From NCBI GenBank assembly GCA_902769525.1, contig CACXPG010000001.1:124001-188000 (forward strand): DNA of 64,000 bases, in the 5' to 3' direction. How positions within the stretch are numbered: position 1 is the stretch's first letter; every line of letters starts with the position of its first letter. The notes below the pieces were generated by a model. That model was not told the origin of the DNA. It saw only the letters and a program-made list of their open reading frames with translations, and ran no database searches. The translations under genes were made by a program, and so were the position numbers. This document shows, piece by piece, positions 1 through 64,000 of this stretch. This DNA is from an uncultured Bacteroidia bacterium. Lineage in GTDB: Bacteria > Bacteroidota > Bacteroidia > Bacteroidales > UBA932.

Positions 1-583
1 CGGCAGCGTCAAGACCGATGAACTTAACCTTGAACCAGCCGTCCTTGATAGGAACGCCGCTTCCCAGGTCGGTGGTCATCTGTGCGACAGCATAGCAGGT
101 GTTGGTGATGTAGAGGCCATCGATGATTCTGGTGGTTGTGTCGGTGTCGGTGAAAGTCATCTGAGGAGCGTGGTTCCATCCGTTAGGGTCTGCCCATCCG
201 AAAGAAACCAGGCAGTGCTCGGTGTTGTTATATCCAGGGAAATCCCTGAGGTTCTTGAAGTTTACAGCGAGCTGCTTCTTGTACCAGTTGGCTGCGTCAT
301 CTGGCCTGAGTTCCTCGGCGGCGAAATTGCCGGCTGCAATTCCTCCGGAATAGAACTGGTCGTCTACAGGCTTTGAGCCAAGGCCGGTGTTCTTGTCGAG
401 CCAGTAATAGCCCTTGCCGTAAAGGTTTTCTCCGTAAACGTCGCTGGCGTACATCTCAGGAGAGAGGTCGTCGAACATTGCCACTGCCTGATAGAAAGGA
501 TACTCGTGGTTAGAGCTCTTGTTGCAGGAAACAGCAAGAGCCGCTCCAAACAACACTGTTGCAAAAAAGAATAGTTTTTTCAT
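1..583 (-). CDS. DUF4465-like lipoprotein, 3' part cut by the window start
   Basis: The first 194 residues of a secreted protein; the rest lies outside the window. A lipoprotein signal peptide (residues 1-20) ends in the lipobox AVSC, so the mature protein should be anchored at Cys20, probably on the outer membrane. The body (early DDLSPEMYAS, then GWADPNGWNHAPQMTFTDTD) is rich in aromatic and Gly/Asn residues, as in DUF4465 beta-sandwich proteins of Bacteroidetes. The start is the ATG complementary to 581-583, which directly precedes a canonical signal peptide. It is transcribed away from feoAB. Family assignment is moderately sure; function is unknown. Confidence 0.7.
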   Translation of the reverse strand, partial: MKKLFFFATVLFGAALAVSCNKSSNHEYPFYQAVAMFDDLSPEMYASDVYGENLYGKGYYWLDKNTGLGSKPVDDQFYSGGIAAGNFAAEELRPDDAANWYKKQLAVNFKNLRDFPGYNNTEHCLVSFGWADPNGWNHAPQMTFTDTDTTTRIIDGLYITNTCYAVAQMTTDLGSGVPIKDGWFKVKFIGLDAA

Positions 584-659
584 ATCAATCAATTATTTGT
601 ATTTCCTGATTCCGGGGCATATCCCCGCATCATAGATGCCGAACAAGCCCCCGACGTTG

Positions 660-667
660 CAAATATA
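660..667 (-). promoter_or_regulatory. -7 promoter element (TATATTTG) for the DUF4465 gene
   Basis: The minus strand reads TATATTTG, a match to the Bacteroidetes -7 consensus TAnnTTTG, about 75 nt before the ATG of the leftward gene. It lies back to back with the feoAB -7 element. Confidence 0.6.
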
Positions 668-691
668 ATGCATTTAATCAGATAAAAGTCT

Positions 692-699
692 TACATTTG
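692..699 (+). promoter_or_regulatory. -7 promoter element (TACATTTG) for feoAB
   Basis: TACATTTG fits TAnnTTTG and lies 21 nt before the ATG at 721. It also shows that a TTG start at 697 would fall inside the promoter, so 721 is preferred. No convincing Fur box was seen. Confidence 0.65.
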
Positions 700-720
700 C
701 GCTCTGAAAATGTAGAGTCA

Positions 721-3189
721 ATGAGCAGGCTTAGCGAACTCAATACGGGAGAAAAAGGAGTTATCGTCAAGATTCTCGGCCACGGAGGCTTCCGCAAGAG
801 AATCATAGAAATGGGCTTCATCCAGGGCAAGACCGTGGAAGTTGTCCACAGAGCCCCTCTTCAGGATCCGGTAGAGTATCAGATTCTGGGCTACCACGTC
901 TCGCTCAGGCTCAAAGAGGCCTCCCAGATAGAAGTTATTTCTGTAGAGGAAGCCGAGCATCTGGCCCAGGAGCACAATCCCAAGACCGGCAATTTCGTCC
1001 CGACGTGCATCGGATGCAAGGAAGCAGGATGCAAGTTCAGAGACTCCATCCAGCAGACAACACAAGAGGAAGACGCGCTTTATCGCGGAGCTAGAGAAAA
1101 GAGCAAGGAAATAACCGTAGCCCTGGTGGGAAATCCCAACTGCGGCAAGACCAGCCTTTTCAACAGGGCCAGCGGAAGCCACCAGAGAGTGGGCAACTAC
1201 TCGGGAGTGACAGTAGACGCCGTCAAGGGAAAGATGTACTACAAAGGCTACCGGTTCACCCTGATAGACCTTCCTGGAACCTATTCAATCTCCGCCTACA
1301 GTCCTGAGGAGAAATATGTCAGGCATTCAATAGTCAACGACAAGCCGGACGTTATCCTCAATGTGGTGGACTCCTCCAATCTGGAAAGAAATCTCTTTCT
1401 GACCACCCAGCTTATTGACATGAACCTGAGGATGGTCATCGCCCTGAACATGTTCGACGAGCTGGAACACAAGGGCGACTCCCTGAACTACAAGGAACTG
1501 GAAAAGCTCCTCGGAGTGCCGATGGTTCCTACCGTATCTGTAAACGGAAAGGGTATCGCAGAGCTTTTCAACACTATTATAGAACTGTACGAAGAAGGCG
1601 ACGAGATAGAATCCACAGACGCTTCCGGAAAATATCCGCTCCAGAAAAACCGGAAGGACGCCGCTTCCAAAGATTCCGTGATTGGCATTCTCAAGCACAT
1701 CCACATCAACCACGGTCCTGTAATAGAGAAGAGCATAGATGCCATCAGGCAAGAAATATACAAGAACCCTAACGCTATGGACGAGTACACCCCTCGTTAC
1801 ATAGCAATACGTATACTGCAGAAAGACAAGGAGATAGAAAAGGTCCTGGACACCTTCTCCAACAAAGATGAAATCCTTGCGGCAAGAGACCGCGAGGCAA
1901 AGGCCATAGAAAAGGAGCTCGGCGATTCGCCTGAGAACGCCATAATGGACGCCAAGTACGGTTTCATAGACGGAGCGCTGAGAGAAACTTATCGCAGAGG
2001 AGAGAGAAAACCAGGCAAGACTCTTACCGAAAAGATAGACAACATCGTTACCGGCAGATGGCTGGGTTTCCCTATTTTCCTTATCACGATGTACCTTATC
2101 TTCCAGGCCACCTTCTCCATCGGGCAGTATCCTATGGACTGGATAGATGCCGGAGTGGACTGGATCGGAGAAAGAGTGGGAGCCCTTATGAGCGACGGCT
2201 GGCTGAAAGACCTCATTGTGGACGGTATCATAACCGGAGTTGGCGGAGTGCTGGTATTTTTGCCTAACATTCTGATACTGTTCTTCTTCATCTCGATTCT
2301 GGAAGCCACCGGCTACATGGCCAGGGCCGCATTCATAATGGACAAGCTGATGCACTTGATCGGGCTCCACGGAAGAAGCTTCATTCCTCTGATGATGGGA
2401 TTCGGCTGCAATGTCCCGGCTGTAATGGCCACCAGAACCATCGAGAACCGCAATGCCAGGATGATCACCATCCTGATCAACCCGCTGATGAGCTGCAACG
2501 CCAGGCTTCCTATTTATCTGCTCCTGGCCGGCATCTTCTTCCCGAAGAACGCGGGTCTTGTAATCTTCTGCATCTACCTGGGAGGAGTTCTTCTGGCCGC
2601 GTTTATGGCAAAGCTTTTCAGCAAGTTCCTCTTCAACTCGGACGAGACCCCGTTCGTGATGGAACTTCCGCCATACAGGATTCCAACCTGGAAGTCCCTT
2701 CTTAGGGACACCTGGGACAAGGGCAAGCAGTATCTGCACAAGATAGCCACTGTCATTCTCATCGGAACCCTCATAGTATGGGCCTTGAGTTATTTCCCTA
2801 CCTGTGACCCGGATCCGGCCGCAAGGCTTGAGCATTCTTATCTGGCGATGATAGGAAACTTCATCTCCCCTGTTCTCGCCCCTATCGGGTTCCACTGGCA
2901 GGAGAGCGTCTCCCTTCTGAGCGGAATGGCCGCAAAGGAAATTGTGGTGAGCACGATGAATATGCTCTATACGGTTGACGGACAACTTGTTATCGGCAGT
3001 GTTCTCACTCCTGCGATAGCCCTCGCCTTTATGGTTTTCACTCTTATCTACTTCCCTTGCATCGCTACAATCGGTGCCATAAAGAGCGAAACCGGCAGCT
3101 GGAAATGGGCCCTGTTCACGGTCTGCTACACCCTCGTTCTGGCCTGGATCGTGGCTCTTGCCGTATCCAAAGCCTTTGCCTTTTTGTAG
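721..3189 (+). CDS. feoB: Ferrous iron transporter, FeoA-FeoB fusion
   Basis: An 822-residue inner-membrane Fe(II) uptake GTPase with FeoA fused at its N-terminus. Residues 1-75 form the FeoA SH3-like domain (MSRLSELNTGEKG). A linker carries three cysteines (C96, C99, C104). The G domain has G1 GNPNCGKTS from residue 137, G3 DLPG at 183 and G4 NMFD at 243. The permease follows from about residue 446 with two Gate-type blocks and a hydrophobic C-terminus. Such fusions are known in Bacteroidetes. The start is ATG 721 because an upstream TTG sits in the -7 box. It stands alone between a divergent lipoprotein gene and tRNA-Glu. Confidence 0.95.
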   Translation: MSRLSELNTGEKGVIVKILGHGGFRKRIIEMGFIQGKTVEVVHRAPLQDPVEYQILGYHVSLRLKEASQIEVISVEEAEHLAQEHNPKTGNFVPTCIGCKEAGCKFRDSIQQTTQEEDALYRGAREKSKEITVALVGNPNCGKTSLFNRASGSHQRVGNYSGVTVDAVKGKMYYKGYRFTLIDLPGTYSISAYSPEEKYVRHSIVNDKPDVILNVVDSSNLERNLFLTTQLIDMNLRMVIALNMFDELEHKGDSLNYKELEKLLGVPMVPTVSVNGKGIAELFNTIIELYEEGDEIESTDASGKYPLQKNRKDAASKDSVIGILKHIHINHGPVIEKSIDAIRQEIYKNPNAMDEYTPRYIAIRILQKDKEIEKVLDTFSNKDEILAARDREAKAIEKELGDSPENAIMDAKYGFIDGALRETYRRGERKPGKTLTEKIDNIVTGRWLGFPIFLITMYLIFQATFSIGQYPMDWIDAGVDWIGERVGALMSDGWLKDLIVDGIITGVGGVLVFLPNILILFFFISILEATGYMARAAFIMDKLMHLIGLHGRSFIPLMMGFGCNVPAVMATRTIENRNARMITILINPLMSCNARLPIYLLLAGIFFPKNAGLVIFCIYLGGVLLAAFMAKLFSKFLFNSDETPFVMELPPYRIPTWKSLLRDTWDKGKQYLHKIATVILIGTLIVWALSYFPTCDPDPAARLEHSYLAMIGNFISPVLAPIGFHWQESVSLLSGMAAKEIVVSTMNMLYTVDGQLVIGSVLTPAIALAFMVFTLIYFPCIATIGAIKSETGSWKWALFTVCYTLVLAWIVALAVSKAFAFL

Positions 3190-3195
3190 AAATAC

Positions 3196-3225
3196 TTGCA
3201 GTTTTCAAACAAATTCATATCTTTG
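3196..3225 (+). promoter_or_regulatory. Promoter of tRNA-Glu (-33 TTG, -7 TATCTTTG)
   Basis: TTG at 3196-3198 and TATCTTTG at 3218-3225 are separated by 19 nt, the expected Bacteroidetes spacing. The tRNA begins 15 nt after the -7 element. Confidence 0.75.
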
Positions 3226-3240
3226 CAGTCCAAATCTGCT

Positions 3241-3312
3241 GGGAGATTCGTCTAACGGTTAGGACAAGGGATTCTCATTCCCTAAATAGGAGTTCGATTC
3301 TCCTATCTCCTA
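3241..3312 (+). tRNA. tRNA-Glu (anticodon CTC)
   Basis: A 72-nt cloverleaf. The acceptor GGGAGAT pairs with ATCTCCT (one G-U). The anticodon stem AGGGA/TCCCT encloses the loop TTCTCAT with anticodon CTC at 3274-3276. The T arm AGGAG-TTCGATT-CTCCT is canonical. The discriminator is A, and CCA is not encoded. Its own promoter lies just upstream and a strong terminator follows. Confidence 0.95.
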
Positions 3313-3313
3313 C

Positions 3314-3352
3314 AAAAGGGAAAATTCTTCGGAGTTTTCCCTTTTCTTTTTA
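3314..3352 (+). terminator. Rho-independent terminator of tRNA-Glu
   Basis: Inverted repeat AAAAGGGAAAA / TTTTCCCTTTT around a 10-nt loop with TTCG, followed by a T-rich tract, starting directly behind the tRNA. Confidence 0.85.
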
Positions 3353-3367
3353 ATCGGGCAAAAAGGT

Positions 3368-3375
3368 TATCTTTG
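3368..3375 (+). promoter_or_regulatory. -7 promoter element (TATCTTTG)
   Basis: Perfect TAnnTTTG match 27 nt before the ATG at 3402, directly behind the tRNA terminator. Confidence 0.65.
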
Positions 3376-3401
3376 CGCCAATTATACTTGAATTAATTAA
3401 T

Positions 3402-4100
3402 ATGAAAAAACTGTTTTTGACCGTTCTGGCGGCCTTTGCGTTTGCAAGTCTCCAGGCACAGATTGTAGATGTTGACATTCTTCCCGTGTCAGATGACGAG
3501 AAGACTTCCGAACTTAATTTCACCGTAGCAGAGAATTTCTACATTGGTTCCCTGACAGGCCTGGATTCTCCAAAGGAGATGGGCCTGAAGGCCTTCAAGT
3601 CCTGGGAACTGGGATTCGACATCGTTAACCTTTCCTACTCCCCTGCCGAGCAGCACAGGTTTGACTTTGCACTGAACTTCGGCACCAGGTTCTTCAAGAC
3701 CCGCCACAAGAATATGATTACCAATGTGGATGGTTACTATGTAGCGGCACCGTTCCCTGTAGAGTCTATGAGCAAAAGCAAGAGAAAGTCCAGACTGGAC
3801 GTATACGAGCTCGGCGCTTCTCTTGGCTATGAAATCAAGGTTCTGGATGACCTGAAGATCGGATTTGACCTGATGGGCAACTACAACTTCTCGGCAAAGA
3901 GCGTCACCAAGTTCAAGATCGGCAGCTCAAAGGAAAAACTCAAGATGAAGCACTGGAAGACCCAGAAATTCACTCCGGAGTACCGCCTGACCATCGGCCT
4001 TCCTGAAGTGAAGCTTTATGTGAAGTATGCTCCGCACTCACTCTTCCAGAAGGAGTACGGTCCGAAACTCAGCTATATTTCTTTGGGTATCATCCTGTAA
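3402..4100 (+). CDS. Secreted outer-membrane beta-barrel-like protein, unknown function
   Basis: 232 residues. A signal peptide of about 19 residues ends at SLQAQ, the usual Bacteroidetes cleavage context. The mature part alternates polar and aromatic residues (FYIGSLTGLD, WELGFDIVNLSY, LGYEIKVLDDLKIGFDLMGNY) and ends in YISLGIIL, consistent with a small beta-barrel of the outer membrane. A basic stretch (SMSKSKRKSR) lies mid-protein. It is a single-gene unit with its own promoter and terminator, so neighbours give no hint of function. A PorT-like barrel is possible but not proven. Confidence 0.75.
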   Translation: MKKLFLTVLAAFAFASLQAQIVDVDILPVSDDEKTSELNFTVAENFYIGSLTGLDSPKEMGLKAFKSWELGFDIVNLSYSPAEQHRFDFALNFGTRFFKTRHKNMITNVDGYYVAAPFPVESMSKSKRKSRLDVYELGASLGYEIKVLDDLKIGFDLMGNYNFSAKSVTKFKIGSSKEKLKMKHWKTQKFTPEYRLTIGLPEVKLYVKYAPHSLFQKEYGPKLSYISLGIIL

Positions 4101-4127
4101 GTCTGCCTCTGAGCAAGACTTTTAGGC

Positions 4128-4164
4128 GAACCTGTCTGTTTTTGGGCAGGTTCATCGTTTTTTT
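4128..4164 (+). terminator. Rho-independent terminator
   Basis: GAACCTG at 4128-4134 pairs with CAGGTTC at 4147-4153, followed within 5 nt by a run of seven T. Ends the 3402-4100 unit. Confidence 0.8.
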
Positions 4165-4173
4165 GTAAATTTG
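4141..4173 (+). promoter_or_regulatory. Promoter of the lipid-module operon (-33 TTTG, -7 TAAATTTG)
   Basis: TTTG at 4141-4144 and TAAATTTG at 4166-4173 with 21 nt between. The -33 element sits inside the upstream terminator hairpin. First gene ATG at 4229. Confidence 0.65.
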
Positions 4174-4228
4174 TTTGTTTAATCGCCGAAGGCACTGAGT
4201 ATTCTCAGCGATTATTTAATTTGAATTT

Positions 4229-5419
4229 ATGAAACAGGTTAAAAAAGCGCTATGTATAGCAGGTATGCTGCTGGCTGTGACTGCTTTGTGTCTCAGACTG
4301 GCAGGATGCGAAAACAAGGAAAAGGCTATGGAACAAAGACAGGCCGCATTTGAGGATTCTCTGCTGACTATAATTAGAGAAGCCAACATACCGATGATCC
4401 AGCTCAAATACACCGAACCTTCAGACAGCGTTTACTGCCAGGTTGGAGTAACACCGTGGTCAACGGAAAAGCCGGCTGCAGTCGACTCCGCCAGCTTCAG
4501 CTACAAGGAGACCGGCAAGGCAGACTATGAAAAGGAGGCTGTGTTCCAGGCGGCATCGCTGAGTAAAGTTGTGTTTGCATACATCGTGATGAAGATGTAT
4601 GACAAGGGAGAGATAGACATAGACCGTCCGCTTTACGAGTACACGGATATTGACCGCTTCGTAGACAAGGATATGGCAAAGAAACTGACTGCCAGGCTGA
4701 TACTTATGCACCGCAGCGGCATAGACGACTGGGCTGCGTCTCCGTCTTCTGACGAGTGGCCAACCGCTCCTATCAAGTTCACGTTTCCTGTTGACTCCAT
4801 CTTCGGGTACAGCGGAGAAGGCTACGCTTTCCTTCAGAGAGCCGTTGAGGCTATCAAGGGAAAGGACATCCAGTCCATCGCAAAGGAATATGTGTTCGAA
4901 CCTCTGGACATGCCGCTCTCTTCATACGAGTGGATTCCTGAATTCGAGGGCATAACCACCGCATCCGTAAGACGCAGCGGAGAAAGCCAGGGCGTAAGGC
5001 AGTTCCCAAGGCAGAACGTGGCCTACACCCTCAGGACCAACGCTATAGACTATTCCAACTTCATCCGTGCCGTGATGGACGGGAAGGGTCTTTCCCAGAC
5101 CAGCCACGCTCTGATGATAACTCCTTGCAGCGGCCCTGCAACTCAGTTCCCTCCTAAGGTAAGGCCGGTGGACGAGAAACAGTCCATCTTCTGGGGCCTT
5201 GGTATCGGCATCGAGGAGAACAAGAATTACGGCAGGATTCTCTGGCACTGGGGAGACAACGGCAACACCAAGGCTCTGTTCGTGATAATCCCGAGCCAGA
5301 AGAAAACCCTGGTTTACTTTGCAAACAGCGGAGCAGGCCACGATATAACCAATAAAGTTCTGGCCCTGTTCTTCAAAGACGGCCCGATGGACATTCAAGA
5401 CTGGATTCAGCAAGAATAA
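4229..5419 (+). CDS. Serine hydrolase lipoprotein, beta-lactamase/EstB-like
   Basis: 396 residues. The lipobox LAGC puts the lipidated Cys at 27, so it is an envelope protein. The class C beta-lactamase/DD-peptidase fold is indicated by S110-L-S-K113 (SxxK nucleophile), YSGEGYAFLQ (YxN-type motif) and HWGDNGNTKALF near the C-terminus in place of KTG. EstB-type enzymes hydrolyse esters, peptides or acyl chains; the substrate is unknown. It is the first gene after a promoter, 12 nt before the acyltransferase, so it may trim or release the product of the downstream lipid module (inference). Confidence 0.85.
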   Translation: MKQVKKALCIAGMLLAVTALCLRLAGCENKEKAMEQRQAAFEDSLLTIIREANIPMIQLKYTEPSDSVYCQVGVTPWSTEKPAAVDSASFSYKETGKADYEKEAVFQAASLSKVVFAYIVMKMYDKGEIDIDRPLYEYTDIDRFVDKDMAKKLTARLILMHRSGIDDWAASPSSDEWPTAPIKFTFPVDSIFGYSGEGYAFLQRAVEAIKGKDIQSIAKEYVFEPLDMPLSSYEWIPEFEGITTASVRRSGESQGVRQFPRQNVAYTLRTNAIDYSNFIRAVMDGKGLSQTSHALMITPCSGPATQFPPKVRPVDEKQSIFWGLGIGIEENKNYGRILWHWGDNGNTKALFVIIPSQKKTLVYFANSGAGHDITNKVLALFFKDGPMDIQDWIQQE

Positions 5420-5431
5420 AATCATCTTCAG

Positions 5432-6796
5432 ATGGAACTCAGAAAAACCTTCAAGGGCGGACTTTACTATATGGGCTTCAAGGAGTTCATCCGCTTCCTA
5501 TTCAACCATTTTCTATACAGGAAAGTCTACAAGGTCGGAGATGAAAAGATTCTTCCGGACGGAAACGCCCAGGTGATTGCATCCAACCACCAGAACTGCC
5601 TGGTGGACGCTATTGCGGTGATGCTGTCCTTCAAGGGACCTGGAAGAAGGCCTTTCTTCTGGGCCAGGGCAGACATCTTTGCGGTAAGCAAGGTGCTGGA
5701 AAAATACCTCAGGTTCCTTGGCCTTATGCCGGCATTCAGGATGGAACACGAGGGAATGGAAGATGTAGGAAAGAACAGCGCTTCCTTTGACGAGAGCTAC
5801 CATCTTCTCAAGCACGGGCAGAGCGTGATGATATTCCCGGAAGCCGGCCATCAGGACAAGAGATTTCTGGGACATTTCACCACGGGCTATACGACAATGG
5901 CGTTCAAGGCCGCCGAGCAGACTGGTTTCGAAAAGGAAATCTTCATTCTTCCGGTAGCCAACCACTATACCAACTACTTCGGGATGAGAAGGGAGATGTG
6001 CGTCATGTTCTCCGACCCTATTTCCCTCAAGCCGTACTACGAGCTTTACAAGGAAAAGCCGAGAACGGCGATGAGAGAAGTCAACCAGCTGGTCAGGACA
6101 GCCATTTCTTCAATGATGCTGGACATCCAGGATCTGGACAACTACCCTGCAATAGACTTTCTGAGAACCAACTACGGAAAGACTTTTGCCGCCCTTAGCG
6201 CAAAGCCGTACGGCAAGCTCCCGGAAAAACTGACGGTCGAAAAGGATTTCGTGGCCGCTCTGGGAAATCTTGAAGACCAGACCAGAGAGTCTGTCTACGC
6301 CCAGGCTGAAGGCCTGAGGAAGGGGCTCGAGGAAAACAAGCTCACTTTCAAGTCGCTGAAGAAGAAAGTCAGCTCTGCTGCCACTATACTGAAACTTATT
6401 GGAATGGCGCTGCTGTTCCCGCTGTGGGTTTTCTCCCTGTGGCCGAATTTCTTCAACTACCAGATTCCGAAGAAACTCACAAAGAGGGTGAAGGACAAGA
6501 TGCTCTCGTCTTCTTTCCTTCTGGGTGTGAATGCGGTAATAACGACACCTTTATTCGCGATAATCTCGTTTGTGCTCATCTGGTGTTTCATGACCATCTA
6601 TATGGCTTTGATTTACTTGCTTTTAATGCCGCCTTTGACATTGTTCTGCTGGTATTATACCGAATGGTGGGACAGTCTGAAGCAAGATTTGCGTTTACTT
6701 AAGTTCCATAAAAAATCAAAAATTGCTACCTTGTGCGGTCTAAAGAAAGACAGTGAAATACTGGAAGACAGACTTTGGTCAATATTCAAGAAATGA
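5432..6796 (+). CDS. PlsC-type glycerophosphate/lysophospholipid acyltransferase
   Basis: 454 residues. The N-terminal acyltransferase domain has N52-H53...D59 (NHQNCLVD, an HX5D variant of the catalytic HX4D) and FPEAGHQDKR near residue 134 as the phosphate-binding block. The C-terminal third holds a charged linker and about three hydrophobic segments (LIGMALLFPLWVF, AVITTPLFAIISF, IYMALIYLLLM) that anchor it to the inner membrane. The stop overlaps the next start by 4 nt (ATGA), so it is translationally coupled to the ketoacyl synthase. It probably transfers a chain made or carried by the neighbouring synthase/ACP to a lipid acceptor (inference). Confidence 0.85.
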   Translation: MELRKTFKGGLYYMGFKEFIRFLFNHFLYRKVYKVGDEKILPDGNAQVIASNHQNCLVDAIAVMLSFKGPGRRPFFWARADIFAVSKVLEKYLRFLGLMPAFRMEHEGMEDVGKNSASFDESYHLLKHGQSVMIFPEAGHQDKRFLGHFTTGYTTMAFKAAEQTGFEKEIFILPVANHYTNYFGMRREMCVMFSDPISLKPYYELYKEKPRTAMREVNQLVRTAISSMMLDIQDLDNYPAIDFLRTNYGKTFAALSAKPYGKLPEKLTVEKDFVAALGNLEDQTRESVYAQAEGLRKGLEENKLTFKSLKKKVSSAATILKLIGMALLFPLWVFSLWPNFFNYQIPKKLTKRVKDKMLSSSFLLGVNAVITTPLFAIISFVLIWCFMTIYMALIYLLLMPPLTLFCWYYTEWWDSLKQDLRLLKFHKKSKIATLCGLKKDSEILEDRLWSIFKK

Positions 6797-8013
6797 AAAG
6801 AAGAGTAGTTATAACAGGAATGGGCATTTACTCCTGCCTCGGCAAGACTCTGGACGAGGTGAGAGACTCCCTTTACAACGGCAAAAGCGGTATCATTTTC
6901 GACCCGGTCAGAAAGGAGATGGGATTTGTGTCGGCTTTGACTGGTTTTGTGGAAAAGCCTAATCTTAAGGGTATTCTGAGCCGCAACCAAAGAGTGTATA
7001 TGCCGGAGCAGGCACTGTTCGCATACTGCGCTACAGCAGATGCTCTCAAGGCCGCCAACATAGGACAGGACTGGCTTGACAGCCACGAGGTCGGCCTGAT
7101 TTACGGAAACGACTCCAGCGCAGAGCCTATAGTGGAGAGCGTGGACATAATGAGAGCAAAGAATGACACCTCGCTCATCGGCAGCGGCGGAATATTCAAG
7201 AGCATGAACTCTACCGTCACGATGAACCTTTCCTGTATATTCAAGCTCAAGGGCATCAACCTCACCGTTTCCGGAGCCTGCGCCAGCGGGTCCCATTCCA
7301 TAGGATGGGGAGCGATGCTTATCCAGAACGGGCTTCAGGATATGGTAATCTGCGGCGGAGCCCAGGAGACCAATCCTTATTCCGTATGCAGCTTCGACGG
7401 CATCAGCGCATTCTCCAAGAGAGAAAGCGAACCTGAGAAAGCCTCCCGTCCTTTCGACAAGAACAGGGACGGTCTGGTTCCTTCAGGAGGAGCGGCAACA
7501 GTAATTCTGGAAGACTATGAAAGCGCGGTCAAAAGAGGCGCCCCTATAATCGCCGAGGTTCTCGGATACGGATTCTCCTCCAATGGAGACCATATATCTG
7601 TCCCTAACGTGGACGGCCCTGCAAGGTCGCTGAGGATGGCACTGTCCCACTCTGGGCTTCAGGCCAGCCAGATCGGCTACATCAACGCCCACGCCACCAG
7701 CACGATGGTGGGAGACCAGAACGAGGCCAAGGCAATCTATCAGGTATTTGGAGACAGCATGCCTCCTGTAACCAGCACCAAGAGCCAGACCGGACACGAG
7801 ATGTGGATGGCCGGAGCAAGCGAGGTGATCTACTCCATCCTGATGATGAAAAACGGCTTCGTAGCCGCTAACATCAACTTCGAGACCCCGGATGAAGATT
7901 CGGCTAAGCTGAACATTCCGGCAAAGAGAATCGAGAGAAACTTCGACTGCTTCCTCTCCAACTCCTTCGGTTTCGGAGGCACCAATTCAACATTGATAAT
8001 CAAAAACCTATGA
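6793..8013 (+). CDS. Beta-ketoacyl-[ACP] synthase (FabF/KAS family)
   Basis: 406 residues of thiolase fold, a decarboxylating condensing enzyme. The residues needed for activity are present: C163 in GACASGSH, H300 in NAHATST, and K330 and H335 in KSQTGHEMWMAGASE. It ends with the usual FGFGGTNSTLI. Start ATG 6793 overlaps the upstream stop by 4 nt; a TTG at 6775 is in frame but less likely. A separate ACP follows 4 nt later. It probably condenses chains for the lipid module, not for housekeeping fatty acid synthesis, because no fabD, fabG or fabZ lies nearby. Confidence 0.93.
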   Translation: MKRRVVITGMGIYSCLGKTLDEVRDSLYNGKSGIIFDPVRKEMGFVSALTGFVEKPNLKGILSRNQRVYMPEQALFAYCATADALKAANIGQDWLDSHEVGLIYGNDSSAEPIVESVDIMRAKNDTSLIGSGGIFKSMNSTVTMNLSCIFKLKGINLTVSGACASGSHSIGWGAMLIQNGLQDMVICGGAQETNPYSVCSFDGISAFSKRESEPEKASRPFDKNRDGLVPSGGAATVILEDYESAVKRGAPIIAEVLGYGFSSNGDHISVPNVDGPARSLRMALSHSGLQASQIGYINAHATSTMVGDQNEAKAIYQVFGDSMPPVTSTKSQTGHEMWMAGASEVIYSILMMKNGFVAANINFETPDEDSAKLNIPAKRIERNFDCFLSNSFGFGGTNSTLIIKNL

Positions 8014-8017
8014 TAAA

Positions 8018-8266
8018 ATGACAAAAGAAGAAATGATTGCCAAGGCCATTGACATCCTGGCAGAAGAATTTGAAGTTGACAAAGAAGATATCACTCCAGA
8101 TGCGGACATCAAGAAGACTTTGGACCTGGACAGCCTTTCACTTGTAGACCTGGTGGCTCTGATTGAAGAGAACTTTGACATAAAGATCAAAGGAACAGAC
8201 CTTATGCAGACTGCCACTTTCAGCCAGCTCTACGACTTCCTTTACGCAAGAATATCTGCCAAGTAA
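8018..8266 (+). CDS. Acyl carrier protein
   Basis: 82 residues, acidic, four-helix ACP profile. The DLDSLSLVDL motif carries Ser39 for 4'-phosphopantetheine. It lies directly between the ketoacyl synthase and the MMPL exporter, whose ATG follows the stop without a gap, so it is probably the dedicated carrier of this operon. It differs from a housekeeping AcpP in the motif context (LDSLS instead of DSLDTV). Confidence 0.93.
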   Translation: MTKEEMIAKAIDILAEEFEVDKEDITPDADIKKTLDLDSLSLVDLVALIEENFDIKIKGTDLMQTATFSQLYDFLYARISAK

Positions 8267-10804
8267 ATGACCAAGCTCGCCCTGGCCGTATACCGCTTTT
8301 TCAAAAAGCACAAGAGCGTATTCTACCTGGTTCTGCTGGGTAGTTTCCTCGTATTGGCGTTTCTGGCCAGGAAGATGTACTATGAGGAGGACATCACCAA
8401 GCTCCTCCCTGCTACAGAACAAAACAGCGGCGTGAGATTCGTCTTTGACAAGCTCAAGGTCAAGGACAAGATCTTTGTCGAGATGAGAGTCACGGACAGC
8501 ACCCTGTCAAAGCAGGATGCGCTGGACACACTCATTTCGGCCGGAAGCCGCCTCTGCGATTCCCTTACGGCCCACGACAAGGATTCGGACATAGAAGACA
8601 TTCTGTTCCGGGTAGACCCTTCTCTGCTTGAAGACGGAGCGTCTCTGATTCTGGACAACGCCCCTTGTTTTCTCGACAGCACGTTCTACCCTCAGCTGGA
8701 CAGCAGGCTCAACGCCGCCTCCATGGATTCTCTGATGGCCCAGAACGTGGACCTTCTGGAAAACGACGGAAGCGGAATCTGGTATGACATCATCTGCAAA
8801 GACCCTCTCGCCTTCAGGAATATGGCGATGAGCAGCCTTACCAGCGCCGCCGAACTTTCGGACGGCAGCGCGGCCAAGAAAGAAGGCTCCATAACCCTGA
8901 CAGACTTCCACCTGTTCTCATCCGACAGCACCACTGCTTTGATCTATATCTCGCCGGCATTCAAGGCAATGGACAGCAAGGCCGGAACCAGGCTTATAGA
9001 CCTCATCGAGGATGAAGCCGCTCAGATTGCAAAGACTTCGCCCGTTGAAGTCCTGATCTGCGGCAAGTCCGCAAAGAGCGTTTACACGGCCAAGAGAATC
9101 AAGAAGGACCTGGTAATCACGGTTACAATCGCGATGATCCTGATTATCCTGATTATCGGATACTGCTTCAGGACGAAAGACACGGTTGGCTATCTGCTGA
9201 TGCCGCTTGTCTGGGGTGTGGTGATGGCTGTGGCGGCCGTTTACCTGATTCAGCAGCAGATGTCTTTCATAGCCCTTGGCATAGGCTGCATCGTGATTGG
9301 AGTGGCCCTGAGCTACTGTATCCATATCATCACCCACCACAAGTACGTGGGAGACGTGGAGCAGGTGATTAAAGACCAGGCCAAGCCCGTTACCCTGGGA
9401 TGCATAACCACGGTGGGCTCCCTGCTTGGACTGATATTCACCAAGTCATCTCTTCTGAGAGACTTCGGTCTTATGGCTTCGTTCGTGATGGTGGGAACCA
9501 CTCTTGCCGCCATATTCTTCCTGCCGCAGTTCTTCACTGACAAGACCGGAAAGAAAAACGAGAAGGCCTTTGCCACAATCGAGAAGATAACCACAAAGCC
9601 TTACTACAGGCAGACCTGGCTGATAGTACTTGTGATTGTTCTGTTCGTGCTGAGCGTGGTGTTCACAAGAGGACGGGCCAATTTCGACACGGATCTCTCG
9701 CATCTTTCATACAGTTCCCCTGGACTGATCAAGGCAGAAGAGCTCTATACGGAAAAGACCCAGGGCGGAATGCAGACAAAGTACATTGCCGCGCATTCCA
9801 AAGACCTGGACAGCGCCCTGGCCCTCAACCAGATGATTGCCCGGCAATGCCAGATTCTCAAGGAAGAGGGAAAGATTGCCTCTTACAACAACCTGTCTAA
9901 TCTTCTCCTGCCGTCCGGGCAGCAGAACGAGAGAATCGCTCTGTGGAACGCCTACTTCACGCCGGAGAAAAAAGCCAAGGTAAAAGCCCTCACGGCTGCG
10001 GCGGCTGAAAGGAACGGGTTCGAGGCAGACATGTTCGATTTATTCTACGAGGCTCTCGACAAACAGTACGAGCCGGTGGATGTATTCGGAAGCGGAGTGA
10101 TTCCTTCCGAAATCATCGGCAACTTCATGGAAAAGAACGATGACGGAACCTACCTTGTCCTCACCTCCATCAAGGCAAAGGACAACGACGAGCTTTGGAA
10201 GGCCTCCGAAATACTGGCTCAGGGAGGGCAGGAAAAAGACAAGACAATGGCTTCCGGCCTTATCGTGATAGACCCTTTGTTCTACACTACAGACATGCTG
10301 GAGATTATGGAGCACGACTTCAACACGGTGCTGCTGATTTCCTCCCTGTTTGTGCTGCTGATCCTGCTCATAGCCCTCAGGAATGTGGTGCATGCCATCA
10401 TAGCGTTCCTCCCGATGTTCATGAGCTGGTTCCTGGTGCTTGGATTCATGAAACTTCTCAATATGGAGTTCAACCTGATCAATATGGTCATATCCACCTT
10501 CATATTCGGAATGGGAGTGGACTACAGCATATTCGTGATGGACGGTCTTATCAAGGGAAAGAAACAGAGCGAACTCCTCAAATACCACCGCAGCGCCATC
10601 TTCTTCTCGGCGGTGATGCTCATTCTCGCTGTTTCGAGCCTGCTGCTTGCAGTGCATCCGGCTATCTCTTCCATCGGACTGTCCACTCTGGCAGGTATGG
10701 TTTCAACGATTCTGATCACCTTCACTCTTCAGCCTTACCTGTTCTACAAGTGGGAAGACTGGAAATCCAGACGAAACAAGGTGAATAAAGCAGATGAAAT
10801 TTGA
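8267..10804 (+). CDS. MMPL/RND-family exporter
   Basis: 845 residues with the MMPL layout. One membrane helix (about 17-36) is followed by a periplasmic domain, then a bundle of five helices (about 283-425), a sixth near 450, a second periplasmic domain, and a final bundle (about 680-825) containing IFGMGVDYSIFVMDG. Such pumps move lipids or lipid-linked pigments across the inner membrane; relatives occur in aryl-polyene and flexirubin clusters next to a LolA-like gene, as here. It begins right after the ACP stop and overlaps the next gene by 11 nt. Substrate not shown by sequence. Confidence 0.9.
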   Translation: MTKLALAVYRFFKKHKSVFYLVLLGSFLVLAFLARKMYYEEDITKLLPATEQNSGVRFVFDKLKVKDKIFVEMRVTDSTLSKQDALDTLISAGSRLCDSLTAHDKDSDIEDILFRVDPSLLEDGASLILDNAPCFLDSTFYPQLDSRLNAASMDSLMAQNVDLLENDGSGIWYDIICKDPLAFRNMAMSSLTSAAELSDGSAAKKEGSITLTDFHLFSSDSTTALIYISPAFKAMDSKAGTRLIDLIEDEAAQIAKTSPVEVLICGKSAKSVYTAKRIKKDLVITVTIAMILIILIIGYCFRTKDTVGYLLMPLVWGVVMAVAAVYLIQQQMSFIALGIGCIVIGVALSYCIHIITHHKYVGDVEQVIKDQAKPVTLGCITTVGSLLGLIFTKSSLLRDFGLMASFVMVGTTLAAIFFLPQFFTDKTGKKNEKAFATIEKITTKPYYRQTWLIVLVIVLFVLSVVFTRGRANFDTDLSHLSYSSPGLIKAEELYTEKTQGGMQTKYIAAHSKDLDSALALNQMIARQCQILKEEGKIASYNNLSNLLLPSGQQNERIALWNAYFTPEKKAKVKALTAAAAERNGFEADMFDLFYEALDKQYEPVDVFGSGVIPSEIIGNFMEKNDDGTYLVLTSIKAKDNDELWKASEILAQGGQEKDKTMASGLIVIDPLFYTTDMLEIMEHDFNTVLLISSLFVLLILLIALRNVVHAIIAFLPMFMSWFLVLGFMKLLNMEFNLINMVISTFIFGMGVDYSIFVMDGLIKGKKQSELLKYHRSAIFFSAVMLILAVSSLLLAVHPAISSIGLSTLAGMVSTILITFTLQPYLFYKWEDWKSRRNKVNKADEI

Positions 10805-12299
10805 CGCCGTCATACTGGGAAGCGGACTGGGAGGACTCCAGTGCGCATACATTCTGGCCAAAAGCGGAAAGAAAGTATGCGTTGTGGAAAAGAACATCGT
10901 TCCCGGCGGATGTCTCCAGAGTTTCAGGAGGAAGGGAGAGGTCTTTGACACCGGTTTCCACTATGTGGGAGCCTTGGGCAAGGGACAGATTCTGGAGAAA
11001 TTCTTCAGCTATTTTTCACTTATGGACCTGCCTTGGGTCCAGCTGGACACAAAAGGCTTTGACCAGATTTTCTTCGGAGGCAAAAGCTATCTGCTGCAAA
11101 ACGGCTTCGAAAACTTTGCCGAGGGGCTTTCTGAACAGTTCCCTTCTTCAGCAAAGCAGATAAAAGCCTACTCAGGCTTCCTGAAAGAAGTGGGAAGCAA
11201 AATCACCGACCCTCTTCTCAAGCCCGGAGACGGATTCTTCTCCGTAAACAAGCTTCTGGGCAAGAACGCCTTTGAATATCTTCAGTCAAACATAAACGAC
11301 CCTCTGCTGATAAATATCCTCAGCGGCAATTCCCTGAAACTGGAACTGAGGAAGGAAACTCTTCCTCTTTACACTTTCGCCCAGATAAACAGCTCCTACA
11401 TACAGAGCGCCTGGAGGCTGGAAGGAGGCGGCTCGCTGATAGCCGACAGCCTTGCCAAAAGCATCACAGACATGGGCGGGGAAGTCTTCTTGGGGGCTGA
11501 AGCCACTGAAATCGCCGAGAAAGACGGCAAGGCGGAATATGTCTCTGTCAGGTCAAGGAGCGGAAAGGATCCCGAGCGCATATATGCAGACACCTTCATC
11601 TCCAACCTCAGCCCGCAGCTCACGCTTGAACTCCTGAAAGAAAGCAGCTGTATACGTCCTGTCTACAGGCGACGCATCCAGAAACTGGACCAGACCTACG
11701 GTTTCTTTACCGTCAACATCCGGCTCAAGGACGGAACGATTCCTTACCGCAACCGTAACTACTATTGCTACAGTCCAGACCTGGACTGCGTTTGGGACGT
11801 CTCCAGCGAGGCGGACAAGGGGCGGACAAAAGGAATGCTGATAAGCGAGAGCGTGCCTAAGGGGCAGGACAAGAGATTTTCCACCAACATAGACTTACTT
11901 GTCCCGATGGATTTCGGACAGGTGGCAAAATGGGAAGGCACAACCCCTGCCACCCGCCCTCAGGAATACAAGGAGTTCAAGGCCAGAAAAGCCGAAGAGT
12001 TCATCAAGATGGCAGACAGCTGCATCCCCGGACTGAAAGCGGCGGTTCAGACATACTACACCAGCACCCCGCTAACCTACCAGCACTACACCGGAGCCGT
12101 CAACGGCACCGCCTACGGTATCCGCAAAGACTGCAACAATCTGCTCATGACGCTCCTGGCGCCTAAAACTCCGGTATCTAACCTGTTCCTGACCGGCCAG
12201 AACCTGAACCTCCACGGGGTGCTTGGAGTTTCTGTCACTTCGTTTATGACTTGCTCAGATATTTTGGGAAAAGACTCATTGGTATCGTTTTTGGAGTAA
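10794..12299 (+). CDS. FAD-dependent CrtI/RetSat-like oxidoreductase
   Basis: 501 residues. The N-terminal dinucleotide-binding motif GSGLGG (residues 9-14) is followed by VVEKNIVPGG and HYVG. The C-terminal STPLTYQHYTGAVNGTAYG and LTGQNLNLHGVLGV are typical of the phytoene desaturase/carotenoid isomerase/retinol saturase family. These enzymes desaturate, saturate or isomerise polyenes. The start lies inside the exporter gene (11-nt overlap). With the synthase and ACP it could modify an acyl or polyene chain; no other carotenoid genes are nearby. Confidence 0.88.
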   Translation: MKFDAVILGSGLGGLQCAYILAKSGKKVCVVEKNIVPGGCLQSFRRKGEVFDTGFHYVGALGKGQILEKFFSYFSLMDLPWVQLDTKGFDQIFFGGKSYLLQNGFENFAEGLSEQFPSSAKQIKAYSGFLKEVGSKITDPLLKPGDGFFSVNKLLGKNAFEYLQSNINDPLLINILSGNSLKLELRKETLPLYTFAQINSSYIQSAWRLEGGGSLIADSLAKSITDMGGEVFLGAEATEIAEKDGKAEYVSVRSRSGKDPERIYADTFISNLSPQLTLELLKESSCIRPVYRRRIQKLDQTYGFFTVNIRLKDGTIPYRNRNYYCYSPDLDCVWDVSSEADKGRTKGMLISESVPKGQDKRFSTNIDLLVPMDFGQVAKWEGTTPATRPQEYKEFKARKAEEFIKMADSCIPGLKAAVQTYYTSTPLTYQHYTGAVNGTAYGIRKDCNNLLMTLLAPKTPVSNLFLTGQNLNLHGVLGVSVTSFMTCSDILGKDSLVSFLE

Positions 12300-12304
12300 C
12301 TTTG
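12297..12304 (+). promoter_or_regulatory. Possible internal -7 element (TAACTTTG)
   Basis: TAnnTTTG match across the oxidoreductase stop codon. It lies only 6 nt before the ATG at 12311, so a transcript from it would be nearly leaderless. No clear -33 partner. Confidence 0.35.
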
Positions 12305-12310
12305 CACATC

Positions 12311-12985
12311 ATGAAAAAAATCAGTTCATACCTCAGAAAAATGAGGCCCGTTTTCCTGGCCTCCGTGTTTGCCGCATCGCTTTTAATTTCTGCCCAGGCA
12401 CTGTCGCAGAGCAAGGAGCAGGTGATGGCCAATATCCAGAAAAAGAACGAAAGCTATAAGACCGTTGTTTCTTCCTGCACCCAGATCAAGACGATGAAGG
12501 GAATGAAGAAAAACGTCACCAGCACGGGAACAATGTATTTCATCAGGGAGACCAACCAGATGAAGATGCAGTTCACCAACCACAAGAACAACGGCAAGGA
12601 CAAGGACAACCAGCTTATTATCAACGGAGACAAAGTTGTAATGATAAACGGCGGGGCAAGGAACGTGTTCAACACCAAGTCCGACCATAACATGAAAATA
12701 CTCCAGTGGACCCTTCTGTACTGCATCAGAGGTCAGGTCGCCGATGCCGCCAAGCTGAACAAATCCGATGTGAAAATGACAACCAAAGGCGGTTACTATG
12801 TGTTTGACATAGACGTGTCAAAACAGGCAAAAGGCCGATGGAACCATCTCGAGGCCTCCTACAGCACCAAGGACATGTCTCTGTGCGTTCTGAAGCTGGA
12901 AGAAAAGAACGGCAACACCACCACCTACAACACGCTTGAAAAAGAGTATAACGGCGTGGTGACAAAAGACATTTTCAACTACTGA
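12311..12985 (+). CDS. LolA-like outer-membrane lipoprotein carrier protein
   Basis: 224 residues with a signal peptide of about 33 residues ending in QALSQ. The rest fits the LolA/LolB half-barrel (SSCTQIKTMKGMKKN, GTMYFIRETNQMKMQF, NGDKVVMING, FDIDVSKQAKGRWNHL). Such periplasmic proteins carry lipidated cargo; cluster-specific LolA paralogues accompany MMPL pumps in aryl-polyene loci. ATG 12311 is chosen because it starts the signal peptide; the upstream TTG at 12251 overlaps the oxidoreductase. It probably receives the product of the exporter two genes upstream. Confidence 0.82.
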   Translation: MKKISSYLRKMRPVFLASVFAASLLISAQALSQSKEQVMANIQKKNESYKTVVSSCTQIKTMKGMKKNVTSTGTMYFIRETNQMKMQFTNHKNNGKDKDNQLIINGDKVVMINGGARNVFNTKSDHNMKILQWTLLYCIRGQVADAAKLNKSDVKMTTKGGYYVFDIDVSKQAKGRWNHLEASYSTKDMSLCVLKLEEKNGNTTTYNTLEKEYNGVVTKDIFNY

Positions 12986-13018
12986 TTCCACTCTCTCAGA
13001 ATATAATCGCTGAAGGAA

Positions 13019-15616
13019 TTGAAACAATACGGCAAAATATATGTCATTTTACTGATTCTGACCACTCTGGCGTCTTTCTCATTCGGGCAGACCACCAAAA
13101 TCAAGGGACGTGTCACCGATGCAGATACCGGAGAACCCCTGCCGTATGCCAATGTCTTCTTCAAAGGGACCACCATAGGCGTCTCTACAGACGATGACGG
13201 ATACTACACCCTGGAAACCAGGAATCAGGAAGTTGACCTGCTGAGGGTGGAATATGTAAGCTACATCCCGCAGGAAAAAGTCATCAGGAAAGGAGCCTTC
13301 AACCAGGTTGACTTTGCACTGAAGATGGAGCAGAACATCCTCAGTCAGATTGTCGTAAAGCCGGACTACCGCTATATCCGCTGGATCCTTTCCAACATAG
13401 AGAATGCAAAGAAAGTCAACAACCCGGAGGAGAGAGACCGCTACCAGTGCCGCCTGTACACCAAGATGGAACTGGACCTGGTGAATGCCGACACCCAGAT
13501 CAAGAACAAGCTCCTGAGGAAGAATTTCGGGTTCGTGTTCGACTACATGGACACTTCCGTGGTTTCCGGACAGCCTTATCTGCCAATTATGATATCGGAG
13601 AACAACTCTATGTTCTACAGGCAGAAAGACCCGTCCCAGACCAAAGAAGTCATAAAAGCCAGCCGCATTTCCGGAGTAAAGGACGAGGCCACCTTCGCCC
13701 AGTTTACCGGAAACATGCACATCCGCACCAACTTCTACGACGACTTCATCAACCTGTTCAATGTCCAGATCCCGTCTCCTGTCAGTGGCCCTAACGTGTT
13801 CTACGACTACTTCCTTATAGACAGTCTGAACATCGACGGCAGGAAGACCTACCATATCCGCTTCCATCCTTCAAAGATGGTTTCCTCACCGACTTTTGAC
13901 GGCGAGATGAGAATCGACGCCCAGGACTGGGCTGTAAGAGAAATCCACGTGAGGCTCAAGAAAGGCTCCAACGTAAACTGGATCAGAGACCTCGTCCTGG
14001 ATTCAGAGTACCAGCTTGTCGGGGGAAGAGGTTCCTACAAAGGCAAGGATTCTCTGTGGTTCTTCAAGCAGGACAGGATGTACGCGGATTTTTCTGTGAC
14101 GATGAGAGACTCCTCCAAACTGATGTCCTTCCTCGGCAGAAGGCAGTGCGACTATCTTGACCCGAGATTCGACACCCCTATGCCGGACAGCGTGGCACGC
14201 CTTATGAGCAATGTTACCATGTCCGCCAACCCTCTGGTCAACGACGAGGCCTACTGGCAGCAGCACCGCCCGTACGAGCTCAGCGAAAAGGAAAGCAACA
14301 TCTACAAGATGGTGGACTCCATCAAGAACGTGCCGCTGTACCGCAATCTCTACACCATCGTGAACACCTTTGTGAACGGCTACTACAATTTCGACTACTT
14401 TGGTATCGGCCCTTACTACAAGATGTTCAGCTTCAACAATCTGGAAGGCGCAAGGTTCCAGTTCGGCGGCAGAACCACAGAAGAGTTCTCCAAGAAGCTG
14501 AGGCTTTCCGGCCACATAGCATACGGCACCAAGGACAAGAAGTTCAAAGGCAAGCTTATGGCTGAATACATCTTCAGCAATATGCCAACCAGAAAAGTGT
14601 TTGCAAGCGCCAGCCGTGATATGGTGCAGATGGGAAGGGGCTCCGACGCCCTGACCGAAGCCAACATCATGTCGTCTTTGCTAAACAAGGGCAACAGCGA
14701 GAGAATCAGCCCGGTAAACGAATATGCAGTGGGCTACATCCACGAGTGGAACGAGGGGTTCAACAACAGCATTGCCATAGAAGGCCGCCGCATCTATTCC
14801 AACCGCTATGTGCCTATGTACACTCCGGACAGCACCCACATCACCAGCGTGGCTTCCAACCAGATACATTACCAGGCACGCTTCTCGTGGGACGAGACCG
14901 TTACCCGCGGAACGTTTGACAAGATCTATGTCCTGACTCACTACCCCGTAGTGACAATAGACCTGATAACCGGCATCAAAGGCCTGGCTGAAAACGACTT
15001 CGGCTATCTGCGGGCAGAAGCTACTGTCGACTACAGCCTGCCTCTGCCTCCTGTCGGAACGTCCACTTTCCACCTTACCAGCGGAAAGATCATCGGCAAA
15101 GTTCCTTACCCGCTTCTCAAGCTCCACGAAGGAAACGGCACCTACTTCCTGGACAAGAGCTCCTTCGCCTGCATGGACTTCTACGAGTTTGCCTCGGATA
15201 CCTGGACAACCCTGTTCTACGAACATAACTTCAAAGGATTTTTCCTTGGCAAGATTCCGCTGATGAAGCGTCTCCAGTGGAGAGAAGTCTTCACTCTTAA
15301 AGCCGGCTACGGCACACTTTCCAAGGCAAACAACGGCATCACGGACGGCAAGATCGGCAATCCTGCCAGCACCGTCTACGGAACCGGTCCGGGAGAAAAG
15401 TACGAGGGAATGGAGGCCCCTATGCTTTTCCCTGAAGGAATGAGCTCTCTCAGAAAGCCATATGTCGAGATGGGCGTGGGCGTTACCAACATATTCAGAG
15501 TCTTCCGCGTGGACGTGTTCTGGAGAATGACTCACCGCAACAGAATCGTAGACGGGGTGAAAGTCCGCAACAAGCACCACGCGGCCATAAACTTCGGCTT
15601 CGAGTGGAGCTTCTAG
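13019..15616 (+). CDS. DUF5686 / carboxypeptidase-regulatory-like outer-membrane protein
   Basis: 865 residues. A signal peptide (about 1-23) precedes a CarboxypepD_reg-like domain (about 27-110: GRVTDADTGEPLPYANVFFKGT), then a large DUF5686-type region rich in aromatic beta-strands ending FGFEWSF, with a C-terminal Phe typical of outer-membrane barrels. The start is TTG at 13019, 6 nt after GAAGGA; the next in-frame ATG would remove the signal peptide. It follows the LolA-like gene by 33 nt and is probably the outer-membrane end of the same export route (inference). Confidence 0.8.
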   Translation: MKQYGKIYVILLILTTLASFSFGQTTKIKGRVTDADTGEPLPYANVFFKGTTIGVSTDDDGYYTLETRNQEVDLLRVEYVSYIPQEKVIRKGAFNQVDFALKMEQNILSQIVVKPDYRYIRWILSNIENAKKVNNPEERDRYQCRLYTKMELDLVNADTQIKNKLLRKNFGFVFDYMDTSVVSGQPYLPIMISENNSMFYRQKDPSQTKEVIKASRISGVKDEATFAQFTGNMHIRTNFYDDFINLFNVQIPSPVSGPNVFYDYFLIDSLNIDGRKTYHIRFHPSKMVSSPTFDGEMRIDAQDWAVREIHVRLKKGSNVNWIRDLVLDSEYQLVGGRGSYKGKDSLWFFKQDRMYADFSVTMRDSSKLMSFLGRRQCDYLDPRFDTPMPDSVARLMSNVTMSANPLVNDEAYWQQHRPYELSEKESNIYKMVDSIKNVPLYRNLYTIVNTFVNGYYNFDYFGIGPYYKMFSFNNLEGARFQFGGRTTEEFSKKLRLSGHIAYGTKDKKFKGKLMAEYIFSNMPTRKVFASASRDMVQMGRGSDALTEANIMSSLLNKGNSERISPVNEYAVGYIHEWNEGFNNSIAIEGRRIYSNRYVPMYTPDSTHITSVASNQIHYQARFSWDETVTRGTFDKIYVLTHYPVVTIDLITGIKGLAENDFGYLRAEATVDYSLPLPPVGTSTFHLTSGKIIGKVPYPLLKLHEGNGTYFLDKSSFACMDFYEFASDTWTTLFYEHNFKGFFLGKIPLMKRLQWREVFTLKAGYGTLSKANNGITDGKIGNPASTVYGTGPGEKYEGMEAPMLFPEGMSSLRKPYVEMGVGVTNIFRVFRVDVFWRMTHRNRIVDGVKVRNKHHAAINFGFEWSF

Positions 15617-15648
15617 ACTATCGCGATAAATACAAAACACATCATATT

Positions 15649-16995
15649 ATGAAACAATACATCGAACAGAACAAAGACCGTTTCTTCGAAGAACTGTTCT
15701 CTCTCCTGAGAATCCCTTCAATAAGCGCAAAGAAAGAGCACAAGGCAGATATGCTAAAGTGCGCCAAAAGACTCGTTGAACTGCTTAAAAAGGCCGGTGC
15801 AGACAAGGCAGACGTTTATCCTACAGCCGGCAATCCTGTTGTCTTCGGCCAGAAAATGATAGACCCCAAGGCCAAGACCGTTATGGTTTACGGCCACTAC
15901 GATGTCCAGCCTGCCGAGCCTCTGGAGAAGTGGAATTCAAATCCTTTCGAGCCCGAGATCCACGACGGGGCTATCTGGGGAAGAGGCGCCAACGACGACA
16001 AGGGCCAGCTGTTCATGCACATCAAGGCATTTGAATATCTTGTAAAGACAAAGCAGCTCAAGCATAATGTCAAGTTCATCTTCGAGGGCGAGGAGGAAAT
16101 CGGAAGCCCGTCCCTTCCTGCCTGGGTGAAGAAGAACAAGAAGATGCTCTCAAGCGACGTGATACTTGTCTCCGACACCACCATGATCAGCGAGAAGGTC
16201 CCTTCCATCAACTGCGGAATGAGGGGCCTGGCCTATCTGGAAGTTACCGTCACCGGCCCTAACAAGGACCTTCACTCCGGCCATTACGGCGGAGCTGTCG
16301 CCAACCCTATCAATGTCCTCTGCGATATGATTTCATCGCTGATTGACAAGAACGGCAAGGTGAAAGTAAAAGGCTTTTACGATGATGTGGTCAACCTCAG
16401 CAAGGCAGACCGCGCCCAGCTTGCCAGGGCTCCTTTCAACCTCAACGAGTACAAGAAATTCCTCGGCATAAAGGAAGTCAAGGGAGAAAAGGGCTACACC
16501 ACCCTCGAGAGAACCGGTATCCGCCCTTGCCTGGACGTCTGCGGAATCTGGGGCGGCTATACAGGAGAAGGCGCCAAGACTGTCCTTCCTTCCACAGCCC
16601 ACGCCAAGATATCGATGAGGCTCGTTCCTAACCAGGACAGCGCCAAGATAACCAAGCTCTTCAAGCAGCATTTCCTCTCTATCGCCCCTAAGTACGTCAA
16701 GGTTAAGGTAGAGGAAAAAGAAGGCGGAAACGGCTTCCTGATTCCAATCACCTCCCCTGCCTTCCAGGCCGCTTCAAAGGCCATGAAGGAAGTCCTGGGC
16801 ATAGAGCCTGTTCCAAGCCGTGGCGGAGGAAGCATCGCAGTCCTTGCTGACATGCAGAAGATCCTGGGCACAGACCCTCTGCTGATGGGATTCGGCCTTG
16901 AGAGAGACACCATCCATTCCCCTAACGAGAGCTACCTTCTCAAGCAATTCTTCGGCGGAATGGAATCCATCGCCCTCTTCTACAAATACTACTAA
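15649..16995 (+). CDS. M20 family metallodipeptidase (CNDP-like)
   Basis: 448 residues. The zinc-binding signature YGHYDVQP (H83, D85), the bridging aspartate in WGRGANDDKGQ (from 110) and EGEEEIGSPS (general base and ligand Glu, about 146-150) are all present. A dimerisation domain follows (SGHYGGAVANPI onward), then RGGGSIAVLADMQ and a HSPNE ligand motif near the end. Cytosolic, no signal peptide. It probably hydrolyses dipeptides or peptide amides. ATG 15649 is used; an in-frame GTG at 15604 overlaps the upstream gene. It begins 32 nt after the DUF5686 gene. Confidence 0.93.
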   Translation: MKQYIEQNKDRFFEELFSLLRIPSISAKKEHKADMLKCAKRLVELLKKAGADKADVYPTAGNPVVFGQKMIDPKAKTVMVYGHYDVQPAEPLEKWNSNPFEPEIHDGAIWGRGANDDKGQLFMHIKAFEYLVKTKQLKHNVKFIFEGEEEIGSPSLPAWVKKNKKMLSSDVILVSDTTMISEKVPSINCGMRGLAYLEVTVTGPNKDLHSGHYGGAVANPINVLCDMISSLIDKNGKVKVKGFYDDVVNLSKADRAQLARAPFNLNEYKKFLGIKEVKGEKGYTTLERTGIRPCLDVCGIWGGYTGEGAKTVLPSTAHAKISMRLVPNQDSAKITKLFKQHFLSIAPKYVKVKVEEKEGGNGFLIPITSPAFQAASKAMKEVLGIEPVPSRGGGSIAVLADMQKILGTDPLLMGFGLERDTIHSPNESYLLKQFFGGMESIALFYKYY

Positions 16996-17021
16996 CCCCG
17001 TATCCAAACAGATTATACAGT

Positions 17022-17459
17022 ATGACAACCCTTGGAATCCTTATCATTGCTATTGCTTGTGTAATCATTTCCGTGACGATTGTCTGGCTGGCTATGCGCG
17101 CCAGGCAAAATGAAACCAACAAGAAGGCAGAAATCATGCTCAAAGCCATCGAGGCCGGTCTTCCTGTTGACGTGGACAAGTTCACCGCTCCCAAAGTATC
17201 AAAACCCCAGGAGAAACAAAGCCTAAAGCAGGATCTGCTGGGAAAGCTTTCCGGGGCTGGTATCTTCTTTTTCATGGGTCTATCTTTCCTGATTCTTTAT
17301 TTTGTGGACCTGCTTGGCCCGGGCCTTCCTCAAGGCCTGTGGTTTAGAGAAGGGCTGCCAATGGCTGGGGGAGTCTTGATGGCTATCGGTATCAGCCTGT
17401 TCATCACTTACTTTGTCGGCAGGAAACTGCTTAAAAAGGAGATGGAGAAGGAAGACTGA
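17022..17459 (+). CDS. Small membrane protein, DUF6249-like
   Basis: 145 residues with three hydrophobic segments (about 3-23, 77-93, 111-131) and a cytosolic stretch between the first two (KKAEIMLKAIEAGLPVDVDKF) that resembles the DUF6249 signature of Bacteroidetes. It ends in a basic tail. Function unknown. It starts 26 nt after the dipeptidase and ends 4 nt before a lipoprotein peptidase, so it is probably in the same transcript. Confidence 0.7.
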   Translation: MTTLGILIIAIACVIISVTIVWLAMRARQNETNKKAEIMLKAIEAGLPVDVDKFTAPKVSKPQEKQSLKQDLLGKLSGAGIFFFMGLSFLILYFVDLLGPGLPQGLWFREGLPMAGGVLMAIGISLFITYFVGRKLLKKEMEKED

Positions 17460-17463
17460 CTCT

Positions 17464-18654
17464 ATGAAAAAGGGAGTTCTTTTGATAGCAGTCTTAGCGC
17501 TGCTTGCAAGTTGCCGCACTTCTGATGTGTCTATATTCGAGCACGTCGAGAAACTTTGCAATAAAGACAATGGCAAACTGTGGGGAGTCAACCTCTATTC
17601 TCCGGTTCTTGGTGTTGATTCGCTGAGGAATATTGTCAGCAATGTCTCTGATGCGCCAAAAACATTCCCGGCGGATAAGCCTGTTGCAAATTCTACAACT
17701 GAACTGGACGGCAAGCGCTGGACAACGGTTTTGTGGCCCCTGTCCGGAGACCAGAAGCATCAGTCCATAATCCTCGTCCACGAGATGTTCCACTATCGCC
17801 AGCCGGAGCTTGGACTTTGGCAGGACAAAGATCCCAACAATTCTCATCTTTCCAATAGAGATGCCCGTACGCTTCTGAAACTGGAGTGGAACGCGCTGAA
17901 GGCTACAGCCTCTTGTGATGGCGAGCAAAAGAAAACCGCTCTTGAAGATGCCTTGAGTTTCCGCGCCTGGAGAAGACACTTGTATCCGGACTTTGCCCAA
18001 GAAGAGAACGCTCTGGAGGTTCTGGAAGGACTTGCCGAGTACACCGGAAGGCGCATTGCAATCCCTGACAACAAGGAATACCTGCAGTCTCTTTCTGACC
18101 TTGACTACCTGTATGAATCAGACAACCTGACACGCTCTTTCGCATACCTTTCCGGACCTCTTTACGGATTGATTCTGGACCAGTCCGGCCATTCTTGGCA
18201 TAAAGAGATGAACTCTGGCAGTGATCTTGGATCCTCAGCGATGGAGATTTACGGAATAACTCTTCCCGAAAACCTGAAAGGAGCCGTAGAAATAGCCAAA
18301 GCCAAGTATGACTTTGAATCCATTGATGCAGCGGAAGAAGCCTTTCAGCGCAAACTGGAAGAGAGGAATGAGACACTTCGCAAATTATTTGCTCCCGATA
18401 ACATCATAACACTGGAATGCCCTAATCTCTCTATTCAGTTTTCCCCTGACAGCATGATTAAAATGGATGACGGGAGTATGGTCATCTATGGCTGCACCGC
18501 TTTTTGCGACTGGGGCTCTGTAGAAGGTCATCCGCTGAAAGTGACAGCTGATTGGCACAGTATTGAACTGCCTCGCCTGGACACGCTTTCTTTCAACAAC
18601 GACACTATTACCACCTCCGGCTGGACTCTGATCAAAAAGAACAACAACCCTTAA
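17464..18654 (+). CDS. Putative zinc metallopeptidase lipoprotein (HExxH)
   Basis: 396 residues. Lipobox LLASC with Cys17. A single HEMFH motif (H106, E107, H110) in IILVHEMFHYRQPELG, and downstream E188 in LEGLAEYTGR as likely third ligand, fit a gluzincin-type metallopeptidase. The C-terminal about 90 residues form a separate beta-rich region. Start ATG 17464 begins the signal peptide; a longer in-frame start overlaps the DUF6249 gene. Last gene before the repeat island, with a strong terminator behind it. Substrate unknown. Confidence 0.75.
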   Translation: MKKGVLLIAVLALLASCRTSDVSIFEHVEKLCNKDNGKLWGVNLYSPVLGVDSLRNIVSNVSDAPKTFPADKPVANSTTELDGKRWTTVLWPLSGDQKHQSIILVHEMFHYRQPELGLWQDKDPNNSHLSNRDARTLLKLEWNALKATASCDGEQKKTALEDALSFRAWRRHLYPDFAQEENALEVLEGLAEYTGRRIAIPDNKEYLQSLSDLDYLYESDNLTRSFAYLSGPLYGLILDQSGHSWHKEMNSGSDLGSSAMEIYGITLPENLKGAVEIAKAKYDFESIDAAEEAFQRKLEERNETLRKLFAPDNIITLECPNLSIQFSPDSMIKMDDGSMVIYGCTAFCDWGSVEGHPLKVTADWHSIELPRLDTLSFNNDTITTSGWTLIKKNNNP

Positions 18655-18664
18655 CTATAAAGAA

Positions 18665-18700
18665 CAAGCACCTGCGATAGTTCGCAAGTGCTTGATTTTG
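18665..18700 (+). terminator. Hairpin terminator at the left border of the island
   Basis: CAAGCAC and TGCG pair with CGCA and GTGCTTG (11 bp, one mismatch) around a 6-nt loop, followed by ATTTT. It ends 2-3 nt before the first tRNA-derived core, so it would have stood behind the tRNA before insertion (inference). Confidence 0.7.
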
Positions 18701-18702
18701 AA

Positions 18703-18717
18703 TTGTGGGCCCAGAAG
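18703..18717. repeat. Core repeat copy 1 (candidate att site, left border)
   Basis: TTGTGGGCCCAGAAG, identical to the tRNA 3' segment at 24932-24946. Contains the palindrome TGGGCCCA. Preceded by chromosomal terminator sequence, followed by the shared left end. Confidence 0.75.
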
Positions 18718-18837
18718 AACCACCAAGGGACTTTTTACATATTTCTATCTATCAAGTTCTTACCTTCCTTATATGGGAGAGAAAAGACTCCCTGGCGACA
18801 TATAGGCGACAAACTTGAGCGAATATAGCCGTTAAAA
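18718..18837. repeat. Shared left end of unit A
   Basis: 120 bp, identical to 22481-22600 except for one C/T difference (CTCCCTGG versus CTCTCTGG). Includes the paired motif GGCGACATATAGGCGACA at 18794-18811. Similarity stops sharply after GTTAAAA. Confidence 0.85.
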
Positions 18838-18868
18838 ACATATCGCACAAGGGGCCCAAAGATTTATC

Positions 18869-19708
18869 CTATTTGACAGATCTTGAGCTATAATCTGGAT
18901 ATAATGTTGGGCTGACTGGAATATTATTTCTGTTCATATCAGGATTCCAGCCCCTTCCCTTTTCCTTAAGTCTCAACCATCGTTGTTCCTGCCTTACATC
19001 ATCGCTATAGTAATTGTAATGGCTGTCACTGTTCTTAACCTTAATCTGCTTGAATTTGTCTCCGATATTGTTCCCGAAGTTGTCATTAGATGCGAGCATC
19101 ATTAAAGACAAGACATCCTTGAATCTACAAGGCTTTGACTGCAAAATAGTACTCTGGAAATAGTAAAGATATGAATCGTCCGTTCTGTCGCGATTAATGA
19201 TATAGAGGCCGTGGTCATAGCGGAACCTGTCTTCTTTGGAAGTCTTGGTGGAATAAACATGTTTCTTTTCAACAGTTTGGTATGGGGATACTCTCTCCCC
19301 TTTGATAATCATTTGACCAGAATACTGGCCTTTGTATAAACTGTTGTTTTCTGAAAGAACCAGTCTATTGCTCTTATCCATATCCACCCAGGAATTAGTC
19401 CAGGTCGTATCCTTAAAGACACTTATTGCAATGCATTCAGCATCACTCTCCTTATCAACAACAACAGCTCCTTGATTTGCCAGGAATCCGGAAAGTATAG
19501 CATCTCTGAATGACATTTCTTCTTCAGAAAGATTAGAAGGTGAATACGCTACTATAAAAACCTTCTTCCCCGATACTGAAAACTCCTTGTCCGAGCGAAC
19601 AAGAACATCTGCTTTCTTCAGTTTCTTTGGAGTCTGGGCAATGCAGAGAAAAGGTATGGCCGTCATTATAAACAGCAATGATAAAAAGTATTTGTATGAT
19701 CGTTTCAT
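18869..19708 (-). CDS. Secreted protein of unknown function (island unit A)
   Basis: 279 residues. A signal peptide (about 1-25, ending LCIAQ) is followed by a soluble domain: VRSDKEFSVSGKKVFIVAYSPSNLSEEE, then GAVVVDKESDAECIAISVF, resembling proteins that compare or report envelope stress, but no family is recognised. The C-terminus is charged and Asn/Pro/Tyr rich. Transcribed leftward from a divergent promoter shared with the 19804 gene. Codon use is AT-rich compared with the genes before 18.6 kb, which fits acquisition. Confidence 0.7.
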   Translation of the reverse strand: MKRSYKYFLSLLFIMTAIPFLCIAQTPKKLKKADVLVRSDKEFSVSGKKVFIVAYSPSNLSEEEMSFRDAILSGFLANQGAVVVDKESDAECIAISVFKDTTWTNSWVDMDKSNRLVLSENNSLYKGQYSGQMIIKGERVSPYQTVEKKHVYSTKTSKEDRFRYDHGLYIINRDRTDDSYLYYFQSTILQSKPCRFKDVLSLMMLASNDNFGNNIGDKFKQIKVKNSDSHYNYYSDDVRQEQRWLRLKEKGRGWNPDMNRNNIPVSPTLYPDYSSRSVK

Positions 19709-19751
19709 AATTCTAATTATAATTTTAATGTTTAGATGACCCTTTCATTTG

Positions 19752-19777
19752 CAAAAATAAAAAAAAACATAAATTTG
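19752..19777. promoter_or_regulatory. Divergent -7 elements between two island genes
   Basis: Minus strand TATTTTTG (19752-19759) serves the leftward gene, and plus strand TAAATTTG (19770-19777) serves the gene starting at 19804. Both fit TAnnTTTG. Confidence 0.6.
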
Positions 19778-19803
19778 CCAACAAATTTGAGAAGTCATTA
19801 ATT

Positions 19804-20775
19804 ATGAAACGAATCTATATTATTCTGACTCTTGTTTGTGCTCTGTTTCTTTCAGGGCAAAACATATACGCCCAGCTTTCTGAAAGGGGGAAACTGCCTC
19901 CTGTCAAGGTGGAAAACATTGACGCAGAGAAAGTCGAAGGCACTTGGTATTTGAGCCATTTTAACTTTTACACCGAGAATCCGGAACAGGACAACAATTT
20001 CAGCTGCATCGTTTATAGAATAACCAAAGACTCCATTTCTACCTGCTATCATAGTTATAGAGGAAAAGATATAGATAAGGTTTTCTTTTCTTTTATTCCT
20101 GTCTTCAAGGGTAGTTATTCAAGGAAAGAGTTAAGAGCTGACGCACCTATAGCATACACTAATAATTTCTACGACTTCAAATCCAGTTATAGATACATTA
20201 GGCTCAACGATAGCTTACTCACAATAGCAGACCAATATGACATTGTAACCTGTAAAGATGGAGAATACGCTTTTAGGTATAAAAAACTGATTCCTGAGAA
20301 AAAGCGGTCTGATTTCCTTTTTGCAATAAAGAACTCCACCGTGGATGTGGAAGATAGGTTCAAGTGCAAAGGAGGAATTGATATGACTAACAGCGAGGTG
20401 AAATTAATGCCGTGTTTCCCTCAGGATTCTCTTAACAGAGACACGGTTTTCTTACAAGCCATTAGCAATGTTCTATCATTCCAAGAAAGAGCATTCTGCG
20501 TACGCTTTATGGAATGGTGCAAAGACAATGTTAAAATACCGGAAGGCTATTCCGGAAACATTGTACAAGGCTATTTCCACGTTGAGTTCTATATCAATAT
20601 GTACGGATACCTTAACACATTCAGTATAATCCGTGGATTGGATGAAGAACTAGATAGTTATCTGACACAAAAGATAAAAGACTTCCCAAGAATCCTTCCT
20701 GCCAAGGACAAAAATGGCAATAACATCCTTTATAAAGCTACCGGAAGGTTTTCAATGTACATCCCGATAGAGTAA
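19804..20775 (+). CDS. Secreted protein with C-terminal TonB_C-like domain (island unit A)
   Basis: 323 residues. Signal peptide of about 23 residues (IYAQ). The first two thirds match no family I know (VEGTWYLSHFNFY suggests a lipocalin-like strand). The last about 95 residues resemble a TonB C-terminal domain: MEWCKDNVKIPEGYSGNIVQGYFHVEFYINMYG in two blocks, then IRGLDEELDSYL, FPRILPAKDKNG and RFSMYIPI. Unlike a real TonB there is no membrane anchor or proline-rich linker, so it would be free in the periplasm. Convergent with the next gene (8-nt gap). Confidence 0.7.
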   Translation: MKRIYIILTLVCALFLSGQNIYAQLSERGKLPPVKVENIDAEKVEGTWYLSHFNFYTENPEQDNNFSCIVYRITKDSISTCYHSYRGKDIDKVFFSFIPVFKGSYSRKELRADAPIAYTNNFYDFKSSYRYIRLNDSLLTIADQYDIVTCKDGEYAFRYKKLIPEKKRSDFLFAIKNSTVDVEDRFKCKGGIDMTNSEVKLMPCFPQDSLNRDTVFLQAISNVLSFQERAFCVRFMEWCKDNVKIPEGYSGNIVQGYFHVEFYINMYGYLNTFSIIRGLDEELDSYLTQKIKDFPRILPAKDKNGNNILYKATGRFSMYIPIE

Positions 20776-20783
20776 GAATACAC

Positions 20784-21371
20784 TCATTTCCCTCCAATTG
20801 TAAAACCAACATTAAAAGCAACATTGCTGCTGGCCTTCTCTTCAATTTTATACTCTATCGAGAAACGTAAGTGGTTGAACAGTTTAATCCCGATTCTTGG
20901 CAGTATGCAAACTGAATACTTATTATTGCCCACAAAATCTCGAGAAATCAATTTGTCGTCTTTATAAAAGTTTTCTGCTGGAGATGCATTTGAGAACTTT
21001 GCCAAACCAGCTCCCAATCCGATAAAGAAAGAAGATTTATTCATTCTAAAATTATAGTCTCCGACTACTAAGAGATTTGATGAATTAGTTCCTACAGTAT
21101 TGTCGCCATAGGTTAGGTCTGATTTATATTCTCTATTCGTTCGTGAAAACGAATACTGGATACCCAAGTCTATCGGAGAACCATAAAAATTATATCTCAT
21201 CTCTAATCCAAACCCAGGACCAGGTTTAACAGAAGCATAACCACATTTGTCTGTTGCATAATTAAGACCAACAAACAAGCCTCCTTCTATTGAGCCTATA
21301 TTATTCTGAGCAGATAGAGAAATAGAAGATAGAAGAACACAAAGAGTGGTAAAAATATAAAACCTTTTCAT
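20784..21371 (-). CDS. Outer-membrane beta-barrel protein (island unit A)
   Basis: 195 residues. Signal peptide to SLSAQ, then an eight-strand-like pattern: GGLFVGLNYATD, GFGLEMRYNFYGSPIDLGIQYSF, FFIGLGAGLAKF, PRIGIKLFNHLRFSIEYKI and VAFNVGFTIGGK. Typical of small Bacteroidetes outer-membrane barrels. A near-match -7 element (TATCTTTA, minus strand, 21424-21431) lies about 50 nt before the start. Ligand or role unknown. Confidence 0.75.
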   Translation of the reverse strand: MKRFYIFTTLCVLLSSISLSAQNNIGSIEGGLFVGLNYATDKCGYASVKPGPGFGLEMRYNFYGSPIDLGIQYSFSRTNREYKSDLTYGDNTVGTNSSNLLVVGDYNFRMNKSSFFIGLGAGLAKFSNASPAENFYKDDKLISRDFVGNNKYSVCILPRIGIKLFNHLRFSIEYKIEEKASSNVAFNVGFTIGGK

Positions 21372-21440
21372 AATACTACCTATACCCTATAGTAATCCCA
21401 ATGATTGAACTCTCGGATTGATGTAAAGATACTCTGTTTT

Positions 21441-21465
21441 AAGGGAACGCCAAAATCTATCAACC
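21441..21465. repeat. Island repeat B, copy 1
   Basis: AAGGGAACGCCAAAA followed by TCTATCAACC; recurs at 23033 with one change, and its second half at 24188. Confidence 0.6.
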
Positions 21466-21499
21466 CTGGGAAGGGCCAGTTGATCGTTTTCTGTGCTCT

Positions 21500-21560
21500 A
21501 ATTTTGGCGACACATAGGCGACAGAATCATCAAAATCCCCCCCCATTTTCAGGAGTTTTG
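21500..21560. repeat. Island repeat A, copy 1
   Basis: Begins AATTTTGGCGACACATAGGC and ends CAGGAGTTTTG. Same orientation as copies at 22287, 23884 and 24741. Contains the paired motif at 21506-21523. Sits between genes of unit A, where nothing else is coding in 21372-21653. Confidence 0.75.
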
Positions 21561-21653
21561 AGTGACGAAACTATCAAGGGAGAAGAGACTGGAAGATATC
21601 CTAATTGATAGACCTTGTGCTATCATCTGGTTAGAATGTTCTCTGCGGGAATA

Positions 21654-22238
21654 TTAAAACCTGTACCCGCAGGTGAGCAACAGATACTCAAAACGGGTTG
21701 AGCCGTTGATATTGTATTCAGGATACTTTTTTCTCATATCATTCAGGCCAAGGCTGATATCTAGCCCCCAGATCCAGTGCTTTCCGCTTTCTAGGACAAT
21801 GCTTGGATGCAGGGCTATGTCACAGGATTTAAACTTGGTCTTATGGTTCAGCCCATAATTCGGATTGGCATCATAGTAATAGCTTCCACGATTGGTAAGG
21901 AACATCAGATCAGGCCCCAGGCCAACAACTATTCTTGGACCTCCAGATGGCTGAAAGTGATATCTTGCAGCACAAATCATATTTATACCGGAAGATATAT
22001 CAAGGTCCGCCTGAGTTCTCAATCCTATTTCCGGCATTACAGACCATTTGTCATTAACCCAGACATCCGCAGCATAAGAAACACCTAAAGAAATACCTCC
22101 GTCACCATCAAAATCTTCCGTTCCTGCAAACAGATTCACTCCCGCATTAACCTTGATGATATGATCCACCTTTGTTTGAGCTTGTATATTGATAGAAATA
22201 GCAGCTAACATTATTAACGACAGTAATAATCTCTTCAT
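21654..22238 (-). CDS. Outer-membrane beta-barrel protein (island unit A)
   Basis: 194 residues. Signal peptide MKRLLLSLIMLAAISINIQA, then strands such as VNAGVNLFAG, GISLGVSYAADVWV, PRIVVGLGPDLMFL and WIWGLDISLGLN, ending LLLTCGYRF with the C-terminal Phe of outer-membrane barrels. The start at 22238 is preferred over an in-frame ATG 30 nt upstream because the -7 element (22266-22273) places transcription start downstream of that ATG. Similar in type to the 20784 gene but not obviously a duplicate. Confidence 0.75.
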   Translation of the reverse strand: MKRLLLSLIMLAAISINIQAQTKVDHIIKVNAGVNLFAGTEDFDGDGGISLGVSYAADVWVNDKWSVMPEIGLRTQADLDISSGINMICAARYHFQPSGGPRIVVGLGPDLMFLTNRGSYYYDANPNYGLNHKTKFKSCDIALHPSIVLESGKHWIWGLDISLGLNDMRKKYPEYNINGSTRFEYLLLTCGYRF

Positions 22239-22252
22239 AGTTTCATTCTTAA

Positions 22253-22275
22253 CATTAGTTTCTATCAAAGGTAGT
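22253..22275 (-). promoter_or_regulatory. Duplicated promoter module, copy 1 (-7 TACCTTTG)
   Basis: The plus strand carries CATTAGTTTCTATCAAAGG plus TAGT, identical over 23 nt to 24698-24720. The minus strand reads TACCTTTG at 22266-22273. It drives the 21654-22238 gene. Confidence 0.65.
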
Positions 22276-22286
22276 CTTTTTGATAG

Positions 22287-22351
22287 AATTTTGGCGACAG
22301 AATAATCACAAATCCCCCATTTTTCAGGAGTTTTGCGGTGGATGGGAAGAG
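22287..22351. repeat. Island repeat A, copy 2 (half motif only)
   Basis: Like copy 1 but only one GGCGACA (22293-22299) remains; 11 nt including the second half are missing. Adjoins the shared right end of unit A. Confidence 0.7.
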
Positions 22352-22376
22352 AAGTTGAGTTGATAGAGAATTCTGC

Positions 22377-22465
22377 AAAATCCCTGTTCTATGCACCCAG
22401 AAAGGGGATTTTAGATAGGAAAAGGGATTGCCAGGTCAGGTGTTAATCTGCTTGACAATCCCCTG
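22377..22465. repeat. Shared right end of unit A (contains hairpins)
   Basis: 89 bp matching 24843-24931 with few substitutions. Two imperfect inverted repeats (AAAATCCC/GGGATTTT and GGGATTG/CAATCCC) would act as terminators for leftward transcription. The intergenic stretch 22239-22594 holds only the promoter module, repeat A, this end, the core and the next left end. Confidence 0.8.
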
Positions 22466-22480
22466 TTGTGGGCCCAGAAG
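22466..22480. repeat. Core repeat copy 2 (junction between units A and B)
   Basis: TTGTGGGCCCAGAAG, identical to the copies at 18703 and 24932. Right end of unit A on one side, left end of unit B on the other. Confidence 0.8.
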
Positions 22481-22600
22481 AACCACCAAGGGACTTTTTA
22501 CATATTTCTATCTATCAAGTTCTTACCTTCCTTATATGGGAGAGAAAAGACTCTCTGGCGACATATAGGCGACAAACTTGAGCGAATATAGCCGTTAAAA
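22481..22600. repeat. Shared left end of unit B
   Basis: 120 bp, one mismatch from 18718-18837. Paired motif GGCGACATATAGGCGACA at 22557-22574. The last six bases overlap the stop codon of the leftward gene. Confidence 0.85.
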
Positions 22601-22984
22601 CGTTGGGGATTTCTTCAGACGAATTATAACCTCATCTGCATCTAACATTTTAGCAGTTGCAACAGTATCTTTTCCAGTATAGCCTTCTGCTTCAATTCTA
22701 AAACAAGGCATGAGAGAGGAGGCGGGAAGATAGTTGCAAGTAAGGGTGGCAAAACCATTGTTGTCTGTTTCCACGCTGTCTTTCCATTTCGTGAAAGTAC
22801 GGTTTTCCTTCATCAGCACTTTAGCCTTTTCAAGAGCGGCCCCTTCTGTATTTAGAACTCTGAAATTAATGTCCCGAACTTCCCAATCCAATCCCTGAGC
22901 AGTGCCGTAACAGGCTTGAAATACAAACAAAGCCGTTGTCAGGGAACAGCCCTTTAAAAAGTTTCTTAATAACCTATATTTCAT
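22595..22984 (-). CDS. Small lipoprotein with carboxypeptidase-regulatory-like fold (island unit B)
   Basis: 129 residues. The signal ends in FQAC (Cys25) followed by YGTAQ. The body has NFRVLNTEGAALEKAKVLMKEN and TDNNGFATLTCNYLP, the pattern of a CarboxypepD_reg/CNA-type beta-sandwich. The C-YGT start recalls the putative lipoproteins encoded next to radical SAM genes in Bacteroidetes, but no such enzyme is here. Promoter TATCTTTG on the minus strand at 23008-23015. Confidence 0.65.
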   Translation of the reverse strand: MKYRLLRNFLKGCSLTTALFVFQACYGTAQGLDWEVRDINFRVLNTEGAALEKAKVLMKENRTFTKWKDSVETDNNGFATLTCNYLPASSLMPCFRIEAEGYTGKDTVATAKMLDADEVIIRLKKSPTF

Positions 22985-23007
22985 AGCTTGTTTCTGTTTT
23001 ATATACT

Positions 23008-23015
23008 CAAAGATA
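23008..23015 (-). promoter_or_regulatory. -7 promoter element (TATCTTTG)
   Basis: Perfect consensus on the minus strand, 24 nt before the start of the 22595-22984 gene. Confidence 0.6.
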
Positions 23016-23032
23016 ATTATTTTCTACTGGAC

Positions 23033-23113
23033 AAGGGAACGCCAAAACCTATCAACCTGTATTAAGCTCTTGAACACTTTTTCCGAACGCGCTTGGTGGG
23101 AGAATACGGAAAA
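23033..23113. repeat. Island repeat B, copy 2
   Basis: Its first 25 nt match 21441-21465 (one change). The continuation ATTAAGCTCTTGAACACTTT, CCGAACGCGCTTGG and GAATACGGAAAA matches 24188-24250, so this copy links both. Confidence 0.65.
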
Positions 23114-23141
23114 GATGGGGAATGGAAAGGATATTTGCTCC

Positions 23142-23172
23142 CTTTCCAATGATTATCCTATCTTTGTGCTAA
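23142..23172 (+). promoter_or_regulatory. Duplicated promoter module, copy 1 (-7 TATCTTTG)
   Basis: CTTTCC, GATTATCCTATCTTTG and TGCTAA recur at 23995-24025 with one change. The -7 element is 23159-23166, 47 nt before the ATG at 23214. Confidence 0.65.
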
Positions 23173-23213
23173 CTGGTTCTCCTATTCAATTTAGCACAGA
23201 TAATAAGGACTGT

Positions 23214-23840
23214 ATGAAAAGATTCTTGTTGATAATACTATTGTTGTCAGTTTATGGTTGCTCTGAAGAACCTGATGTGAATTTGCAGGAAATCAAAATA
23301 GCGGATTCATTGTACTGGTCATTTTTTTCAGATAAAAAGCCGGATAACTTATATATGGCTGACAGTATTTTGCAAACTATCTCTACAAATGATGATAGGT
23401 GCTTAATCCGTTTGGCAAAAATCAATTTTGTGTTAGGGAATAACAATAAAGCGGCTGATTGCTTGGCTAAAGTGAGTGAGAGCTATTTCAATGATGACTA
23501 TAGAAAGCTATCTTACATTACAGCATTACACGCTTTTTCCAAATACTCGGAAAAAGATTCCATAGAAGCAAAACGATTGTTAAACGAGGCTATCTCCATT
23601 ATTGACAGCCATCTTGTCAATAACTCCAATGACTCTCTTGCAGTTGGAATGAAATATATAATTAAAAGGCAAATTTTTGATATTGATATAGAACAGTTGA
23701 ATAATGAAATAGATCAACTGCCCTATACATATTTGATCTATGACATCAAGAATAGCTATCCGGCAAAACTGCATTACAGATTCTATAATTCTTCCCATCC
23801 AGATTTCCCTTGCTTTTTATTGGAGGAATTAGACAAATAA
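23214..23840 (+). CDS. Lipoprotein, helical TPR-like, unknown function (island unit B)
   Basis: 208 residues. Lipobox SVYGC with Cys16. The mature part is helical with spaced pairs that look like degenerate tetratricopeptide repeats (LIRLAKINFVLGNNNKAADC, KLSYITALHAFSKYSEKDS, EAKRLLNEAISIIDSHLVN). ATG 23214 starts the signal peptide and lies behind the -7 element; a longer in-frame reading from 23070 runs through repeat B and the promoter and is rejected. Strongly AT-rich. No family recognised. Confidence 0.65.
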   Translation: MKRFLLIILLLSVYGCSEEPDVNLQEIKIADSLYWSFFSDKKPDNLYMADSILQTISTNDDRCLIRLAKINFVLGNNNKAADCLAKVSESYFNDDYRKLSYITALHAFSKYSEKDSIEAKRLLNEAISIIDSHLVNNSNDSLAVGMKYIIKRQIFDIDIEQLNNEIDQLPYTYLIYDIKNSYPAKLHYRFYNSSHPDFPCFLLEELDK

Positions 23841-23883
23841 TCAAGAATGTCTCTTCCCCATTTTTGATAGATTAATGTGCTTC

Positions 23884-23970
23884 AATTTTGGCGACACATA
23901 GGCGACAGATTTGGAAAAAATCCCCCCATTTTTCAGGAGTTTTGGGGTGAATGGGAAGAGTGGGAGATGA
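23884..23970. repeat. Island repeat A, copy 3
   Basis: Nearly identical to copy 4 (24741-24829). Paired motif GGCGACACATAGGCGACA at 23890-23907. Confidence 0.8.
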
Positions 23971-23994
23971 TAGAGACTGTGCTATTTTACTCCA

Positions 23995-24025
23995 CTTTCC
24001 AGTGATTATCCTATCTTTGTGCTAA
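23995..24025 (+). promoter_or_regulatory. Duplicated promoter module, copy 2 (-7 TATCTTTG)
   Basis: Matches 23142-23172. The -7 element 24012-24019 lies only 5 nt before the ATG at 24025, so the predicted transcript starts at or next to the start codon. Confidence 0.6.
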
Positions 24026-24159
24026 TGGATGCTCTTGTCGTATTTATCTATTTCTTTGGAGGCCTCTATGTTACCCTCTGCATAACTGCTCTCTCCATTA
24101 CTCTCTACCGCGATTGGAAAGAAAAAAGGGAGAACAAGAATAATGATGGGGAAAATTAA
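24025..24159 (+). CDS. 44-residue single-pass membrane peptide (island unit B)
   Basis: Begins MDALVVFIYFFGG. One hydrophobic helix spans about residues 4-28, followed by a charged tail (RDWKEKRENKNNDGEN), predicted outside-to-cytosol by the positive-inside rule. The duplicated promoter module ends at its start codon, suggesting a leaderless mRNA. The short length and uncertain start keep confidence moderate. Similar tiny membrane proteins can be toxins or regulators, but nothing here proves either. Confidence 0.5.
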   Translation: MDALVVFIYFFGGLYVTLCITALSITLYRDWKEKRENKNNDGEN

Positions 24160-24187
24160 GCTGATCCAACCACTCCCACCCCCATTT

Positions 24188-24250
24188 CTATCAACCTATA
24201 TTAAGCTCTTGAACACTTTCCGAACGCGCTTGGAATGCGAATACGGAAAA
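24188..24250. repeat. Island repeat B, copy 3 (3' part)
   Basis: CTATCAACC followed by the same ATTAAGCTCTTGAACACTTT and CCGAACGCGCTTGG blocks as at 23033-23113. Confidence 0.65.
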
Positions 24251-24279
24251 TGATAGATTTTGTAGTATTATACTCTCAA

Positions 24280-24687
24280 TTAAGGTTTTCTGGGGATGCT
24301 ATTAAGTTCGGTTTGAGAAGGAAGCGCTAAATAACCTGAGGCTCCTGTCCAAAAAGCGCGTCTATTTGGATGTTTAAGACTAACAAGAACTTCTATGGTA
24401 TCTCCAATATTAATTGAGTTATATTGTTTTTCGGAGATTGTATTACTTTTTGAGAAGACCTGTCCATCTAATTCATATTTGAAACGAATCTCCCAACCAG
24501 GTTTGTAACGACGAGCACCAATATTCTTGTAATACATATCAACTATCTCTGCCTTCACTAAAACAGAATCATCACGCATTTCCTTATTTAAACGAATTTG
24601 ATGAATAGTGAAGAATGGTACAAGAATAACTATTAGAATAATTGCTATACAATCCTTTCTTCTGAAAAATGATTTTATCCACCCCAT
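24280..24687 (-). CDS. DUF3592-like single-pass membrane protein (island unit B)
   Basis: 135 residues. One membrane helix (about 13-30: IAIILIVILVPFFTI), then a beta-rich domain with VLVKAEIVDMYYKN, GWEIRFKYELDGQVFSKSN, NIGDTIEVLVSLKHPNRR. This order (V-x-A-x-V, W-x-x-x-x-Y-x-x-D-G, G-D-x-I-x-V) is that of DUF3592 proteins. Function unknown. Driven by the second copy of the duplicated leftward promoter module. Confidence 0.65.
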   Translation of the reverse strand: MGWIKSFFRRKDCIAIILIVILVPFFTIHQIRLNKEMRDDSVLVKAEIVDMYYKNIGARRYKPGWEIRFKYELDGQVFSKSNTISEKQYNSINIGDTIEVLVSLKHPNRRAFWTGASGYLALPSQTELNSIPRKP

Positions 24688-24697
24688 TTTAACAGCA

Positions 24698-24720
24698 CAT
24701 TAGTTTCTATCAAAGGTAGT
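24698..24720 (-). promoter_or_regulatory. Duplicated promoter module, copy 2 (-7 TACCTTTG)
   Basis: Identical over 23 nt to 22253-22275. Minus-strand TACCTTTG at 24711-24718, 23 nt before the start of the DUF3592-like gene. Confidence 0.65.
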
Positions 24721-24740
24721 GTTTTGTTTTAAAAGGGCAG

Positions 24741-24829
24741 AATTTTGGCGACACATAGGCGACAGATTTGGAAACAATCCCACATTTTTCAGGAGTTTTG
24801 GGGTGAATGGGAAGAGTGGGAGATGATGA
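24741..24829. repeat. Island repeat A, copy 4
   Basis: Paired motif GGCGACACATAGGCGACA at 24747-24764. Adjoins the shared right end of unit B, as copy 2 adjoins that of unit A. Confidence 0.8.
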
Positions 24830-24842
24830 CCTGATTTGATAG

Positions 24843-24931
24843 AAAATCCCTGTTCTATACACCCAGAAAGGGGATTTTAGATAGGAAAAGGGATTGCCAG
24901 ATCAGGTTCTATCCTGCTTGACAATCCCTTG
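24843..24931. repeat. Shared right end of unit B; terminator region of tRNA(CAU)
   Basis: 89 bp matching 22377-22465. On the minus strand it begins 3 nt after the tRNA 3' end and contains AAGGGATTG...CAATCCCTTTTCC, a plausible terminator for the tRNA. No other feature was seen in 24688-24931 besides the promoter module and repeat A. Confidence 0.75.
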
Positions 24932-24946
24932 TTGTGGGCCCAGAAG
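24932..24946. repeat. Core repeat copy 3, inside the tRNA 3' end
   Basis: TTGTGGGCCCAGAAG; covers the discriminator, the 3' acceptor strand and four bases of the T stem of the tRNA(CAU) gene on the minus strand. Confidence 0.8.
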
Positions 24947-25008
24947 GGCATGATCCTCCGACCCCCTGATTATGAGTCAGGTGCTCTAACCAACTGAGCT
25001 ATGAGCCC
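24935..25008 (-). tRNA. tRNA with CAT anticodon (elongator Met or Ile2)
   Basis: 74 nt. Acceptor GGGCTCA pairs fully with TGGGCCC (one G-U). Anticodon stem CCTGA/TCAGG with loop CTCATAA. T stem GGAGG/CCTTC (one G-U). Discriminator A, no encoded CCA. A G-C first pair excludes initiator tRNA; Met versus lysidine-modified Ile cannot be decided here. The T loop reads ATCATGC instead of TTCRANY: positions 54 and 58 are changed together. Its 3' end is the attachment core of the neighbouring island. Confidence 0.88.
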
Positions 25009-25041
25009 CAATCCAGCGGACAGGTTCCGCTATTTCAAACG

Positions 25042-25066
25042 CAAAGATAAAGATTTTTCTTTATCT
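25042..25066 (-). promoter_or_regulatory. tRNA(CAU) -7 element overlapping the str-operon hairpin
   Basis: Minus-strand TATCTTTG at 25042-25049 lies 33 nt before the tRNA. It overlaps a 9-bp hairpin (AGATAAAGA/TCTTTATCT, 25045-25066) that may end rpsJ transcription. Confidence 0.5.
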
Positions 25067-25096
25067 GCATTCTTTACGACAAGAGTCTGATGCGTA

Positions 25097-25408
25097 TCAG
25101 ACTTTGATCTCGACTTCCACACCGCTCGGAAGTTCAAGCTTCATCAAAGCGTCAACAGTCTTTGCTGAAGATGAATAGATGTCCAGAAGACGGCAGAAAG
25201 AATTGAGCTCGAACTGCTCTCTGGCCTTCTTGTTAACGAAGGTAGAGCGGTTTACTGTAAAGATCTTCTTGCTGGTCGGAAGCGGAATAGGACCGCTTAC
25301 GATAGCGCCTGTAGACTTTACTGTCTCAACGATGCGTGCTGCTGACTTGTCAACCAGAGCATGGTCGTATGACTTCAGTTTAATTCTAATCTTTTGGTTT
25401 TGGCTCAT
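25097..25408 (-). CDS. rpsJ: 30S ribosomal protein S10
   Basis: 103 residues, full length for S10. The start [21 protein letters not shown] and the block [20 protein letters not shown] are diagnostic. Part of the 30S head and of NusB-S10 antitermination. Last gene of the str string, 36 nt behind fusA. In many other phyla tuf stands between fusA and rpsJ; here it does not. Confidence 0.97.
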
Positions 25409-25444
25409 TTTTATATTTTTTTAAATATTATCATTTATCGACGA

Positions 25445-27559
25445 TTAGTCTTCATCATCCAGCGCCCTCACTCCGGCCTTGTCGATGATCTCCTTGGCCA
25501 GGTTAGAAGGAAGCTCTGCGTAATGAGAGAATTCCATTGTACTTGTGGCACGGCCTGAAGACAAGGTTCTAAGGACGGTCACGTAGCCGAACTGCTCGCT
25601 GAGCGGAACCTTGGCCTTGATGATCCTGGCACCGCCACGGGAGTCCATGTTGGTGATCTGTCCCCTTCTCTTGTTCAGGTCTCCGATAACGTCACCCATA
25701 TAGTCCTCAGGGGTTACAACCTCGAGTGCCATGATAGGCTCCATAATCACCGGAGCGGCCTTTCTTGCGGCCTTGCGGAATGCCTGGCGTGCGCAGATCT
25801 CGAATGACAGCTGGTCGGAATCCACAGGGTGGAATGAACCATCCTTGAGGACAACCTTCATTGAAGTTACCTCATATCCGGCGAGCGGTCCGTTCTGCAT
25901 GGCAGCCTTGAAGCCCTTTTCAACTGCAGGAATGAACTCTCTAGGAATGTTACCACCCTTGACTTCATCCACGAACTGCAGTCCGGTAACTCCCTCGTCT
26001 GCCGGGCCAAGCTCCACAATTATATCCGCAAACTTTCCGCGGCCTCCCGTCTGCTTCTTGAAGACCTCCCTGTGCTGGACAGTCTGCATAAGAGCCTCCT
26101 TGTAGTTCACCTGAGGTGCACCCTGGTTGATCTCCACGCCAAACTCTCTCTTGAGGCGGTCCACAAGAATCTCCAGATGGAGCTCGCCCATTCCGCTGAT
26201 AACGGTCTGGCCGGTCTCCGTGTCTGACTTGACGGTGAAGGTAGGATCTTCCTCGGCCAGTTTGCCGAGAGCGATGCCGAGCTTGTCAAGGTCTCCCTGA
26301 GTCTTAGGCTCCACTGCCAGTCCGATAACCGGATCAGGGAATACCATAGACTCCAGTACTATAGGATGGCTTTCCTCGCAGACGGTGTCACCGGTGCGAA
26401 GATCCTTGAATCCTACAACTGCGCAGATGTCTCCTGCCTCTACAAAATCGATTGGATTCTGCTTGTTGGAGTGCATCTGATAGAGTCTTGCAACTCTCTC
26501 CTTCTTGCCGCTTCTTGTGTTGAGTACATAAGAACCGGAATCCAGACGGCCTGAATATGCTCTCATATAGGCCAGTCTTCCAACGAAAGGATCTGTAGCA
26601 ATCTTGAACACGAGTCCGCAGAACGGATCTGAAGCGGAAGGTTTTCTCTCCACCTCCTCGTTGTTCCTCGGATTGGTTCCGGCAACGTTGCCTTTGTCCA
26701 GAGGACTAGGCAGGTACCTTACCACTGCATCCAAGAGGAATTGCACGCCCTTGTTCTTGAATGAAGATCCGCAGCAGATAGGAACTACCTCCATAGCGAT
26801 GGTTCCCTTGCGGATTGCTGCAACGATTTCTTCTTTGGAAATGGTTTCCGGATCGTCGAAATATTTCTGCATAAGAGCCTCGTCGAACTCGGCTGCGGTC
26901 TCGAGGAGGTTGTTCCTCCACTCGGCTGCCTCGTCCATAAGCTCTGCAGGAATATCCTTTATCTCGAAATTAACAAGCTCCTTGTTGTCCGTATCGTAGA
27001 AGTAAGCCTTCATGTCGATAAGGTCAATGATGCCCTGGAACTTCTCCTCCGCTCCGATAGGAAGGCAGATAGGAACCGGATGGGCACCAAGCTTGTTCTT
27101 GATGTCATCTACCACGCCCATGAAGTCTGCACCTACACGGTCCATCTTGTTTACATAGGCGATCTTTGGAACATTGTACTTGTCTGCCTGTCTCCAGACG
27201 GTCTCGCTCTGAGGCTGGACACGTCCGACAGCGCAGAAAGTTGCAACCGTACCGTCCAGGACACGAAGTGAACGCTCTACCTCAACGGTAAAGTCCACGT
27301 GGCCCGGAGTGTCGATAAGGTTGATCTGGTATTTTTCACCATTGTAGTGCCAGAACGCGGTGGTGGCGGCAGAAGTGATGGTGATACCTCTCTCCTGCTC
27401 CTGCACCATGAAATCCATTGTTGCGGCACCATCGTGAACCTCACCAATCTTGTGAGTCTTACCAGTGTAGTAAAGGATTCGTTCGGATGTGGTTGTTTTA
27501 CCGGCATCTATGTGGGCCATGATGCCGATGTTTCTCGTGTATTTAAGGTCTCTTGCCAT
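25445..27559 (-). CDS. fusA: Elongation factor G
   Basis: 704 residues. The GTPase domain begins [22 protein letters not shown] (P-loop AHIDAGKTT), with DTPGHVDF (G3) and NKMD (G4). Domains II-V follow, including [19 protein letters not shown] and [15 protein letters not shown] near the end. Full length for a translational EF-G that drives ribosome translocation. Lies between rpsG and rpsJ on the same strand, 25 nt after rpsG. A single canonical copy; no sign of an EF-G2-type paralogue. Confidence 0.98.
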
Positions 27560-27584
27560 TGTTTAAGCTGCTTTCCTTAAAATA

Positions 27585-28061
27585 CTAGAAACGGAAATGA
27601 GCGAATGCCTTGTTGGCCTCGGCCATCTTGTGCATATCCTCTTTTCTCTTGAAGGCACCACCTTCATTATTATATGCTGCCATTATCTCCGCCGCTAACT
27701 TTTCAGCCATCGACTTGCCCGGACGTTTGCGAGCGTAAAGAATCATGTTCTTCATACTCAGCGAGATCTTTCTCTCCGGACGCACTTCCGTAGGAACCTG
27801 GAAATTGGCGCCACCGACTCTGCGGCTCTTTACCTCGATCTGAGGGGTAACGTTTTCAAGCGCTTTCTTCCAAATTTCCATAGGAGCCTTGCCAGAATCT
27901 TTCATCTTCTCGCCGATCATGTCGATAGAATCGTAAAAAATAGCGTAAGCGATACTCTTCTTCCCCTGCAACATAAGGTTGTTCACGAAACGGGTAACCA
28001 TTACATCGTGATACTTAGGATCTGGAAGTAGAATCCTCTTTTTAGGCTTTGCTTTTCTCAT
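27585..28061 (-). CDS. rpsG: 30S ribosomal protein S7
   Basis: 158 residues. Starts [37 protein letters not shown] and the [17 protein letters not shown] block are S7 signatures. It nucleates 30S head assembly on 16S rRNA. 27 nt after rpsL and 25 nt before fusA, in the usual str order. Confidence 0.97.
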
Positions 28062-28088
28062 TTTGGAAATGTTTTAATAGTTGATGAC

Positions 28089-28469
<381 letters not shown>

Positions 28470-28524
28470 TTAAAATACTGTTAATCTTTAATTTAATTTA
28501 CTTACCGCCGTTTTTGGCGGGTTG

Positions 28525-28555
28525 CAAAGATAGTAAAAGTTTCTTTACCTCCAAA
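28525..28555 (-). promoter_or_regulatory. Promoter of the str operon (-33 TTTG, -7 TATCTTTG)
   Basis: On the minus strand TTTG (28552-28555) and TATCTTTG (28525-28532) are 19 nt apart, about 55 nt before rpsL. Divergent from the rocD promoter. Confidence 0.75.
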
Positions 28556-28563
28556 AGAATTGC

Positions 28564-28571
28564 TATATTTG
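28564..28571 (+). promoter_or_regulatory. -7 promoter element (TATATTTG) for rocD
   Basis: Consensus match 44 nt before the ATG at 28616. Confidence 0.65.
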
Positions 28572-28615
28572 TAATACTTATAACCCTCAAGCAGACGACT
28601 ATTTAACACAACTAT

Positions 28616-29926
28616 ATGGCAACAAAAACCAAAACCGCAAAGGCACCTGCAAAGAAAGCTGCAAAGCCGGCAGCAAAGAAGGTGCAGCCTAAGGCAAAGA
28701 TAACCGCCGTTAGCAAACGCTATATGGCAATGGAGGAAAAGTACGGAGCGCACAACTACCATCCGCTTCCTGTAGTTCTCGAAAGAGGAAAGGGAATCTA
28801 TGTATGGGATGTTGAGGGTAACAAGTACTTCGACTTCCTCTCATCATACTCGGCAGTAAACCAGGGCCACTGCCATCCGAAAATCGTGAAGGCCCTCAAA
28901 GACCAGGCAGACAAGCTGTGCCTTACCTCAAGGGCATTCTACAACAACTGCCTGTGCGAGTACGAGAAGTTCATGCACGGATACTTCGGATATGACAAGG
29001 TACTCCCGATGAACACCGGAGCGGAGGGCGTAGAGACAGCCCTCAAGCTCGCCCGCCGCTGGGGAGCCGTAAAGAAAGGCATTCCTAACGACAAGATCAA
29101 GATCATCTGCTGCAGCGGAAACTTCCACGGAAGAACCGTCACCATCATCACCATGAGCGACGACCCTTCTTCTTACGCTCAGTACGGTCCTCTGACCCCT
29201 GGCTTCATCCGCATCCCTTACAACGATCCTAAGGCTCTCGAGAAAGCTCTCGACAAGTACGGCAAGGAAGTGTGCGCGTTCATCGCCGAGCCGATCCAGG
29301 GAGAAGCCGGAGTGTTTGTACCGGATGACGGCTACCTGAAGAAATGCTTCGACCTGTGCCACAAGCACAATGTGCTCTTCATCGCCGATGAGGTTCAGAC
29401 AGGTATAGCAAGAACAGGAAAGATGCTCTGCTCAATGCACGACGGCATCCGTCCGGACATCGTTATCCTGGGCAAGGCCCTCGGAGGAGGTGTCCTGCCG
29501 GTTTCAGCCTGCCTTGCAGACGACGACATCATGCTCAACGTAAAGCCGGGCGAGCACGGCTCAACCTTCGGAGGATTCCCTCTGGCGGCAAAGGTTGCCA
29601 TTGCAGCCCTTACCGTAATCAAGGAAGAGAAGCTCACGGAGAATGCGGAGAAGATGGGACGCATCTTCCGCGATGAAGTTAACAAGATCAACTCTCCTTT
29701 CATCGTCCAGGTAAGAGGACGCGGCCTTCTGAACGCCATCGTCACCAAGCCTATCGGCAAGAAGACCGCATGGGACATCTGCCTCAAGCTCCGCGACAAC
29801 GGCCTGCTGGCAAAGCCAACCCACGACCACATCATCCGTTTCGCACCGCCATTGTGCATAAACGAAAAGGAGATCAAACAGGCGGTGGGCATCATCAAGA
29901 AGACATTCGAGGAAATGTCCAAGTAA
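28616..29926 (+). CDS. rocD: Ornithine aminotransferase with Lys/Ala-rich N-terminal extension
   Basis: 436 residues. PLP-dependent class III aminotransferase; converts ornithine and 2-oxoglutarate to glutamate semialdehyde and glutamate. Seen: [53 protein letters not shown] and the Schiff-base lysine in [15 protein letters not shown]. Before the catalytic domain lies an unusual stretch of about 30 residues made almost only of Lys, Ala, Pro and Thr ([13 protein letters not shown]), like a histone H1 tail. The catalytic part begins near [14 protein letters not shown]. Separated from arcC by a bidirectional terminator. Confidence 0.93.
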
Positions 29927-29930
29927 AAAG

Positions 29931-29954
29931 AAAGAGCGGCGATTGCCGCTCTTT
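29931..29954. terminator. Bidirectional terminator between rocD and arcC
   Basis: AAAGAGCGGC/GCCGCTCTTT stem with GATT loop, a T run on the plus side and an A run on the other; ends both convergent genes. Confidence 0.85.
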
Positions 29955-29956
29955 TT

Positions 29957-30904
29957 TTATCTCTTCTTGGAAACGATTATCGTTCCGGTCTTGCCCCAGA
30001 GGGCTTCGCGGGCCTTCTCCAGAGAAGTAATCAGAGCCATGCCGGAAGGGCGTTTCTCGAGGAAGTTTACGCAAGACTCAATCTTAGGAAGCATGCTTCC
30101 CGGGGCGAACTGCCCCTCGGCCATGAACTGTCTGGCCTCTTCCACTGACATTGAGTCCAGATCGTACTGGTTAGGCTGGTTGAAGTTGATGGAAACCTTT
30201 TCAACGGCGGTGAGGATGACCAGCATATCTGCCTTGAGGTCTATGGCAAGCTTTGCGCAGGCGCGGTCCTTGTCTATCACGGCAGCCACTCCGCGGAAGT
30301 CGTCCCAGCCCTTCTGGACAACAGGTATGCCGCCACCGCCAACGGTAATTACAGTAGTGTGGGCCTCAATAAGACGCCTTACAACCGGAAGCTCCACGAT
30401 CTTCACAGGCTTTGGAGAAGGAACCACTCTCCTCCAGCCCCTGCCTGCATCCTCAACGAAAATATAGCCTGTCTTTCTGGCAATGGCCTCAGCCTCGTTC
30501 TTGCCGTAGAAAGCACCGATCGGTTTGGTCGGGTTCTGGAAGGCCGGGTCGTTCTCGTCCACAACCACCTGAGTCAGGACAGCGGCGCAAGGCCTTGGCA
30601 TGTGCCTTCTTCCGTGCTCCCTCTGGATAGCCTGCTGCAGATGATATCCTATGTAGCCCTGAGTCATGGCTCCGCACTCCGGGAACGGCATAAGCGGAGT
30701 CTTTCCGCCGTGAGTGGCCGAATATTCCAGTGCAAGGTTAACCATTCCCACCTGCGGACCGTTGCCGTGGCCAACGACCACGTCGTATCCGTCTTCCTCC
30801 AGGTCCACTATCGCAGAGGCTGTAGTCTCTACCAGTTTAAGCTGCTCCTCGGGAGTGTTTCCCAGAGCGTTTCCTCCCAGCGCCAATACTAATCTCTTTC
30901 CCAT
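29957..30904 (-). CDS. arcC: Carbamate kinase
   Basis: 315 residues. Amino-acid kinase fold: LALGGNAL at the start, VVGHGNGPQVG, ITVGGGGIPV and AVIDKDRACAKLAIDL. Forms ATP from carbamoyl phosphate and ADP. It lies behind the ornithine carbamoyltransferase gene on the same strand, with a terminator between (30924-30966), and next to rocD. Together they could ferment citrulline through ornithine to ATP, CO2, ammonia and glutamate semialdehyde. No arginine deiminase gene is in the window. Confidence 0.95.
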   Translation of the reverse strand: MGKRLVLALGGNALGNTPEEQLKLVETTASAIVDLEEDGYDVVVGHGNGPQVGMVNLALEYSATHGGKTPLMPFPECGAMTQGYIGYHLQQAIQREHGRRHMPRPCAAVLTQVVVDENDPAFQNPTKPIGAFYGKNEAEAIARKTGYIFVEDAGRGWRRVVPSPKPVKIVELPVVRRLIEAHTTVITVGGGGIPVVQKGWDDFRGVAAVIDKDRACAKLAIDLKADMLVILTAVEKVSINFNQPNQYDLDSMSVEEARQFMAEGQFAPGSMLPKIESCVNFLEKRPSGMALITSLEKAREALWGKTGTIIVSKKR

Positions 30905-30923
30905 AAATCTTTGTCAAAATTCA

Positions 30924-30966
30924 GAAAAAAAAGAAAACCAAACTCCCATTCCATAAGGAGTGGGAG
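30924..30966 (-). terminator. Terminator behind argF
   Basis: CTCCCACTCC/GGAATGGGAG stem (one mismatch; arms within 30943-30966) followed on the minus strand by a long T-rich tract. Lies between argF and arcC, which has no clear -7 element of its own, so read-through may set arcC level. Confidence 0.7.
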
Positions 30967-30994
30967 CTCAGATAATCTTGTGTGTTTCAGTTAA

Positions 30995-31987
30995 TTACTT
31001 GAGAGTTGCGTACATCACCGCCTTGATGGTGTGCATACGGTTCTCTGCCTCGTCAAATACCTTTGACTGCTTGCTACGGAAGACTTTGTCGGTAACCTCC
31101 ATCTCCTTCAGGCCGAACTTCTCGTAGATGTCTCTTCCGATAGTTGTCTCCAGGTCGTGGAAAGAAGGAAGGCAGTGCATGAAGATTGCGTTAGGGTTGG
31201 CGTTCTTCATTACGGCGTCGTTGACCTGATAAGGCTTCAGGAGCTTGATTCTCTTCTCCCAGAGCTCTGCAGGCTCGCCCATGGAAACCCAGATGTCGGT
31301 GTAGATAACGTCTGCGTTCTTGGTTCCCTTCTTCACGTCATCGGTGAGGGTGATGGTGCAGCCATTCTCCTTGGCGATCTTCTTGCAGGTGTCAACCAGT
31401 TCCTTTGCAGGCATGTTGGCCTTAGGGCCGCAGGCTACGAAGTTGATTCCGAGTTTAGCGGAAACCACCATCAGGGAGTTGGCAACGTTGTTGCGGGCAT
31501 CTCCCATAAAGACCATTGTCAGGCCCTTGTAGTATCCGAAGTTCTCCTTGATTGTCAGAACGTCTGCAAGCATCTGTGTAGGATGGAACTCGGTGGTGAG
31601 ACCGTTCCATACAGGAACACCGGCGTACTTTGCAAGGTCCTCTACGATCTTCTGGTCGAAACCGCGGTACTCGATACCGTCATACATTCTTCCCAGAACC
31701 TTTGCGGTGTCTTCCAGAGACTCCTTCTTGCCCATCTGAGATGAGTTAGGATCCAGATAGGTAACTCCCATACCCAGGTCGTTTCCGGCTACCTCGAAAG
31801 AGCAGCGGGTACGTGTGGATGTCTTCTCGAAAAGGAGAACGATGTTCTTTCCCTGAAGGTATTTGTGAGGGGTATTTGTACGCTTGAGGTTCTTGAAGTC
31901 CTCAGACAGTTTAAGCAAATATTGAATTTCTTCGGTGGTGAAGTCCAGTAATTTCAGGAAACTTCTACCTGATAAGCTTCTTGGCAT
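30995..31987 (-). CDS. argF: Ornithine carbamoyltransferase
   Basis: 330 residues. Carbamoyl-phosphate site [28 protein letters not shown], and HCLPSFHD with the catalytic cysteine of the ornithine site. Transfers carbamoyl to ornithine to give citrulline, or the reverse. Full-length and closest in layout to catabolic/ArcB-type and argF-type enzymes; the carbamate kinase downstream favours a catabolic role (inference). ATG 31987 gives [15 protein letters not shown]; an upstream TTG is unlikely. Confidence 0.93.
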
Positions 31988-32016
31988 AAAATTATATTTA
32001 GTTAACAATTAGGCGA

Positions 32017-32024
32017 CAAAGATA
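32017..32024 (-). promoter_or_regulatory. -7 promoter element (TATCTTTG) for argF
   Basis: Minus-strand consensus match, 30 nt before the argF ATG. Confidence 0.65.
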
Positions 32025-32104
32025 TAATAATTTTTACACCATTTTGACAAATCCCTAAAAAAGTTTAACCAAAATCTCCGAAAAGCGCCAAAAACACTCC
32101 GGGT

Positions 32105-32151
32105 TAAAACAAAGCGTGCAAGACCGGCGATTCATTGCACGGCCTTGCACG
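32105..32151 (-). terminator. Terminator of pyrBI
   Basis: CGTGCAAG pairs with CTTGCACG (32115-32122 / 32144-32151), extended by CCG/CGG, followed on the minus strand by CTTTGTTTTAA. It ends the pyrBI unit; the rest of 32025-32175 shows nothing else. Confidence 0.7.
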
Positions 32152-32175
32152 TTTCAACTGGAAAAGTGTGCGGAT

Positions 32176-32634
32176 TTATTTCAGCACGACTTCCTCGCGG
32201 CTGACTATCCTCTCGCAGAAGTGACACTTGAACTCGTCCTTGTCCAGCACGTGGAAGTGGGTGGACATAGGCTCGTTGTTGGAGATGCACTTAGGGTTGG
32301 TGCACTTGACAATGTCGAACAGATCCTCCGGCAGTTCCACCTTGTGCTTTTCCACAACCTCGTAATCCTTGATGATGTTGATCACGGCATTAGGCGCCAC
32401 AACCGCTATACGGTTAAGGGTCTCTTTTGGAAGATCTATATCGGCGATCTTTATCAAACCCTTGTGCCCCATGCTGCGGCTTGAGAGGTTGTTGCCGATG
32501 AAAACTCCGTTTTCCATATTCTCAATTCCCAGTATGTTCACAACCTTGAAAAGGGCCGGGCATGGAATATGGTCTATCACGATACCGTTCTGCAGTGCAG
32601 CTACGGCCAGTTCTTTCTTTCCTTGAATGCTCAT
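32176..32634 (-). CDS. pyrI: Aspartate carbamoyltransferase regulatory chain
   Basis: 152 residues. The nucleotide-binding domain (KELAVAALQNGIVIDHIP onward) is followed by a zinc-binding domain with four Cys in CTNPKC and CHFC. It binds the catalytic PyrB trimers and gives allosteric control by nucleotides. It starts 20 nt after pyrB, the classic pyrBI order. Confidence 0.96.
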   Translation of the reverse strand: MSIQGKKELAVAALQNGIVIDHIPCPALFKVVNILGIENMENGVFIGNNLSSRSMGHKGLIKIADIDLPKETLNRIAVVAPNAVINIIKDYEVVEKHKVELPEDLFDIVKCTNPKCISNNEPMSTHFHVLDKDEFKCHFCERIVSREEVVLK

Positions 32635-32654
32635 AATGTTCCGTTTTAACAGTT

Positions 32655-33563
32655 TTACAATCCTAATGCGCGGCAGATGATGGCCTCACGGGTGTAGAGG
32701 CCGTTAAGAGCCTGTTCGAAATAATAAGCCTGAGGAGTGTCGTCCACATCCTGGGCGATTTCAGTTACTCTTGGCAGCGGATGCAGAACTCGCAGATTAG
32801 GCTTGCAGCCCTTGAGCATGCTGGCGGTAAGGGTGTAGATATTCTTCACTCTCTCGTATTCCATCAGGTCTGAGAATCTCTCCCTCTGGACTCTGGTCAT
32901 GTACAGGATGTCTGTCTTGTTGATCACATCCTCGCTGAAGTCTCTGGTCTCTTCATACTCTATTCCCAGTTCCTTGCAGTAATCCTTGTACTGCTGAGGC
33001 ATCTTCAGCTCGTCGCAGGCCACGAAGATGAATTTAGGGTTGAAGTAATGCATAGCTTCCAGAAGAGAATGCACCGTACGCCCGTACTTGAGATCTCCCA
33101 CCATAGTGATGGTCAGATTGTCGAGCGTTCCCTGAGTCTGGTAGATCGTGTACAGGTCCAGCATAGTCTGGGAAGGATGCTGGTTGCTTCCGTCTCCGGC
33201 ATTCACGATAGGAACCTTTGAAATCTCGCTTGCATACCTGGCGGCTCCCTCCAGAGGATGGCGCATCACGATAAGGTCTGCGTAGTTGGCTACCATCATG
33301 ATAGTGTCCTTGAGAGTCTCTCCCTTGGACTGGCTGCTTGTACGGGCATCGCTGAAACCGATTACACGTCCGCCCAGGCGGTTTACAGCCGTCTCGAAGC
33401 TGAGTCTGGTACGAGTGGATGGCTCAAAAAATAAAGAACCCACAACCTTGCCGTCTAAAATGTGTTGGTTGGGATTCTTTTCAAATTCCTTAGCACGTCT
33501 GAGAAGTGCCAGGATCTCATCTTTTGTCAAGTCTGAGATCGATACCAAATTGCGATTCTGCAT
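32655..33563 (-). CDS. pyrB: Aspartate carbamoyltransferase catalytic chain
   Basis: 302 residues. [20 protein letters not shown] binds carbamoyl phosphate; [10 protein letters not shown], the [12 protein letters not shown] motif and HPLPRVTEI complete the site. Catalyses the first committed step of pyrimidine synthesis. Promoter TATATTTG at 33587-33594 on the minus strand; forms an operon with pyrI. No leader-peptide attenuator is obvious. Confidence 0.97.
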
Positions 33564-33586
33564 ATTGTTTTATGTTTTATCGCCTA

Positions 33587-33594
33587 CAAATATA
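33587..33594 (-). promoter_or_regulatory. -7 promoter element (TATATTTG) for pyrBI
   Basis: Minus-strand consensus match 24 nt before the pyrB start. Confidence 0.65.
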
Positions 33595-33644
33595 ATCAAA
33601 GAAACATTATCGCGATGAAGAAAACACAAAGAAGTTTTCAACAT

Positions 33645-35351
33645 TCAAGACAGGGCTATCAGCGTCAGGATCTGGGCTGCCACCACCCTGAGGAACATGG
33701 ACAGCGGATATACGGTTGCATAGCCCAAGGCCGGATAGCTGTTGCCTGAGGTTTCAGAAGCAAAAGCCAAAGCCGGCGGGTCTGTGGTGCTGCCGGCTAT
33801 CAGACCCATCAGGGTAAGATAGTTGGTCTTGGAGATGACCCTTGCCAGGATGCCTGTGGCCAGAAGCGGAATGACGGTAATCAGGAAACCGTAAAGCACA
33901 TACCGGTACCCGCCGCCCTGGAGGGTTTCCACAAAGTTCTCCCCGGCTCCAAGCCCAACGGCGGCAAGGAACAGGCAAAGGCCCATTTCCCGGACCATCA
34001 GGTTGGCGCTCTGCGTGGTATATGTTTCAAAGCCGACGCGATGCCCGAAGTAGCTGAGAAGTATGGCCACAATCAGAGGCCCTCCGGCAAGGCCCAGCTT
34101 GACGGTCTGCGGCATGCCCGGAATGTATATCGGAAGGCTTCCGAGCAAGATTCCCAAAGCAATGCCGAAGAAGATAGGAGCTATCCTCGGGGCATAAAGC
34201 TTCTTCTGCGAGTTTCCCAGCAAAGACGCCACCTTCTCCACATCCTCTTGGATTCCGACTGCAACCAGAATGTCTCCTACAAAGATTATCGTGTTGGGAG
34301 TAGGCACGATTTCAATACCGGTTCTCAGAAGCCTGGTTACGCTTACTCCATAATCTCTCCTTATGGCCAGGCTCTCCAGGGTCCTTCCGTCCACGCTGTG
34401 CTTTGTGACATATACCCTCCTGGCTATAAGATGTTTGTCAAGCACGCTCCATTCCTGCTCCCCCATGCTCTTGATCTCCTTGCCGAACGCCGGGATGGCT
34501 TTCTGGAGGTCGTTCCCCGAGATAACTGCCCTTACACGGTCCCCTGCCTCAAGCACGGTTCGGGAGGTTGGAATCTCCACTGCCATATCCTTGCGGCGGA
34601 TTCTGGAAAGCACGAAGTTGAAACCGCAGCTGTTGTGGAAATCCAGCACGGACTTTCCGTCCGCCAGGCTTCCGCCCACAACCTCCAGGGTAAGCACCCG
34701 TGGCTGGGCAATCTTCGCCGAGTCTCTGGAATCCAGTTTCTGCGTTTCCGTCTTCACATTTACCCTGAAGATCATCTTCAGAACCAGTATGGAGAGGATG
34801 ATACCCACAACTCCCAGCGGATAGGCAACCGCATAACCAAGACTCAGATCCTCCATCAGACCGGAAGCCGAAGAAGCGGCAGAAACTGAAAGCATATCGG
34901 TAACCGTCTGCTGCGCCGCACCAAGTCCAGGAGTGTTGGTTACAGCACCCTGCATCACACCCACCATAGTCAGAAGCGGAGTGCCCGTGATCTCATGTAT
35001 GATGTAGGTGCACAGGCAGGCAAGAAAGACAATCAACACGGCCCACATGTTCAGAGACAAACCGCCTTTCTTGAAGGAAGAAAAAAAGTTGGGACCCACC
35101 GAAAGACCTATGGCATACACGAAGAGTATCAGACCAAAATCCTTGACGAAAGACAGCACCCCCGGATCCGCCCTAAGCCCGAAATGTGACATCACGATAC
35201 CCACGAACAGCACCCAGGTAGTTCCGAGGGTGAGCCCTTTCAGCTTGAAATGCCCAAGAAAGACACCCACCGCAACAACTATCGCGATAATAAGCAGGGA
35301 ATGCGCAACCCCGCTGCCAAAGAACAGATTATATATCCAGCTTCCTTCCAT
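33645..35351 (-). CDS. AspT/YidE-type membrane antiporter with two TrkA_C (RCK_C) domains
   Basis: 568 residues. Two halves of about five helices (N-terminal ALLIIAIVVAVGVFLGHF-like start, C-terminal FFGIALGILLGSLPIYIPG onward) flank two TrkA_C domains in the middle (LEVVGGSLADGKSV and VTKHSVDGRTLESLAI). This is the AspT/YidE/YbjL architecture of aspartate:alanine and dicarboxylate exchangers. The substrate is not shown. ATG 35351 (MEGSWIYNLFFG) is chosen over a longer frame because the -7 element lies at 35367-35374. Confidence 0.88.
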   Translation of the reverse strand: MEGSWIYNLFFGSGVAHSLLIIAIVVAVGVFLGHFKLKGLTLGTTWVLFVGIVMSHFGLRADPGVLSFVKDFGLILFVYAIGLSVGPNFFSSFKKGGLSLNMWAVLIVFLACLCTYIIHEITGTPLLTMVGVMQGAVTNTPGLGAAQQTVTDMLSVSAASSASGLMEDLSLGYAVAYPLGVVGIILSILVLKMIFRVNVKTETQKLDSRDSAKIAQPRVLTLEVVGGSLADGKSVLDFHNSCGFNFVLSRIRRKDMAVEIPTSRTVLEAGDRVRAVISGNDLQKAIPAFGKEIKSMGEQEWSVLDKHLIARRVYVTKHSVDGRTLESLAIRRDYGVSVTRLLRTGIEIVPTPNTIIFVGDILVAVGIQEDVEKVASLLGNSQKKLYAPRIAPIFFGIALGILLGSLPIYIPGMPQTVKLGLAGGPLIVAILLSYFGHRVGFETYTTQSANLMVREMGLCLFLAAVGLGAGENFVETLQGGGYRYVLYGFLITVIPLLATGILARVISKTNYLTLMGLIAGSTTDPPALAFASETSGNSYPALGYATVYPLSMFLRVVAAQILTLIALS

Positions 35352-35366
35352 ATCAAAGACTGATTC

Positions 35367-35374
35367 CAAAGATA
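35367..35374 (-). promoter_or_regulatory. -7 promoter element (TATCTTTG)
   Basis: Minus-strand consensus match 15 nt before ATG 35351, just behind the MATE gene stop. Confidence 0.6.
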
Positions 35375-35385
35375 ACAACTTTTGG

Positions 35386-36726
35386 CTACATCGCCGAAGG
35401 TGCCGGTACTTTGGCATAGACAGCACTGCGCCTCTTTGCGTACATCCAGATGCTGCGCACCAGAACATGCACCATATATGCCACATACAGAGCCTGGATC
35501 CCGAGCGTGTGCTCCAGGGCATAGTAGGCCGCAAAGAAGGAAGCGGCGGCGCAGATCATACCAAGCATTATCGGGCGGGCGGCGGTTGCACCTACATAGA
35601 TCCCGTCCCACACGAAAGCCGATGTGCTGAAGGCCGGCATCAGCCAAAGCCATACCAGGTACGGAACAGAAGCCTCTATCACATCCGCCTTGTCTGTCAT
35701 CAGCATCACCATCTGCTTACCACCGGCTACATATACCGCAGTGGAAGCCAGCGCAATCCAGAAGCACCACCTGAAAATCACCTTTACAGAAAGATGCAGG
35801 CCTTCGGAATCCCTTGCTCCGATATATCTTCCGGCAAGAGCTTCACCTGCGTATGCGAAGCCGTCTATGAAGAAGGAGAACAGCATCATCAGCTTCATTA
35901 TGATAGTACCCACCGCCAGCTGCACATCTCCGTATTTTGCTGAAATAGAGGTAAATCCTACATAGATAAACAAAAAGCACACGCTCCTGACAAACAAGTT
36001 CCCGTTGAGGGAGAAGAACTTGCCGAGGTCTTTCATCCTCAGCGATTTTTTCAGGTCCACATACCTGAGCAGCCGCTTGTAGTATATCAGGAACAGCGCT
36101 ATGCAGAGAACCAGCCCCGTGTACTGGGCCGTAAGGACCGCCCAGGCAATGCCCTTGAACCCCATCCCCATCTTTACCGCGAACAGCAGGCTCAGCCCGA
36201 GGTTGGCGACATTCACGGTAATGTCCGCCGCCATAGGGCTTACGGCATTCTGCATCCCGATGAAAAAGCCCTTGAACACGAACAGGCTGAGAGTGGCAGG
36301 AGCCGCCCAGATTCTTATGAAGTAATACTGGCGGGCATATTCCTCAACTTCAGGAGAGGCGTTTATGAAACCCAGCGCTATGTCTATGTACAGATACTGT
36401 ATCGCGAAGATTACAAGGGCGATTCCGATTGCCGTGCCGAGCCCCTGGGTGAAGATCTTCATTACCTCGCCGAAGTCCCTTCGCCCGTAGGCCTGGGCAG
36501 TCATTCCGCCCGTGCCCACTCTCAGAAAGCCCATGTTCCAGTACAGCAGGTCGAACAGCATCGTGGAAATGGCCATTCCCCCTATAGCCACCGCGTCTCC
36601 GATATGGCCGCTCACGCCCACGTCCACCATTCCCACCAGCGGAACAGTGATGTTGGCGAGGATACTCGGAAGCGCCAATTTTAGTACGCTCCTGTTCATT
36701 CTTGATATTGCGGAACCGTCAGCCAT
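35386..36726 (-). CDS. MATE family exporter (DinF-like)
   Basis: 446 residues with twelve hydrophobic segments in two similar halves. N-terminal LKLALPSILANITVPLVGMVDVGVSGH and VGTGGMTAQAYGRRD are typical of MATE/DinF cation-coupled drug and metabolite pumps. It starts 15 nt after rsgA and is probably cotranscribed with it. Substrate unknown. Confidence 0.92.
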   Translation of the reverse strand: MADGSAISRMNRSVLKLALPSILANITVPLVGMVDVGVSGHIGDAVAIGGMAISTMLFDLLYWNMGFLRVGTGGMTAQAYGRRDFGEVMKIFTQGLGTAIGIALVIFAIQYLYIDIALGFINASPEVEEYARQYYFIRIWAAPATLSLFVFKGFFIGMQNAVSPMAADITVNVANLGLSLLFAVKMGMGFKGIAWAVLTAQYTGLVLCIALFLIYYKRLLRYVDLKKSLRMKDLGKFFSLNGNLFVRSVCFLFIYVGFTSISAKYGDVQLAVGTIIMKLMMLFSFFIDGFAYAGEALAGRYIGARDSEGLHLSVKVIFRWCFWIALASTAVYVAGGKQMVMLMTDKADVIEASVPYLVWLWLMPAFSTSAFVWDGIYVGATAARPIMLGMICAAASFFAAYYALEHTLGIQALYVAYMVHVLVRSIWMYAKRRSAVYAKVPAPSAM

Positions 36727-36741
36727 AGAACTGTTGATAGA

Positions 36742-37776
36742 CTATTCGTCGCCCTCGCGATACTTGCCGTCATCCTCCAGCATGGCCAGATAGGAAGAAT
36801 ATCGCAGAGGAGAAATCTCCCCCTTCTCGACGGCTTCTTTCACCGCACAGCCCGGCTCGTGGGTGTGAGTGCACGGCGCAAACCTGCAGTTATCCTCAAT
36901 GCGGAGCATCTCTGGGAAGAAATTGCTGAGCTCTTCCTTCTTGAAGTCCACCAGGCCGAAGCCCCTGATGCCCGGAGTGTCCACCACGAATCCCCCGCAG
37001 GAAAGCGGGTGCATCTGGTAGAAGGTGGTGGTATGCCTTCCCTGGAGATGGGCCTGGGATATCTCGGCTGTCTTGAGGTTCAGGCTCGGGTCCAGAGCGT
37101 TTACCAGGGAGCTCTTGCCCACTCCGCTCTGGCCGCTGAAAAGCACCACCTTGTCCTTGCACAACTCTCTCAGGCGGTCTATGTTATATCCTGTCTTTAC
37201 AGACGTCTCCAGCACCTGGTAGCCGGCGCCTGAGTAAATCTGGATGAACCCAGCCGCCATCTGCGCAAGATCCTCGTCCGCCAGGCAGTCGCCTTGATTC
37301 TCCTCTCCCCTGTACAGGTCCGCCTTGTTCAGAAGAATCGTCACCGGCACCCCGTAGGCCTCGCAGGTTACAAGGAAGCGGTCCACAAACTGGAGTTTAA
37401 CTTCCGGGTCGCGGAGAGTGATTGTGAGGAACACCCTGTCTATGTTTGCCGCTATGACGTGATTCTGCCTGGAAAGATTTGTGGATCGTCTGACTATGCA
37501 GTTTTTACGCGGAAGAATCTTCTTTATCGAACATACTGATTCTCTTCCTCCCAAATCCTCGTATTCAACAACATCCCCCACTGCTATCGGGTTGGTGGTG
37601 GTTGTAGTGTCCAGACGAAGCTTTCCCTTGATGACAGCAAGAAACGGCTTCCACTCCGGCAGGCGTGAAAGCAGATAGTGGCTGCCTGTGTGCTTAACCA
37701 CAACGGCCTGTCCGGTCTCAAAAACCTTTTCTTTGCCTGAAACAGGCATACCCGTGCTGCTGTCTTTTCTTTTCAT
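36742..37776 (-). CDS. rsgA: Ribosome small-subunit-dependent GTPase A
   Basis: 344 residues. An OB-fold N-terminus is followed by a circularly permuted GTPase: NKAD (G4) comes before GQSGVGKSSLVNAL (G1) and DTPGIRGFG (G3). A C-terminal zinc knuckle (CRFAPCTHTHEPGC) completes the family pattern. Checks and releases 30S assembly intermediates. A short basic N-terminal extension of about 20 residues precedes the OB fold. Confidence 0.95.
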   Translation of the reverse strand: MKRKDSSTGMPVSGKEKVFETGQAVVVKHTGSHYLLSRLPEWKPFLAVIKGKLRLDTTTTTNPIAVGDVVEYEDLGGRESVCSIKKILPRKNCIVRRSTNLSRQNHVIAANIDRVFLTITLRDPEVKLQFVDRFLVTCEAYGVPVTILLNKADLYRGEENQGDCLADEDLAQMAAGFIQIYSGAGYQVLETSVKTGYNIDRLRELCKDKVVLFSGQSGVGKSSLVNALDPSLNLKTAEISQAHLQGRHTTTFYQMHPLSCGGFVVDTPGIRGFGLVDFKKEELSNFFPEMLRIEDNCRFAPCTHTHEPGCAVKEAVEKGEISPLRYSSYLAMLEDDGKYREGDE

Positions 37777-37789
37777 AATTTCAGAGTGT

Positions 37790-37797
37790 CAAAGTTA
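37790..37797 (-). promoter_or_regulatory. -7 promoter element (TAACTTTG) for rsgA
   Basis: Minus-strand TAnnTTTG match 14 nt before the rsgA start. Confidence 0.55.
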
Positions 37798-37884
37798 AGA
37801 ATCTGATTTTGATTTGAGCAAAGAATCCCTCATCTTTCACAAAATGGTTGTATCTTAGAGGCTGGATTTGACAATTGACACGAT

Positions 37885-38871
37885 ATGCTGAAACTTGAAC
37901 AACTATACAGTCTTGTTGACCAAGCCGTTTCTCGTCTTGAATGGCCGGTTGAACCCAAACTGCTCTACGATCCTCTGCGATATATGATGGATATGGGCGG
38001 AAAGCGGCTCAGGCCAAGGCTTTGCCTTGTTTCCTACAATCTTTTCAAAGACGATATCGGTGAGCATATACTCACCCCTGCCCTGGCGCTGGAAGTGTTC
38101 CATAACTTCACCCTCATCCACGATGACATAATGGACAACGCAGACATCCGCAGGGGCGTTCCTACGGTTTACCGCAAATGGAACGACAACATCGCCATAC
38201 TCTCCGGAGACACTATGTGCCTGTGGGCTTTCAAGATGATAGGACAGGCCCCGAAAGAAACCCTCGCCAAGGCGCTTGACCTTTTCACCAAAACAACCAT
38301 AGAGGTCTGCGAAGGCCAGCAGCTGGATATGGACTTTGAAACCAGAAACGACGTCTCCCTGAAAGAATACATTCAGATGATCGGCCTGAAAACCAGCGTG
38401 CTGCTGGCCTGCTCCTCAGCGATGGGAGCCGTGATTGCAGGAGCGGACGACAAAGCCTGCAAGGCCCTGTACGATTTCGGATACAAACTGGGCATAGCCT
38501 TCCAGATCCAGGACGACTGGCTGGACAGCTTCGGCGACGAAAAGACATTCGGCAAGAAAATCGGCGGAGACATCCTCAACAACAAGAAAACCTGGCTGCT
38601 AATAAAATGTCAGGAACTTGCCCGGGAAAAAGGCAAGGACTGCCTTCTCAGACTTGGCAATCTTCTGGAAATGAACCAGAGCCAAGGGCAGAAAAAGATA
38701 GAAGCCGTCAAGGCTTTCTACCAGGAATTCGACATAGACTCTCTCGCCAGGAAGACTATAAACTCCTACTATGCAGAAGCAATGATGTCTCTGCGCGAAT
38801 GCGGTCTTGACCTGGACCAGGTAAGGCAGATGGAAACAATCGCCTCCTCGCTTCTTGGCAGAAACAGGTAA
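37885..38871 (+). CDS. Polyprenyl diphosphate synthase
   Basis: 328 residues, all-helical trans-prenyltransferase. First Asp-rich motif DDIMD with GGKRLRPRLC before it; second motif DDWLD in FQIQDDWLDSFGD; GKKIGGDI after it. Condenses IPP with allylic diphosphates; the size of residues before the first motif was not used to set chain length, so farnesyl, geranylgeranyl or longer (quinone side chain) are all possible. Single gene divergent from rsgA. Confidence 0.92.
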   Translation: MLKLEQLYSLVDQAVSRLEWPVEPKLLYDPLRYMMDMGGKRLRPRLCLVSYNLFKDDIGEHILTPALALEVFHNFTLIHDDIMDNADIRRGVPTVYRKWNDNIAILSGDTMCLWAFKMIGQAPKETLAKALDLFTKTTIEVCEGQQLDMDFETRNDVSLKEYIQMIGLKTSVLLACSSAMGAVIAGADDKACKALYDFGYKLGIAFQIQDDWLDSFGDEKTFGKKIGGDILNNKKTWLLIKCQELAREKGKDCLLRLGNLLEMNQSQGQKKIEAVKAFYQEFDIDSLARKTINSYYAEAMMSLRECGLDLDQVRQMETIASSLLGRNR

Positions 38872-38931
38872 AGCCACCTGCCCGAAAGAGCAAAAATCGC
38901 CGAAAAAATACAGTCAAACCGCTTTTATCAG

Positions 38932-38962
38932 TTGCAAACAAACTTTCATTTTGTTATATTTG
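38932..38962 (+). promoter_or_regulatory. Promoter (-33 TTG, -7 TATATTTG)
   Basis: TTG at 38932-38934 and TATATTTG at 38955-38962 with 20 nt between; about 80 nt of leader before ATG 39044. Confidence 0.65.
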
Positions 38963-39043
38963 CATTGTCTGCGACATAACCTGACTTTTCAAACTATTAT
39001 TAACATAATGTTGCGCACGACACAAACCAGTGCTTAGAAAACT

Positions 39044-39406
39044 ATGACTGAGACTACAAAAAAAGGCGCAGGACTCGCAATTACGGGTTTTATTCTGGGT
39101 ATTCTTGCCCTAGTATTCTGCTGGTGCCCAATTCTTAACTGGATTCTCGCTATCCTGGGCGTTATCTTCGGCCTGATCGGTCTGTTCATCAACAGACTGA
39201 AGGGACTTGCTCTCATCGGCGTTATCGCAGCTGTTGCAGCTATCTGCATTTGGAAGTTCTACTATGTTCCAAAGATCCAGAACGCAGCTGGTGACCTGTT
39301 CAAGGAAGTACTCGAGAATGTTGATAAGGAGAAGGTTAACGAGGCTATTCAGGAGGCTGCTGAGGCTGTTCAGGAAGCTGCTGAGGCTGCTCCTGCAGAG
39401 AGCTAA
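39044..39406 (+). CDS. Small membrane protein with C-terminal amphipathic helix
   Basis: 120 residues. Gly-rich hydrophobic segments ([54 protein letters not shown]) resemble DUF4190-type proteins. The C-terminus is a helix of repeated [13 protein letters not shown] blocks, acidic and Ala-rich, probably a coiled coil on one side of the membrane. Monocistronic with its own promoter and a strong terminator, which suggests high or regulated expression. Function unknown. Confidence 0.75.
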
Positions 39407-39426
39407 TACACTTATAAAATGTTTAG

Positions 39427-39457
39427 AAGGGATGCCAAAACGGCATCCCTTTTTTTA
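39427..39457 (+). terminator. Rho-independent terminator
   Basis: GGGATGCC/GGCATCCC stem with a 5-nt loop and seven T. Confidence 0.88.
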
Positions 39458-39482
39458 TATTTACATCCATAATTCTGTGGAT

Positions 39483-40058
39483 ATGACAATAGAAGAATTC
39501 AGAAAGTATATGGCCCGGCCAAGGGAGATTGGCGGCTGGAGCGACGTTCATCTGATGTTTCATTCGCTGAGCCAGAGGGCTATGAAGATAACATCGGAGA
39601 TCAACGGGAAATATCACGCTCCGGAAGAGCTGCACGCATTGCTGGAAGAACTGATGGACAGGCCGCTGCCCAAGACGCTTGGGATGTTTCCTCCGTTTTA
39701 CACAGACTGCGGAGTGAACACTGTAATCGGCGAGAATGTATTTATCAACATGGGGTGCAAGTTCCAGGACCAGGGCGGCATATTCATCGGCGACGGAAGC
39801 CTTATCGGGCACAACGTGGTGCTGGCAACCCTCAACCACTCTGAAGATCCGGCAAAGCGCGCCGGTATGCACTCCGCCCCTATTCACATCGGAAAGAATG
39901 TGTGGATAGGTTCAAACGCAACAGTGCTTCAAGGAGTCACCATCGGCGACGGAGCCATTGTTGCTGCAGGAGCGGTGGTCACCAAAGACGTCGCTCCGAT
40001 GACCGTAGTCGGCGGCGTTCCGGCCAAGTTCCTCAAGCACATAGAGGCTAAGAAGTAA
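39483..40058 (+). CDS. Sugar O-acetyltransferase, left-handed beta-helix (Maa/LacA type)
   Basis: 191 residues. Hexapeptide repeats from about residue 80 ([54 protein letters not shown]) with the catalytic His in ATLNHSED and the CoA-site end [11 protein letters not shown]. It transfers acetyl from acetyl-CoA to a sugar. The short N-terminal Mac-like helix is present but divergent. ATG 39483 is used; the longer frame crosses the upstream gene and terminator. Confidence 0.9.
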
Positions 40059-40084
40059 CACTCGCCACCTTATCCGCCATCAGA

Positions 40085-40405
40085 CTATCCGAGCACCACA
40101 GCTGTGCCACTGGTGGAAACCATCAGCATTGAGCCGTTCTGGCCTACTGTCTCGTAGTCTATGTCCACGCCGATTACCGCATTCGCTCCCATAGAAATAG
40201 CTCTTTGGGCCATCTCGTTGAGCGATGTCTCGCGGGCTTCTATCAATACTCTTTCGTAAGAGTTGCTGCGTCCGCCCACTATATCGCGGATGCTGGCCTT
40301 GAAATCCTTCCAGAAGTTGGCGCCGATAATGGTTTCTCCGGTTACGATTCCCTTGTACTCGATGATTCTGTGACCTTCAACGGTCGGAGTGGTTGTTATT
40401 AACAT
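40085..40405 (-). CDS. YbjQ family protein (UPF0145)
   Basis: 106 residues. [43 protein letters not shown] and [16 protein letters not shown] are the hallmark blocks of the YbjQ fold, a pentameric protein of unknown function. Start at 40405; the longer frame overlaps the promoter and the divergent gene. The minus-strand -7 element is 40427-40434. Confidence 0.92.
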
Positions 40406-40426
40406 AGTTCTGAAATATTGTTTGTT

Positions 40427-40434
40427 CAAAGATA
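40427..40434 (-). promoter_or_regulatory. -7 promoter element (TATCTTTG) for the YbjQ gene
   Basis: Minus-strand consensus match 22 nt before the start. Confidence 0.6.
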
Positions 40435-40492
40435 ACAGATTCATGAAATCTGACAAAATCATCGCCGAGTGCCCAAACCCGGAAAAAAGGAT

Positions 40493-40500
40493 TACCTTTG
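40493..40500 (+). promoter_or_regulatory. -7 promoter element (TACCTTTG) for the U32 gene
   Basis: Consensus match 26 nt before ATG 40526. Confidence 0.6.
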
Positions 40501-40525
40501 ACAAATCAAAGATTTGCGTTGAAAG

Positions 40526-41773
40526 ATGGAACACAAGATGCAGCAGATTGAGATAATGGCCCCGGCGGGCAACTTCGAGTGCCTGATGGCGGCTATCCAG
40601 GGCGGAGCGGACTCCGTTTACTTTGGCGTTGGCAACCTTAACATGAGAAGCCACTCGGCCAACAACTTCACCAACGAAGACCTAAAGGAAGTTGTCCGGA
40701 TATGCAAGGAACACGGTGTCAAGACTTACCTTACGCTGAACATCGTGGTCTACCAGACCGAGATGGAGGACGTGAGGAAAGCTCTGGAAGCGGCCCGGGA
40801 TGCCGGAATCTCTGCCGTCATCGCATCTGACATGGCCGTTATCCTGATGGCACGTTCGATGGGTATCGAGATTCACGCTTCCACCCAGATGAACATCTCC
40901 AACTTTGAAGCCGCCAAGTTCTATGCCCAGTTCGCAGACGTGATCGTCCTTGCCAGGGAGCTCACCCTGCCGCAGATAAAGGACATCAGCGAACGTATCA
41001 GGAAAGAGAATGTCTGCGGCCCGTCAGGAAGGCTGCTGCAGCTGGAGCTTTTCGTCCACGGAGCTCTCTGCATGTCCATCTCCGGAAAATGCTACCTCAG
41101 CCTGCAGGAATACGGAGCATCCGCCAACCGCGGGAGCTGCTACCAGCTCTGCCGCCGCGGCTACCGTGTCACCGACCTTGAAACAGGACGTGAACTGGAA
41201 ATCGACAACAAGTACATCATGAGCCCGAAGGACCTGTGCACCATAGAGTTCATCGACAAGATCATCGATGCCGGAATCTCCGTGTTCAAGATCGAAGGCC
41301 GCGCCCGCAGCGCCGAGTACGTCAAGATCGTCACCTCCGCCTACCGCCAGGCCGCCGACGCCTGCACCGTTGAAACCGGATACACGGACCAGATGAAGAA
41401 AGAGCTGAAAGACAAGCTATCCGGAGTCTTCAACCGCGGCTTCTGGGACGGATACTACCAGGGCGCCCGTCTTGGACAGTGGAGCGAAGTCTACGGCAAC
41501 AAGGCCGCCCGCAAGAAAGTCTATGCCGCAAAGATCACCAACTACTTCTCCAGGCTCGGCGTGGCGGAAGTTCTGGTGGAAGCCGGAGAAATCAATGTCG
41601 GAGACGATATCCTCATCATAGGTCCGTCAACCGGCTGTGTAGAACTCAAGGTCAGCGAGATAAGGGTAGACCTCAAGCCCGTCCGGAAGGCGGTCAAGGG
41701 AGATCTGTGCTCCATCCCTGTCGCCGAAAAGCTTCGCCGTTCCGACAAGCTCTACCTCTGGCAGACCGCCTGA
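40526..41773 (+). CDS. U32 peptidase-family protein (TrhP/YegQ-like)
   Basis: 415 residues. A TIM-barrel start ([27 protein letters not shown]), then the U32 signature [19 protein letters not shown] and [13 protein letters not shown] with four conserved Cys, and a C-terminal domain carrying [12 protein letters not shown]. Members of this family, despite the peptidase name, act in tRNA hydroxylation (TrhP/YegQ) or 23S rRNA hydroxylation (RlhA) with an Fe-S site. Which one cannot be decided here. Monocistronic. Confidence 0.9.
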
Positions 41774-41929
41774 TCTGCCGTGCCTAGCAATTCATTTGTT
41801 TTCAACGAATTAAGCAATCGTCTGTATGTTATTCTACATATAGACAAATACGCAACACCCTTATTTATAAGCCCTTACTGGTCACGGCTTTTTTCTTTGG
41901 TATCAGTCACGATCACTCGGATTTCGACT

Positions 41930-42667
41930 CTATTCGCATTTCAGATCATATTCTCTGCCTATAAAAGAATGCATTGCGTGTTTAGCTTCTTCAATATTTC
42001 CGAAGACAGATTTTAGCTGGCTGTAATCTACCGGAGAATATCTCTTCAGGATGTAATCCCTCAGCTGCATCTTTTCCTTTTCACATAGCCGCTCAAAGAT
42101 ATTCTTTAGAAATATTTGCGGAAGAACCGCATTGTCCCTCATTCTCAGTTCAGCCTCAGCGACAGATTTCCGCAGTGCCTTAGATGATTTTCTGAGAACC
42201 AGTTCTTCTGAAAACGGAAAACCGCTGTCTGCATAAGCAAATAGATTCCAAACATATTGTTCCATTCCTTTCACTTTGCCTGCTTCCACAGGATTGTTGT
42301 TTATATACGAAATGCAGGTCCTCAAACTTTTACTTCCAGGTTTTGGGGCAGATCCATAAGGCCTTTGAAACAAATGTCCTCTCCGATTATAGAATTCATT
42401 GTAACCTCTTGCAAATGTGGAACTATAGTCTCTTACAAAGTCGTCCAGTCTTTGCGCATCTTCTGCTCTGCTTAATACATGAAGGTGATTCACCATAAGA
42501 CAGAAAGCTATGGTTTCAATCTTGTGAATCAAGCTGTATCTATGAAACACAGAGATAAAATAGATTGCATCTAAACTGTTCTTGAAGATAGGACTTCTGT
42601 CTACAGATCTTTGATAAATATGCTGATATATGCCATCTCGAATAGTGGCCCGGCCTCTTTGTCGCAT
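41930..42667 (-). CDS. REP-associated tyrosine transposase (Y1/TnpA_REP type)
   Basis: 245 residues from MRQRGRATIRDGIYQHIYQR; an ATG 24 nt upstream is possible. The HUH motif is MVNHLHVL and the catalytic tyrosine is probably in RRGHLFQRPYGSA or the DYSSTFARGYNEFYNR helix. LRTCISYINNNPVEAGKV is characteristic. These single-domain nucleases are domesticated relatives of IS200/IS605 that act on REP palindromes. An 8-bp stem (TTGTCGCA/TGCGGCAA) lies exactly over the start region. The stretch 41774-41929 is non-coding. No accessory transposon gene is present. Confidence 0.88.
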   Translation of the reverse strand: MRQRGRATIRDGIYQHIYQRSVDRSPIFKNSLDAIYFISVFHRYSLIHKIETIAFCLMVNHLHVLSRAEDAQRLDDFVRDYSSTFARGYNEFYNRRGHLFQRPYGSAPKPGSKSLRTCISYINNNPVEAGKVKGMEQYVWNLFAYADSGFPFSEELVLRKSSKALRKSVAEAELRMRDNAVLPQIFLKNIFERLCEKEKMQLRDYILKRYSPVDYSQLKSVFGNIEEAKHAMHSFIGREYDLKCE

Positions 42668-42787
42668 TTTTTGCGGCAAGATTGAAAACAAATCCAGAAC
42701 CTCAAAACCATCCGGTATATTTTACCGATGACAATCGTGGAATTGTAAAAAAGCAAAAGGAAAAACAATGCCGTGCCCAGCAACCAA

Positions 42788-43510
42788 TTAAAAGGCGAAG
42801 AGTTCGCGGAGGACGGGCAGGGACTTGAGTTCCGTGCGGAAGGATGTGTGGAATGAGAGGTAGTCTATGATCTTGCCCAGAAAACGGTTGCGGGTTTCTC
42901 CGCTGCACCTGATCTGCTGAAGGCCGGTAAGTGGCGTGGAGAGTATCTGGTGAAGAAGCGCGGACTCTTCCGGCAGAAAGCAGAACGATTCTGTGTAGTC
43001 TCCGGAAAACCTTCCGTTGGCGAAATTGAAGTGGGGACTGGCTTCTGAGTAGTTGTCTTCCGGCATGTATCCCAGGACTTTGCAAAGGTTGACCGCAAAG
43101 TGCAGGTGGAAGTTTTCGCAGCCTTCATCCACGGCGTCAAGAAACATCACCGAGTTAGCCAGAAACGAGAACACTGAAGGGTCCGGGCTGCTTTCCCTGA
43201 CCGTCTTGAGCAGCAGCTCGCACATGAACAGCGAGATTGCACCCTTGCGGATGTCGGTCTTCAGGTTGTTCAGCGGACAAACCGGAGAAACTTCCTTGAT
43301 CACGGGCATGGATGTGTCATTCTGATGGCGGGAGAAAAGGACAACATCCAGAATGCTCAGCGGAAACATCATAGCCGAGCGGGAATGCTTGCTGCCGGCA
43401 AAAAAATAGCAGGCGGTACGGCCCTTCACGTCCGAATAGCACTGGACCACCATCCCTTTGTCGGAATGCTTGATCGTGTGCAGGACTATGATGCGGCTCT
43501 TGGATAGCAT
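42788..43510 (-). CDS. recO: DNA repair protein RecO
   Basis: 240 residues. N-terminal OB-fold (RIIVLHTIKHSDKGMVVQCYSD) and a helical C-terminal part, as in Bacteroidetes RecO. It helps RecR load RecA at gaps. The zinc-site cysteines of other RecO proteins are not evident. It begins 28 nt after rdgB and is probably in one transcript with it. Confidence 0.85.
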   Translation of the reverse strand: MLSKSRIIVLHTIKHSDKGMVVQCYSDVKGRTACYFFAGSKHSRSAMMFPLSILDVVLFSRHQNDTSMPVIKEVSPVCPLNNLKTDIRKGAISLFMCELLLKTVRESSPDPSVFSFLANSVMFLDAVDEGCENFHLHFAVNLCKVLGYMPEDNYSEASPHFNFANGRFSGDYTESFCFLPEESALLHQILSTPLTGLQQIRCSGETRNRFLGKIIDYLSFHTSFRTELKSLPVLRELFAF

Positions 43511-43538
43511 TGGCTGGCTGCTGAATAATCACAGGAGG

Positions 43539-44132
43539 CTACTGGAGGCGGGAGAGGAAGTTAGCAAGCTTTCTCATCGCGATACCGCGGTGGGATATGG
43601 CGTTTTTCTGGTTTTCGCTCATCTCGGCAAAGGTGCAGCTGCATCCGTCCGGGATGAAGATGGAGTCGTAGCCGAAGCCGCCCTCTCCGCTTTCTTTCTC
43701 GGCGATTGTTCCGTTCATGGTTCCCTCGAATGTGTAGAGCGTGCCTTTGTGGATGAGGGTGACAACCGTACGGAACCTGGCGGCGCGGATGTTCTTCTTG
43801 CGTTTGTCAACTCTTGTGAGTTCGTCCAGAAGCTTTGCGCGGTTGGCGGCATCGTCGTGGCCTTCGCCCGCATATCTGGCGGAATAGACGCCAGGAGCTC
43901 CGCCCAGAGAAGGCACTTCAAGAGCAGTGTCATCGGCGAAGCAGGTCTTGCCGAACTTGTTCCACACAAACTGGCATTTCATCTTTGAGTTGGCCTCGAT
44001 GGTGGCCCCTGTTTCCGGAATATCCCCTCTGTAGCCGAGCTTTTTCGGCATGATTAGTGTAACATTCTTGCCCAGGATGTCAGATGCTTCTTTGAGTTTG
44101 TGAGAATTGCCAGTTGCGAATACCAGTTCCAT
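43539..44132 (-). CDS. rdgB: RdgB/HAM1-type non-canonical purine NTP pyrophosphatase
   Basis: 197 residues. MELVFATGNSHKLKEASDIL (SGNxxK-type substrate loop), FADDTALEV with catalytic Asp, GVYSARYAGEGHDD, GGFGYDSIFIP and ISHRGIAM are all in place. It removes ITP, dITP and XTP from the nucleotide pool. First gene of the rdgB-recO unit; minus-strand -7 element TAACTTTG at 44153-44160, divergent from the S41 protease. Confidence 0.96.
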   Translation of the reverse strand: MELVFATGNSHKLKEASDILGKNVTLIMPKKLGYRGDIPETGATIEANSKMKCQFVWNKFGKTCFADDTALEVPSLGGAPGVYSARYAGEGHDDAANRAKLLDELTRVDKRKKNIRAARFRTVVTLIHKGTLYTFEGTMNGTIAEKESGEGGFGYDSIFIPDGCSCTFAEMSENQKNAISHRGIAMRKLANFLSRLQ

Positions 44133-44152
44133 AGTTCATATTATTACTTACC

Positions 44153-44181
44153 CAAAGTTAGCAAAAGTTTTACTATTTTTG
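44153..44181. promoter_or_regulatory. Divergent -7 elements of rdgB and the S41 protease
   Basis: Minus-strand TAACTTTG at 44153-44160 and plus-strand TATTTTTG at 44174-44181. Confidence 0.6.
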
Positions 44182-44199
44182 AAATGTTTGAAAAAAGAT

Positions 44200-45909
44200 A
44201 TGTCAATGTCCATTAATCATACAAAACGACTGTTCAGAACGGCCTTTGCCGCCGGATTCCTTGTTCTGGCACTGGCCTTTATCTCAACGCGGACATCAGC
44301 CCAGAGCCGCAACTTCAAGCTCACGCAAAGTCTGGAAATCCAGTACAACATTCTCCGCACTCTCGCCACGGAATATGTTGATACGGTTAACTTCTCAAAA
44401 CTGGTCAACTTCGGCATAGACGCTATGCTGGAGTCCATTGACCCTTACACCGAGTTTGTTCCGGAAGAGAACGAGGAGACTATCGAGATGATGACAACAG
44501 CATCTTACGGCGGCATCGGAGCCACCATCCGCAAAGACTCTCTTGGCGTGATGATTATGCAGGCATACGAGAACTCCCCTGCCGTCCGCTACAACCTGGA
44601 GCCGGGAGACATCATAATGAAAATCGACGGCCAGGACATCAGCAAGCTCCCCGTAGACGAGTGCAGCAAAAAGATGAGGGGAAATCCGGGAACGCAGGTC
44701 AAGTTCATGATTAAGAAAGGCCGTACCGGAAATGTGGTGGAAAGAGTTGTAACGAGAGACAAAGTCCACACTTCAGATGTTCCGTACTGGGGCTTTCTGG
44801 ATTTTCCGGAAGAAAGCAAGCTGATGAAAGACAGCAATGTTGTATTTGACAAAGGCAAAGACGCGATTGGATACATAAAGTTGAGCAGCTTCACCCTCAA
44901 CGGCTCGGAAGACGTGCGCAAGGCCCTGATTCAGCTGAAAGAATGGGGCGCAAACCGCATAGTTCTGGACCTCAGGGGCAATGGCGGAGGACTTATGGAC
45001 GAGGCAACAGACATTGTTTCCCTGTTTGTTCCAAAGGGCACGCTGGTGGCAACGGCCAAAGGCCGAGGACCAGGAGCCAACTTCGAGTGCGTAACGGACA
45101 AAGAACCGGTTGATACTCTCATCCCTTTAATGGTTCTCACGAGCTCTTCATCCGCTTCTTCCTCAGAGATTGTAGCCGGAGCGCTGCAGGATCTGGACAG
45201 GGCCGTGATTATGGGAACCCGCACCTACGGCAAGGGGCTGGTTCAGAGTTTCCGTCCTGTAGGTTACAGCGGAAAGCTGAAGCTCACAATCGCCAAGTAC
45301 TATACCCCTAGCGGCCGATGCATCCAGATACTGGACTATGCTCACCGAAACTCGGACGGAAGCGTGGGAGCCGTGCCCGATTCGCTGAAGAAAGCCTTCA
45401 AGACAAAAGGCGGCAGAACAGTTTACGACGGTGGAGGAATTACTCCGGACGTGGAAATCAAAGGCCAGTATTACAGCCGCCCGGTTCTGGCTTTAAGCCT
45501 GAGCGGAATAATGGAAGAATACGCGGTTGAGTTCTACAAGAAAAACACAGAGAGCAACGACACGGAAATAGCCGGAGGATTCAGGATGACGGACACGCAG
45601 TGGGAAGACTTCGTGAAGTTCGCCGCCCAGAAGAAGTTTGACCACCGTTCTTCCGCTGAGGTTGTCTTTGACCAGATGCTCAGAGAAGCCAAGGCGGAAG
45701 GCCTGTACGAGAAAGACAAGGAAGCCTACGATCTTCTGGCTTCAAAGGTAAAGATCTCAAAAGAAGAAGTTCTGAATCTTTATCGCGATGAAATCCAGCC
45801 TCTTATGGAAGAGGAAATCATACATAAGTACGCCTTCACGGCTCCGCGAATCCGCCACATGCTAGACTATGATGTCCAGCTCTGGAGAGCTGTTGCCGCC
45901 TGGAAATAA
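44200..45909 (+). CDS. S41 C-terminal processing peptidase
   Basis: 569 residues. A signal sequence/anchor (about 1-36), a PDZ domain (about 110-190: YGGIGATIRKDSLGVMI, GDIIMKIDG) and the S41 protease domain with DLRGNGGG, the Ser nucleophile in SSSSASSSEIVAGAL and Lys in TYGKGLVQS. A helical C-terminus follows. Periplasmic Prc/CtpA-type enzyme acting on protein C-termini. ATG 44200 or 44206 are both plausible; longer frames run through the promoter. Followed by the GH3 gene after 2 nt. Confidence 0.92.
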   Translation: MSMSINHTKRLFRTAFAAGFLVLALAFISTRTSAQSRNFKLTQSLEIQYNILRTLATEYVDTVNFSKLVNFGIDAMLESIDPYTEFVPEENEETIEMMTTASYGGIGATIRKDSLGVMIMQAYENSPAVRYNLEPGDIIMKIDGQDISKLPVDECSKKMRGNPGTQVKFMIKKGRTGNVVERVVTRDKVHTSDVPYWGFLDFPEESKLMKDSNVVFDKGKDAIGYIKLSSFTLNGSEDVRKALIQLKEWGANRIVLDLRGNGGGLMDEATDIVSLFVPKGTLVATAKGRGPGANFECVTDKEPVDTLIPLMVLTSSSSASSSEIVAGALQDLDRAVIMGTRTYGKGLVQSFRPVGYSGKLKLTIAKYYTPSGRCIQILDYAHRNSDGSVGAVPDSLKKAFKTKGGRTVYDGGGITPDVEIKGQYYSRPVLALSLSGIMEEYAVEFYKKNTESNDTEIAGGFRMTDTQWEDFVKFAAQKKFDHRSSAEVVFDQMLREAKAEGLYEKDKEAYDLLASKVKISKEEVLNLYRDEIQPLMEEEIIHKYAFTAPRIRHMLDYDVQLWRAVAAWK

Positions 45910-45911
45910 CT

Positions 45912-47525
45912 ATGGGAAAGAAAACTGCACGGATAATTAACAAAGCCGTCCTGGCCTGGGGCAGGAGTTATCTGGAAGAAATCGAGAAAAGCAAGTCCAT
46001 GGCTCCTGAGCTCCAGCAGAAAGTGTTCAGAAAACTGATGGAAGGCGGGCGGCAGACTCTCTTCGGGAAAGAGAGGGACTTTGACAGCATAAAAGGCCTC
46101 AGCGATTTCCAGAGCAGAGTGAAACTTTCCAGGTATGACGACATCGCTCCTTACATAACCCGCATCCGCAGCGGAGAAGACTATGTGCTCTGGAACCAGA
46201 AAGTCAGATGGTTTGCAAAATCAAGCGGCACGTCTTCGGACAAGAGCAAGTACATCCCGATAACCAAAGACTCTCTCTACGGCACGCATTTCAAGGGTAT
46301 GAAGATGATGCTCTTCAACTATGCTCATCTTAACCCGGACAGCCACATTTTTTCTTCATATGCCCTTACTCTTGGCGGAAGCGTCGCTCCCGACCAGCTC
46401 TCCGGAGGAAATGTGTTTGACGGAGACCTTTCGGCCGTAATGCTCCGCAATTCTCCCGCGGCTGTGGAACTTCTCAGAACGCCTTGCAGAAAGACCGCGC
46501 TTGTGGCAGATTTTGCAACCAAAGTTGACTTGATCTGCAAGGAGAGCACCAGAAAAAACGTAAGCAACTTTGCCGGAGTGCCGAGCTGGAACCTGGTGCT
46601 TATGAACAAGGTCCTGGAATATACGGGCAAGAGCAACCTTCTGGAAGTCTGGCCGGATATGGAACTTTTCATGCACGGGGGCATCAGCTTTGAGCCGTAC
46701 AGAGAGATCTACAAGAAACTGATTCCTTCGGACAATATGCACTACCTGGAGAACTACAATGCCTCCGAGGGCTACTTCGCTTTCCAGGACACTCTCGAAG
46801 GCGGAAACGGAATGCTTCTCACCGTAAACAACGGCATCTTCTACGAGTTTATTCCGTTCAGCAAGTTCAACGATGCTCTTGATGGAGACAATTCCAGCAT
46901 CGTTCCGCTCGAAGGCGTGCAGGCGGGCATAGACTACGCCATAGTCATCTCCACAGTCGGCGGACTTTGGAGATATATGCCGGAAGACCTGGTGCGCTTC
47001 ACTTCCACAGATCCTTACCGCCTGATCGTTACCGGCAGGACAAAGATGTTCATCAACGCCTTCGGAGAGGAACTGATGATCAACAACGCCGAGCAGGCCA
47101 TTGCCGCGGCTTCTGCAAAATGCGGGCTGGAAATCACGGACTACACCGCCGCCCCGGAGTTTATGAATGTAGAAGGCTCAGCCATGGCTCAAGGCTGCCA
47201 TGTGTGGGCAATAGAGTTCAACGATGCTCTGCGCAACCCTCAAAGCCCGGACTTCAAGCCGGAAGCCGTCGAGGAGTTCGCCGAGATTCTGGACAGGGAA
47301 ATCCAGAAAGTCAACTCAGACTACGAGGCCAAGCGTTCCCCTGGTTCAACGATGCGGCGGCTCCAGATTCTGCCACTCGCTCCGGGCTCCTTCTACCGCT
47401 GGATGGAATCTCGCGGAAAGACCGGCGGGCAGAACAAGGTCCCTCGCCTGTGGAAAGACCAGAAGTACATCAGCCAGCTTAAAGACATGGCCGGTTCATC
47501 CCTGCAGAAAAACCCGGAAAAATGA
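45912..47525 (+). CDS. GH3 family acyl-adenylating enzyme
   Basis: 537 residues. The ATP-binding motif KSSGTSSDKSKYIPI (about 97-112), YNASEGYFAFQD and LWRYMPEDLVRF/GRTKMFINAFGEEL match the GH3 (auxin-responsive) acyl-acid amido synthetase family, ANL superfamily. Plant members join amino acids to hormones; bacterial members are mostly uncharacterised. It is coupled to the next gene by a 4-nt ATGA overlap, so the two probably work on the same acyl substrate. Confidence 0.9.
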   Translation: MGKKTARIINKAVLAWGRSYLEEIEKSKSMAPELQQKVFRKLMEGGRQTLFGKERDFDSIKGLSDFQSRVKLSRYDDIAPYITRIRSGEDYVLWNQKVRWFAKSSGTSSDKSKYIPITKDSLYGTHFKGMKMMLFNYAHLNPDSHIFSSYALTLGGSVAPDQLSGGNVFDGDLSAVMLRNSPAAVELLRTPCRKTALVADFATKVDLICKESTRKNVSNFAGVPSWNLVLMNKVLEYTGKSNLLEVWPDMELFMHGGISFEPYREIYKKLIPSDNMHYLENYNASEGYFAFQDTLEGGNGMLLTVNNGIFYEFIPFSKFNDALDGDNSSIVPLEGVQAGIDYAIVISTVGGLWRYMPEDLVRFTSTDPYRLIVTGRTKMFINAFGEELMINNAEQAIAAASAKCGLEITDYTAAPEFMNVEGSAMAQGCHVWAIEFNDALRNPQSPDFKPEAVEEFAEILDREIQKVNSDYEAKRSPGSTMRRLQILPLAPGSFYRWMESRGKTGGQNKVPRLWKDQKYISQLKDMAGSSLQKNPEK

Positions 47526-48628
47526 TCGTTGAAGATTTTATAAGCAGGATATTCTCTATTGGAAAGCACCCTTCTCCTAAGGAAGAGTTCGAGGCGCTGG
47601 CTCTGGAGGCATTCGAGTTCCAGAGAGAGCATTGCAAGGTTTACAGGGAATTTCTCGACCTGACCGAGAAAGGAGACTTCCACCCGTCATCTGTAGCTGA
47701 AATACCTTTCCTTCCTATCCGCTTTTTCAAAAGCCGGGATATCCTTTCCGCCCCCGCGTCCGGAAACAGCATTGTCTTTACCTCCAGCGCCACAACCGGA
47801 ATGGTTCCTTCTCACCATATAGTCCACGACATATCGGTCTATGAAAAGAGTTTTACAGAAGGCTTCGGGCTCTTCTACGGAGATAGCGGAACCTATAACC
47901 TTCTGGCCCTTCTGCCGTCCTATCTGGAGAGAAAAGGCTCGTCGCTGGTGTATATGGCGGAAAAACTCATCGCCCGTGCAAAGGCAAACGGAGCGGAAGG
48001 CGGGTTCTATCTCTACAATCACGATGAACTTCTTTCTGATTTGAAGCGCCTCCAGGCAGAAAGCCCAAAACAGAAGACCATACTTCTTGGAGTGAGCTTC
48101 GCGCTGCTGGATTTTGCCTCGTTTGTCGCGGAGCAGATTCCTGACACTCAGGAAAGAAGAAGGATCTTCAGCGATGTGGTGATAATGGAAACAGGCGGGA
48201 TGAAAGGCCGTGGGGAGGAACTCTCCCGGGAAGAACTCCACAGAAGACTCGCCAACGGGTTTGCCGGAGGAAGGATAGACTCCGAATACGGAATGTGCGA
48301 ACTCCTGAGCCAGGCATACTCCTTTCCTGTCGAAGGCTTTGCCCAGGCAAGGAACGTGGATGGAGTGTTCTTCACTCCGCCGTGGATGAGGGTTATGACA
48401 CGTGACTTTCTGGATTCTTTGAGAATCACCGTCAGAGAACCGTATTCAACCGGGGGCCTTGACATCATAGACCTGGCAAACATCTATTCCTGCTGCTTCA
48501 TAGAAACCGAGGACCAGGGCCGGGTATTCTATGCCTGCAACGCAAAGAAAAGCGTCCATCCTCCTTTTACGGTTGACGGACGCATAAAAAACTCGGAGCG
48601 CCGCGGCTGCAATATGCTGATAGAATAA
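47522..48628 (+). CDS. LuxE-like acyl-protein synthetase family protein
   Basis: 368 residues. IPFLPIRFFKSRDILS, VFTSSATTGMVPSHHIV (adenylate-forming loop), LLALLPSYLERKGSSLVYM and the late SEYGMCELLSQAYS/DIIDLANIYSCCFIETEDQGRV follow the LuxE/acyl-protein synthetase pattern, another ANL branch. In LuxE a cysteine accepts the acyl chain; Cys residues near the C-terminus are candidates here. It ends exactly where the convergent DUF2723 gene ends. Confidence 0.85.
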   Translation: MIVEDFISRIFSIGKHPSPKEEFEALALEAFEFQREHCKVYREFLDLTEKGDFHPSSVAEIPFLPIRFFKSRDILSAPASGNSIVFTSSATTGMVPSHHIVHDISVYEKSFTEGFGLFYGDSGTYNLLALLPSYLERKGSSLVYMAEKLIARAKANGAEGGFYLYNHDELLSDLKRLQAESPKQKTILLGVSFALLDFASFVAEQIPDTQERRRIFSDVVIMETGGMKGRGEELSREELHRRLANGFAGGRIDSEYGMCELLSQAYSFPVEGFAQARNVDGVFFTPPWMRVMTRDFLDSLRITVREPYSTGGLDIIDLANIYSCCFIETEDQGRVFYACNAKKSVHPPFTVDGRIKNSERRGCNMLIE

Positions 48629-51600
48629 CTATACAGCGGCCTCAGCAGCCCCCTCCTGGCTCTCTTCTGGCTCGTCGTCCGGAAGTGTCTGTCCCAGGGC
48701 TGCCTTCAGGTAAGTGTTGATAGTGTCGTGCAGAGAATCTGCCTTTTCCTTCAAGCCGGCCTTCTTGTATGAATCAGCAATCCAGAGCAGATAGTAAATA
48801 TTGTTCTGGAACTTCTCCATAGAGAAGAGCTCTCCCTTGTAAGGCTTGGACAGAAGCTTGACGTGATCCAGGGTTTCGGAGACAAACCTGTCGCCCAGTG
48901 ATTCTGCCTTTTCCGTTTCTCCACAGGCTAGATAAACATTTACAGCATCTATGACAGCCAGGTCGTTGACGGAGGAAATCAAAGAGTTGTTCAGAGGGAA
49001 GTTCTTGTCCGGCATAACTTCCTGCATTCTGTCCAGAAGTTTAACAGCCTGCTCGGCCTTATCCTCGGCGACCAGGAACTTTGCTGTGTTGACCATCATG
49101 TCTCTGGTGGAAATCAGAGAGTTGAAGGTAAGCAGGTTCTGGTAGTCCATGTTTACAGGAGCAGCCAGGGACTCAAAGCGGTAAACGTTCATCATCCTGT
49201 TGTAGAGAGTGTCCGCGCCGGCGTTCTGGTCCAGGTTGTCGTTCCTCAGGCCGGTCATGCTCTTGATTGGGACAAACTTGAATCCGAATCCCTCCCACTG
49301 CAGATAGTCCTTGATTCCTATGTTGATGTCTCCACCTCTCTGGAGGAAGTACAGCGGACGGTCCCAGTTGTAGTTGGACAGAAGGTCCAGTGTCATCAGC
49401 GATGTCTTCTCTATGCTGCTCACTCCGTCAGGAATGTTAAGCTGGATAAACTCAGGTATCTTGTCGTAATCCTTAGGGGAAACTATGCCGTACTTGATTG
49501 CATTCTCCTTGTTCACCGGAACAATGAAATGGCGGCCGACAATGATGCTGTGATCCTTGTTGTCTCCCATCTTGACCTTGACTGAAGGGTCTTTTAGAAC
49601 CTTGATCAGTTCGGAAGCCAGAACCGGCTCGTTCACGTAGTCGGCTACCGGAACAAAGTCGTTCTTTCCGTAGTAGTAGTCTTTCTTCTCCAGAGTGAAC
49701 GGAACAGGGTCGCTCTCGTACTGCTTGCATTTCATCTGGTCTATGTACCAGTCGGTTCCAAGCAGAGATGTGTTCATTATCCTCACGTCTGTCCTCACTC
49801 CTTCCACTTCCTGGATGTACCACAGAGGGAAGGTATCGTTGTCGCCGTGAGTCACAAGAATGGCATTCTGCCCAAGAGCCGCTAGATAGTTGTAGGCCAT
49901 GTCGCGGCAGGTGTATCTTCCGCTTCTGTCGTGGTCGTCCCAGGTCTGGGAAACCATCTGCACCGGAACCAGCAGGCAGAGAGCGCCAGCCACAACGGCC
50001 GGGGCTGCACTCTTGGAGCTGAACAGCTTTTCAAGCTTGTCGCCGAGCCACAGGACAGCAAAGCCGATCCAGATAGTGAAGGCGTAGAAGGATCCCGCAT
50101 AGGCGTAGTCCCTCTCTCTTGGCTGATAAGGCGGCTGGTTGAGGTAAAGCACTACTGCTATTCCCGTAAGGAAGAAAAGCAGGAACGTTACCAGAGTGTT
50201 TCGCTTGTCGTGACGAAGCTGGTACAGAAGACCTATTATTCCCAATATCAGAGGCAGAAGGTAGAAATGGTTCTTGGCTCTGCTGCTGATGACGTATGCA
50301 GGGCCTTCAGACTGGTCGCCAAGGCGGGCCTTGTCTATGAAGCCGATGCCGCTCTCCCAGTTGCCCTTGTAGATGTCGCCCGGAACTGTAGCGTGAAGGT
50401 CGTTCTGCCTTCCTGCAAAGTTCCACAGGAAATATCTCCAGTACATGAAGTTCATCTGGTAGCCGAAGAAATACTTGAGGTTGGCGCCAAACGAAGGAGT
50501 CTGGTTAGGCCCGTTGCCTACACCCTCGGTATAAATCTGGTAGAACCTGTCATAAGAAGGGTCTGCATTAGACCACATTCTCGGGAAGAGCATCTTGTCT
50601 CCGTAAGAGGGCTGTGCAGGACCGTCCAGTTTCACGTACTTTCCGGTATTGTTGTCAAAGTTGTAGTAGTCCGGCGTGTCGACAGATTTCATGTGAGACT
50701 TGTAAGTCTGGCCGTAGAGCAGCGGCGCGGAACCGTACTGCTCACGGTTAAGATATCTGACCAGGGTATAAGGGTTGTCCGGCTGGTACTCGTTTGTTGG
50801 AGTGTTCACCGATGACCTTATAACCGTAACGGCAAATATAGAATAGCCGATGATGATTGCCAGAGTGCAGAGGAACACGTTGTTCCACAGAGCCTTTCCA
50901 CTCTTGTAAGACCTGTATGCCCCATAGAAGCAGGCGGCTATCACAAGCAGAACAAAGAAGGCCGCTCCGCTGTTCTTAGGCATGGAGAATCCGTTAACAA
51001 ACATCCTGTCTACAAATGCGGACAGGGCCGGAAGATAAGGGATGATTATCCAGTTGATCAAAACCAGGATGAAGCAGGAAACGAAGAACGCCTTCCACGC
51101 TCCCCAGGTTGTTACCTTGAACTTGCGGTAGTAGTAAATCATACCCAGAGCCGGTATGGTAAGCAGGTTCAGAAGATGGACTCCGATAGAAAATCCCATT
51201 ATGAAGGCAATCAGCACCAGCCACCGGTTGGCGTATGGCTCGTCTGCCTTCTCCTCCCACTTGAGCATGGCCCAGAACACCAGAGCCGTGGCAAGGGAGC
51301 TCATCGCGTAAACCTCGCCTTCTACAGCCGAGAACCAGAAAGTGTCAGACCAGCAGTATGCCAGGGAACCGACCAGTCCGGCGCCAATCACCTTGGCAAC
51401 ATTCGAGGCGGTAATGCCGACACCCCTCTTCTCCATCAGACGGCGTGCCAGATACACAATGGTCAGATAAAGAAGCATTATCGTCAACGCAGAGCAGATA
51501 GCGCTCATTGCATTTACCATCATTGCCGCATGATCCTTGTCCGCGAACATCGTGAAGAAACGGGCTATCACCTGGAATGTCGGGTTTCCAGGAGGGTGTC

Positions 51601-51751
51601 CCACCTCCAGCTTGTATGATGATGCTATGAATTCTCCGCAATCCCAGAAACTGGCTGTCGGCTCAATTGTGGACAGGTAGGTAAAAGATGCTATTGCCAA
51701 AACCACCACCGCCACAATATTGTTTATCCGGCTGAATTTTCTGTATTCCAT
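48629..51751 (-). CDS. DUF2723 membrane protein, PMT-like glycosyltransferase
   Basis: 1040 residues. FWDCGEFIASSYKLEVGHPPG near residue 35 is the DUF2723 hallmark and matches the acidic first-loop motif of GT-C (protein O-mannosyltransferase-like) enzymes. About ten helices fill the first 600 residues, then a large soluble domain and a TPR-like helical C-terminus (AEDKAEQAVKLLDRMQEVMP). It probably transfers lipid-linked sugars to exported proteins (inference from fold). Monocistronic, promoter TATCTTTG on the minus strand. Confidence 0.88.
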   Translation of the reverse strand: MEYRKFSRINNIVAVVVLAIASFTYLSTIEPTASFWDCGEFIASSYKLEVGHPPGNPTFQVIARFFTMFADKDHAAMMVNAMSAICSALTIMLLYLTIVYLARRLMEKRGVGITASNVAKVIGAGLVGSLAYCWSDTFWFSAVEGEVYAMSSLATALVFWAMLKWEEKADEPYANRWLVLIAFIMGFSIGVHLLNLLTIPALGMIYYYRKFKVTTWGAWKAFFVSCFILVLINWIIIPYLPALSAFVDRMFVNGFSMPKNSGAAFFVLLVIAACFYGAYRSYKSGKALWNNVFLCTLAIIIGYSIFAVTVIRSSVNTPTNEYQPDNPYTLVRYLNREQYGSAPLLYGQTYKSHMKSVDTPDYYNFDNNTGKYVKLDGPAQPSYGDKMLFPRMWSNADPSYDRFYQIYTEGVGNGPNQTPSFGANLKYFFGYQMNFMYWRYFLWNFAGRQNDLHATVPGDIYKGNWESGIGFIDKARLGDQSEGPAYVISSRAKNHFYLLPLILGIIGLLYQLRHDKRNTLVTFLLFFLTGIAVVLYLNQPPYQPRERDYAYAGSFYAFTIWIGFAVLWLGDKLEKLFSSKSAAPAVVAGALCLLVPVQMVSQTWDDHDRSGRYTCRDMAYNYLAALGQNAILVTHGDNDTFPLWYIQEVEGVRTDVRIMNTSLLGTDWYIDQMKCKQYESDPVPFTLEKKDYYYGKNDFVPVADYVNEPVLASELIKVLKDPSVKVKMGDNKDHSIIVGRHFIVPVNKENAIKYGIVSPKDYDKIPEFIQLNIPDGVSSIEKTSLMTLDLLSNYNWDRPLYFLQRGGDINIGIKDYLQWEGFGFKFVPIKSMTGLRNDNLDQNAGADTLYNRMMNVYRFESLAAPVNMDYQNLLTFNSLISTRDMMVNTAKFLVAEDKAEQAVKLLDRMQEVMPDKNFPLNNSLISSVNDLAVIDAVNVYLACGETEKAESLGDRFVSETLDHVKLLSKPYKGELFSMEKFQNNIYYLLWIADSYKKAGLKEKADSLHDTINTYLKAALGQTLPDDEPEESQEGAAEAAV

Positions 51752-51785
51752 TCTCTATTGTATTTCGTGCGTTTTGTGTAACGAG

Positions 51786-51814
51786 CAAAGATAAGAAAAC
51801 TTGCACTATCTTTG
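51786..51814. promoter_or_regulatory. Divergent -7 elements of DUF2723 and SUI1 genes
   Basis: Minus-strand TATCTTTG at 51786-51793 and plus-strand TATCTTTG at 51807-51814. Confidence 0.65.
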
Positions 51815-51832
51815 CATTTTGAATCTACGATT

Positions 51833-52180
51833 ATGGGAAAGAACGACTGGAAAAAGAGGGACGGAGTGGTTTTCTCCACCGACCCCAACTTCAAATATGA
51901 AACCCAAGACTCTGAGCAGCAGGCAGATACCTTGCCGGCAGACAAGCAGAGGCTGATTGTGGCCATTGACCGGAGCGGAAGAGCCGGAAAGCAGGTGACT
52001 CTCGTCAAGGGCTTTGTCGGAAGCGAGGACGACCTGTCAGACCTTGGCAAGAAACTCAAGACAAAGTGCGGCGTGGGAGGAAGCGTAAAGAACGGAGAGA
52101 TTATTATCCAGGGCGATTTCAGAGACAAGATAGTTGCCCTGCTGACACAGGACGGCTACAAGGCAAAACGAGGCAACTGA
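51833..52180 (+). CDS. SUI1/YciH family translation factor
   Basis: 115 residues. Disordered acidic N-terminus and the SUI1 fold from about 45: RLIVAIDRSGRAGKQVTLV, DLGKKLKTKCGVGG, GEIIIQGDFRDKIVALL. Related to eIF1 and bacterial YciH, which influence start-site fidelity. ATG 51833 is used because the TTG at 51812 lies within the -7 box. Followed after 4 nt by DUF4271. Confidence 0.93.
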   Translation: MGKNDWKKRDGVVFSTDPNFKYETQDSEQQADTLPADKQRLIVAIDRSGRAGKQVTLVKGFVGSEDDLSDLGKKLKTKCGVGGSVKNGEIIIQGDFRDKIVALLTQDGYKAKRGN

Positions 52181-52184
52181 CAAT

Positions 52185-52949
52185 ATGCTTCAGCACACGG
52201 CATACAATCCTTTCGACACTCTGGCCCAGGCTCTAAAGACAGATTTTCCGGACCAGACAGATGCCGCGCGCAACACTTTTTTCCTTGATGGCGACACAAC
52301 CGTCCTGACCAAAGATTCATCGGTGAGCATAACTCAGGCCTGGAGCGGCACCAAACTGGCTCCGGGGAGCGCAGTTGACACTCCGGCAGTCAAGACACCC
52401 GCCCAAAAGTATGCGGATATGGGTATCGTGCTGCTGCTGATTGTCTTCTTTCTTGTGGCCACGGGAAGAATCATTGAAGGCCTGGGCAGGGCTTTCTGGG
52501 CCTCTCTGCTGATGAAAAGGCAGATAGAAGTAGATGACGACCTTACCCTGAGTTCATCCAGAAACATCGCGTTCTTCTTCCTGTTCCCTGTGGCGGTGTT
52601 CGCACTTGCCCCTTCTACGGAGTATTTTGTGCTGGTGCTGGCCGCCTGCGCAGTTTACCTGGCTTTAAAGTACGGAATTCTGGCGGTGCTGGACTATGTC
52701 AACGGCACAAACGTATTCAAGTTTATTGTACGGGTGGGCGCAAATTATCTGATAATGGCCGTGCCGTTCCTGCTTTTGTATAAGATAAACCCTTATCTTT
52801 CTTTGCTTTGCGCAATACCGGCCATACTGTATCTGGTTATGGTGTCGAGGATTATTCTGAAAAACAATTTTTCTGTTTTTTTCTACATTTTGTACATTTG
52901 CACCCTCGAACTGCTGCCTGCAGCTGTTCTGATTAGACTGTTTGTGTAA
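52185..52949 (+). CDS. DUF4271 membrane protein
   Basis: 254 residues. A soluble N-terminal stretch is followed by about six helices from residue 80 (IVLLLIVFFLVATGRIIEGL, NIAFFFLFPVAVFALAP and further), with the DUF4271 pattern. It stands directly before hemD in Bacteroidetes, as here (1-nt overlap TAATG). Function unknown. Confidence 0.85.
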   Translation: MLQHTAYNPFDTLAQALKTDFPDQTDAARNTFFLDGDTTVLTKDSSVSITQAWSGTKLAPGSAVDTPAVKTPAQKYADMGIVLLLIVFFLVATGRIIEGLGRAFWASLLMKRQIEVDDDLTLSSSRNIAFFFLFPVAVFALAPSTEYFVLVLAACAVYLALKYGILAVLDYVNGTNVFKFIVRVGANYLIMAVPFLLLYKINPYLSLLCAIPAILYLVMVSRIILKNNFSVFFYILYICTLELLPAAVLIRLFV

Positions 52950-53998
52950 TGAAGATAAGCAAAATACTTATAGCACAGCCTGGTGTAGCCAGCGCTAACC
53001 CGCACTACATCAACCTGATGAAGAAATATAACGTGCAGATAGACTTCAGGCCTTTCTTCAGCCTGATACCTCTTACTGTCAGAGAATTCAGGACCCAGAA
53101 AATCAACATTCCTGACTACTCCGCGATTGTATTCACTTCCAAAGGCACCATAGACGCCTTTTTCAAACTCTGCACCGAACTGAGAATCAAAGTTCCTGAT
53201 TCCCAGAAATATTTCTGCACTTCAGAGAGCCTGTCCTATTATCTGCAGAAGCACATAATCTACCGCAAGAGAAAGATTTTCTTCGGCGACGGCACCTTCG
53301 CTTCCGTAGTTAAGCTCGCCAAGGCCGACAAGCACAAGAACGAAAGCATACTGATTGCCTCTCCAGACCACATCTATCCTGAGTGGATACAGCTCTTCAA
53401 GGAGGCGAAACTGAATTTCGCTCCGGCTGTCGTAGCCAAGTTCGTGGACAACGACCTTAAAGACCTCAAGCTGGAAGACTATCAGATAATCGCGTTCTAC
53501 AATGCTCTGGACGTGACATCGCTCAAGAACAACTTCCCGGGCTTCAAGCAGAACGGCACCAAGTTCGTTGCTTTCGGCGCCGGAATCCGCAAGGCTATGA
53601 GAGAGGCCGGACTGTCATACGCAATAGGCGGTCCTACTCCTGAGTTCCCTGCCCTGGCAGACGCCCTGGACAAGCTTATCAAAGATCCTGATTTCAAGCA
53701 GACCAATCTGCCGGAAGATCCTGTTGAGAAGAAAGCCCCTGCAAAGAAGGCAAAGACAGAAACCAAAGTCAAGGCCGCCACTGCCGCAAAGAAAAAGGAA
53801 GAGGCAGAGAAGCCGGCTGCAAAGGCTCCTGCAAAAAAGGCAACGGCAAAGGCACCTGCCAAGAAGACTGCCACTGCAAAGCCTGCGGCAAAGGCTCCGG
53901 TGAAGAAAACCACTGTAAAAGCCCCGGCAAAGAAAGCAGCAGCTCCGGCAAAAAGCACCGCCAAGAAGACCGCGACAAAGAAAGCGGCCAAGAAATAA
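52949..53998 (+). CDS. hemD: Uroporphyrinogen-III synthase family protein with long Lys/Ala/Pro tail
   Basis: 349 residues. Residues 1-250 have the HemD fold: ILIAQPGVASANPHY, IVFTSKGTIDAFFKLC, KYFCTSESLSYYLQKH, FVAFGAGIRKAMREAGL. From about residue 257 the protein becomes a tail of roughly 90 residues of Lys, Ala, Pro and Thr (repeats like KAPAKKA), similar to histone H1 tails and to the N-terminal extension of RocD at 28616. In this position Bacteroidetes usually have a plain HemD-domain protein. Whether it makes uroporphyrinogen III is unproven; no other haem gene is nearby. Confidence 0.85.
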   Translation: MKISKILIAQPGVASANPHYINLMKKYNVQIDFRPFFSLIPLTVREFRTQKINIPDYSAIVFTSKGTIDAFFKLCTELRIKVPDSQKYFCTSESLSYYLQKHIIYRKRKIFFGDGTFASVVKLAKADKHKNESILIASPDHIYPEWIQLFKEAKLNFAPAVVAKFVDNDLKDLKLEDYQIIAFYNALDVTSLKNNFPGFKQNGTKFVAFGAGIRKAMREAGLSYAIGGPTPEFPALADALDKLIKDPDFKQTNLPEDPVEKKAPAKKAKTETKVKAATAAKKKEEAEKPAAKAPAKKATAKAPAKKTATAKPAAKAPVKKTTVKAPAKKAAAPAKSTAKKTATKKAAKK

Positions 53999-54001
53999 TT
54001 G

Positions 54002-54673
54002 ATGCAGAACACCGCCCCTAAAACATTCAAAAAGAACGAGAGGCTTAAGTCAAGGACACAAATCCTTCGGCTTATGTCCAGGGGGCGTCGTGTGGAGTCT
54101 TTCCCCGTTACGGCAAAGTATCTTTTCTCCCAGGAAGGGGAAATCCAGAACAGGATAATGGTCGTGGCCCCCAAGAAGCTGTTCAAGAAAGCCGTTGACC
54201 GCAATCTTCTCAAACGAAGGATGAGAGAGGCTTATCGCCTGAACAAGGATATCCTTCCGCCGTGCCGTGCAAGCATCAGCTTCAACTACATCTGCAAGGA
54301 AAAACTCCCATACTCCAAGATAGAGGAAGCGGTAAAGGCAATACTCACGGCCATTGCCGGGAACATCCCCGAAGAAAATGTTCAGCAAAAAGAGGAGAAC
54401 GCCAAAGAGGACGCCCTAGGAGAAAAGCCTCGGCGAACCTTTCTTTCTGTCCTGAAGAGCATCGCGATATTTCCCTTTGTCATACTGATTAAATTCTACC
54501 AGAAGTGCATCTCCCCGCTCAAGCCGCCTACCTGCAGGTTTACTCCAACCTGCTCGCAGTACGCCATTGAAGCGTTCCGCAAGCACGGGCCCTTCAAGGG
54601 ATTTTACCTTGCGGCAAGACGCATTTTAAGATGCCACCCTTGGGGCGGCAGCGGATACGATCCTGTTCCCTAG
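54002..54673 (+). CDS. Fusion of ribonuclease P protein (RnpA) and YidD
   Basis: 223 residues in one frame. Residues 1-120 are RnpA ([44 protein letters not shown]). A charged linker (about 121-145) leads to YidD (about 150-223): [50 protein letters not shown]. RnpA assists tRNA 5' processing, and YidD helps membrane protein insertion. No stop or internal in-frame ATG separates them. ATG 54002 rather than TTG 53999. Convergent with the next gene (3-nt gap). Confidence 0.93.
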
Positions 54674-54676
54674 ATT

Positions 54677-56458
54677 CTAGAAGCTTGTGCCGTAGAAGCG
54701 GCGGTAGATTGGTTCCCTGTCTCCGAATTCCCTGGAGAGAGAATCCAGGTCATCCGTAGGAATATCCTCAAGAGAGAGCATTATCAGTCCGTCCACACAA
54801 TAGTTGAAATCCGGATCCACATTGTAGTCGATGATCTTGGACCCCATCTTTATGTATTTCTTCAACAGAGGAGGAAGACGGTACTGCCCTCCGCTCATTC
54901 TCAGAAGATAGCGGTCGAACATTTCCAGATTGGCTGTCTTGCCGAAAAGAAGCGCGTCCGGATCCACCCTTCCGAAATCCGGGACAAACGGAGTCTTCGG
55001 GCTGGTCATCTTGTCATATTCCGGATTCCGGTGGTTCTGCCTCAGATAGTGAATCATCACGCTCCTGTAAAGCATAGGATACCAAGAACTTATACTTACA
55101 GGGCCGATGAGGTACTTGTATTCCGGATACTTCATCAGTGTATAGAAAAGACCCTTGAGCAAAAGCATCAGGGCCAGCGTGTCCTTCTGGTGGCTTACAC
55201 TGACAAAACTGCGGCCGAGTTCAACGCACTTTTCCAGAACCGGAGCGAACTTGTCGGAATACCGGAAAAGAGTGTCCGCATAGAATCCGTGGATTCCTTT
55301 CTCCCGGAGAATATCTGCTCCCAAGCCAAGCCTATAGGCCCCGACAAGGTCGTTTGCGGCATTGTCCCAAAGAACAAGATGCTTGTAGTAAACATCATAG
55401 GTGTCCGTATCGGCAGAAGTGTTGGTGCCTTCCCCTACTGCACGGAACGCCTCCTCCCTCCTTATGGCTATCTCGCGCATAATGTTCGGTATACGGCTGT
55501 AGTCGAACAGGTAGCAGGAAAGTGTTCCCACGTCAAACAAATGTGCATCCTTGTTTTCTTCCAGTTCCTTAAGCAGGACATCAGTCGGGACAAAATCTCC
55601 AAGACTGGTGGTGTAAACGCTCTCGTCCTTTTCTATGGTCTCAGCCTCCAGCATATAGGAACGGCTCCTGAGGAACTTTGCAACCATCCTGTCTTCTGTG
55701 AACTTCTCCAGTTCCGCGTGCTGGATCAGAGAACCTATCCTTACCTTTATTTCCTTGCCTTTCTTGTCAAAGATCTCGCCCGTGAAACGCAGGTCGCTGA
55801 GCTTTGTGGATATCCTTCCCAGCCACTGGAAATACTTGGAGTTCTTGCCGTGGAAATACATCGGGATTACCGGGCATTTTGAACGGCGGACCTGACGGCT
55901 GATATAGGTCATCCATTCGGCATCTTCCACAACCTTTCCCTGATTGTTCCAGGAAGAAACCTCTCCGGCCGGAAATATCACAAGCACACCTCCCTTCTGG
56001 AGATGCTCCTCGGCCTGCCTGAGGCCGGAAATCGTCGGGGCGGTGAACTTGCCGAAAGCGTATGTGGTGTTGATTGGAATAAAGTAATCGGAAACGTTAG
56101 GGACCTTTGAAAGGATGAAGTTCGTGAGGATCTTCACGTCTTTTCTCACCTTTCCCAGAATGCTAAGGGCGGCCAGTCCGTCCAGCCCGCCGAACGGGTG
56201 GTTGGAAGTTATGACCACGCCACCTTCCTTAGGAATGTTCTCGAGAGCGGGAGTGTTGACATTCAGGGTTATCTCCAGATGCTCCAGCACCTTGTCCGCA
56301 AACTCTACTCCTTTGTAGTCTGCAAGACGGTCATAAAGTTCGTTGAGCTTGTCAAGGCCAGCTATCTTCATAGTCATGGCTGCAAGAAGACTTCCTGGAA
56401 TCCCTGGAATCTTCATTGACTTCTTAACTTCGCTTTTATTGATTACTTTTGCACCCAT
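54677..56458 (-). CDS. OlsF-like bifunctional acyltransferase for aminolipids
   Basis: 593 residues. The N-terminal half is a PlsC-type O-acyltransferase (NHPFGGLD, H87 and D93; FPAGEVSSWNN). The C-terminal half (from about 290) is an OlsB/hemolysin-like GNAT domain (YDVYYKHLVLWDNAANDLVGAYRLG, ELGRSFVSVSHQKD, YLIGPVSISSWY). The same domain order is known for OlsF, which makes ornithine lipids; in Bacteroides the equivalent GlsB and GlsA for glycine lipids are separate. Likely makes N-acyl-acyloxyacyl amino acid lipids. Own promoter on the minus strand at 56484-56491. Confidence 0.88.
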   Translation of the reverse strand: MGAKVINKSEVKKSMKIPGIPGSLLAAMTMKIAGLDKLNELYDRLADYKGVEFADKVLEHLEITLNVNTPALENIPKEGGVVITSNHPFGGLDGLAALSILGKVRKDVKILTNFILSKVPNVSDYFIPINTTYAFGKFTAPTISGLRQAEEHLQKGGVLVIFPAGEVSSWNNQGKVVEDAEWMTYISRQVRRSKCPVIPMYFHGKNSKYFQWLGRISTKLSDLRFTGEIFDKKGKEIKVRIGSLIQHAELEKFTEDRMVAKFLRSRSYMLEAETIEKDESVYTTSLGDFVPTDVLLKELEENKDAHLFDVGTLSCYLFDYSRIPNIMREIAIRREEAFRAVGEGTNTSADTDTYDVYYKHLVLWDNAANDLVGAYRLGLGADILREKGIHGFYADTLFRYSDKFAPVLEKCVELGRSFVSVSHQKDTLALMLLLKGLFYTLMKYPEYKYLIGPVSISSWYPMLYRSVMIHYLRQNHRNPEYDKMTSPKTPFVPDFGRVDPDALLFGKTANLEMFDRYLLRMSGGQYRLPPLLKKYIKMGSKIIDYNVDPDFNYCVDGLIMLSLEDIPTDDLDSLSREFGDREPIYRRFYGTSF

Positions 56459-56491
56459 AGGTCCTCTATATGCACATCAAAGACAAAGATA
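56444..56491. promoter_or_regulatory. Overlapping divergent promoters of uvrC and the OlsF-like gene
   Basis: Plus-strand TACTTTTG at 56444-56451 lies within the start of the leftward gene, and minus-strand TATCTTTG at 56484-56491 lies within the start of uvrC. Predicted transcripts would overlap by about 25 nt. Confidence 0.6.
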
Positions 56492-58341
56492 CAATAAAAA
56501 AAGAGATTATCGCCCTTTTGCCTCAAGACCCCGGCGTTTACCGTTTTCTGGATTCTGCCGGAAAGATAATCTATGTAGGCAAGGCCAAGAACCTGAAAAA
56601 GAGGGTGAGTTCCTACTTTGTCTCCGAGAACAGGCTCAACGCCAAGACCAGGGCGCTGGTGTCAAAAATAGCCGATGTCAAATTCACCGTCGTGGAAAAC
56701 GAGCAGGACGCTTTCCTTCTGGAAAACAACCTGATAAAGGAAAACCAGCCTCGCTACAACATTCTCCTCAAAGACAGCAAGACCTATCCTTGGATCTGCA
56801 TCAAGAACGAGCCTTTCCCAAGGGTATTCATCACCAGGACGCTGACCAGAGACGGATCTCTGTACTTCGGTCCGTACAGCTCGGCGATGTATGCCCACAG
56901 CCTGACAGACATGTTCCACTCCATGTTCAGGCTCAGGACCTGCTCGCTCAAGCTCAACAGGGAAGACATCGCCAAAGGCAAGTTCAAGGAATGCCTTAAC
57001 TTCCATATCGGAAAATGCGACGCCCCTTGCATCGGGAAAATCGCCGAGGAAGACTACGGAGAAAACATAGAGGCTATAAAGAACATCCTCAAGGGCAACT
57101 CGTCGCAGATGATCCGCCTGTTCAAGGAAAAGATGACGGAAGCGGCTTCCAAGATGGAGTTCGAGCTGGCTCAGGCCTACAAGGAGAGGATGCAGCTGCT
57201 CTCGGCCCACTACAACAAGTCCCTTATCGTTCAGCCAACTCTGGCAAACCTTGATGTATTCTCCATTGTTTTTACGGACAGCGTCAAGAAGACTTCCGGC
57301 AAGGGCTCCGCCTTCGGAAACTTCTTCCGCGTGACAAACGGCTGCATAACCAGAGTGCTCAACCTGGAACTCAAAACCCAGGCAGACCTGTCGGAAGAAG
57401 ACACCGGAAGAAAGGAAATCCTCACCCACTTTATGCTGAGCGTTTACAACATCCTCAGCGATGCTGGTGAAAAGCCTTGCAAGGAAGTGATCGTGCCGTT
57501 CCTTCCGGACGAAGGAGTGCTCAGTTCCGACCACAACATACACATTCCACAAAAGGGCGACAAGCTCTCCCTGCTTGACCTTTCCACCAAGAATGCCAGG
57601 GAGTTCATGCTCCAGGCCCTCAAGCAGGAGGCCCTGAAAAATCCCGAAGAGAAGCAGAACATCGGAGTGGAGATGCTCAAGAGAGACCTTCACCTCAAGC
57701 AATACCCTAACCATATAGAGTGCTTCGACAACTCCAACATCCAGGGAACCGATCCGGTAGCATCTTGCGTGGTGTTCAGAAACGGAAAGCCTTCCAAGAA
57801 GGACTACCGCAAGTTCAACATCAAGACAGTGGTGGGAGCAAATGACTTCGCCTCAATGTACGAGGTAGTCTACCGCCGGTACTCCAGACTGATGGAGGAA
57901 AACCCGGAAGACCTTCCGCAGCTGGTGGTTGTGGATGGAGGTAGAGGCCAGCTGGACTTCGCCTATCAGGCCCTGACAGACCTTGGTCTGGAAAAGACCA
58001 TGCCTATAATCGGCATCGCCAAGCGTCTGGAAGAACTCATAAAGCCAGGTGACCCGAACCCTCTATTCCTGGACAAGAACTCCCCGAGCCTCAAGCTCAT
58101 TATGCAGCTCAGGGACGAGGCTCACCGGTTCGGCATCACCTTCCACCGCAGCCTGAGAAGCAAACGCCAGACAAAATCTGAACTGACCTCCATAAAAGGC
58201 ATCGGAGAAGCCACCGCAAAGAAGCTTCTCCAGCATTTCAAGAGCGTGGCCAGAATCAAAAAAGCATCAGAAGAAGACCTTGCCGCCGTCATCGGCAAAT
58301 CTGCCGCAAAAAATGTGTTCAGCCATTTTTCCTCCGACTAA
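56470..58341 (+). CDS. uvrC: Excinuclease ABC subunit C
   Basis: 623 residues. GIY-YIG nuclease (PGVYRFLDSAGKIIYVGKAKN, about 22-45), a UVR motif (about 210-240), the RNase H-like 5' nuclease domain (ECFDNSNIQGTDPVASCVVF, DGGRGQLDFAYQ) and tandem helix-hairpin-helix at the end (LTSIKGIGEATAKKLLQHF). Makes both incisions in nucleotide excision repair. Full length. Confidence 0.97.
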   Translation: MHIKDKDTIKKEIIALLPQDPGVYRFLDSAGKIIYVGKAKNLKKRVSSYFVSENRLNAKTRALVSKIADVKFTVVENEQDAFLLENNLIKENQPRYNILLKDSKTYPWICIKNEPFPRVFITRTLTRDGSLYFGPYSSAMYAHSLTDMFHSMFRLRTCSLKLNREDIAKGKFKECLNFHIGKCDAPCIGKIAEEDYGENIEAIKNILKGNSSQMIRLFKEKMTEAASKMEFELAQAYKERMQLLSAHYNKSLIVQPTLANLDVFSIVFTDSVKKTSGKGSAFGNFFRVTNGCITRVLNLELKTQADLSEEDTGRKEILTHFMLSVYNILSDAGEKPCKEVIVPFLPDEGVLSSDHNIHIPQKGDKLSLLDLSTKNAREFMLQALKQEALKNPEEKQNIGVEMLKRDLHLKQYPNHIECFDNSNIQGTDPVASCVVFRNGKPSKKDYRKFNIKTVVGANDFASMYEVVYRRYSRLMEENPEDLPQLVVVDGGRGQLDFAYQALTDLGLEKTMPIIGIAKRLEELIKPGDPNPLFLDKNSPSLKLIMQLRDEAHRFGITFHRSLRSKRQTKSELTSIKGIGEATAKKLLQHFKSVARIKKASEEDLAAVIGKSAAKNVFSHFSSD

Positions 58342-58370
58342 TCCCCTTTAGACAGCCCTGTGGCGCGTTT

Positions 58371-58397
58371 GTCTCAAATCTTTTTACGATTTGAGAC
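58371..58397. repeat. Perfect 10-bp inverted repeat behind uvrC
   Basis: GTCTCAAATC and GATTTGAGAC around TTTTTAC. No T tract follows on either strand, so it may be an operator or an RNA hairpin and not a standard terminator. Confidence 0.6.
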
Positions 58398-58441
58398 ACT
58401 TATTTGCACGTTCTGTGGCGGAGAGGGAAAAACACACTGCC

Positions 58442-58449
58442 TAAATTTG
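58442..58449 (+). promoter_or_regulatory. -7 promoter element (TAAATTTG)
   Basis: Consensus match 28 nt before the first acidic peptide gene. No clear -33 partner. Confidence 0.5.
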
Positions 58450-58477
58450 AATTAAAATCAATTCAAAACATAAGCTT

Positions 58478-58633
58478 ATGCGATCTATTTTCGACAAGGA
58501 ACGCCTTTTCTATCTTGCCCCTTCAATCAAAATCTACGTATGTAACCCGGAAGGGATTATATGCACCAGTGGCGACACGGAGGGTTACCACGACGGTGAA
58601 GAATATGGTGACGATGATTTCACTTCAAACTAG
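58478..58633 (+). CDS. Acidic single-module minipeptide, copy 1
   Basis: 51 residues beginning MRSIFDKERLFYLAPSIKIY, with no signal peptide. Its C-terminal half (EGIICTSGDTEG, then HDGEEYGDDDF) closely resembles that of the peptide at 61681. It lies 11 nt before a large lipoprotein gene and its stop codon adjoins the AGGAGG ribosome site of that gene. Similar short proteins ahead of fimbrillin-like genes occur in Bacteroidales to my knowledge, function unknown. Confidence rests on the two-copy conservation. Confidence 0.7.
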   Translation: MRSIFDKERLFYLAPSIKIYVCNPEGIICTSGDTEGYHDGEEYGDDDFTSN

Positions 58634-58637
58634 GAGG
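58632..58637 (+). promoter_or_regulatory. Strong Shine-Dalgarno site AGGAGG
   Basis: AGGAGG 7 nt before ATG 58645, overlapping the stop of the minipeptide. Such sites are unusual in Bacteroidetes, whose leaders mostly lack them; the copy before 61843 has the same. Confidence 0.75.
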
Positions 58638-58644
58638 AACTGCC

Positions 58645-61644
58645 ATGAAAAAGATACTTGCAATTATTCTCGCGATTAGCGCGGGATTGTTTGTTTCCTG
58701 CACCCAGGAAGACAAAATCGAGACAAAACCAGAAGTTGAAGTCTCCAAGGGACTGGTTTTCACCGCCACCACCGAACCGACTACCAAGATAGCTCTGGAA
58801 AAGGAAGGCGACACCTACAACGTCTTATGGCGCAGCGGAGACATGATTGCCGTAAGAAACTATGTATATGGAACTCCACCTGTAGGATTCTACACTACGA
58901 CCAGCAACACGTCCCATGGTGATTTCACCTACCACAGTGGAACCGAGTTGACAACCGGGTCTTACTATGCTTTTTATCCCGCAGAATACTGGAGTGAACA
59001 AAATGCAGCATATCCGATTACCCAGAATTACACCCCTGGAGTTATTAAGGCTCCTATGTTTGCATACAGTACTACCACAAATCTTCAGTTCAAGAATATC
59101 GGCGGTTTGATCAGAATAAACCTCAAGACGCCTTTGACGGGAAAGAAGATCAAGAAAATCTATCTCTATTCCACAGCCCAGAGCTTGAGCGGCACCATTA
59201 CAAACATAACCTCGCTTAACAGCAATCCCACCGCAACTGTTGACAAAAACAGCCCGGCCCAGCATCCTGTGGTTCTGGATTGTGGCAATAACGGTGTAGA
59301 GATAGGTTCAGACCCGATACCATTCTATATAGCGGTTCCGGCAAACACATATACCGATCTCACAATTGGTGTAATAACTGTAGAAGGCATAAAGCAGACA
59401 TACACCCTGAATTCAGACAAAAGCATAGTGGTTGAGAGAAGTTCCATCGCAGACATTACCCTTACTTTCAACAAGGATCCGGAAATCATCGACCTCAGCG
59501 AAAACGGTACAGCCAACACCTATATAGCAATGCCGAGAGGCTATTACAAGTTCAAGGCTACCGTAAAAGGCAACGGCGGACTCGACCCTGTCACCGGAAC
59601 AACAGCCACGGAGATAAACAAGAACGACATCAGCGGAGTTACCGTACTGTGGGATCTCAAGCAGAGAGGCAATGTCGTATACCATGACGGAAAAATGCAG
59701 GCTCATGATATTTATTATCACGACGGCTACATATATTTCTATAAAAATTACAACCTTGAAGGAAACTCTTATGTAGCCATTTTCAAAGACAAAGAAGGTG
59801 GAACTGACGGGGTTTACGACAAGGATGTAGACGAGATTCTCTGGAGCTGGCTAATATGGGCAACCACCCCGGGCACCGTGGTTTACAACGGCAATCAGTT
59901 CCTGGACCGCAACATCGGTTCCGTAACCACGGGAACTTTCGACGACGGAAGCTACACCGCAGGTTTCAGCTATCAGTGGGGAAGACCTGCCCCGTTCGCC
60001 TCTTCATTAGGGCAGGCATATACTCCTTTCAATTACGTCCCTCCAAGAACCTCTGTCTTCTCATTTGAGAACATAGGAAACGGAACTACCGTAGACCACG
60101 CCACTTCACATCCAGTCACATTCTTCTACCATGGCAGCAGAAGCAACTGGATGCCGGATAATGCTACTTGCATGACCCTTTGGTCAGATAACGTCAAAAC
60201 CATTTATGACCCGTCCCCAATAGGCTGGAAAGTTCCTTCAAAGGCCCAACTGACCGGAATAACATCTGCAATATCCTTCTATGGATCCGGTTTTATCGGC
60301 CCTGGCAGCAATTCAGATTTCGGATATGGAAATCCAGGCTCCGTTTTGCTGTGGAGTAGCACCTGTGACGACAGTGACGGTTTTATTGGAGCCTGGGCTA
60401 ACGCTTATGGCTCAATGTATAAAAAATATGGAAGCTGGCCTGACGTATATATGATGTCCGGAATGCCTATCCGTCCGGTTCGGGATGAGGCTTCTTTGAC
60501 ATACGCAGACCTGAGTGCAGAGGAAACGGCCAACTGCTACATAATTTCCAGTTCTGGAGACTATAAGTTCAAGGCTACCGTAAGAGGTAACGGAGCTGCT
60601 ACGCTTGCAGGCGTCAGCAAAACCATAAGCGCTTCTGAAATCGCTTCGGCTAACCTTCTTTGGGCAAGTTACGGAACCACTACCGCCCCGGTAGAGGGTG
60701 AAATGCTGTACGGCGTACGCTATGAGGACGGTTATGTATATTTCCGCGTTCCTGAAACCTTCCATGAGGGCAATGCGGTAATTGCCATCAAGAATTCCAG
60801 CGGAACGATTCTCTGGAGCTGGCATCTGTGGTTTACCGTAACAGACCTTGCCTCTCTTGCCCAGACTTACAATAGCGGCGCCGTATTCATGGACCGCAAC
60901 CTGGGAGCGTTGACTAGAACCCATAGCAACTCCAACACCTTCGATTACGGTCTTATGTACCAGTGGGGAAGAAAAGATCCGTTCCAGAACTCCGTTTCCC
61001 CTGGTTTTACCAGCGGTTACGTATCTTCAAGCGACTGGGCTACCTGTTACATTCCGGCTACTCTTGGAACAGCGGAATCCCGTGCCGTTGTGTCAAACCC
61101 TACAGTTGCCTCAATGGTTGCTTATCCAACTACATTCAGTAACGGATCTTACTTTAACAGTTCTCTAGACCGCGACAACTGGGCTTCAGACATTACCGAA
61201 GATCTGTGGCAGGAAAGCAAAACCATCTTCGACCCGTGTCCTTCCGGCTGGAAAGTTCCCGACAAGAGCGCCTGGAACGATCAGTTCATCCTTTGGCTAG
61301 ATGGGCATAGTTTCTATACTGACGGTTTTTATATTGACGAAGGTGGTATTAAATGCCGCTTCCCTGGTATAGCCGCCCGTATGCCACAGGCGGTCTACGG
61401 CTCTCATTCAGGTACAAGCTATAAGCTTATGAATGGAGAGGGAGCCCTTGAAAGAACGAGTGATTATCACGTTCTCGTATGGGCTCAAAACGGAGTCTTG
61501 TTAAAAGAGAAATTCTATTTCGAGGATGATGGTACGTATGGCCTGACCTCCAACCCTACTGGAGTTTATAACTATTCAGATTTTGGAAGAGTCCGTAACT
61601 TGTATAAGACTAGAGGCGGCAGTGTACGCTGCGTAAGGGAATAG
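58645..61644 (+). CDS. Fimbrillin/FISUMP-domain lipoprotein
   Basis: 999 residues. Lipobox FVSC with Cys19. A fimbrillin-like N-terminal part (VFTATTEPTTKIALEKEGD, VLWRSGDMIAV) runs to about 280. Two modules follow from about 283 and 622, each with TANTYIxxxxGxYKFKATVxGNG, an ILWSWLIWAT/ILWSWHLWFT strand, a DRN-type block and YQWGR, and ending in GWKVP-type and RxVRxE blocks; this is the Fibrobacter succinogenes major paralogous (FISUMP) pattern. Surface-exposed; ligand unknown. A paralogue follows at 61843. Confidence 0.88.
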   Translation: MKKILAIILAISAGLFVSCTQEDKIETKPEVEVSKGLVFTATTEPTTKIALEKEGDTYNVLWRSGDMIAVRNYVYGTPPVGFYTTTSNTSHGDFTYHSGTELTTGSYYAFYPAEYWSEQNAAYPITQNYTPGVIKAPMFAYSTTTNLQFKNIGGLIRINLKTPLTGKKIKKIYLYSTAQSLSGTITNITSLNSNPTATVDKNSPAQHPVVLDCGNNGVEIGSDPIPFYIAVPANTYTDLTIGVITVEGIKQTYTLNSDKSIVVERSSIADITLTFNKDPEIIDLSENGTANTYIAMPRGYYKFKATVKGNGGLDPVTGTTATEINKNDISGVTVLWDLKQRGNVVYHDGKMQAHDIYYHDGYIYFYKNYNLEGNSYVAIFKDKEGGTDGVYDKDVDEILWSWLIWATTPGTVVYNGNQFLDRNIGSVTTGTFDDGSYTAGFSYQWGRPAPFASSLGQAYTPFNYVPPRTSVFSFENIGNGTTVDHATSHPVTFFYHGSRSNWMPDNATCMTLWSDNVKTIYDPSPIGWKVPSKAQLTGITSAISFYGSGFIGPGSNSDFGYGNPGSVLLWSSTCDDSDGFIGAWANAYGSMYKKYGSWPDVYMMSGMPIRPVRDEASLTYADLSAEETANCYIISSSGDYKFKATVRGNGAATLAGVSKTISASEIASANLLWASYGTTTAPVEGEMLYGVRYEDGYVYFRVPETFHEGNAVIAIKNSSGTILWSWHLWFTVTDLASLAQTYNSGAVFMDRNLGALTRTHSNSNTFDYGLMYQWGRKDPFQNSVSPGFTSGYVSSSDWATCYIPATLGTAESRAVVSNPTVASMVAYPTTFSNGSYFNSSLDRDNWASDITEDLWQESKTIFDPCPSGWKVPDKSAWNDQFILWLDGHSFYTDGFYIDEGGIKCRFPGIAARMPQAVYGSHSGTSYKLMNGEGALERTSDYHVLVWAQNGVLLKEKFYFEDDGTYGLTSNPTGVYNYSDFGRVRNLYKTRGGSVRCVRE

Positions 61645-61680
61645 TTTCTTTCAATGAATTATTATAAAATGATTATATAG

Positions 61681-61827
61681 ATGAAAAAGATTGAAAAACA
61701 GCTTTATAAAGCTCCCCTAACAGAAATCCAGGATCTGGAACAGGAGGGAGCAATTTGCATCACCAGCGGAGATAATGAGGATTTCGGCGATGGAGATGAT
61801 TATGGAGAAGGAGATTTCAATGCTTAA
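61681..61827 (+). CDS. Acidic single-module minipeptide, copy 2
   Basis: 48 residues starting MKKIEKQLYKAPLTEIQD. The C-terminal half EGAICITSGDNEDFGDGDD and YGEGDF aligns with copy 1 at 58478: AP, I, EG-I-C, TSGD-E, DG, YG and DF are shared. It has one cysteine, no signal peptide, and lies 15 nt before the next lipoprotein gene. Starts 36 nt after the first lipoprotein gene, so all four genes may be one transcript. Confidence 0.72.
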   Translation: MKKIEKQLYKAPLTEIQDLEQEGAICITSGDNEDFGDGDDYGEGDFNA

Positions 61828-61828
61828 T

Positions 61829-61839
61829 CAGGAGGAAGA
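61829..61839 (+). promoter_or_regulatory. Strong Shine-Dalgarno site (AGGAGGAAGAG context)
   Basis: Purine-rich AGGAGGAAGAG ends 3 nt before ATG 61843, directly behind the stop of the second minipeptide. Confidence 0.7.
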
Positions 61840-61842
61840 GTT

Positions 61843-64000
61843 ATGAAAAAGTTATTTGTATTTATTATCGCCCTTAGCCTGGGCCTGTTCTTCTCCTGCT
61901 CAAAGGAAGACGCAAATGTAACGAAGGAAAGCAAAGCCACCTTCAAGGCAACTACCGAAGCCGCTACCAAAACCGCCCTGGAAGAGGACGGAAGTGTCTA
62001 TAAGGTTGTATGGCAAAGCGGAGACGAGATTGTAGTGATAGACGGCAATTCTTATATCGGAGTTTATTCCACCACCAGCACCACCTCTCACGCAGAATTT
62101 ACGTTTGAGAGTGGAAGCGAGGCCAAGGATCCGGACTACAGGGCCATGTATCCGGTTGCTTTCTTCAATTCCGGATATCCGGCCATTCCGGCGACACAGA
62201 ATTATGTGGAAGGTAACATTTCGGGCTCTCCGATGTATGCGGAAAGTTCCACCGAAAACCTTGCCTTCAAGAATATCTGCGGAATCATCCGCCTGAACAT
62301 AAGCACCACCGTGAGCGGGAAGAAGGTCCGCAAGATTATTCTGGGCGCAGACCAGGGTATGAGCGGAACAGTTGTCAATGCCGCAACGCTCGTTGCTGAC
62401 GGCTATGTCGCCGCAGTTTCCGGCACTGAGGGAATAGTACTGGACTGCGGAGAAAGCGGGGTTGAGATAGGCAGTACGGCCAAGCCTTTCCATATCGCAG
62501 TGCCACAGAACAACTACTCGTCGCTGAGCATTACGGTCATCACAACAGACGGAGAGGCCCAGACCCGCACAGCCAACAAAGACATTGCCGTAACCAGAAG
62601 CCGCATCACAGACATTACCCTGGGCTTCAACGATATGAAAGCACTGGTCGGTCTGGTTCACCACTGGCCTTTCAACGGCAATGCCAACGATATTGTGGGC
62701 GGAATCAACGCAACCGTAGATGGAGCCACGCTGACAACAGACCGTTTCGGAAACGAGAACAGTGCCTATTCTTTCGACGGCAACGACAAGATGATTGCTC
62801 CACACGCCGCCGATTTCGGGAAAACATCCTTTACAGCCAACCTCTGGGTAAACAGCACACAGACCTCCGGCCTTGGAAACCTTATGAGAACCGACGGAGG
62901 TTTCTACGACGGATGGATGCTTCGTTTCAATGGAGGCAGAATTGAGATTTGGGAAGGCAGAAGCATCAGTACCGGATATGTCTCCAGCACGTCTTTCGCA
63001 GATGGTTCTTGGCATATGGTAACCTTTGTCAGGGATGTGGAGAACAGGGTCGGAAAACTGTATGTGGACGGCGTTTATGTCGGCGGCTACAATATGCACG
63101 CGACAACCACAAACGATGTCACAAACGAACTGAGATTCGGAACCTACGGCGGCGGTGAATACTACAGAGGCATGATGGATGACGCCCGCTTGTATGACAA
63201 AGCCCTCACAGATGCGGAAATATTGGAGTTATACTATATCGACGACCCTTATACTGACCTCAGCGCAACGGCTACGGCTAACACGTATATCGTAAGCGCT
63301 GCCGGCAAATACAAGTTCAAGGCTACCGTTAAGGGCAACGGCGGCCTGGATCCGATAACCGGCACTACGGCCACCACTATCAACCCTTCAGACATAGCAG
63401 GAGTCAAGGTCCTCTGGGAACTGTATGGCCAGGGCCGGGCAGTCAAGCACGACGGAACCAATTATGACATAAGCTATTCTGACGGTTACGTAAAATTCTC
63501 CACACCAGACATATTCACCCCTGGAGATGTCTGTGTGGCAGTCTATGACGCGTCGGACAACATTCTCTGGAGCTGGGTGATCTGGGCAACACCTGAACCT
63601 GGAACCATGACGCACAACAGCAAAACCTTCATGGACCGCAATCTCGGCGCCATAGATGTAGGCAACTGCATGAGGGGTTTCCTCTATCAGTGGGGACGTA
63701 AAGATGCATTCTCAGCTGCTGATGGCAACAGCTACAGCCCGTACACCTATGTACCTGCCGCATCAACAGTGTTTGACAAGGTTCGAGGCTCGCATCAGTC
63801 TATGGAATATACCGTAAAACACCCAACCACATGGATCGGATACGCAGACGACAATACCTGGATGAGTGAAAACCTCGCGACAAAGCCTTGGCGCGTCGAT
63901 GTCAAGACAATTTATGACCCTTGTCCGGCCGGATGGAGGATTCCTGTCAAGGAAGACATAAGCGGCATCACAGATCTGCCCGCTACCGGGATACATCACG
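61843..64000 (+). CDS. Fimbrillin/LamG/FISUMP lipoprotein, 3' end outside the window
   Basis: The first 719 residues. Lipobox FFSC with Cys19. The fimbrillin-like N-terminal region (about 25-265) is a clear paralogue of that at 58645 (TTEAATKTALEEDGSVYKVV, LDCGESGVEIGS). A LamG/concanavalin-like domain follows (about 268-468: VHHWPFNGNANDIVGG, GRIEIWEG, GSWHMVTFVRD, RFGTYGGGEYYRGMMDD), absent from the paralogue. A FISUMP module starts near 470 (TANTYIVSAAGKYKFKATVK, MDRNLGA, YQWGRKDAF, DPCPAGWRIP). The stop is beyond 64000. Confidence 0.87.
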   Translation, partial: MKKLFVFIIALSLGLFFSCSKEDANVTKESKATFKATTEAATKTALEEDGSVYKVVWQSGDEIVVIDGNSYIGVYSTTSTTSHAEFTFESGSEAKDPDYRAMYPVAFFNSGYPAIPATQNYVEGNISGSPMYAESSTENLAFKNICGIIRLNISTTVSGKKVRKIILGADQGMSGTVVNAATLVADGYVAAVSGTEGIVLDCGESGVEIGSTAKPFHIAVPQNNYSSLSITVITTDGEAQTRTANKDIAVTRSRITDITLGFNDMKALVGLVHHWPFNGNANDIVGGINATVDGATLTTDRFGNENSAYSFDGNDKMIAPHAADFGKTSFTANLWVNSTQTSGLGNLMRTDGGFYDGWMLRFNGGRIEIWEGRSISTGYVSSTSFADGSWHMVTFVRDVENRVGKLYVDGVYVGGYNMHATTTNDVTNELRFGTYGGGEYYRGMMDDARLYDKALTDAEILELYYIDDPYTDLSATATANTYIVSAAGKYKFKATVKGNGGLDPITGTTATTINPSDIAGVKVLWELYGQGRAVKHDGTNYDISYSDGYVKFSTPDIFTPGDVCVAVYDASDNILWSWVIWATPEPGTMTHNSKTFMDRNLGAIDVGNCMRGFLYQWGRKDAFSAADGNSYSPYTYVPAASTVFDKVRGSHQSMEYTVKHPTTWIGYADDNTWMSENLATKPWRVDVKTIYDPCPAGWRIPVKEDISGITDLPATGIHH

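Follow-up and report, generated by a model that had tools for sequence, protein, structure and literature searches.

We found that a genomic island behind a single tRNA-Met(CAU) gene consists of two stacked units, each bounded by 15-bp copies of the tRNA 3' end. These units are probably minimal cis-mobilizable elements, made up of attachment sites and cargo and lacking an integrase. The island lies in the window (the whole stretch of 64,000 nucleotides analysed here), which comes from an uncultured bacterium probably living in the rumen, and has a GC content of 38%, compared with ~51% on either side. The core TTGTGGGCCCAGAAG occurs in three exact copies starting at 18703, 22466 and 24932, the last of them in the tRNA 3' end, as the original prediction had stated. 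When up to two mismatches were allowed, 0.14 copies were expected in shuffled sequence, and three copies were reached in 0 of 100 shuffles. The units measure 3763 bp and 2466 bp, in agreement with the predicted head-to-tail pair of related tRNA-targeted elements of about 3.8 and 2.5 kb. Their left ends, predicted to be the same with one mismatch, match at 99% across 135 nt, core included. The right ends, for which an identical 89-bp end had been predicted, proved similar but not exact (93% across 104 nt). An RNA family search of the island recovered the tRNA as the only known family. The features of the island are as follows.

18660-18699, minus strand: terminator-like hairpin of the left flank, in the reading direction of the tRNA (18655-18717 folds with z -4.9)
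18703-18717, plus strand: core 1, exact repeat, copy of the tRNA 3' end and left boundary of unit 1
18718-18793, plus strand: A end of unit 1, part of the 135-nt repeat (99%)
18794-18811, plus strand: left arm site of unit 1, 91 bp after the core start
18812-21505, no strand assigned: first cassette of unit 1, with ORFs 18869-19708 (minus), 19804-20775 (plus) and 20784-21371 (minus, OMP beta-barrel)
21506-21523, plus strand: internal arm site of unit 1, exact GGCGACAnATAGGCGACA
21524-22292, no strand assigned: second cassette of unit 1, with ORF 21654-22268 (minus; OMP beta-barrel matches below cut-off)
22293-22299, plus strand: degenerate right arm of unit 1, reduced to a single heptamer located 166 bp before core 2
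22300-22465, plus strand: hairpin-bearing B end of unit 1, matching its counterpart in unit 2 at 86% (fold z -2.2; 8 of 200 shuffles folded equally well)
22466-22480, plus strand: core 2, exact repeat, boundary between the units
22481-22556, plus strand: A end of unit 2, part of the 135-nt repeat
22557-22574, plus strand: left arm site of unit 2, 91 bp after the core start
22575-23889, no strand assigned: first cassette of unit 2, with ORFs 22595-22984 (minus) and 23115-23840 (plus, lipoprotein-like by eye)
23890-23907, plus strand: internal arm site of unit 2, exact GGCGACAnATAGGCGACA
23908-24746, no strand assigned: second cassette of unit 2, with ORF 24280-24687 (minus; no family above cut-off)
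24747-24764, plus strand: right arm site of unit 2, 167 bp before the core
24765-24931, plus strand: B end of unit 2, containing a terminator-like hairpin (fold z -2.2; 6 of 200 shuffles folded equally well)
24932-24946, plus strand: core 3, exact repeat within the tRNA 3' end
24934-25008, minus strand: tRNA-Met(CAU), the anchor, its 3' end overlapped by core 3

The original prediction overlooked the 18-bp site GGCGACAnATAGGCGACA, a 7-bp direct repeat with a pitch of 11 bp that occurs at a constant spacing from the cores as well as between cargo genes. The source assembly, which is 92% complete, contained only five exact matches, at 18794, 21506, 22557, 23890 and 24747. Sites of this type were found in at least 12 of 39 genomes of the same genus, with stacks reaching four complete core-to-core units. 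The units are small, at 0.9-7.6 kb. Assembled array pieces carried 0 to 5 cores, and arrays contained in single contigs differed in number, as predicted for relatives; the stacks of related species were longer and reshuffled compared with the source genome. The A end of unit 1 was 98.9% identical in G022, G023, G024 and G030 and 74-95% identical in G009, G012, G014 and G015. An arm site followed 91-92 bp on from 15 of the 17 cores outside a tRNA. On the right, 17 of 21 sites ended 166-169 bp and four ended 267-278 bp before a core. This arm-core spacing was fixed although the identity of the ends dropped to 72-76% in some units.

Judged from sequence, GGCGACAnATAGGCGACA is most likely the arm-binding site of an integrase, because integrase relatives have 11-bp-pitch repeats of their own and the site is found just upstream of an arm-domain integrase in the phage contig L079. 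Among the integrase-family sequences without the GGCGACA motif, five of nine had an exact repeat of this pitch within 400 bp upstream (random windows, 143/3300), and none was present in the other four (G028, G322, G259 and G113). Relatives in other genera had their own 11-bp-pitch repeats upstream in 5/8 sequences. A search for arrays with the arm of G274 in its genus returned a single exact copy, in 1 of 151 genomes. Only two viral contigs, L079 and L078, contained the exact site; a tRNA search of L078 found none. L079 carries the site twice, once exactly and once with one mismatch; the two copies end 36 and 252 bp upstream of the integrase gene. We therefore rejected a chance match in L079, and the pair slightly raises the odds of an arm site while lowering those of an integron-like crossover site.

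A scan of seven island ORFs gave no match to an integrase, as predicted, or to a relaxase or conjugation family; the six Phage_integrase matches of the source genome all lay on other contigs. The candidate for the cognate enzyme is a tyrosine recombinase of 457 aa in G028, encoded beside the same tRNA and containing Arm-DNA-bind_5, SAM_5 and Phage_integrase domains. The L079 integrase has the same three domains and is 21% identical over 291 aligned columns; a search of viral contigs with the G028 integrase gave no match. A truncated twin in G022, 97% identical to the G028 enzyme, adjoins an arm site ending 168 bp before a core. This right end has cassette-like spacing, yet no sequence match to the B end of the cassettes, and the left core of the fragment was not recognised. 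In G028 the gene is intact and sits at the end of a contig, with no arm site on the stretch examined. The integrase-bearing relative that the original prediction proposed to look for was recovered in part, beside the same tRNA and at the same kind of right end, but no complete element between both ends was found in the relatives. The source genome (G000) had no close relative of the G028 integrase, the best match being a frame with one stop at 23% identity.

The predicted empty site was likewise partly supported. When joined, the flanks aligned through the junction with G029, a genome that showed no site, at 80% over 185 bp. However, the left flank common to G029 spans only ~44 bp, made up of a terminator-like hairpin, and the left flank had no match in G032, which is also without sites. 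In the alignment of the joined flanks, a hairpin similar to that at 18660-18699 directly follows the tRNA in G029, and the hairpin in the B end of unit 1 could be a replacement for the tRNA terminator. In the fragmented, 78% complete assembly of G029, the left neighbour gene of the island was not located. This gene was rejected as an anchor because it lies far off on the same contig in G015 and on another contig in G016 and G018.

We propose that each unit has an attachment site in which a core derived from the tRNA is flanked on either side by arm sites at set distances, and that the arm domain of an integrase would bind the 18-bp site. The enzyme may be supplied by an autonomous relative, resident or incoming, and would join an excised unit to the tRNA 3' end by recombination. 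New units would enter at the tRNA, restore it and its terminator, and push older units outward. Internal arm sites may be the joints of fused units, left after loss of a short B-core-A segment by recombination or slippage between two directly repeated arm sites. No excised form was seen, which counts against this stack of minimal elements, and inspection of the array list showed no cassette pair both fused and unfused.

Cassettes seem to have moved recently between species, because some of the cargo is nearly identical in related species. Five cargo genes showed 99-100% identity between species, where fusA, if measured, diverged by 6-13%. ORFs 19804-20775 and 20784-21371 were 99.1-99.7% identical at the DNA level in four and two other species, respectively. 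ORFs 22595-22984 and 23115-23840 were both 99.5% identical in G009, where their order is swapped and an arm site separates them, and ORF 24280-24687 was 100% identical in G014 and 81.9% in G024. Compared with G012, three cargo genes reached 99.3-99.7%, fusA 87.3% and the left gene 82.7%. However, ORF 18869-19708 was only 85.6-97.4% identical in four other species and rpsG was 97.9-98.7% identical in three of the species pairs; the contrast is therefore not shown by every gene.

The original prediction had allowed for units moved in trans or for relics. It is unlikely that the locus was founded by an ancient element with an integrase and that the arrays now only decay, with homologous recombination between repeats shuffling and spreading the cargo. 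Such decay is consistent with the state of the integrase, which among 13 genomes with arrays or remnants is intact only in G028, truncated in G022 and reduced to 40 residues in G016. A degenerate core in G009, the degenerate arm at 22293 and the 49 of 75 identity-block ends that lie away from any site or core point the same way. Against it stand the intact cores and arms at fixed spacing in 15/17 left ends and 21 right ends. Relics alone also became less likely because the five nearly identical cargo genes are shared across species, some at different array positions.

Cargo ends reassort at the arm sites in a pattern that is integron-like: 24 left and 18 right types formed 45 combinations, including seven complete 2x2 sets. 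Furthermore, 26 of 75 identity-block ends lay no more than 20 bp from a site or core, against an expectation of 11.4%, several of them a few bp from a site, and the cargo includes toxin-antitoxin genes and genes of unknown function, resembling that of superintegrons. We nevertheless regard it as quite improbable that the 18-bp sites are crossover sites at which a site-specific recombinase removes and adds cassettes one at a time, the tRNA serving as the anchor. By eye, the site shows a direct repeat and lacks an inverted core, and its place upstream of an arm-domain integrase, like that of the other same-pitch repeats in the family, argues for arm binding. At 18 joints, the spacer leading to the cargo start was ATATA (typical of left ends) in four and ACATA (typical of right ends) in nine, which suggests no fixed cut position, despite ACATA also occurring in 3/15 left ends. 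The G028 integrase scored 22.6 bits against the integron-integrase model TIGR02249, far below the cut-off of 265.

That assembly has split a phage, satellite or conjugative element into these pieces is highly implausible: repeats do break assemblies, three contigs stop 20-144 bp past the matched left end, and a phage contig shares the arm site, but the island sits within a 279,826-bp contig, phage and plasmid collections had no match to it, the core-plus-A-end pattern had 0 matches in viral contigs, a PHROG search with the window cargo gave a single match at E <=0.001, of unknown function (0.00088), and the phage integrase shares only 21% identity with that of G028.

The original prediction knew of no described cassette type with this layout, which is not supported: tandem tRNA-anchored stacks are of a known kind, and the minimal elements proposed here are a further variant. 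Three papers provide close precedents (PMC5704250, PMC3146451, PMC10872708). CIMEs have flanking attachment sites, lack integration and transfer genes and build up tandem stacks where a target gene ends at its 3' side (PMC5704250). Our island shares these traits, with no integration or transfer gene among the ORFs scanned and with attL and attR apparently retained as cores with spaced arm sites. In contrast to the CIMEs in that excerpt, its units are small and joined at arm sites, and the part of the window examined showed no ICE or IME close by. Mobilisation by a neighbouring element with common attachment sites is suggested by G022 and G028. In Dehalococcoides, several islands stand in tandem behind a single RNA gene, each marked by a repeat of its 3' end; 15 lack an integration module and were suggested to be CIMEs (PMC3146451). 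As excerpted, those islands use ssrA and the serine recombinase DsiB, whereas ours have tRNA-Met as the target, a linked tyrosine recombinase, fixed-geometry arm sites and cassette reassortment. The additive flexible islands of Methylopumilus also have recurring tRNA-end repeats, there of tRNA-Lys (PMC10872708), and ours likewise carry tRNA 3'-end copies whose number varies between genomes; arm sites and a candidate cognate integrase are described here and not in that excerpt. Tycheposons, elements of 4-200 kbp with a recombinase, share the tRNA anchor, tyrosine recombinase and cargo in the same excerpt (PMC10872708), whereas our units are mostly smaller and contain neither a tyrosine recombinase nor, as an IME or ICE would, an integrase of their own.

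Chromosomal integrons and CALINs likewise form cassette arrays with variable cargo and toxin-antitoxin genes, CALINs without a nearby integrase. In contrast, the arrays here have no integron integrase (IntI), are anchored at a tRNA and carry cargo in both orientations. No title or abstract describing these arrays was found in the open-access library searched.

More tentatively, and with considerable doubt, the arrays might represent a second cassette-capture system independent of integrons, with the tRNA as a landing platform for minimal cassettes bearing only attachment sites. Most carriers would lack the integrase and obtain it from relatives passing through; phages with integrases that recognise this arm site would perhaps be a further source. 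Arm sites would double as joints for fusion and reshuffling, and these Bacteroidales would share a pool of surface-protein, toxin-antitoxin and immunity genes. If true, ordinary tRNA integrases can give rise to cassette arrays that behave like integrons once their elements have lost all but attachment sites and cargo. The core, arms, integrase and many natural arrays provide a concrete system in which to ask whether an integrase acting in trans maintains a cross-species gene pool, and offer a test of whether arm sites play a part in joining elements. The same process may explain integrase-less variable islands behind tRNA genes.

The original prediction of two core-bounded units behind tRNA-Met(CAU) was borne out. 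The island carries three exact copies of a 15-bp core, the last within the 3' end of the tRNA gene, and the units between cores are 3763 and 2466 bp long, with landmarks as follows.

17413-18654, gene flanking the island on the left (left gene)
18703, start of the first core
22293, lone GGCGACA heptamer at the right end of unit 1, 166 bp ahead of the second core
22466, start of the second core
24932, start of the third core
24934-25008, tRNA-Met(CAU)

The core is, by eye, an imperfect palindrome, and the island has a GC content of 38%, against about 51% in the left and right flanks. The shared ends that had been claimed held for the left ends (99% match across 135 nt), while the right ends matched at 93% across 104 nt and not exactly. 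The left gene was on the array contig piece in eight genomes, lay elsewhere in G015, G016, and G018, and had two copies in G028; it is itself accessory.

Overlooked in the original prediction was an 18-bp site, GGCGACAnATAGGCGACA, in which GGCGACA occurs twice at 11-bp spacing. All five copies in the assembly of the window's genome (G000) were within the island and in the same orientation: one lay 91 bp after each left core, two lay between cargo genes, and the rightmost ended 167 bp ahead of the tRNA core. Overall, 15 of the 69 sites were positioned 91-92 bp past a core start; of the 17 cores lying outside a tRNA, only G009 26303 and G015 17299 had no such site. The 21 right-end sites ended 166-169 bp (17) or 267-278 bp (4) ahead of a core. 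Although end identity fell to 72-76% in some units, this spacing was kept, which fits the need of an attachment site with two arms. The heptamer count per arm site ranged from one (window 22293) to three (a triple 11-bp repeat in G024, L110:7630-7658). On the minus strand of L034, at 14756, a full right end is followed by a mutated core, TTGTGCGCCAAAATG, which, as read from its sequence, is a dead attachment site within a fused unit.

Relatives, which the original prediction proposed to search for differing unit numbers, had zero to four complete units per piece (maximum in G015). The 12 complete core-to-core units spanned 882 to 7636 bp. The left end matched, weakly in some cases, in 13 of 39 genus genomes, and the exact 18-bp site was found in 11 of these 39 and in 13 of 398 family genomes searched; where no array stretch was fetched, the search covered the exact site alone. 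Including G018, which has variant sites, there were 12 site-bearing genus genomes, in ten of which the site adjoined tRNA-Met on the same contig. The exceptions were G028, where the examined stretch of the tRNA contig has an integrase but no site, and G009, whose fetched part lacks the tRNA. G016 retained array remnants only, and contigs of G022, G023, and G024 stopped 20-144 bp past the matched left end, as expected of a repeat in assemblies. The tRNA has its 75-nt form in G029 and G032, and the stretches examined there carry no site. In another genus, G303 and G337 have the site beside tRNA-Met. The source was named as rumen or reticulum for two genomes of the genus.

The predicted empty junction was supported in part. 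When the left flank of the window was joined to the tRNA, it aligned over the junction with G029 (80%, 185 bp), but the left flank shared with it spans only about 44 bp, the left gene was not found in G029, and the flank gave no match in G032. The joined flank also aligned with G003 and G030, where a similar hairpin closes the last unit. Since tRNA-adjacent ends fold as hairpins (z of -2.2 for both window right ends, -3.9 for G030, and -5.2 for G022), a new terminator may come with each unit.

The 18-bp site is probably an arm site of a tyrosine integrase, because family integrases have their own 11-bp-pitch repeats upstream and a phage contig pairs the site with an integrase. Arm sites of CTnDOT and lambda are likely analogues. 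Five of nine family sequences without the GGCGACA motif (G274, G301, G291, G098, and G303) had their own direct repeats, 9-13 bp long and with a pitch of exactly 11 bp, no more than 400 bp upstream of the integrase, lying between tRNA and integrase gene in the first three. No 11-bp-pitch repeat was present within 400 bp upstream in G028, G322, G259, or G113; repeats in G259 had pitches of 10 and 13 bp. Period 11 accounted for eight of 20 repeat runs when periods 8-30 were scanned, three of the eight being GGCGACA itself (G022 and G303), and 143 of 3300 random control windows contained an 11-bp-pitch run. Among viral contigs, only two had the exact site. One of them, the terminase-bearing IMG/VR phage contig L079 (1-1589), has an exact copy at 45-62 and a one-mismatch copy at 261-278; the two are 216 bp apart and upstream of a 424-aa integrase starting at 315. 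This integrase has the same three Pfam domains as that of G028 at only 21% identity; unrelated elements may recognise the same arm code.

PF00589 matches occurred in all 12 genomes searched; among the places listed, only that of G028 was at an array tRNA. There, on a contig of RUG234, a 457-aa protein begins 113 bp past the tRNA and carries Arm-DNA-bind_5, Phage_int_SAM_5, and Phage_integrase domains. G022 (RGIG10318, yak rumen) has the N-terminal part of this protein at 97% identity, immediately to the left of an arm site, a 168-bp end, and a core, after which comes the left end of another unit; the 168-bp end has the spacing of the cassettes' right end and does not match it in sequence. The integrase-bearing relative that the original prediction proposed to look for was found only in part, since no left core was recognised for the G022 fragment and no arm site lies between the G028 gene and its tRNA. 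On the far side of the G028 gene, the contig end has an inverted piece of the usual right end, reflecting either rearrangement or misassembly. Alongside it, a 17-bp sequence lying between tRNA and integrase, CAAGTGCTTAGAACAAG, recurs inverted (L143:7900-9632). Integrase relatives at E 1e-40 were found in ten of 398 family genomes, including G028 and G022, and G303 has a truncated integrase start (63.8% across 58 residues) with the site beside tRNA-Met. A distant relative (23%) with one in-frame stop lies on contig C9 of G000 (2085-3290, L196), with neither arm repeats nor tRNA within the stretch examined.

Arm sites also appeared as joints between modules. At the 69 sites, the left halves fell into 24 types and the right halves into 18, each type being a family of similar 60-bp ends rather than a set of identical cassettes; these occurred in 45 combinations, with seven complete 2x2 sets. 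Of 75 ends of blocks with at least 97% identity, a count in which ends common to several pairs enter repeatedly, 26 fell no more than 20 bp from a site or core, against 11.4% expected by position; the other 49 lay elsewhere, so other breakpoints exist. Among 18 internal joints leading to a cargo start, four had the spacer ATATA, typical of left ends (7/15), and nine had ACATA, typical of right ends (15/21). If the crossover can fall to the left or to the right of the spacer, slippage or homology would fit better than one fixed cut, a weak argument because three left ends have ACATA too. Another common repeat, at window 23049-23113 and 24188-24250 beside minus-strand cargo genes, is apparently another module boundary away from any arm site; nearby are what we take to be Bacteroides-type promoter motifs, TATCTTTG.

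The arrays contained 103 ORFs of at least 80 aa, some probably spurious given greedy calling, in 58 clusters (27 single-member). Beyond the window's own, 20 of 30 cluster representatives matched no Pfam family at E 0.001. Cargo that could be named included ParE with ParD, PIN_3 with MazE, AbiEii with DUF6922, a CdiI_3 immunity protein, a SprT-like protein, an ATPase, and a sub-threshold AAA; the window itself has one outer-membrane beta-barrel above the cut-off and a second below it. Five window cargo genes were 99.1-100% identical at the DNA level in 10 gene-genome pairings (G009, G012, G014, G024, and G028), whereas fusA was 87.3, 89.0, 94.4, and 91.9% identical in G012, G014, G024, and G028, respectively (G009 outside the comparison). 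The left gene was 82.7-90.9% identical across the five genomes and rpsJ 91-95% where measured. Identity of rpsG reached 97.9-98.7% in G014, G024, and G028, so the contrast stands out most in G012 and, among the genes compared, with fusA. Cargo gene 18869-19708 was 85.6-97.4% identical between species and 24280-24687 was 81.9% in G024. The order of some near-identical cassettes differed between genomes. Contamination, possible for small contigs, is an unlikely source of this identity in G000 and G012, because their arrays lie within 280- and 527-kb contigs.

Most likely, an autonomous ancestor with a G028-type integrase targeted tRNA-Met and gave rise to daughters that lost the integrase and kept both ends. 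We infer that such units would enter at the tRNA whenever an integrase is present in trans, stack outward from it, and sometimes fuse on loss of the stretch between two arm sites. The general kind is already known, with precedents in CIME accretion (PMC5704250), in tandem ssrA islands, 15 of which have no integration module (PMC3146451), and in additive islands where tRNA-Lys ends recur (PMC10872708). What is new, within the literature searched, is a minimal att-only unit whose arm geometry is conserved, together with the arm-site reassortment, the integrase link, and the recent spread across species of the genus.
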